A DNA stretch of 22,867 bases from a virus. The translations under genes were made by a program, and so were the position numbers. The stretch is from the IMG/VR virus record IMGVR_UViG_3300017726_000094, positions 1-22,867 of that record. One strand, given 5' to 3'. The notes beneath the pieces were generated by a model, which saw nothing but the letters and a program-made list of their open reading frames with translations, was not told the origin of the DNA and did no database searches. The stretch's first letter is position 1; the number at the start of each line of letters is the position of its first letter. Below, in pieces: positions 1-22,867 of the stretch.

Positions 1-41
1 AATTCGATTTCTTTTTAGTTACAGGAGTAACGAAATTAACT

Positions 42-536
42 ATGAAGGGTAACGGATCACAACTCGCAAAAATGACGCGATACACAAAAGCGCATATATC
101 GAGAAGTGAAAAAAAAGGAATCATCAAACGCGATGAACAAGGCTTTTTCGATTTGATTGAAAGCGCCAAAGCGTTAGGGCGACCGATTCAAATGCCAGAA
201 AAATCAAATGAGCCAATTGATTTTTCAGAATGGCGCAACGTGAAAATGAAAGAGGATGCGCTGATCGCTCAACGTGAGCGCCAGATCATCGAAGGCGATT
301 TGCTGGATCGCGACGCGGTTCTCCAAGAATGCGGACGCGCTTTCCATGCGGCGAAAACTAAACTTCTAGCGATTCCCGTCAGCGTGGCGGGAATACTAGC
401 GACCGAAAGCGATGCGACAAAGTGTAAAGAAACTGTCGAGGGACTTATCCGGGAGGCACTTAGCGAGATTGGATCGACCATCTCTCGCTTCGGAACTCCT
501 AGCGATTTTGAAACCCCCTCCCAAGCTAACGGTTAG
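42..536 (+). CDS. Terminase small subunit (Nu1-like)
   Basis: This 164-aa protein probably recognises phage DNA and loads the large terminase subunit at the start of packaging. The N-terminus (about 5-45) reads as a short helix-turn-helix region. The middle and C-terminus (about 70-150) are helical and carry the pattern EGDLLDRDAVLQECGRAF followed by LLAIP and CKETVEGLIREAL, which resembles Nu1-type small subunits in GpA-type terminase pairs. It lies directly before the large subunit and overlaps it. A GGAG sequence lies about 13 bases before the ATG, farther than usual. The family call rests on pattern memory and gene order; the role is inferred. Confidence 0.75.
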   Translation: MKGNGSQLAKMTRYTKAHISRSEKKGIIKRDEQGFFDLIESAKALGRPIQMPEKSNEPIDFSEWRNVKMKEDALIAQRERQIIEGDLLDRDAVLQECGRAFHAAKTKLLAIPVSVAGILATESDATKCKETVEGLIREALSEIGSTISRFGTPSDFETPSQANG

Positions 537-2256
537 CCAATGGAGCGATTCAGAACGAGTTCTTCCAGTCGGTTCACCAAATCCGGGGAAGTGGCGAACG
601 GATCGCGCCGAATATCAGCGCGAGATCATGGACGCGTTCAACGATCCCGCGGTCGAGCGGATCGTCGTCATGACATCCTCGCAAGTCGGGAAGACCGAGA
701 TTTTAAACAACATTCTCGGATATTTTGTCCATCACGACGCAAACGGGCCGATTCTCGTTCTTCAACCGACTCTCGAAATGGCAAGGGCATGGTCGATGGA
801 TCGACTCGCACCAATGATCGAAAACACGCCAGCGCTCAAGCAATTGATTGGCGATCCGAAAAGTCGAGACGGCGACAATACGATACTTCAAAAGATATTT
901 TTCAACGGTGCAAGATTAAGCATTGCGGGTTCGAACTCTCCCGCGTCGCTCGCTTCTCGACCGATTCGGATTTTATTAATGGACGAAGTAGATCGATTCC
1001 CGCCGTCAGCGGGTTCCGAGGGAGATCCTATAAATCTGGGCATACGTCGAACTCAGAATTATTTCAATCGAAAGATAGCGCTTTTTTCAACACCGACGAT
1101 CAAAGGCGCGTCAAGAATCGAAGCGGCATTCGAGCAAAGCGATCAGCGATTTTTCGAACTTCAATGCGATTGCGGTCATTGGCAAGCGCTCAAGTGGTCG
1201 CATGTTCAATGGGACGAAGACAAACCCGAAACGGCGCGGATCATCTGCGAGGAATGCGAAACCGCTTGGACCGATATCGAGCGAAAGCAAAAAATCAAAA
1301 ACGGACGCTGGAACGCGACATCGGTTTTTCACGGGATCGCGGGTTTCTCGCTCAACGCACTTTCCTCACCCTGGACAAGTCTCGAAGGACTTGTCAGGGA
1401 ATTTCTAGAAGCAAAAGCGCACGGGACCGAATCGCTTCGCGTTTTCATAAACACGGCGCTCGGCGAAACGTGGGAAGAGGACGCGGTTGATATAGACGAA
1501 CATGACTTATTTTCGAGAATTGAAAAATATGATGACGAGATTCCGCACGGAGATATTTCATTACTCACCGCTGGCGTCGATGTTCAATCGGATCGGATCG
1601 AATGTCTCGTATGCGGTCACGGGCATTTGGACGAGCTTTGGATGTTGGACCTCGCGATTTTTTACGGAGCGCCAACCGGAGAAAAAGTCTGGAACGAACT
1701 CGGAAAATATCTTAGACGAGCATGGAAACATCCGACCGGAAATGATCTCAGAATCGTTCGTACTATTCTCGATTCAGGTTATGAACCGGACCGAGTTTAC
1801 CGCTTTGCTCAAACGATGGGCGGAAATGGCGTTTGGATCGGGAAAGGCGTTGGAGGATCAGATCGGCCCATTGTCGGAAGACCAAGTAAAAATAACGCCG
1901 CACGCGTTAATGTCTTCCCGCTCGGAGTCAACACAATTAAACAAATTCTCTTCACGCGTCTCCGAAACTCGGAAATCGGCCCAGGATATTTTCATATCGG
2001 AGATTTCGCAGATGACGAGTTTATCCGCCAGCTTACATCCGAAAAACTCGTTACAAGATACAGTCGAGGAATCCCAAGAACCGAATTTAAGAAAATCCGA
2101 ACTCGAAACGAAGCACTCGACTTACTCGTCTACAACCTCGCCGCGTTCCACACGCTTAACGCGGACACCCGCAAAATCGCTTCTAAATTAAGCGAGGTTC
2201 GAAGGGAAAAACCGATGCAACCGAGAAGGCGCAAAAACTTTGTAACTAAGTGGTAA
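412..2256 (+). CDS. Terminase large subunit (GpA family)
   Basis: This is the packaging motor ATPase and nuclease that cuts the concatemer and drives DNA into the prohead. Walker A is SSQVGKT at about 89-95 and Walker B is LLMDEVD ending at 194. A four-cysteine zinc site (C252, C254, C279, C282) lies between ATPase and nuclease, and the nuclease domain begins near GVDVQSDRIE. The N-terminal PPPKLTVSQW and GKWRTDRAEYQREIMD are typical of lambda gpA-like proteins. The length of 614 aa is normal. The ATG at 412 creates a 125-base overlap with the small subunit. The conserved part begins near residue 34, so a later non-ATG start such as TTG at 469 is possible. Confidence 0.95.
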   Translation: MRQSVKKLSRDLSGRHLARLDRPSLASELLAILKPPPKLTVSQWSDSERVLPVGSPNPGKWRTDRAEYQREIMDAFNDPAVERIVVMTSSQVGKTEILNNILGYFVHHDANGPILVLQPTLEMARAWSMDRLAPMIENTPALKQLIGDPKSRDGDNTILQKIFFNGARLSIAGSNSPASLASRPIRILLMDEVDRFPPSAGSEGDPINLGIRRTQNYFNRKIALFSTPTIKGASRIEAAFEQSDQRFFELQCDCGHWQALKWSHVQWDEDKPETARIICEECETAWTDIERKQKIKNGRWNATSVFHGIAGFSLNALSSPWTSLEGLVREFLEAKAHGTESLRVFINTALGETWEEDAVDIDEHDLFSRIEKYDDEIPHGDISLLTAGVDVQSDRIECLVCGHGHLDELWMLDLAIFYGAPTGEKVWNELGKYLRRAWKHPTGNDLRIVRTILDSGYEPDRVYRFAQTMGGNGVWIGKGVGGSDRPIVGRPSKNNAARVNVFPLGVNTIKQILFTRLRNSEIGPGYFHIGDFADDEFIRQLTSEKLVTRYSRGIPRTEFKKIRTRNEALDLLVYNLAAFHTLNADTRKIASKLSEVRREKPMQPRRRKNFVTKW

Positions 2257-2850
2257 ATGGCAAATTTATTTGACTCAACGAACTATCCGAACGTCGAACC
2301 TGAAACTCTCACGGTAGGTGATCGATGGGTATGGAAACGCGACGATCTCGCAAGCGATTATCCGTTGGCGAGCTATGCGCTTTCATACGAAGCACGTTTG
2401 CAAGGCGCGGGTTCGACGAACTTCACTCTTGCCGCAACTGAAAGCGGGAGCGAATACCTGATCGAGATTCCAAGCGCAAACACTGCTAGTTTGACCGCGG
2501 GAACTTACAACTGGAACGCGTTCATAACTCGCTCAAGCGATAACCAGCGCATCGAGATTGCGTCAGGTATTTGGGAAGTACTGGCGAACCTCGCAACATC
2601 GACCGCCGATCCTCGTGATCATGACGAGAAGATGGTCGATTACTTAAAAGCGACTCTCGAATCGTTGGCGCAAAAGCTAACCGATTCTTATTCGGTTTCT
2701 GATCGCTCGAACACGTTGAAAAGCATGGACGACGTTCGTACTCAGCTTGATTTCTACGAGGGCAAAGTGAAATCGAAGATCAATAAAACAAGAGCGGAAG
2801 CGGGTCAGCGCACCGATCAAAACATTTTATTACGTTTTAACGGATTCTGA
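2257..2850 (+). CDS. Probable head-tail joining protein with Ig-like N-terminus
   Basis: This 197-aa protein lies between terminase and portal, where lambda-like phages carry gpW. Residues 1-115 look like a beta-rich domain (GDRWVWKRDDLASDYP, then alternating strands ending EIASGIWEVL). The C-terminal 60 residues are helical and charged (DRSNTLKSMDDVRTQLDFYE, ending in ILLRFNGF), like the gpW-type connector that inserts under the portal. It starts at the ATG directly abutting the terminase stop. The gpW likeness of the C-terminus is an inference from position and pattern. The N-terminal domain is familiar from unnamed phage proteins at this locus, and its role is unknown to me. Confidence 0.55.
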   Translation: MANLFDSTNYPNVEPETLTVGDRWVWKRDDLASDYPLASYALSYEARLQGAGSTNFTLAATESGSEYLIEIPSANTASLTAGTYNWNAFITRSSDNQRIEIASGIWEVLANLATSTADPRDHDEKMVDYLKATLESLAQKLTDSYSVSDRSNTLKSMDDVRTQLDFYEGKVKSKINKTRAEAGQRTDQNILLRFNGF

Positions 2851-2852
2851 TT

Positions 2853-4358
2853 ATGGCCTGGTACGATCCGCGGACATGGCGGGAAAACAAACAAATTAAA
2901 AAGCCGATCTACGCTCGGTCGTATCAGGCCGCCAAAGCTTCAAGGCTTTTGGCGGACTTTCTTTCGCCTTCGTCCAGCGCGGACAAGGAAATCCGAAACT
3001 CAATCCGGACGTTAAGGGATCGCGCACGCGAGCTTTGCCGAAATGAACCCTACGCGCAAAGGGCGCTTCAAATATTCCGCACCAATGTTGTCGGAGAGAA
3101 CGGTCTGCACTTCCAAAGCAAAGCGCGGAATATTCCGCGACCAAACGAGATTCTCGGCGAGCTTGATCAGCAAGGGAACGATATCGTCGAATCACGCTGG
3201 CGCGAATGGGGCCGAGCGGGAATCTGCGATGTCACGGGGAAATATTCTTGGATCGATTTGCAAAATCTCGTGATTGATGGATTGATCCGCGACGGCGAGG
3301 TTCTGATCAAACATATTAGAAACGCGGACAACGATTACGGATACGCGGTTCAGTTAATCGAACCGGATTTTCTCGATGAAGATTACAACACGACCGAAAA
3401 AACAACGGGAAATCGGATCATCATGGGCGTTGAGATTAATAATTTTAATCGCCCTGTCGCATATCATCTGTTCAATGGCCCGTCGCATCCTTACGACGAT
3501 CTGGGGTATGGCTATCGCAAAAACGGACGCGTTCGCGTTCCAGCTAATGAAATCCTTCATATATTTACGCAAGAGCGTTCGCAACAAACTCGGGGCGTAA
3601 CTCATTTCGCGCCCGTAATGGATTCCCAGCATATGCTCAACGGGTATCTGCAAGCGGAGTTGATCGCGGCACGCTTGGCGGCGTCGAAGTCGTTGTTTCT
3701 AAGCTCGCCCGATGGAGTCGCATACGATGGAGACGATTACGCCGATCTTGCGCCCATCATGGACGTTGAACCTGGATCGATTACTCAATTAAAACCTGGA
3801 ACCGAGATCCAGCCTTGGTCGCCTGATCACCCGATGACCGCATTTGCTGATTTTCACAAAGCAGTTTTGCGAGCAATCGCGTCGGGTCTGGGCATCTCAT
3901 ACGTTTCGCTTTCGAACAATCTCGAAGGCGTAAGCTACTCATCAATTCGTCAAGGTGCAACCGAGGAACGCGACCATTTCAAAGTTTTACAACGCTTTAT
4001 GATTCAGCATGTCGCCGAACCGATCTTCCGAGAATGGTTGACGATTGGAATGGCAAAAGGCGTGATTCCGTTTCCTGATAATCGATACGATAAATTTGCA
4101 AGCGCCGCCCATTTCAAGGGGCGGGGCTTTTCTCCAATCGATCCGCAAAAAGAAATAAAAGCGTTCGTCGAGGGAATGCAAAACGGGATTTATTCTCCAA
4201 GCGATATCCAAGCAAATTTTGGTCGCGATTCCGAAGCGGTTTTTTCTCAGATACAAGCGGACCTGAAACTTGCGGAAAAGTTTGGACTTGATTTGAACTT
4301 GTTACCGCTCGGGCCGAAGTTACCAGCGCAACCCGAAACCGATTCCGATGATTTATAA
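2853..4358 (+). CDS. Portal protein (lambda gpB family)
   Basis: This 501-aa protein should form the dodecameric portal ring through which DNA enters and leaves the head. Typical lambda-portal features are the N-terminal WYDPRTWRENKQIKKPIYAR, the early helix with RNEPYAQRALQIFRTNVVG, the wing and stem segment ILHIFTQERSQQTRGVTHF, the long helix LNGYLQAELIAARLAASKS, and SYSSIRQGATEERDHF before the clip and crown region. The length matches the family. It starts 2 bases after the upstream stop and its end overlaps the next gene by 11 bases, suggesting coupled translation. Confidence 0.95.
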   Translation: MAWYDPRTWRENKQIKKPIYARSYQAAKASRLLADFLSPSSSADKEIRNSIRTLRDRARELCRNEPYAQRALQIFRTNVVGENGLHFQSKARNIPRPNEILGELDQQGNDIVESRWREWGRAGICDVTGKYSWIDLQNLVIDGLIRDGEVLIKHIRNADNDYGYAVQLIEPDFLDEDYNTTEKTTGNRIIMGVEINNFNRPVAYHLFNGPSHPYDDLGYGYRKNGRVRVPANEILHIFTQERSQQTRGVTHFAPVMDSQHMLNGYLQAELIAARLAASKSLFLSSPDGVAYDGDDYADLAPIMDVEPGSITQLKPGTEIQPWSPDHPMTAFADFHKAVLRAIASGLGISYVSLSNNLEGVSYSSIRQGATEERDHFKVLQRFMIQHVAEPIFREWLTIGMAKGVIPFPDNRYDKFASAAHFKGRGFSPIDPQKEIKAFVEGMQNGIYSPSDIQANFGRDSEAVFSQIQADLKLAEKFGLDLNLLPLGPKLPAQPETDSDDL

Positions 4359-5274
4359 GGGCGAGGAAATCGATTTGACACCAACTCAAGCGATGCAAAG
4401 GCGAGCAATCAAGGGGCTTGAATGGCGACGCGAGTTCAAACGCGGAGGAACGCTTGTCGGAGTGCGCCGAGCGAATCAACTCGCAAAGCGTCAAGAGCTA
4501 TCGCCTGACGTTGTAAAACGGATGCGCTCTTTTCATGCTCGCCATGCGGTCGATCTTGAAGTCTCGAAAAACAAACTCGGTAACGAATCCGCCGACGGTT
4601 ACCCCGGGGCTGGATTGATCGCCTCTTTTTTGTGGGGATATCTCGAAGGGCGCGATTGGTCGGATCGCAAAGTCGCAGAATTAAACAAGATCGATGAACG
4701 TCAGCGCCAGGAATATCATAATTTCAAAGTCGGCGATTTCGTCAATTGGCGGACGACAAAGGGAATGTTTCTCGGTCGGATTGTCTCAATCCGGACCGAG
4801 GGAGAAACGCAAGTCGGGGAGGAAACAGTCGAAGCGACTCTTGAAAATCCAGTCGCTCGAATCCGCGTTTACGTTTTGACCGATGGGAATTACGAGGAAT
4901 CGGATCGCGTCGTCGCTTTTCCGCTTTCCAGGTTGAAACCCGCAATCGAACCGCACCAAAGGCAGATACAAAATCAAGCGATCAAAAAAGCGCTTGAAAA
5001 TAAATTGGAAGAACATCGCGAAAAAGTAGGCGATGACCCGCGGAAACGAACGACCTTGAGGACGCTTGAGATCGTGTTCGAGCGCGGAGTCGCCGCCTAT
5101 AAGACGAACCCGTCCAGCGTTCGTCCAAATATTGGCAACGCTGAATCTTGGGCATACGCTCGCGTCAATTCATTTCTGTATGTTTTGAGAAATTTACGCT
5201 TCCGAGGTGGCAAGCATGACACCGATCTTTTACCAGAAGCGCATCCACTAAGCACAAAGGGCAAAGATGAGTGA
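4348..5274 (+). CDS. Modular phage accessory protein with Tudor-like domain
   Basis: This 308-aa protein of unknown role lies between portal and protease-capsid. Three modules can be read. The first (about 50-110) runs from LSPDVVKRMRSFHARH to YPGAGLIASFLWGYLEGRDW, a pattern seen in many unnamed phage proteins. The second (about 125-200) is a small beta barrel beginning FKVGDFVNW and GMFLGRIVSIR, resembling the Tudor-like domain of hypervirulence-associated and DUF2945 proteins. The third (about 230-308) has RTLEIVFERGVAAYKTNP, WAYARVNSFLYVLRN and GGKHDTDLLPEAHPLS, also recurrent in phage virion-region proteins. It overlaps both neighbours (11 and 8 bases). The position suggests a role in head assembly, which is inference only. 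Confidence 0.6.
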   Translation: MIYKGEEIDLTPTQAMQRRAIKGLEWRREFKRGGTLVGVRRANQLAKRQELSPDVVKRMRSFHARHAVDLEVSKNKLGNESADGYPGAGLIASFLWGYLEGRDWSDRKVAELNKIDERQRQEYHNFKVGDFVNWRTTKGMFLGRIVSIRTEGETQVGEETVEATLENPVARIRVYVLTDGNYEESDRVVAFPLSRLKPAIEPHQRQIQNQAIKKALENKLEEHREKVGDDPRKRTTLRTLEIVFERGVAAYKTNPSSVRPNIGNAESWAYARVNSFLYVLRNLRFRGGKHDTDLLPEAHPLSTKGKDE

Positions 5275-7249
5275 TCTAGAAAACCAAACTCGCCATGTAA
5301 TCGGAGTCGAGGAAACACCCGACTCGGTGATCATCGAATACGCAAAAATTCATGATGATGAAGAGGAAGAAATGGAAATGGACATGGAAGAGAACGCGCA
5401 TTATGGCGAGGACGAGGAAGAGGACGAGCGAGCAGATTCGACGATTCTTTATCGCTCCGTTCGACTTCGCAAAGACGACAAAGAGAAAACAAGGTTCAAC
5501 GTCGCTTTCGTCAGCGAGGAACCCGTTTTGCGCGAGTTTGGTTACGAAATAATTGATCAGGAAAGAATGGACACTTCTTTCCTGGAATCCGGTCGCGCTC
5601 CCGTCTTGTTTATGCATGACGCGGAGCGAGTTCTTGGAGTTGTGGAAAGCGTCAAACGCGACGGCGACCTGAAAAGTCGTGCGGTCATTAGATTGGGAAC
5701 GTCAACCCAGCTACAACGCGAAACGCTTGAGCAAATCCGAAACGGTATCCTCTCCAATATCTCGATTGGCTATTCGATCAGGTCGATGGAAGAACAAGAC
5801 GAGAAAATCGAGGGGCGTTCAGTTTACCGCGTAGCAACGCGGATTATGGAGATTTCAGTCGTTTCGGTCCCCGCCGATACTAGCGTCGGAGTGAATCGAG
5901 CGAAAGTATTACAAGAACCATCAAAACAGGAAGTTAAGACGATGGAAAATCAAGAAGCAGTCGAGCAAGTTAGCGCTCGCGATATTGAAAAGGCTTTGGC
6001 GGAACGCTCAAAGACCAATAAAGAAATACTCGCTTTGGCGGCGCGTCATAACAAACGCGATTTAGCCGACGAAGCAATCGGAAGAAATACAAGTCTTGAA
6101 GAGTTCCGCGGAATTCTTCTTGAGCATATCGAAAGTAAGCCGCTTGATTCAGCCGCTGAACCCGTCATGAAGCCCGTTGAAGAAAAGCGCACCTATTCAA
6201 TGCTAAGAGCGTTGAACGCCGCAAGCCGTGGCGATTGGTCAGGAGCCGGATTCGAAGCCGAAATGAATCAAGAAGTCGCGCTTAAAAGAGGGAAGCAACC
6301 TCAAGGATTTTATATCCCTGACTTTGCTTGGAGAGATTACGATCCTGCGATGAAGCGAGAGCTTACCGTCGGAACTAATGCTTCCGGTGGATTCTTTGCT
6401 CCTAGCGTCCAGCTTGCTGATGAGTTTGTGACCGCATTACGCGCAAGAATGGTTCTGCCAGGATTGGGAATGCGCATCATGTCGGGATTGAATACCAAAA
6501 TCCAAATCCCGAAGGTTAGCGCCGGAGCCGCCGCCGCATTTGTTGCGGAGTCTGGAAGCGTAGCCGATCAAACTCAAACGACGGCGCAAATCACGATGGT
6601 AGGTCGAACGCTTGGCGCTCGCACCGACGTATCGCGTTTGCTTCTCCTTGAGTCTGATCCTAGCATCGAGCAAATCGTGCGCGACGATCTTCTGGCCGCA
6701 GTAGCGAATAAGATCGAGGACGTGGCAATCGAGGGCGATGCCAGCAACGAGCCGACCGGAATCACAAAGACGACCGGAATCGGTAGCGTGGCAATTGGAA
6801 CCAACGGTGGCGCTCCTACATGGGCCGCGGTTACGGATTTAGTTAAAGAGGTCGAGATCGATAACGCCGCAATCAATGGCGATACGCTCGCATTTCTTAC
6901 GAATCCAAAGGTCAAAAGCAAAATGGCGAACACCGTCAGAGTCGCTTCAACCGATTCCCACATGATCATGAATGATCCTTACAATAACTTGTATGGATAC
7001 GACATCGGAATCACCACAAACGTCCCATCGGATCTGACCAAAGGATCAACATCAGGATCTTGTTCTGCTCTGATCTTTGGCGACTTCTCCCAGCTTATGC
7101 TCGGCGTTTTCGGAGGTGGACCGGATGTTCTGATTGATCCTTATACCAACTCTGCGAGCGGAAGCGTTCGAATCGTTGTACATCAAGAGGTTGATGTCGC
7201 GGTCCGTCACGCTCAGAGTTTCGCCGCTTGCTTGGATCTGACGACCTGA
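5267..7249 (+). CDS. Prohead protease-major capsid protein fusion (HK97 fold)
   Basis: This 660-aa polyprotein probably builds and matures the head. Residues 30-57 form a strongly acidic Asp/Glu/Met tract. Residues about 60-210 are an S78-type prohead protease: His117 in LFMHDAERVLGVVE, Ser166 in LSNISIGYSI, and the closing motif EISVVSVPADTSVGV. Residues about 215-360 are charged and helical, like the scaffold (delta) domain. From about 366 (TVGTNASGGFFAPSVQ) to the end is the HK97-type capsid domain with QIPKVSAGAAAAFVAESG, DVAIEGDASNEPTGI and a C-terminal VHQEVDVAVRHAQSF. Many phages make these as separate genes. No internal stop is visible, so self-cleavage is expected to release the capsid protein. 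Confidence 0.93.
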   Translation: MSDLENQTRHVIGVEETPDSVIIEYAKIHDDEEEEMEMDMEENAHYGEDEEEDERADSTILYRSVRLRKDDKEKTRFNVAFVSEEPVLREFGYEIIDQERMDTSFLESGRAPVLFMHDAERVLGVVESVKRDGDLKSRAVIRLGTSTQLQRETLEQIRNGILSNISIGYSIRSMEEQDEKIEGRSVYRVATRIMEISVVSVPADTSVGVNRAKVLQEPSKQEVKTMENQEAVEQVSARDIEKALAERSKTNKEILALAARHNKRDLADEAIGRNTSLEEFRGILLEHIESKPLDSAAEPVMKPVEEKRTYSMLRALNAASRGDWSGAGFEAEMNQEVALKRGKQPQGFYIPDFAWRDYDPAMKRELTVGTNASGGFFAPSVQLADEFVTALRARMVLPGLGMRIMSGLNTKIQIPKVSAGAAAAFVAESGSVADQTQTTAQITMVGRTLGARTDVSRLLLLESDPSIEQIVRDDLLAAVANKIEDVAIEGDASNEPTGITKTTGIGSVAIGTNGGAPTWAAVTDLVKEVEIDNAAINGDTLAFLTNPKVKSKMANTVRVASTDSHMIMNDPYNNLYGYDIGITTNVPSDLTKGSTSGSCSALIFGDFSQLMLGVFGGGPDVLIDPYTNSASGSVRIVVHQEVDVAVRHAQSFAACLDLTT

Positions 7250-7437
7250 TGAAAGTCGCGATTCTTAGCGATTGCGCGGTAAAGGGCGAACACCTCACCG
7301 CTGGATCAACTCATGATCTGGCGGATGAGGACGCGGACGCTTTACTCGCAATGAAAAAAGCGGTTAAGGCGGATTCAAATCGATCCATCGGTTTGGAAAA
7401 GTCTGAAACGAAACCGAAGAAACGGAAAAAAGAGTAA
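7249..7437 (+). CDS. Small hypothetical head-region protein
   Basis: This 62-aa protein starts at an ATG that shares its A with the capsid stop (TGATG), a tighter junction than the upstream in-frame ATG at 7228, which would sit inside the capsid gene. The N-terminus (MKVAILSDCAVKGEHLTAGS) has a beta-strand look and the last 20 residues are very lysine-rich. Small proteins at this place in lambda-like phages can be head-completion or DNA-end-binding proteins, but I do not recognise a family. Confidence 0.6.
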   Translation: MKVAILSDCAVKGEHLTAGSTHDLADEDADALLAMKKAVKADSNRSIGLEKSETKPKKRKKE

Positions 7438-7745
7438 TGGCAGTCGAAGACGATGAAATGCGGTTGGAGTTCTTGCAGGATTTCGGCATTTCAGATGCGA
7501 CCTTTACGGATACAAGCGCCGGATCATCGTCAACGATTACCGCACTCTTGAAAAACGAATATTCACTCGAGGACGTTGGCGGCGAGGTCGGGGTCGAGAC
7601 TTCGACTCCCGTCGCCATTGTTCGATCCAGCGATGTTAATAACGTGGCGCAAGGCGACACAATCGCGATTTCGGGAACGACCTACACGATTGTAGAAGTG
7701 CAACCCGACGGCGAAGGAATGACGAATCTCAGGTTGAGAACTTAA
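7437..7745 (+). CDS. Head-tail joining protein (gpFII-like)
   Basis: This 102-aa protein probably plugs the head after packaging and provides the tail docking surface. The second half, TPVAIVRSSDVNNVAQGDTI followed by GTTYTIVEVQPDGEGMTNLRL, is the beta-rich pattern of lambda gpFII and related head-closure proteins. Its place between capsid and tail terminator fits. It starts on a one-base TAATG overlap with the upstream gene. The N-terminal 30 residues are acidic and probably flexible. Confidence 0.7.
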   Translation: MAVEDDEMRLEFLQDFGISDATFTDTSAGSSSTITALLKNEYSLEDVGGEVGVETSTPVAIVRSSDVNNVAQGDTIAISGTTYTIVEVQPDGEGMTNLRLRT

Positions 7746-8191
7746 TGGCGAATCATTTACGACGGCAAATCCGCGAACGGGTTGCAACGACGTTGACGGG
7801 ATTATCGACGACGGGATCGAATGTTTTTCAGTCGCGCATCTATCCGATGGAATCCGCAGGTCTTCCAGGTCTTTGCGTCTATACGCAAGAGGAATCAGTC
7901 GGCATTCAATCGATGGGCGGGACTCGTAACGTGAGTCGCGATCTGACTTTGATAATCGAAGGCTACGCCAGCGCATCATCGAACATCGATGACACGATGG
8001 ACGCAATCGGGAAGGAGGTCGAGGTCGCAATGGCGGGTGATATAGAAATCAATAACCTCGCGCAAGACTCTTATTTGTCAGGCGTTGAGATTACTTTATC
8101 CGGTGACGGCAAGACCGGAATCGGGAAAATCGCGCACTCTTACACGGTTGTGTATCAGAACGCGGAGAACGCGCCAGACGCGGCGCTTTAA
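7745..8191 (+). CDS. Tail terminator (gpU-like)
   Basis: This 148-aa protein probably caps the growing tail tube at its final length. It has the usual order: an N-terminal helix (RRQIRERVATTLTGL), a strand with FQSRIYPM, a mixed alpha/beta core (LPGLCVYTQEE, NVSRDLTLIIEGYA, IDDTMDAIGKEVEVAMAG) and a closing strand IAHSYTVVYQ. This matches gpU-like and other minor-tail terminator proteins of similar length. It begins on a one-base overlap with the head-closure gene and precedes the tail tube gene. Confidence 0.7.
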   Translation: MANHLRRQIRERVATTLTGLSTTGSNVFQSRIYPMESAGLPGLCVYTQEESVGIQSMGGTRNVSRDLTLIIEGYASASSNIDDTMDAIGKEVEVAMAGDIEINNLAQDSYLSGVEITLSGDGKTGIGKIAHSYTVVYQNAENAPDAAL

Positions 8192-8208
8192 TCTGAAAGG
8201 AAACCATT

Positions 8209-8625
8209 ATGGCAGCAGCAAGCGGAAATGGTGGCGTTCTCCAAACGTCACCGGATGATTCAACATACTCAGCGATTGCATCGCTTCAATCTTGGACGCT
8301 GGAACAAGCGGCTGACACGATTGAAACCAGCGCAATGGGAACCGCGCTCGGAAAAACTTTTATTCCTGGTCAAACCTCGTTCTCAGGTAGTGCGGATGCA
8401 TTATGGAACGACGACGATACCTCGATGGAATCAATTCAAACCGGGCTCGCGGCGGGTGATACGACTTTTTATATCAAGTTGTATCCGGTCGGGACTTCAA
8501 GCGGTGATTTCTATTCTGGGCAGATTGTTCTGACGGGTTTTTCGATTACGTCTTCGTTAAATAGCCCGATTGGGTTTTCGTTTACGTTTCAGGGAACCGG
8601 AGTTCTGACCTTAAATAACTCGTAA
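8209..8625 (+). CDS. Major tail tube protein
   Basis: This 138-aa, serine/threonine-rich, beta-dominated protein is the expected tail tube subunit. It has a typical N-terminal hairpin (GVLQTSPDDSTYSAIASLQS) and the strand pairs TFIPGQTSFSGSADALW and YSGQIVLTGFSITSSL, characteristic of short tail-tube folds. It has its own strong ribosome binding site (AAAGGAA at about 8197) in a 17-base gap, unlike the coupled starts around it, which fits the high dosage needed. The call rests on fold pattern and gene order. Confidence 0.75.
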   Translation: MAAASGNGGVLQTSPDDSTYSAIASLQSWTLEQAADTIETSAMGTALGKTFIPGQTSFSGSADALWNDDDTSMESIQTGLAAGDTTFYIKLYPVGTSSGDFYSGQIVLTGFSITSSLNSPIGFSFTFQGTGVLTLNNS

Positions 8626-8627
8626 GG

Positions 8628-8984
8628 ATGGACGTATTAAAAGCCGCAAAGAATCATTTCAAGGCGAGTCTCTCAGGCGAATTGTATTCGCTTGAGGTTC
8701 CGCAATGGACTGACGATAGCGGGAAATCAATAACCATTTACTTCCGATCGTCGATGCGCTTATCGCAGAAATCGATTGTCCTCAAGCATTACATGAAAGA
8801 GGAATTCGACAAAGCGACCGCGTCTCAGATCATATTCCGCGCAAGAGATAAAGACGGTAAGCCGATTTTCCAGATGAATCAACTTGATCAATTGGTTGAT
8901 GAAACTGACGGCGAAGTCTTGGAATGGATCTCAAAGCGGATGAATGAAATCTCGCCTTCGATTGACGAGATTGAAAAAAACTGA
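8628..8984 (+). CDS. Tail assembly chaperone G (zero-frame product)
   Basis: This 118-aa protein is the short form of the tail assembly chaperone, which binds the tape measure during tail building. It starts 2 bases after the tail tube stop and contains a helical core with MRLSQKSIVLKHYMKEEFDK and WISKRMNEISPSIDEIEKN. Its last codons before the TGA form the slip site A AAA AAC (8975-8981). The position just before the tape measure, together with that slip site, is what defines this pair in lambda-like phages. Confidence 0.82.
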   Translation: MDVLKAAKNHFKASLSGELYSLEVPQWTDDSGKSITIYFRSSMRLSQKSIVLKHYMKEEFDKATASQIIFRARDKDGKPIFQMNQLDQLVDETDGEVLEWISKRMNEISPSIDEIEKN

Positions 8985-9154
8985 ATAGCGATTCAGAACT
9001 TTTCGTTCTCTTCCAATTAGCGGAAGCGCTTAAAAAGACCGTCTCGGAAATCCTGGAGATTTCCGAGTGCGAGCTAAAGGGCTGGATCGCATATTTTAAT
9101 TTGAAAGCAAAACGTGAGCGTAGCGACAACAGTCGAAATCCGAGGAATCGATAA
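8628..9154 (+). CDS. Tail assembly chaperone GT (-1 frameshift product)
   Basis: A -1 slip on A AAA AAC at 8975-8981 continues reading at 8981 (CTG AAT AGC) and adds 57 residues before the TAA at 9152-9154, for about 175 aa in total. The extension reads FVLFQLAEALKKTVSEILE, then ISECELKGWIAYFNLKAK. The ELxxWxAY pattern is what lambda gpT-type extensions usually show. The extension has no good start codon of its own and fills the otherwise unexplained gap to the tape measure gene. It overlaps the tape measure start by 41 bases. The frameshift is inferred from sequence alone. Confidence 0.85.
8975..8981 (+). promoter_or_regulatory. -1 ribosomal slippery site A AAA AAC
   Basis: The heptamer is in the correct phase (zero-frame codons GAA AAA AAC TGA), so both tRNAs can re-pair one base back, and the zero-frame stop follows at once. 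This arrangement is standard for tail chaperone frameshifting. Confidence 0.85.
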
Positions 9155-10898
9155 AACGAAAGCGGCCTTTGCAAGCGTTCGTAAATCGATGGGTAATCTC
9201 AATAAATCCGTAGGCGGTCTTAAAACCGCGGTTGCGGGTTTATTAGGAACCGCCGCGCTTGGAGCATTAGCGGGGAAATTGCGATCAACCGCAGACGATA
9301 TCGGCAAGCTTGCGACATCTCTAAATATTGGAACGGATAGCGTTCAAAAATTTAGATTTGCGGCGCAATTAGGCGGAACCGAAATCGGCGCATTTGATGC
9401 CGCAATTCGCAAATTCGCAATCAAATCCGGAGAAGCGTTTGAAGGCGTTACGAGTGCAGTTGATGCCTTTAACCGTTTAGGCGTTTCTTTCAAGGATGCG
9501 TCTGGGAATTTGCTCCCTCTTGATGAACTCTTATTAAGAACCGCGGAAGGATTCAAAAGAATAAAAAATTCTGGCGAGGAAGCGGCAATTGCAAACGATC
9601 TTTTCGGTCAAAAAGGCGTGAGAATGCTTGCGTTTCTAACGCAAGGACGGGAAGCGATTGAAGGCGCGGGGCGAGCTTTAGAAACTTATGGCGGAGTTAT
9701 TGACGAAAAAGGCATTCGAACAACTGAACAGTTTAATGATCGGATCACGCTTCTAAAAAATTCTATGCTTGAGTTTTTTAGTCCAGTCATTCAAGTCGCA
9801 AACGATGCGCTTTCTCCTTTTTTCGAGAAAGCAGAATTAGCCGCAAAACCTTTGCCCGAACTTCTTGAACTTATTCAAAAGCAAATAAACGAATTTGATT
9901 CATTAAGGAAAACAGGCAAAGCGGTTTCATTAGAATTTAAGCTTTTTGGAGCAACATTAGAAGACGTAATTCAAACCGAGGAAGAGGTTCGCGCTGAAGC
10001 AGAAAAACAATTTCAAATACTTGCAAAAAGACGCGATGAAATACGCGCTCAAATTAATTTAATCAAAGAGCAAAAAGCTGCACAAATTGAAGCGGTCAAA
10101 GCACAAATCCAAGAAACAAACTCCGCAAACGATGCCGCAATCGCGCAAGAAAACCTGAACGCAAAGCTCGCTCAACAAAGAATGCTCTATGGCGAGGGGA
10201 TGGCGGTTATGGACGAGTCCGCGGCTAAACTTCGAGAACATATTGAAGAAAAAAATCGATTACAAGCGGAATCATTAGAAGCAGAAAAGCAGGCGCAAAT
10301 GGAAGCGTTTATGGCTTTTGAGCAACGCGTCACGCAAGAACAAGAATTAGCGCGTAAAGAAGCTGAAGCAGAAAAAGCGCTGACACGTGAAGTTGCAAAA
10401 TCTACCATTTCCACGATTGCGGGAATGACTTCGACTCTTGCCAACGAATCACGCGAACTTTTTAACTTAAATAAAGCCGCGGCGATTGCGAATGTAACTA
10501 TCAATGCCGCGGAAGCCGCGTCAAAAGCTTTCGCGCAATTGGGCGTATTTGGCCCAATTGCCGCGGGTACGATCTACGCTTTAGCGATTGCAAACGTCGG
10601 CAAAATCGCATCGCAAAACTATCCTGAAAGACAAGCGGGTGGCGATGTTCGACCAGGCGAAACGTATCTTGTCGGAGAACGCGGTCCCGAATTGCTCACC
10701 ATGGGCCAATACGGAGGGAACGTCACGCCAAACCGCAATCTTGCTCAAGGCGTGATCATCAACATCTACGACGGGACGGGACGCAAAATCGATCAAGCGC
10801 TTTCCGATTTACGCGTCGAAGTCGTGCAACGCGCCCAGCAATTCGGCGAATTTGCCGCGTTAGAATCTAAGCAATTTTCGCAAGATGCCTTCGCTTGA
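9114..10898 (+). CDS. Tail tape measure protein (short)
   Basis: This 594-aa protein sets tail length and is ejected ahead of the DNA. It starts at GTG (9114) inside the chaperone extension. The N-terminus has the repeated pattern of tape measures (VEIRGIDKTKAAFASVRKSM, then GGLKTAVAGLLGTAALGALA). A conserved stretch at about 65-180 contains IGTDSVQKFRFAAQLGG and NDLFGQKGVRMLAFL. Residues about 290-430 are a long charged coiled coil. Hydrophobic Ala/Gly helices follow at about 455-500, then a C-terminal GERGPELLTMGQYGG motif found in many tape measures. At about 1.5 angstrom per residue the tail would be near 90 nm, which is an estimate. Confidence 0.92.
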   Translation: MSVATTVEIRGIDKTKAAFASVRKSMGNLNKSVGGLKTAVAGLLGTAALGALAGKLRSTADDIGKLATSLNIGTDSVQKFRFAAQLGGTEIGAFDAAIRKFAIKSGEAFEGVTSAVDAFNRLGVSFKDASGNLLPLDELLLRTAEGFKRIKNSGEEAAIANDLFGQKGVRMLAFLTQGREAIEGAGRALETYGGVIDEKGIRTTEQFNDRITLLKNSMLEFFSPVIQVANDALSPFFEKAELAAKPLPELLELIQKQINEFDSLRKTGKAVSLEFKLFGATLEDVIQTEEEVRAEAEKQFQILAKRRDEIRAQINLIKEQKAAQIEAVKAQIQETNSANDAAIAQENLNAKLAQQRMLYGEGMAVMDESAAKLREHIEEKNRLQAESLEAEKQAQMEAFMAFEQRVTQEQELARKEAEAEKALTREVAKSTISTIAGMTSTLANESRELFNLNKAAAIANVTINAAEAASKAFAQLGVFGPIAAGTIYALAIANVGKIASQNYPERQAGGDVRPGETYLVGERGPELLTMGQYGGNVTPNRNLAQGVIINIYDGTGRKIDQALSDLRVEVVQRAQQFGEFAALESKQFSQDAFA

Positions 10899-12420
10899 AG
10901 TCGAGATCGAAATGGTCACGCCGACAGCCGACAACCCCGCGGGAACGAATGCGAAATATTATATTTCGGATCATGGGCATATTGGCGCAAACGGCGAATA
11001 TTATCATGGATTCATCCAACGCGCTCCGAATCTCAAATTACAAGATACGGGATCGGGACAAATTGAAATGAGTGGCGCGACGATTGTTATATCAAACGAA
11101 CCGAACAACCCAAATCATCCATTCGGACAATCGAACTACGCAAAAATACTTTCTGATAATGGGCCTTATTACATCGGGATTAAATATCAAAGCGTTTACA
11201 ACCTATTTGAAGGGCAATTATTCATACAAACGCTAGATTCTGAATCGGTGCGCTGTTCGATTAGACAAATAAGGAGCGGGACAGGCGTCGGATGGAGTAC
11301 GGGAGGAGAAATACAAACATCCGGTCAAAAAATACCGTTTTATTATGGAACAATCGACAAATCAAAAGCTTATCGTGACGATTCAGAAGCAAATCTATTT
11401 GACAATATTAGCGGATCAGCGGTTCAAACAGTTTTATATTTTGACAACCTTACAAGCACAACGCCGACGATCTTGGTTAATGGTAATGCTTCAACATGGA
11501 CAAGCACCGGAAACGTAAGATATTCGCACGATCAAAGAGACGACGGCGGCAATATAAATTCAGGAAATATTCAAGCTTATCAATCAACCCATGCATACGC
11601 TTCTGATACAGCGTTTCAATTTAGCGGGACTGGGATGCAAAATCCCATAACGCAAGTCGCGGCAACAGGAGGAACGACGTTTTTAAATTTTGCCGAATTC
11701 ATTGTTTACAGCACTAGCCGCGATGGTCGGGGGGTTCCAACCATTACCAATGATTATTTTTATATGCTGGAAAGTAGTTCGGTCGATTCGAACAAAACAG
11801 GCACTTCGCCGACTGTTAGTTTTATTTTGGAAGAGGGTTCAGTCGATTCCTTTACTGAATTTAAAAAAATTTGTTTATCGGTCAACTATCAATATTTTAT
11901 TTTGCCCTCGCAAACCGATGGAGATCGCGAATTAACGATTATTGACAAAGCGCACACGCCAGCAACATCGTCAGCGTATTATCGAACCGTTAGCGAAAAC
12001 GATGTTTTAAATATTGTCATTCGAGGACCGCAAGAAGTTAATCGCATAAGAGGTAACTTCAAATATTTTAATTCGTTCGGAAGCGCGGGACTTAATGAAC
12101 TTGAAGGCATAAGAGTTCAAGTTTTAGACGATACAGGGAAAAACTTGGACTTTGACGCGGCAATTACGGGAATCGATCAAGCGAGTTCGATCCTCGATCC
12201 AATCGTCACCGCGATGAAAACCTTTTATCAAAAAGGTTCAATCAACGCAGAAATTAACGATTTGCACGATGATTGGCGACCAGGAGATCGGGTTGTTTTT
12301 AATCGACGCGATGAATTCGTCAACGTGGACATGATCATCCGATCAATCGAGTGGAACTTTAACGATCTTACGACAACCATCGAAGGCGACGCAACGCTAA
12401 CGCCCTACGTCCAAGAATGA
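10885..12420 (+). CDS. Tail tip/baseplate protein
   Basis: This 511-aa protein follows the tape measure with a 14-base overlap, where distal tail and hub proteins are encoded. It is rich in Ser, Thr, Asn and aromatic residues and reads as mostly beta. The N-terminal segment (AKYYISDHGHIGANGEYY, then GFIQRAPNLKLQDTGSG) resembles tail-hub proteins of marine siphophages that describe a location on the tail surface. The C-terminal part (about 370-511) has VSENDVLNIVIRGPQEVNRI and DWRPGDRVVFNRRDEFVNVD, similar to baseplate hub-type domains. I cannot assign a named family, and the role is inferred from gene order. Confidence 0.6.
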   Translation: MPSLEVEIEMVTPTADNPAGTNAKYYISDHGHIGANGEYYHGFIQRAPNLKLQDTGSGQIEMSGATIVISNEPNNPNHPFGQSNYAKILSDNGPYYIGIKYQSVYNLFEGQLFIQTLDSESVRCSIRQIRSGTGVGWSTGGEIQTSGQKIPFYYGTIDKSKAYRDDSEANLFDNISGSAVQTVLYFDNLTSTTPTILVNGNASTWTSTGNVRYSHDQRDDGGNINSGNIQAYQSTHAYASDTAFQFSGTGMQNPITQVAATGGTTFLNFAEFIVYSTSRDGRGVPTITNDYFYMLESSSVDSNKTGTSPTVSFILEEGSVDSFTEFKKICLSVNYQYFILPSQTDGDRELTIIDKAHTPATSSAYYRTVSENDVLNIVIRGPQEVNRIRGNFKYFNSFGSAGLNELEGIRVQVLDDTGKNLDFDAAITGIDQASSILDPIVTAMKTFYQKGSINAEINDLHDDWRPGDRVVFNRRDEFVNVDMIIRSIEWNFNDLTTTIEGDATLTPYVQE

Positions 12421-13634
12421 AGATATTACACGACGACAAAATCACCGCGGTTTCCGTTTCATCTGGCGCTCAGTTTTCTTCGAGTTATGCGGTTTCTAAT
12501 GTATCAAATGATATTCCGCAAAACGTATTCATGGCGAATTCGGCGAGTGCGACCATAACTGCGACCATAAGCGCGGGCGTTCAGGCGGTATTCGTTTCGG
12601 GACTTATGGCGGACAATGCGATCATCGAAATTACCGATTCTGACAACTCCCTTACTTACAGCGAGGTTCTAAACACAACGAAATTTTCATCGCTCAAAAT
12701 ACTTGGACGCAATAACGATCAGCAAATTCCTTGCTCGCTCGATCCGTTTACGATTTCGGGTTTTACGGGTACGGTTTTAACGTCACCGCTGACAAGCGAC
12801 ACCACGTTAAGCGATCCATTAACGGGCGCACCAAATACGCTTGAGCTTCAAGCAAATCTCACGCTCGGAGACGGTGGCGAGGAAGAGGTGATTCTTGAGC
12901 TTGGTTTAGGATCGACTGAGAACGCGATTCAAAATAATTTTGACGGGTCCGCATTGGGTGCGGGAACGATTAGGATCGTTCTGCAATCTCAAGACGACCT
13001 CAAAGACTCGCCGATCGAAGGAAATGCGATTGCGAAATGGAATCAATCGAGCGGCGCGACCGGACGTTTTGACGATTCATCTGACGCGGTAGTGAATTGC
13101 ATTAGTCATGGGAATGTTCGCGTCGGATCGTTGGTTACGATTGGCGGGGTCGATTATCAAGTCACAAAAATCGTCGGACAAGGAACGGGGAACGCGGACG
13201 TAACGCTTTCAGGAACGGTAACGGATGGAACGATTACCGCGATCAAGAATCCGGTACGTGTCGGGATTGTTCGCGCTTCTGCTTGCATAAGCCTGGAAAA
13301 TCCACAAATAGGGTTTTCCAAGGCACTCAAAGATTTTTCAATTCGCAAACCGTTGATCAACGGCGGATATCGTCAAACGCCTAAAAACGTCGCAAAACAA
13401 TTCACCATCGATGCAGTTTTGCCAATCGCGCAAGCAAATAATCTTTTTGATTTTTATTACGCTTTCCGCTCAAAACCGTTTCCGATTGCCGCGCTTCAAG
13501 GGATGCCGACGGCACAAAGCGAAGCGCAAGAATACAGCGGATTTTGTTATTTATTGGACGCGCCAGAAATGCAAAGCGCAACGATTGACGGGTCTTATCA
13601 AAACGTAAATTTCTCAGTTTGTGAGGTAATCTAA
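12417..13634 (+). CDS. Minor tail protein
   Basis: This 405-aa, Ser/Thr/Gly-rich protein overlaps its upstream neighbour by 4 bases (ATGA). Residues 1-120 form a beta-rich domain (ITAVSVSSGAQFSSSYAVSN). Residues 120-240 include a discoidin- or jelly-roll-like stretch (LELQANLTLGDGGEEEVILE). Residues 290-405 contain FSKALKDFSIRKPLINGGYR and FDFYYAFRSKPFPIAALQG, which resembles the part of tail-tip proteins that bridges to the tube. It probably belongs to the tail tip with 10885-12420. No enzyme motif is visible. Confidence 0.55.
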   Translation: MKILHDDKITAVSVSSGAQFSSSYAVSNVSNDIPQNVFMANSASATITATISAGVQAVFVSGLMADNAIIEITDSDNSLTYSEVLNTTKFSSLKILGRNNDQQIPCSLDPFTISGFTGTVLTSPLTSDTTLSDPLTGAPNTLELQANLTLGDGGEEEVILELGLGSTENAIQNNFDGSALGAGTIRIVLQSQDDLKDSPIEGNAIAKWNQSSGATGRFDDSSDAVVNCISHGNVRVGSLVTIGGVDYQVTKIVGQGTGNADVTLSGTVTDGTITAIKNPVRVGIVRASACISLENPQIGFSKALKDFSIRKPLINGGYRQTPKNVAKQFTIDAVLPIAQANNLFDFYYAFRSKPFPIAALQGMPTAQSEAQEYSGFCYLLDAPEMQSATIDGSYQNVNFSVCEVI

Positions 13635-14353
13635 TGGCAGATCGAATAATTAAACCGAATTCCGGTAACGATGTTGTAATACAAAACGACGACGCGTCCG
13701 CAAAGATTGAAATTAATGACGATGGGACAATTATTCATACAGGTACGTCGTCGATTAATGTTTCTGGTGGAACTTTTACGACTTCCTCGGCTCAAAAGCA
13801 AGCAATTGTCCAAGCTGGGCCGGGAAGCGGTACTTTTGATGTTTCTAGTGGGACACTTACTACGTCAGAAGGTCAAAAACGTGCCATTTTAAATGGTGGT
13901 TTGTCTGGAATGAACTATCTGGGGGGTGCATTAAGATGGACCTCGTGGAACCCTAGTGCAAGTGCGACTTATACATCTCCCTCTGCAGTCACAAATAATA
14001 TTACAACAAATTTTATTACCATGACAGGGACCGGGACAGTCACCATTACTTTTGATATTGCGGGTAGGTATGAAGTTTTATGTCAGATAAACGTAAGAGT
14101 TGGAGCGGGTTACACATACGCAGACGGGAAAATTGATTTTGGTGGAACTGGTACAAGATATTTCGCAGATACTTTTCATACTTCGGGAAATGATGACGAT
14201 CTGAATTTCAGCACTATGGGGGGCGGTTTAGTGTTAGCGAGTGCTAGTCAAACAACAACAGTAAACCCTCAATTTCGCGTAAGTAGTTCAGGTGCAATGA
14301 GTACATATGCTTGTGATGCATCAATGACAATTAAATATTTAGGAGGTGTATGA
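13634..14353 (+). CDS. Tail fibre/receptor-binding protein candidate
   Basis: This 239-aa protein has an N-terminal part similar in composition to the tail proteins (IIKPNSGNDVVIQNDDASAK), then two copies of a short repeat (SGGTFTTSSAQKQAIV and SSGTLTTSEGQKRAIL, residues about 44-87), and a C-terminal beta sandwich (about 100-239). Its TITFDIAGRYEVLCQINVRV and AGYTYADGKIDFGGTGTRYF resemble C1q-like trimeric knobs. This layout of anchor, repeat shaft and compact head suits a short receptor-binding fibre. From about 13880 the DNA becomes poorer in CpG and in CGA/CGC codons than the preceding genes, suggesting a swapped-in tip. The next gene is a fibre chaperone. Confidence 0.6.
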   Translation: MADRIIKPNSGNDVVIQNDDASAKIEINDDGTIIHTGTSSINVSGGTFTTSSAQKQAIVQAGPGSGTFDVSSGTLTTSEGQKRAILNGGLSGMNYLGGALRWTSWNPSASATYTSPSAVTNNITTNFITMTGTGTVTITFDIAGRYEVLCQINVRVGAGYTYADGKIDFGGTGTRYFADTFHTSGNDDDLNFSTMGGGLVLASASQTTTVNPQFRVSSSGAMSTYACDASMTIKYLGGV

Positions 14354-14565
14354 TGAATGCAAATTTCGAAATGCGAAGAATTAGAAATATTTTACTAAAA
14401 GCTTCTGATTTTACACAAATACCAGATTCCCCTCTTACAGATTCAAAAAAAACAGAGTGGGCAACATATCGCCAAGCTTTGCGCGATTTGCCATCTACGG
14501 CAACGCCGACGCTTGACGATAACGGAAATTTGCAGAACGTAACTTGGCCTAGCGAACCGACCTAA
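14353..14565 (+). CDS. Tail fibre assembly chaperone
   Basis: This 70-aa protein matches the short phage tail-assembly domain: RRIRNILLKASDFTQIPDSP, then WATYRQALRDLPST, then PSEPT at the end. That domain (R..RN.LL..DWTQ...D.PL, W..YRQALRD.P) helps fold or attach tail fibres in many phages. A perfect AGGAGG at 14341-14346 sits 6 bases from this ATG but only 3 bases from an in-frame ATG at 14350, so 14353 is the better start. Being immediately downstream of the fibre gene supports the role. Confidence 0.8.
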   Translation: MNANFEMRRIRNILLKASDFTQIPDSPLTDSKKTEWATYRQALRDLPSTATPTLDDNGNLQNVTWPSEPT

Positions 14566-14888
14566 TGGATCACCATATGCCAGCACAAACCGATTTGACC
14601 GATATCCCAAATCGATTTGCAGACGTTCTTTTAACTCAAGCTAGTTTGCTTGAGATGGTTTTGTGCGGAATGTTGGTTGCGCTTGGATGGTATATCCACT
14701 ACGAAGGCAAATCCGCGAAAAGCGAACGCAAATTAAATCAAGAAAAATTTGAATCGCTCATAATAAGAACGCAAGACTCGACCGTCAAAATGGCATCGGA
14801 CATATCAAACGTGTCGGCGCGTCTTGATAACATTGAACGCGAATTAGAATCTCAAAAAGATTTTATCTTCGCTAACTTGAGAAAATAA
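14565..14888 (+). CDS. Membrane-anchored coiled-coil lysis protein (XhlA/spanin-like)
   Basis: This 107-aa protein has one hydrophobic segment (about 28-46, LLEMVLCGMLVALGWYIHYE) followed by a charged coiled coil (about 50-105, including NVSARLDNIERELESQKDF). One transmembrane helix plus a coil is typical of XhlA-like accessory holins and some spanin-like or tail-proximal proteins in lysis cassettes. It starts on a one-base TAATG overlap; an in-frame ATG at 14577 is an alternative start. The cassette context (holin-like gene and endopeptidase follow) supports a lysis role, which is inferred. Confidence 0.5.
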   Translation: MDHHMPAQTDLTDIPNRFADVLLTQASLLEMVLCGMLVALGWYIHYEGKSAKSERKLNQEKFESLIIRTQDSTVKMASDISNVSARLDNIERELESQKDFIFANLRK

Positions 14889-15073
14889 TGATCGCAACAC
14901 TTGCACCCGTAATCGCGGGAACCGTTAAAACCATGGCGCTTTCATTCTTGAGCGAAAAACTACTCATAAAAGTAGTTTTTTTGCTCCTTGAAAAACTCGT
15001 CAAATCGACTGAAAACGACCTCGACGACAAGATCCTCGCCGAGTATGAAAAGTCGATGGCGGGGAAATTGTGA
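14888..15073 (+). CDS. Small holin-like membrane protein
   Basis: This 61-aa protein has two hydrophobic stretches (about 3-21, IATLAPVIAGTVKTMALSFL, and about 24-36, KLLIKVVFLLLEKL) and a charged tail with TENDLDDKIL. It lies between the coiled-coil protein and the endopeptidase, starting on a one-base TAATG overlap. Short proteins with this tail are common in phage lysis regions. Holin function is possible, but it could equally be a small membrane adaptor. A 10-bp AT-rich hairpin with a T run (14955-14982) lies inside the coding sequence. Confidence 0.5.
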   Translation: MIATLAPVIAGTVKTMALSFLSEKLLIKVVFLLLEKLVKSTENDLDDKILAEYEKSMAGKL

Positions 15074-15132
15074 AGCTGGGCGCTTATATTACGGAGAACT
15101 TTTATCGCTACGGCGGGGGCGCTCATGCTTGA
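15070..15132 (+). CDS. 20-residue ORF coupled to the lysis genes
   Basis: A GTG at 15070 overlaps the upstream stop (GTGA) and opens a 20-codon frame that ends at 15132, overlapping the endopeptidase start by 8 bases. The peptide is basic and aromatic (KLGAYITENFYRYGGGAHA). The tight coupling at both ends is the only evidence that it is translated. It may simply carry ribosomes across the gap to the endopeptidase. Confidence 0.3.
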   Translation: MKLGAYITENFYRYGGGAHA

Positions 15133-15493
15133 CATGATTACGCCTAACTTTAGCCGCGCCGAAATGCAGTGCAAATGCGGTTGTGGCCTTTCGCATATGG
15201 ACGACGAGTTCATGCGAATGCTTCAGCTATTGCGCGACAAACTCGGACCGCTTCCGGTTACATCTGGCGCTCGTTGCGAAGAACATAATAAACGCGAAGG
15301 CGGATACCCGAAAAGCGCTCATCTGCAATCGAAGGCCGCGGATATTCGAATTTACGGACCGCGTGCGCTCGCCTTAGTCGAGGAAGCGCGTCGAATCGGG
15401 TTCTCGGGAGTAGGGATTTCGCAGAAAGGCGATCACGGCAAGCGCTTCATTCATCTTGATACTCTTCCACGCGCCGCGATTTGGTCTTATTAA
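15125..15493 (+). CDS. Peptidoglycan endopeptidase (peptidase M15_3, endolysin)
   Basis: This 122-aa enzyme should cleave peptide cross-links of the cell wall at the end of infection. It has the zinc-peptidase signature of the D-Ala-D-Ala carboxypeptidase-like M15 family: SAHLQSKAADI with His66 and Asp73, and RFIHLD with His110. The N-terminal NFSRAEMQCKCGCGLSHMDD is the usual opening of the M15_3 group. The length of about 120 aa is normal, and there is no signal peptide, so it would depend on a holin. An in-frame ATG at 15134 is an alternative start and would begin MITPNFS, as many homologues do. Confidence 0.92.
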   Translation: MLDMITPNFSRAEMQCKCGCGLSHMDDEFMRMLQLLRDKLGPLPVTSGARCEEHNKREGGYPKSAHLQSKAADIRIYGPRALALVEEARRIGFSGVGISQKGDHGKRFIHLDTLPRAAIWSY

Positions 15494-15671
15494 CGAACCT
15501 ACTTAATATAGCAGGACAAAAAAACCTCGACAATTCCACCCATCCAAGGCCCCATTTGTGGTCTTATCGAGCTTAAATTTTATCGGTTTTTTATTGGTAA
15601 TTTACCCCTTAAAAAGTGGAATTTTAGGGTTATCGGTTTTTATCGGTAATTGATAAAAAAAAATGAAGTGG

Positions 15672-15759
15672 TTGAAATCATTGAAGAAATGGAGCGAGAA
15701 ACCGGGTTCGAACCGGCGACCTCAACCTTGGCAAAGTTGATGATCTTCAATGATTTCAA
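15672..15759. repeat. 16-bp perfect inverted repeat flanking the tRNA fragment
   Basis: TTGAAATCATTGAAGA (15672-15687) is exactly repeated in inverse orientation at 15744-15759. The 56-base spacer holds the tRNA-Gly 3' half almost exactly (2 and 4 spare bases). It could be a recombination directionality or integrase site, or a structure insulating the tRNA piece. Confidence 0.8.
15690..15739 (-). other. attP core: 3' half of tRNA-Gly(GCC)
   Basis: Read on the - strand, the 50 bases run from the anticodon stem (CAACT) and loop TTGCCAA through GGTTG, the variable loop, a T arm (GCCGG TTCGAAC CCGGT) and the acceptor strand TTCTCGC, ending TCCA. There is no D arm or 5' acceptor strand, so it is not a working tRNA gene. 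Phages that integrate in the anticodon loop carry exactly this part, which restores the host gene after insertion. Confidence 0.9.
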
Positions 15760-15764
15760 GGGGT

Positions 15765-16934
15765 TTAGACTGCTATCGGTTTTTTATCGGTATTTAATCT
15801 AAGGTTTTCCATGATTCCAGCCGATTCAGTCTGTTCTGGTCTAAGGTGCAAATAACGCTCAGTTGATCTTGTTTGGACATGACCCATGGCTGAACTGATT
15901 TTGTTTTGTTGCATTCCATTCAGGGCCATGTAAGTGCCGAAGGTATGGCGCAACCCATGAAAGGAAAAGTTTTCAATACGGGCCATTTTAAGGGCTTTAT
16001 CGAAGGGCTTTCTGAATTCGGTATGATTCTTTTTTTTCCCTGCAAAAACAAAATCATTGTCAATTCTTCTGACCTTGGAGAAATCCCTGAACATCTGTAA
16101 AACCTGATTTGATAATTCCAGGGTCCTGGGCCTTTTGTTTTTGGTTTTCAAAAAACTGATCCAGCCTTTTTCCAGGTCCACGTTATCCCATTTTAATTTA
16201 CAGACTTCACGCAATCTTCCCCCGGTATCGAGTGCCAGATTAATGCAAAGATCAAAGCCCTTAATATCCAAAGTTTTTTCAATTTTGGAAGTGGCATCCA
16301 GGAGTCTGTCCATTTCATCAAGAGTCAAAACTCTGTCAATCGTTTCTTCAACTAATTCCCTTTCCAGGATTGGATTTTCAGGAATCAATGGGATTCTGTT
16401 TTTTCTCCAATGGTTTCCCATCTGTTTATAGACTGCTGACAATGCATTCAGATAATCATTGATGGTGGAAGGTTTATAACTTTTTCTCATTTCATCTTTG
16501 ATATCTTCAATCAGTCCCGGATGAACTTCATGAACCTTAAGCTTCCCCAGCTTCTTGATCCAGAACTGATGCTGATTCAATCGGTATTTCCTTTTTGATT
16601 TGGATAATTTGGAATTGAAATAATTGGAATTCTGATATTCCAGAATGACATTTTCCAGGGTTCCTAAATCTTCCAGTTGATATTTAAAAGGGTTTTTCCT
16701 TTTGTCTTCTTCAATCTCCAGCCTTTTTAGAAACCAAAGATCCATCAGTTGATTTAAAACCTCATCAGACTCTGGAACATATTTCTTTTTTTGGTTCAGT
16801 TTTGCTGGATGGTTTTCAAAGTTACTCAAGACTTTTTCACAAGGTCTTCCATCTTTCCTGGGATGATCTGGAAATCTTCCGATCCATCCCCAGGACCCGT
16901 TGATCTTTTGCGCTGATATTCTTTTTTTAGACAT
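15765..16934 (-). CDS. int: Tyrosine site-specific integrase
   Basis: This 389-aa recombinase should insert and excise the phage at tRNA-Gly(GCC). The N-terminal 80 residues resemble an arm-binding and linker region (SWGWIGRFPDHPRKDGRPCE). The SAM-like core-binding domain lies at about 90-180. Catalytic residues are R240 (TGGRLREV), a Lys in LKTKNK near 263-265, H326 and R329 (HGLRH), H352 (MGHVQ) and Y361 (ERYLHL). All are present, so the enzyme looks active. The last codons overlap the third TATCGGT repeat, so att DNA encodes its C-terminus. Almost no CpG occurs across the gene, unlike the phage backbone. Confidence 0.95.
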   Translation of the reverse strand: MSKKRISAQKINGSWGWIGRFPDHPRKDGRPCEKVLSNFENHPAKLNQKKKYVPESDEVLNQLMDLWFLKRLEIEEDKRKNPFKYQLEDLGTLENVILEYQNSNYFNSKLSKSKRKYRLNQHQFWIKKLGKLKVHEVHPGLIEDIKDEMRKSYKPSTINDYLNALSAVYKQMGNHWRKNRIPLIPENPILERELVEETIDRVLTLDEMDRLLDATSKIEKTLDIKGFDLCINLALDTGGRLREVCKLKWDNVDLEKGWISFLKTKNKRPRTLELSNQVLQMFRDFSKVRRIDNDFVFAGKKKNHTEFRKPFDKALKMARIENFSFHGLRHTFGTYMALNGMQQNKISSAMGHVQTRSTERYLHLRPEQTESAGIMENLRLNTDKKPIAV

Positions 16935-17238
16935 TTTCTAAAATCTCCAATGTTTGGTTTATTCTTTGACATTCCAGATTTAAAGAAATCACTTTTCCCG
17001 GTGCAATGTCATGGTTTCTAAAAAACTGCATTAGATCCACAAACCAATTTTTTTGATCTTTTAAATCATTCATTTCAACAATCGTCTGAAACCTAAATTT
17101 TTCTTCATCAAGAATTTTCAATTCCAGTTTCATATTGTTCATTTCAGCAAGCTCAATCATGTGATACATACAGAGTTTGTGTAAATCCCAAGATTGATAA
17201 TCTAGGCATTCAATGATTGAAGTCTCTTTATATTTCAT
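16927..17238 (-). CDS. Hypothetical protein upstream of integrase
   Basis: This 103-aa protein is encoded in the same direction as the integrase and overlaps it by 8 bases, so the two are probably co-transcribed. An AGGGG-type ribosome binding site precedes the ATG. It is acidic and mixed alpha/beta (ILDEEKFRFQTIVEMNDLKD, then NWFVDLMQFFRNHDIAPGKV). I do not recognise a family. A regulatory or directionality role would fit the location but is not shown by the sequence. Confidence 0.65.
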   Translation of the reverse strand: MKYKETSIIECLDYQSWDLHKLCMYHMIELAEMNNMKLELKILDEEKFRFQTIVEMNDLKDQKNWFVDLMQFFRNHDIAPGKVISLNLECQRINQTLEILENV

Positions 17239-17314
17239 TTAACACCCCTATTAAAAACCCCGGACCATAATAAATTGGTTTTCCTTGTCCACTCTGTACC
17301 ATTACATAAATTTT

Positions 17315-17638
17315 TCATATTTGTCCTTTCAATAATTCTTTGGCCAATGAAATGGCTCCTTCCAGTTCGTTAATCCGTTTATTCTGATCAATAATCTGTT
17401 TAGTATGATCCAAGTTTGAAACCTGGCCTTTCCCTAAGATCACATGATCCAGGGAAACGTCTTCCTTCTCGCAAAATTCCAAAATCTTATCATAAGGAAT
17501 CTTCTTTCTGTCCTTGTAGCCATTGAGACTCTGGGGTGACATCCCCAAGGCCTTGGCCACTTCATCATCCCTGGAAACCCCAAGAACCTTTTTCAAGCGG
17601 TCCACAATAGACCTGATCTCTGATCTTGATTGCTTCAT
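17315..17638 (-). CDS. CI-type phage repressor, HTH only
   Basis: This 107-aa DNA-binding protein probably maintains lysogeny. Residues about 10-65 match the phage CI-repressor helix-turn-helix family (IVDRLKKVLGVSRDDEVAKA, then LGMSPQSLNGYKDRKKIPYD, then LEFCEKEDVSLDHVILG). Residues about 75-105 form a short amphipathic helix (IIDQNKRINELEGAISLAKE) suited to dimerisation. There is no S24 peptidase domain, so RecA-driven self-cleavage is not expected. It faces the divergent + strand genes across a 100-bp promoter region. An in-frame TTG 6 bases upstream (17644) could also be the start. No clear ribosome binding site is visible. Confidence 0.85.
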   Translation of the reverse strand: MKQSRSEIRSIVDRLKKVLGVSRDDEVAKALGMSPQSLNGYKDRKKIPYDKILEFCEKEDVSLDHVILGKGQVSNLDHTKQIIDQNKRINELEGAISLAKELLKGQI

Positions 17639-17742
17639 TCCCAATTTTTGGGAGGGTCTGGGGACTCCATAAATAAAATTGTTGACAAAATATTTATTTC
17701 CTTTATTTTGGTAAATGATTTATTGATTGAATCCTTGGATTC
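17639..17742. promoter_or_regulatory. Divergent genetic-switch region
   Basis: A + strand promoter is seen as TTGACA (17682-17687), a 16-base spacer, then TATTTT (17704-17709). AAATAAA at 17671-17677 and TTTATTT near 17692-17698 flank the -35 box as an imperfect inverted repeat, so a repressor operator is plausible. The region lies between the CI-type gene and the divergent early genes, as in other lysogeny switches. Confidence 0.5.
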
Positions 17743-17949
17743 ATGAAACCATTGATACAAATACAGAGTTTTGAAATGGATGTCAACAAAGAAAACAGAC
17801 TGAATCAAACCATGGAAAGGCTGATCCTTCAATTGGAGGAATTTACCAGGGTTTTTGGAGGGGCCGTTTTAAGGTCAGATCAGAAAAGGGAAATGGATGA
17901 AATCAGGGCTGAAATGAAGGCCCAATACAAGAAGGAATCGGATGCCTGA
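17743..17949 (+). CDS. Small hypothetical protein, first rightward gene
   Basis: This 68-aa charged, helical protein (MERLILQLEEFTRVFGGAVL, then a basic/acidic helix ending YKKESDA) is encoded just downstream of the divergent promoter. I do not recognise it. An in-frame ATG at 17776 is an alternative start. It overlaps the next gene by 8 bases. Its position corresponds to that of Cro or antirepressor genes, but it shows no helix-turn-helix. CpG is almost absent, as in the rest of this module. Confidence 0.5.
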   Translation: MKPLIQIQSFEMDVNKENRLNQTMERLILQLEEFTRVFGGAVLRSDQKREMDEIRAEMKAQYKKESDA

Positions 17950-18157
17950 AAAACTTTTAATGGCTTGGGAAGTGGCCCAAGAGTTTGGGGTTTCAAACTC
18001 CAAATTCTTGCGAGACTTTGCAGATGATCCGTTATTGGAATGCCAAAAGCTTGGAAATACTAGGGTTTATTCACAAAAAAAAGTTCTTGATTATAAGAAA
18101 AACCATGGAAAAGGTAGACGCGCCATTGACGGCGCAAACCTCAAAAGATCTGTTTAG
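17942..18157 (+). CDS. Excisionase-like HTH protein, C-terminus probably replaced
   Basis: This 71-aa protein has a winged-helix or excisionase-type pattern: AWEVAQEFGVSNSKFLRDFA, then LGNTRVYSQKKVLDYKKNH. Such proteins bend DNA and direct excision or repress promoters. The last 14 residues (GRRAIDGANLKRSV) are read out of frame through the first codons of the next gene, and the base composition changes at about 18104. I infer that its native C-terminus was lost at a recombination joint. It is related in sequence to the gene that follows. Confidence 0.6.
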   Translation: MPEKLLMAWEVAQEFGVSNSKFLRDFADDPLLECQKLGNTRVYSQKKVLDYKKNHGKGRRAIDGANLKRSV

Positions 18158-18332
18158 CGATTCGAACAACGAGATCATAAACACGACTCAAGCCGCTTCG
18201 ATTGCTGGCGTTTCATATCACAAATTTTTACGCGAGTTCGGAGAGATTCCGTATTCGATCGTCTATCCAGGCGGACCGCGAATTTATATGCGGAGCGAGG
18301 TCCGCGCTTTCATCGAGGGCAAGAACAAATGA
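18105..18332 (+). CDS. Second excisionase-like HTH protein
   Basis: This 75-aa protein has the pattern NTTQAASIAGVSYHKFLREF, then GGPRIYMRSEVRAFIEG, aligning with its upstream neighbour through GVSxxKFLRxF and RxY. It probably binds DNA as an excisionase or small regulator. The ATG at 18105 is chosen because CpG-rich backbone composition begins there; an in-frame ATG at 17985 would lie inside the upstream gene. It overlaps the next gene by 4 bases (ATGA), which ties it to the early operon rather than to the integration module. Confidence 0.65.
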   Translation: MEKVDAPLTAQTSKDLFSDSNNEIINTTQAASIAGVSYHKFLREFGEIPYSIVYPGGPRIYMRSEVRAFIEGKNK

Positions 18333-18778
18333 CTCTCGTTCCGCTTGATCTATCCGAAGCTAACGATTTTGTGCGTTCGTTTCATCGACATAATAAACCG
18401 ACTCAAGGCGGAAAATTCGCAATCGGTTTGTCAAGCGAATCGGGTTTGTGCGGAGTCGCAATTGTAGGTCGTCCGATTGCTCGTTTGTTAAGCGATGATT
18501 TCACCGCGGAAGTTTTGCGTTTGTGCGTCAATGACGATGCACCGCGCAACGCGTGTTCAAAACTTTATGCGGCGGCGTGGCGAGCTTGTAAAGCGATGGG
18601 ATACAAAAAACTCATTACCTATACGCTACAAAACGAAAGCGGTGATTCTTTGCGTGGTGCGGGTTTTAAGATTGTCGCAGAGTCGAAAAACACGGGAAAA
18701 GGTTGGACGAATCGACCTAATCGAAATTGGCAACCCGTTTATGGTCAATTGAAATTTCGTTGGGAGTTAAGCGCATGA
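18329..18778 (+). CDS. XF1762-family protein (GNAT-like)
   Basis: This 149-aa protein matches the XF1762 family common in phages: LSEANDFVRSFHRHNKPTQG, then GVAIVGRPIARLL, EVLRLCVNDDAPRNACSKLY, and LITYTLQNESGDSLRGAGFK. The pattern suggests an acetyltransferase-like fold, but the substrate is unknown. It is complete, and it overlaps both neighbours by 4 bases. It usually travels with phage DNA-metabolism genes, as here. Confidence 0.85.
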   Translation: MTLVPLDLSEANDFVRSFHRHNKPTQGGKFAIGLSSESGLCGVAIVGRPIARLLSDDFTAEVLRLCVNDDAPRNACSKLYAAAWRACKAMGYKKLITYTLQNESGDSLRGAGFKIVAESKNTGKGWTNRPNRNWQPVYGQLKFRWELSA

Positions 18779-18960
18779 GAGACGACGTCGCAAAACGATT
18801 CGAAACGTGGATCGATCCCGTCGGATGCGATACCAATTACAAGGGATCGCATCCCGACCTCGATATCTATCCGCGACCTGATCCCGACATCGCATGGAAA
18901 CGATTCTGCGAGCAATGGGAGAAGTGGTGCAAATTGCAACCGCTGACGTTAGGCAAATGA
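18775..18960 (+). CDS. Small hypothetical protein before the methyltransferase
   Basis: This 61-aa protein starts on an ATGA overlap with the XF1762-like gene. It is rich in Asp, Pro and Trp (RFETWIDPVG, DLDIYPRPDPDIAWKRF, EQWEKWCKLQP). I do not recognise a family. Its TGA is directly followed by an ATG in the same frame (18961), which opens the nested ORF described below. Readthrough or reinitiation would therefore link the two. The methyltransferase ATG (18957) overlaps its stop in another frame. Confidence 0.6.
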   Translation: MRDDVAKRFETWIDPVGCDTNYKGSHPDLDIYPRPDPDIAWKRFCEQWEKWCKLQPLTLGK

Positions 18961-19775
18961 ATGGAGCAACTCGAACTCATATCGATTTGTTCAGCGGAAT
19001 CGGCGGATTCGCCCTCGCGTGCCGATGGGCAGGAATCGAAACCATCGCATTCTGCGAAATCGAGCCATACGCCCAGCGAGTCCTCAGAAAAAACTTCCCA
19101 AGAATTCGGATATTCGAAGACGTTCGGCAATTTCCAGCAACTGAATTTCGCGAGCCTTTCCTACTTACCGGAGGCTACCCGTGCCAGCCTTTCAGCCAAG
19201 CCGGGAAGCGCCGAGGCGCGGAAGATGACCGCCACCTTTGGCCTTCGATGTTTGGAATTATCCGAACATCAAGGCCGACTTGGATACTCGCTGAAAATGT
19301 TGCTGGACACGTTACGTTGGGGCTCGACGAAGTGCTTGCTGACTTGGAAAGCGAAGGCTACGCCGTGCAACCGATTACTATTCCAGCTTGCGCCGTGGAC
19401 GCCCCGCACCGACGAGATCGAGTCTGGATTGTGGGCAACGCCAAGAAGCGGAGCGGCAATGAGCGGAGCCGCGGATGTAATGAAAACCGCGAATTACAAA
19501 TTTCCAAACTTGGAAACGCAAGTCGCGAGATCGCTTTTGCCGACTCTAATCGCAGACGATGCGAAAAACGTGAATCCGAAACAAAATCGCTTTCCGACTT
19601 TAACTTCAAAAGTGAAAGCGACGGAAGGTTCTGGAGCGCTGAACCCAACGTGGGTCGAGTGGCTCATGGGATACCCCGAAGGGTGGACCGATTGCGAGGA
19701 CTTGGAAACGCAATCGTACCGCAAGTCGCATACGAAATCATCAAAGCAATGATCGAAGCCGATGAAAGCGCATAA
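18957..19775 (+). CDS. DNA (cytosine-5) methyltransferase
   Basis: This 272-aa enzyme should methylate cytosine at a specific DNA sequence, perhaps protecting phage DNA from restriction. Motif I is HIDLFSGIGGF (8-18); motif IV is GGYPCQPFSQAG with catalytic Cys76; motif VI is ENV (113-115); motif VIII is RRDRVWIV (152-159); motif X is RLRGLGNAIVPQVA (245-258). The target recognition region (about 160-225) is unusually Ser, Arg, Glu and Asn rich. The ATG at 18957 is chosen because it gives a 4-base overlap with the upstream gene and places motif I near the N-terminus; 18894 would add 21 residues. No endonuclease partner is visible. The whole coding region also carries a second ORF in the +1 frame. 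Confidence 0.93.
   Translation: MNGATRTHIDLFSGIGGFALACRWAGIETIAFCEIEPYAQRVLRKNFPRIRIFEDVRQFPATEFREPFLLTGGYPCQPFSQAGKRRGAEDDRHLWPSMFGIIRTSRPTWILAENVAGHVTLGLDEVLADLESEGYAVQPITIPACAVDAPHRRDRVWIVGNAKKRSGNERSRGCNENRELQISKLGNASREIAFADSNRRRCEKRESETKSLSDFNFKSESDGRFWSAEPNVGRVAHGIPRRVDRLRGLGNAIVPQVAYEIIKAMIEADESA
18961..19752 (+). CDS. Nested +1-frame ORF inside the methyltransferase gene
   Basis: This 263-aa ORF lies entirely within the methyltransferase gene, starting 4 bases after its ATG. The N-terminal 75 residues are Ser-rich and likely disordered. Then come PGSAEARKMTATFGLRCLEL, MLLDTLRWGSTKCLLTWKAK, RLLFQLAPWTPRTDEIESGL, LLPTLIADDAK and ALNPTWVEWLMGYPEGWTD. I recognise this string of motifs from proteins recurrently annotated in phages as hypothetical or methyltransferase-associated. 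The function is unknown to me. A weak TTAGG (18949-18953) is 7 bases from this start but only 3 from the methyltransferase start. Translation is inferred from motif recognition, not from length, because long chance frames also occur in the terminase gene. Confidence 0.65.
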   Translation: MEQLELISICSAESADSPSRADGQESKPSHSAKSSHTPSESSEKTSQEFGYSKTFGNFQQLNFASLSYLPEATRASLSAKPGSAEARKMTATFGLRCLELSEHQGRLGYSLKMLLDTLRWGSTKCLLTWKAKATPCNRLLFQLAPWTPRTDEIESGLWATPRSGAAMSGAADVMKTANYKFPNLETQVARSLLPTLIADDAKNVNPKQNRFPTLTSKVKATEGSGALNPTWVEWLMGYPEGWTDCEDLETQSYRKSHTKSSKQ

Positions 19776-20145
19776 CCGCCCAATGAAACGACGCGTTCCT
19801 GGCGCGATGTCTAAAACCGAGGAACGCTTCGCGGAACTCTTAAACGAGTACGCACGCGATAAACAGATCGTCTCGTATGCCTTTGAACCCGTGACATTTA
19901 AACTCGCCGAAGGCGTGAGATATACGCCCGATTTCATGGCGGTTTTCGCAGATCCTACGAGGGGCGTTGCGTTTTACGAGATTAAGGCGTCCGAGTTTCA
20001 CGCCAGCGGGAAATCAAATCAAATGAACTCGCTGACGAAACTCAAGGTTTGTGCGCGGACTTTTCCGCAATTTTATTTCTTTAAATGTTATCCGCGAGCC
20101 AAGCGAGAGGGCGGGTCGTGGGTGATCGAACCAATTAAAGTTTAA
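19762..20145 (+). CDS. DUF1064-like PD-(D/E)XK nuclease family protein
   Basis: This 127-aa protein has the core of a restriction-fold nuclease: MSKTEERFAELL (Glu20), then RYTPDF (Asp57), then FYEIKA (Glu73 and Lys75), followed by a helix with MNSLTKLKVCA. This pattern is typical of phage DUF1064 proteins, which sit among recombination and replication genes and may cut branched DNA. It overlaps the methyltransferase end by 14 bases; an in-frame ATG at 19783 would give no overlap. Catalytic residues look intact, but the substrate is unknown. Confidence 0.75.
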   Translation: MKAHNRPMKRRVPGAMSKTEERFAELLNEYARDKQIVSYAFEPVTFKLAEGVRYTPDFMAVFADPTRGVAFYEIKASEFHASGKSNQMNSLTKLKVCARTFPQFYFFKCYPRAKREGGSWVIEPIKV

Positions 20146-20303
20146 CGCTTTCCCGTGCAAATTCGGCGTTTCTCCTCTCGGCGCGACCCTCAGTACGCGC
20201 AAGTCTTCAGCGTCGTTTATCGGTTTCGGTCCTAGCATTCGGACCAGCGTTTCAACATGGCGTGCAAACTGACGCGGGAAAGTATCACAAAAGGAGTATT
20301 TTT
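20146..20303 (+). other. Leader region before the ssDNA-binding gene
   Basis: No standard gene is seen. There is a short inverted pair (CTTTCCCG near 20148, CGGGAAAG near 20274), a small hairpin GGTCC/GGACC near 20229-20246, and a 16-codon ORF (20257-20307) whose stop overlaps the ATG at 20304 as ATGA. A strong AAGGAG (20291-20296) follows. This may be the leader of the next operon, but no clear promoter is visible. Confidence 0.4.
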
Positions 20304-20350
20304 ATGAATGCAAACATTAACGCAATCGCAAACGAAAGAAAAAAGCAATG
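20291..20350 (+). promoter_or_regulatory. Strong upstream start with in-phase A AAA AAG slip site
   Basis: AAGGAG (20291-20296) sits 7 bases before ATG 20304. That frame reads MNANINAIANERKK and meets A AAA AAG at 20339-20345 in the correct phase for a -1 slip. Slipping would continue at GCA ATG GAA in the ssDNA-binding frame. Without a slip, the frame runs on to 20552 as a basic shadow-like sequence. Confidence 0.5.
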
Positions 20351-20977
20351 GAACAAACGCCAAAAACTAATCCGCAAGATATGTCAAGTGCCGCTTTTCT
20401 TAACTCAATTAGTGAAGAAAAAATCGGTTTCTTTCCTAAAGTCGAAGCGTCCCAATCGCAAGGCGCTTACCTTAAAGTTTCAGCGATCGGATCAGCGTAT
20501 CCTAATCCGCTTAAAATCAGAATCCTCGGCGCGTTTATTGACGATTCGATGATCGAAGGCTGGCGAGCTTTTAATACAAGCGGAATGCCTATGCGAAAGA
20601 AAACTAAAGAAGAAATCGACTTAAATCAACTCGGAAAAAATAACTTTGGACAAGACGAAAAGCCCATCAAATTCTGGGCTTTTCCGGTCTTTGTTTATGA
20701 AGAAAGTAACGTTCAAATTTGCGAGATTCATCAAGTCGGATTAATGCGCGAATTGGAGCGATTAGGCAACGACCGAAACTGGGGCGATCCGCGCCAATAC
20801 GATATCTCGATCATGAAAACCGGAAGCGGTAATCGAACCGCGTATCAGGTCACGCCATCGCAACAACAATTTCCGCAAGAACACGTTGACGCGGTAGGAA
20901 AAGCGATCAATCAAATCGATTTACAGAAATTATTCGTGAATGAGGACCCGTTTCTGACTTCACCGAATGACGCGTAA
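20348..20977 (+). CDS. Probable phage ssDNA-binding protein
   Basis: This 209-aa protein resembles phage single-stranded-DNA-binding proteins of replication modules. The N-terminus is flexible, and a core follows with GRxF-like strands, then PIKFWAFPVFVYEESNVQIC, EIHQVGLMRELERLGNDRNW, GDPRQYDISIMKTGSG and RTAYQVTPSQ. The combination of WAFxVFVY, I.EI.Q and WGDP..YDI is characteristic of this group in my memory. The C-terminus is acidic (VNEDPFLTSPNDA), as in many such proteins. The annotated ATG at 20348 has only a weak purine-rich site. The better start at 20304 lies in another frame and would need a -1 shift. Confidence 0.6.
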   Translation: MEQTPKTNPQDMSSAAFLNSISEEKIGFFPKVEASQSQGAYLKVSAIGSAYPNPLKIRILGAFIDDSMIEGWRAFNTSGMPMRKKTKEEIDLNQLGKNNFGQDEKPIKFWAFPVFVYEESNVQICEIHQVGLMRELERLGNDRNWGDPRQYDISIMKTGSGNRTAYQVTPSQQQFPQEHVDAVGKAINQIDLQKLFVNEDPFLTSPNDA

Positions 20978-21013
20978 TCGCTTTATTTGCAACGCATAAA
21001 CGCATAACGAGAC

Positions 21014-21391
21014 ATGAAACACGAAAACGAAAACGTTGCACTCTCTAGTGGGGGAGAGATGAAAACCCCTAAAGGGGTTTTCTCTCCCCCATCTAGAGAG
21101 TACGCAAATTCGCAATCGCGAACCGATGCCGCGAAGACGACTTTAAGCGCTCTCAAAAAACGAGTTCGCTTTACGCCTGAAGTCGAAAAGCCGAAAGACG
21201 AACTGCGCCGATGCGCAGACGGAAACATTCGCGGAACGCTAAACGGAATCGAAACGGAAATATTCCAGGGCGAATCAAATCGCCCTGGAGCGATTCCCGG
21301 AATTAAATACGATTTCGTCCGATTTAAAAATCATCCCGCATTCGACGAATACGGAAACTATATCGGGAAAAATAAAATAATAGGCGAGTAA
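21014..21391 (+). CDS. Hypothetical protein with hairpin-rich 5' coding region
   Basis: This protein has 125 aa from ATG 21014, or 110 aa from the in-frame ATG 21059. The first part is basic and low in structure (RTDAAKTTLSALKKRVRFTP). The C-terminal part (IRGTLNGIETEIFQGESNRP, then IKYDFVRFKNHPAFDEYGN) looks like a folded mixed alpha/beta region. I do not recognise a family. A 26-bp hairpin spans codons 10-29, and a perfect 10-bp hairpin lies at 21264-21289. The stop overlaps the next ATG by one base. The later start is attractive because ATG 21059 is preceded by GGGGGAGAG. Confidence 0.55.
   Translation: MKHENENVALSSGGEMKTPKGVFSPPSREYANSQSRTDAAKTTLSALKKRVRFTPEVEKPKDELRRCADGNIRGTLNGIETEIFQGESNRPGAIPGIKYDFVRFKNHPAFDEYGNYIGKNKIIGE
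21041..21100 (+). promoter_or_regulatory. Long hairpin with a start codon in its bulge
   Basis: Three paired blocks stack: CTCTCTAG with CTAGAGAG (8 bp), TGGGGGAGAG with CTCTCCCCCA (10 bp), and AAAACCCC with GGGGTTTT (8 bp), closed by a TAAA loop. The left strand bulges by exactly ATG (21059-21061), an in-frame start. The inner AAAACCCC-TAAA-GGGGTTTT part looks like an intrinsic terminator. Confidence 0.7.
21264..21289 (+). repeat. Perfect 10-bp hairpin inside coding sequence
   Basis: TCCAGGGCGA (21264-21273) pairs with TCGCCCTGGA (21280-21289) around the loop ATCAAA. It is GC-rich, has no following T run, and lies within the gene at 21014-21391. Confidence 0.8.
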
Positions 21392-21606
21392 TGGATTATA
21401 AAAGATTAAGTAATTCGAAAGAGCGTTTTATCGGTAAGCGTTTAAGTTATCGAATCTTTTTAAATAAAGACGCTAAGTATTATGCAATTAATAAAAACGA
21501 TAAATCGCCTACGTTTACGCATCGCACCGATTTAAACCGTTGGATTAAAAATCGCGTTGAACAAATAAGCGATCAGCAAACGTCTAATCAAGCGGAGTTG
21601 TTTTGA
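21391..21606 (+). CDS. Small hypothetical protein
   Basis: This 71-aa basic protein (RLSNSKERFIGKRLSYRIFL, then YYAINKNDKSPTFTHRTDLN, then RWIKNRVEQIS) starts on a one-base overlap with the upstream stop. Its stop overlaps the next start (TTGA). No family is recognised. The charge suggests nucleic acid binding, as inference only. Confidence 0.55.
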   Translation: MDYKRLSNSKERFIGKRLSYRIFLNKDAKYYAINKNDKSPTFTHRTDLNRWIKNRVEQISDQQTSNQAELF

Positions 21607-22049
21607 CAACCTCCGCTTGTAGGCTGACACGATTACGCGATGCAGGAAAAGATCGTTGGAGCAAGAAACGCGGTTTGTATCGTTGCATTTGCGGAACGGA
21701 AAAAGAAATCGACGATCATTCGGTGCGAACTGGCAAAACGAAATCTTGCGGATGCTTGAACCGTGAAAGCTTGCGAGATCGTGCAAAGATGCGCCAAAGA
21801 CAAATCGCTGGCGGACTCGCGATCAAGGGACGACCTGGATCGTGTAAAGGCTTAATTCGCATCTACGAATTCGAATCAAAATACTCGAAACCGCGAGGGC
21901 GTAATCTTTGGGTCACGATTGAAGAACTCGCACAAATTTATCATGGAGTTCTTCCAGATCCATTCGCGGAACCGGAACGATTCGCGCAAGTGCGACCCTT
22001 CAAGAAAAAGCGATATAACGGCAATCGCTTCGTCAAGCTTCGTAAGTGA
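21603..22049 (+). CDS. Zinc-knuckle protein related to phage HNH-associated domains
   Basis: This 148-aa protein has a CxC...CxC zinc site (C28, C30, C49, C51) in YRCICGTEKEIDDHSVRTGK and TKSCGCLNRE, a motif often found before HNH or AP2 domains in phage homing-type proteins. Here no HNH motif follows. The C-terminal half is basic with RNLWVTIEELAQIYHGVLPD, resembling a DNA-binding helix. The start is a TTG that overlaps the previous stop (TTGA). It probably binds DNA or RNA; a nuclease role is not supported. Confidence 0.6.
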   Translation: MTTSACRLTRLRDAGKDRWSKKRGLYRCICGTEKEIDDHSVRTGKTKSCGCLNRESLRDRAKMRQRQIAGGLAIKGRPGSCKGLIRIYEFESKYSKPRGRNLWVTIEELAQIYHGVLPDPFAEPERFAQVRPFKKKRYNGNRFVKLRK

Positions 22050-22060
22050 TTCCACAAATC

Positions 22061-22112
22061 TGCAAACGCGTTTGCACTACTTTTTGACACGATTTGATAC
22101 TTCGCAGATGAT
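22061..22112 (+). promoter_or_regulatory. Palindromic operator and promoter before the last gene
   Basis: TGCAAACGCGTTTGCA (22061-22076) is a perfect 16-bp palindrome. Seven bases later comes TTGACA (22084-22089), a 17-base spacer and GATGAT (22107-22112). This is a plausible regulated promoter facing the morphogenesis gene and, on a circular map, possibly the terminase and head operon. Confidence 0.55.
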
Positions 22113-22145
22113 AACGATAACGCGTAATTTCCTCCGATTGCATGG

Positions 22146-22817
22146 ATGCAAATCGATATACGTTCCGATATCAAAGAGCTTACAAGATCGCTGAACCGCA
22201 TCCAGCGAAAGCAAATCCCCTTCGCAACTTCTAAAGCGCTGAACGCAACCGCGTTCGATGTCCGCAAGACGCTACAAGACGCACTCGATATTCACCTAGA
22301 CAATCCGACTGCATACACAAAACGCGGGGTCCAAGTCGAGAAATCAACAAAGCGCAACCTCGTTGCGAAGGTCGGGTTCAGATCGCGCAAGTTTGGAAAA
22401 GGTCAGGGCAAGATCACGCAAGCTGAATACATGAAGCGCCAGATCAAAGGCGGGACTAGATTCCCTCAAGGTCAAGCGATCCCCGTTCCGGTCCCATCCA
22501 ATATGCGACCAAACAAATTTGGGAATATTCCACGCGGAAAGATTGATCGCTTACTCGCAGACAAAGACAAATATTTTAGCGGTACGCCCAAGGGCGGGAA
22601 AGGTGGCGCGGGTATTTGGCAACGTATGCCAGCGAATAGCAAACGCGCCAAGTCTAGGAACAAAGGCGGAAGAATTCGAATGGTGATCGCATGGGAACCC
22701 AAGGCGCAATACTCGGGACGCTTTCCGTTTCGCCAAATCGTAGCGCGTACCGTCAGAAAAAACTTTCGGTTGAGATTTGATACTGCAATACGCAATGCCC
22801 TTGCTAGTGCGCGTTAA
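22146..22817 (+). CDS. Probable phage tail/morphogenesis protein
   Basis: This 223-aa basic protein has an N-terminal half (IKELTRSLNRIQRKQIPFAT, then SKALNATAFDVRKTLQDALD, then NPTAYTKRGVQVEKSTKRNL) typical of phage minor-tail or head-tail morphogenesis proteins in which an N-terminal helix is followed by FATxxALNxTA and a small beta domain. The middle and C-terminus are rich in Lys, Arg and Gly (TPKGGKGGAGIWQR). It stands apart from the other structural genes, behind its own promoter region. I cannot name a family. It would join the structural operon if the ends of the window are adjacent in a circular genome. Confidence 0.5.
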   Translation: MQIDIRSDIKELTRSLNRIQRKQIPFATSKALNATAFDVRKTLQDALDIHLDNPTAYTKRGVQVEKSTKRNLVAKVGFRSRKFGKGQGKITQAEYMKRQIKGGTRFPQGQAIPVPVPSNMRPNKFGNIPRGKIDRLLADKDKYFSGTPKGGKGGAGIWQRMPANSKRAKSRNKGGRIRMVIAWEPKAQYSGRFPFRQIVARTVRKNFRLRFDTAIRNALASAR

Positions 22818-22856
22818 AGATAGGTTCTTTCTAGCGCTTTCTCTGAGTTCCTCTTC

Positions 22857-22867
22857 AGATCGGAAGA
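22857..22867 (+). other. Illumina adapter remnant
   Basis: The last 11 bases, AGATCGGAAGA, equal the start of the TruSeq adapter. They are probably a sequencing artefact and should not be read as phage DNA. Confidence 0.8.

Follow-up and report, generated by a model that had tools for sequence, protein, structure and literature searches.

Overlapping reading frames of a phage locus very probably encode the two subunits of one C5-cytosine DNA methyltransferase

The stretch of DNA analysed here (the window) is a 22,867-base IMG/VR virus record, on which portal, head, tape-measure, and tail genes are present. Two reading frames of this record, both open, have 792 bases in common. The first, alpha, encodes a C5-cytosine methyltransferase that matches PF00145 (E 1e-44, residues 8-206) and phrog_363 (E 2e-78, residues 7-270). 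The second, beta, encodes a nested protein that matches phrog_1008 (E 8e-28), a family named 'DNA methyltransferase' in PHROGs. The features of the locus are as follows.

18329-18778: Mom-like DNA-modification gene (phrog_1384, E 3e-34)
18775-18960: 61-codon ORF between the Mom-like gene and alpha, ending in the TGA at 18958-18960
18894-19775, plus strand: full open extent of the alpha ORF; homology runs from the ATG at 18957, and a start at 18894 is possible
18957..19775, plus strand: alpha, C5-cytosine methyltransferase of 272 aa, with motifs I-VIII and X
18957..18964, plus strand: ATGAATGG, holding the alpha ATG (18957-18959), the TGA of the upstream ORF (18958-18960), and the beta ATG (18961-18963)
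18961..19752, plus strand: beta, nested protein of 263 aa, phase +1 relative to alpha
18984..19007, plus strand: alpha motif I, DLFSGIGG, AdoMet binding, assigned by translation and by similarity to M.HhaI residues 14-169
19179..19196, plus strand: alpha catalytic motif IV, PCQPFS, assigned by translation and the M.HhaI alignment
19201..19410, plus strand: beta N-core, PGSAEARKMTATFG...LLTWKAKATP..RLLFQLAPWTPRT, on the bases of alpha motifs IV-VIII, with both frames constrained
19407..19433, plus strand: alpha motif VIII, HRRDRVWIV, where the conserved catalytic block and the M.HhaI alignment stop
19434..19640, plus strand: region variable in alpha and constrained in beta (dN/dS among relatives ~1 in alpha vs ~0.3 in beta)
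19639..19686, plus strand: motif-IX-like segment of beta, LNPTWVEWLMGYPEGW, labelled by position, spacing, and Pfam alignments
19698..19730, plus strand: alpha motif X, GLGNAIVPQVA, in frame 0

The catalytic block is present in alpha, with DLFSGIGG, PCQPFS, ENV, and HRRDRVWIV representing motifs I, IV, VI, and VIII. Motif IX was sought in alpha and found to be absent, a motif-IX-like element being detected in the beta frame only. Alpha does not have the layout of a monomeric enzyme, in which the recognition domain and motif IX are part of the catalytic chain. In beta, the stretch 19434..19640 contains WPTP-type repeats and is a candidate target-recognition segment, and the N-core consists of helices and a beta hairpin in a low-confidence AF2 model. 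Upstream, the stop of the Mom-like gene is overlapped by the start of the 61-codon ORF, and ATGA-type overlaps join these genes. This phage may encode two distinct DNA modifications.

An earlier note on this DNA had claimed nested dual coding here. The methyltransferase and nested strings that it quoted do sit on the same bases, and the shared opening of both frames over 792 bases is far from chance: when codons were shuffled synonymously with the methyltransferase protein held fixed, the 263-codon +1 frame had p = 0.0005. Of 115 non-redundant loci, 111 had a +1 frame longer than the null (p<0.05), and 4 had such a +2 frame. Pairwise similarity of the +1 proteins likewise exceeded the shuffled-gene expectation, with a median Z of 4.4 to 11.4 across identity bins, and the excess was present at every divergence level. 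Against a nested profile trained on other loci, real genes scored a median of 226 bits vs 70 bits for shuffles, and 100 out of 100 real genes outscored all of their own shuffles. As the shuffles keep 70 bits, alpha itself accounts for some of the +1 similarity, and weak +1 matches in distant methyltransferases were for this reason discounted as nested genes. Streptococcus phages and phiC2, which gave only weak +1 matches (E 1e-5 to 1e-8), were not counted. In the distant phage methyltransferases SPR, P74-26, HMGUkp1, and 12474III, no nested match was found.

Selection was measured with an OLGenie-like estimator, in which differences within 116 independent pairs are classed by their effect in both frames. 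Nested dN/dS was 0.24 at 95-99.5% identity and 0.37 at 88-95%, and increased to 0.76 among the most divergent pairs, the exact ratios being approximate owing to the simplified overlap estimator and to relatedness among pairs. Simulations with constraint on alpha only gave nested values of 0.98-1.12. Among close pairs, dN/dS in alpha and beta, respectively, was 0.16 and 0.60 in the N-extension, 0.15 and 0.40 over motifs IV-VIII, 0.96 and 0.30 in the variable region, and 0.34 and 0.31 in the IX/X region, and the regional pattern was similar in loci picked via the methyltransferase frame only. Purifying selection is found in both frames across the overlap, as in overlapping gene pairs. In the part that holds the recognition domain of monomeric C5 methyltransferases, it is beta that is conserved, and alpha drifts. 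The earlier note's proposal that constraint alternates between the frames is borne out by these regional values (~1 in alpha vs ~0.3 in beta over the variable region). What it had named as speaking against itself was not observed, since the +1 frame is open in nearly all loci, with a dN/dS well below 1.

Three scans relied on the alpha frame only, starting from mutually distant phages (the window, K1G, and Shelly), and one on the nested frame; two more used the nested alignment, against GTDB genomes and viral contigs. Alpha and beta occur together in ~240 loci retrieved solely via the methyltransferase frame, and both frames were found in phase +1 in essentially every scanned locus, the exceptions being contig ends and rearranged loci. 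The nested-selected scans yielded 137 new loci, all of them with an overlapping alpha and 136 scored as phase +1; no free-standing beta gene was found among them. The sole phase exception, L422, lies on a viral contig that has two methyltransferase/nested pairs arranged in tandem. Both frames were intact in 345 non-redundant loci, and alpha was broken with beta intact in 8; the 2 loci with alpha intact and beta scored as broken are Streptococcus controls, which are without a true nested gene. Assembly errors or prophage decay may explain some of the broken loci.

The strings of the nested protein that the earlier note had described as recurrent are indeed widely conserved, in 118 phage records and at least 592 IMG/VR stretches. 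The nested frame occurs, among others, in named phages of Paenibacillus, Lacticaseibacillus, E. coli, Klebsiella, Xanthomonas, Vibrio, Edwardsiella, and Mycobacterium. The titles of GTDB records with the pair cover Proteobacteria, Acidobacteria, Firmicutes, Bacteroidetes, Chlorobiota, Actinobacteria, Verrucomicrobia, Planctomycetes, Chloroflexi, Nitrospirae, and Synergistetes; these loci are presumably prophages, and many of the records are metagenome bins. In one Roseovarius chromosome assembly (OX638333.1), at least 5 copies of the nested pair (L367, L368, L369, L371, and L372) gave identical match statistics.

Sequence searches of beta against Pfam, NCBIfam, and the PDB returned no match. 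In an hhalign comparison with the C-terminal parts, in frame with the catalytic block, of the single-chain methyltransferases of five actinophages (VRedHorse, Yorick, PHappiness, Leonard, and PFR2), the beta profile matched at a probability of 97.7 and E 1.7e-12; the score was 80, and none of 60 column shuffles scored above 18. These single chains read motifs I-VIII, followed by LPTPxAxD repeats, a segment like FPEWMMGWPAGW, and motif X. The PF00145 match extends through the recognition region, reaching position 312 of 324 in PFR2 (L483) and position 294 in L323, a relative with swapped frames. In addition, the LNPx5LMGYP spacing in beta is that of LTPRECWRLQGFP in the canonical motif IX. Direct hhalign comparison of the beta profile with canonical (M.HhaI-like) methyltransferases was not significant, and the single-chain bridge to these canonical enzymes was marginal (E 0.04). 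By these alignments, the C-terminal half of beta is homologous to the recognition and motif IX region of single-chain methyltransferases, and for this reason beta is best read as a second enzyme subunit. The label of motif IX for its WVEWLMG-type segment is putative, based on position, spacing, and two Pfam alignments. Two AF2 models of beta had a mean pLDDT of 60-63, and a Foldseek search with the better one gave no significant fold match.

Among relatives, the placement of motifs IX and X varies between the frames. Motif IX lies in the +1 frame and motif X in frame 0 at 331 loci, to which come 5 with a frame-0 stop and 33 where the motif X pattern was unmatched. Both motifs lie together in the +1 frame, with alpha ending after motif VIII, at 4 loci; at no locus of this clade were both found in frame 0. 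The layout of M.AquI, with IX and X in the small chain, is seen in L138, L265, L332, and L391. In L138, L265, L391, and Gordonia phage Gmala1, the +1 ORF holds the WVEWLMG-type segment and motif X, and alpha stops after motif VIII. In three contigs (L261, L323, and L324, of which the latter two are separate contigs), a mid-gene frameshift exchanges the C-terminal halves of alpha and beta, so that one chain carries motifs I-VIII and the beta C-terminus and the other the beta N-core and motif X, with all motifs still encoded. In actinophages such as Xena and Heather, the pair consists of two adjacent genes with a brief overlap.

Two-chain C5 methyltransferases form a known kind. The small chain of M.EcoHK31I, of which M.EaeI is a relative, is read from an alternative frame overlapping the gene for the large chain, and the nested +1 beta described here shares this trait. 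The large chain of M.EcoHK31I contains motifs I-VIII and X and its small chain motif IX; in M.AquI, the large chain contains motifs I-VIII and the small chain motifs IX-X (PMC3404938). Compared by motif layout, the window pair is like M.EcoHK31I (YGGCCR) in having motifs I-VIII and X in the large chain. It differs in two respects: M.EcoHK31I is part of a restriction-modification system, whereas the phage pair has no identified restriction gene next to it, and the predicted recognition domain of M.EcoHK31I is assigned to the large chain, whereas here this part of alpha is neutral and beta carries the constrained region. The two-chain M.AquI (CYCGRG) is like L391, L138, L265, Gmala1, Xena 75/74, and Heather 35/36, but its small chain includes motif X, which in the window sits in the large chain. 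VRedHorse gp68, Yorick gp69, PFR2 gp47, and Leonard gp5 have a C-terminal half homologous to the repeats and motif-IX-like segment of beta, and unlike in the window, all motifs of such single-chain actinophage methyltransferases lie in one frame and one chain. A plasmid search for an EcoHK31I-like system gave only hits titled 'DNA cytosine methyltransferase' or similar, with no recognisable EcoHK31I system.

Taken together, the locus very probably uses two frames of one stretch of bases to encode a single C5-cytosine DNA methyltransferase made of two subunits. The best reading of its sequence is an enzyme of the M.EcoHK31I kind, in which beta would have a start of its own. Alpha and beta would fold together, with alpha binding AdoMet and catalyzing the reaction, and beta contributing motif IX and recognition of the target. 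The assembled enzyme would methylate the DNA of the phage (or of the host). Protection from restriction, the usual role of phage methyltransferases, would be the simplest purpose.

Beta is probably translated independently, in most relatives via an internal ribosome-binding site ~57 codons into alpha. In 256 loci with an internal start, the first nested start is clustered at 160-190 bases into the alpha domain. A Shine-Dalgarno run of at least 4 bases precedes 135 of 204 first ATG/GTG nested starts, vs 113 of 935 start codons in other frames. In the clade of the window, the beta ATG follows four bases after the alpha ATG, and both starts are probably coupled to termination of the upstream ORF. 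This coupling is suggested by the position of both starts and the TGA at ATGAATGG, which is retained in the close relatives L008, L088, L089, L090, and L091.

A programmed ribosomal frameshift to +1 near motif VIII could instead join motifs I-VIII to the recognition region and motif IX in one chain, with no separate beta. Single-chain relatives exist, and L261, L323, and L324 carry exactly such a chain through a genomic frameshift. However, upstream of any useful shift point the +1 frame is already conserved, with a nested dN/dS of 0.40-0.44 over motifs IV-VIII in close pairs, and the 376 loci show 121 assorted heptamers with no single slippery one recurring, which together make a programmed frameshift less likely. 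Start codons preceded by Shine-Dalgarno sequences are also present in the +1 frame itself, and the joined product would be without motif X. We consider this explanation improbable.

A second alternative is that alpha is complete alone, with beta acting as an accessory or regulator or having an unrelated function, for example in counter-defence. The earlier note had guessed along these lines, naming a modulator of the methyltransferase or a counter-defence factor. Motif X is kept in alpha, the phage-borne pair adjoins a Mom-like gene, and the 8 non-redundant loci with a broken alpha and an intact beta could point to a separate use of beta. Against this, alpha is unconstrained at the expected recognition domain and without motif IX, beta is homologous to the very part that alpha is missing, and the 137 nested-selected loci held no beta without alpha. 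The PADLOC-DB defence models gave no match for beta and two relatives, and a match at the level of noise (E 0.02) for one relative. The alternative appears unlikely on these grounds, and the earlier guess has given way to the reading of beta as a second subunit, based on its homology to the recognition and motif IX half. That the +1 frame is an untranslated by-product of alpha conservation and codon bias is hardly credible, since the 70 bits retained by synonymous shuffles are outweighed by the open-length, similarity, and dN/dS tests, and since the beta C-terminus lies past the end of alpha or in the same chain in L138, L265, L391, and actinophages.

If the locus does encode a two-subunit methyltransferase, one frame is where its target specificity evolves, and the segment overlapping it in the other frame drifts freely. 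Alpha expressed without beta would then probably be inactive, and locating the likely site of specificity bears on predicting the resistance of phages to restriction. The pair is found in hundreds of bacterial viruses, common enough to serve as a model for the sharing of sequence by two proteins and for calibrating methods of overlap detection. To our knowledge, a two-frame arrangement of one enzyme has been described earlier for very few enzymes, and bacteria and their viruses offer few fully nested pairs for which selection on both frames has been demonstrated. We lean towards placing this pair, with its catalytic and recognition domains in two frames and motifs IX and X moving between them during evolution through nested two-chain, partly overlapping two-chain, half-swapped, and single-chain layouts, among the most widespread and longest-kept fully nested pairs. 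A search of the open-licence literature for nested or overlapping phage methyltransferases found no account of this gene, which may have been recognised earlier elsewhere; PMC8936443, PMC5567051, and PMC3025963 do not describe the nested gene. While the two-chain kind is already known, the prevalence, the constraint map, and the motif/frame series appear unreported in the open-licence literature searched.

Existing annotation usually misses or misnames one of the frames, and can now be corrected where databases give one frame only or name both 'DNA methyltransferase'. The 'g55 internal gene' of Paenibacillus phage Shelly and the 'putative Mte8-like protein' of E. coli phage K1G are equivalent nested ORFs in identical phase; the origin of the label 'Mte8' was not traced. 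In Mycobacterium phage Bipolar, the CDS annotated as 'DNA methyltransferase' (L328:1334-1885) is the nested +1 frame, and the real methyltransferase frame (1192-1902) is unannotated. Similarly, phrog_1008, phrog_31772, phrog_10223, and phrog_16528 are labelled 'DNA methyltransferase', yet match the +1-frame product.

Several individual loci carry stops in alpha. The catalytic PCQ motif is interrupted by a TGA in L262 (1753-1755) and by a TAA in L297 (1750-1752), with beta open in both. In these two loci, a two-codon insertion parts P from C at PCQ, for which decay, recoding, and the trace of an inserted element are candidate causes. L161, L357, L432, and L438 each contain one in-frame stop in or near the variable region of alpha, with beta intact.
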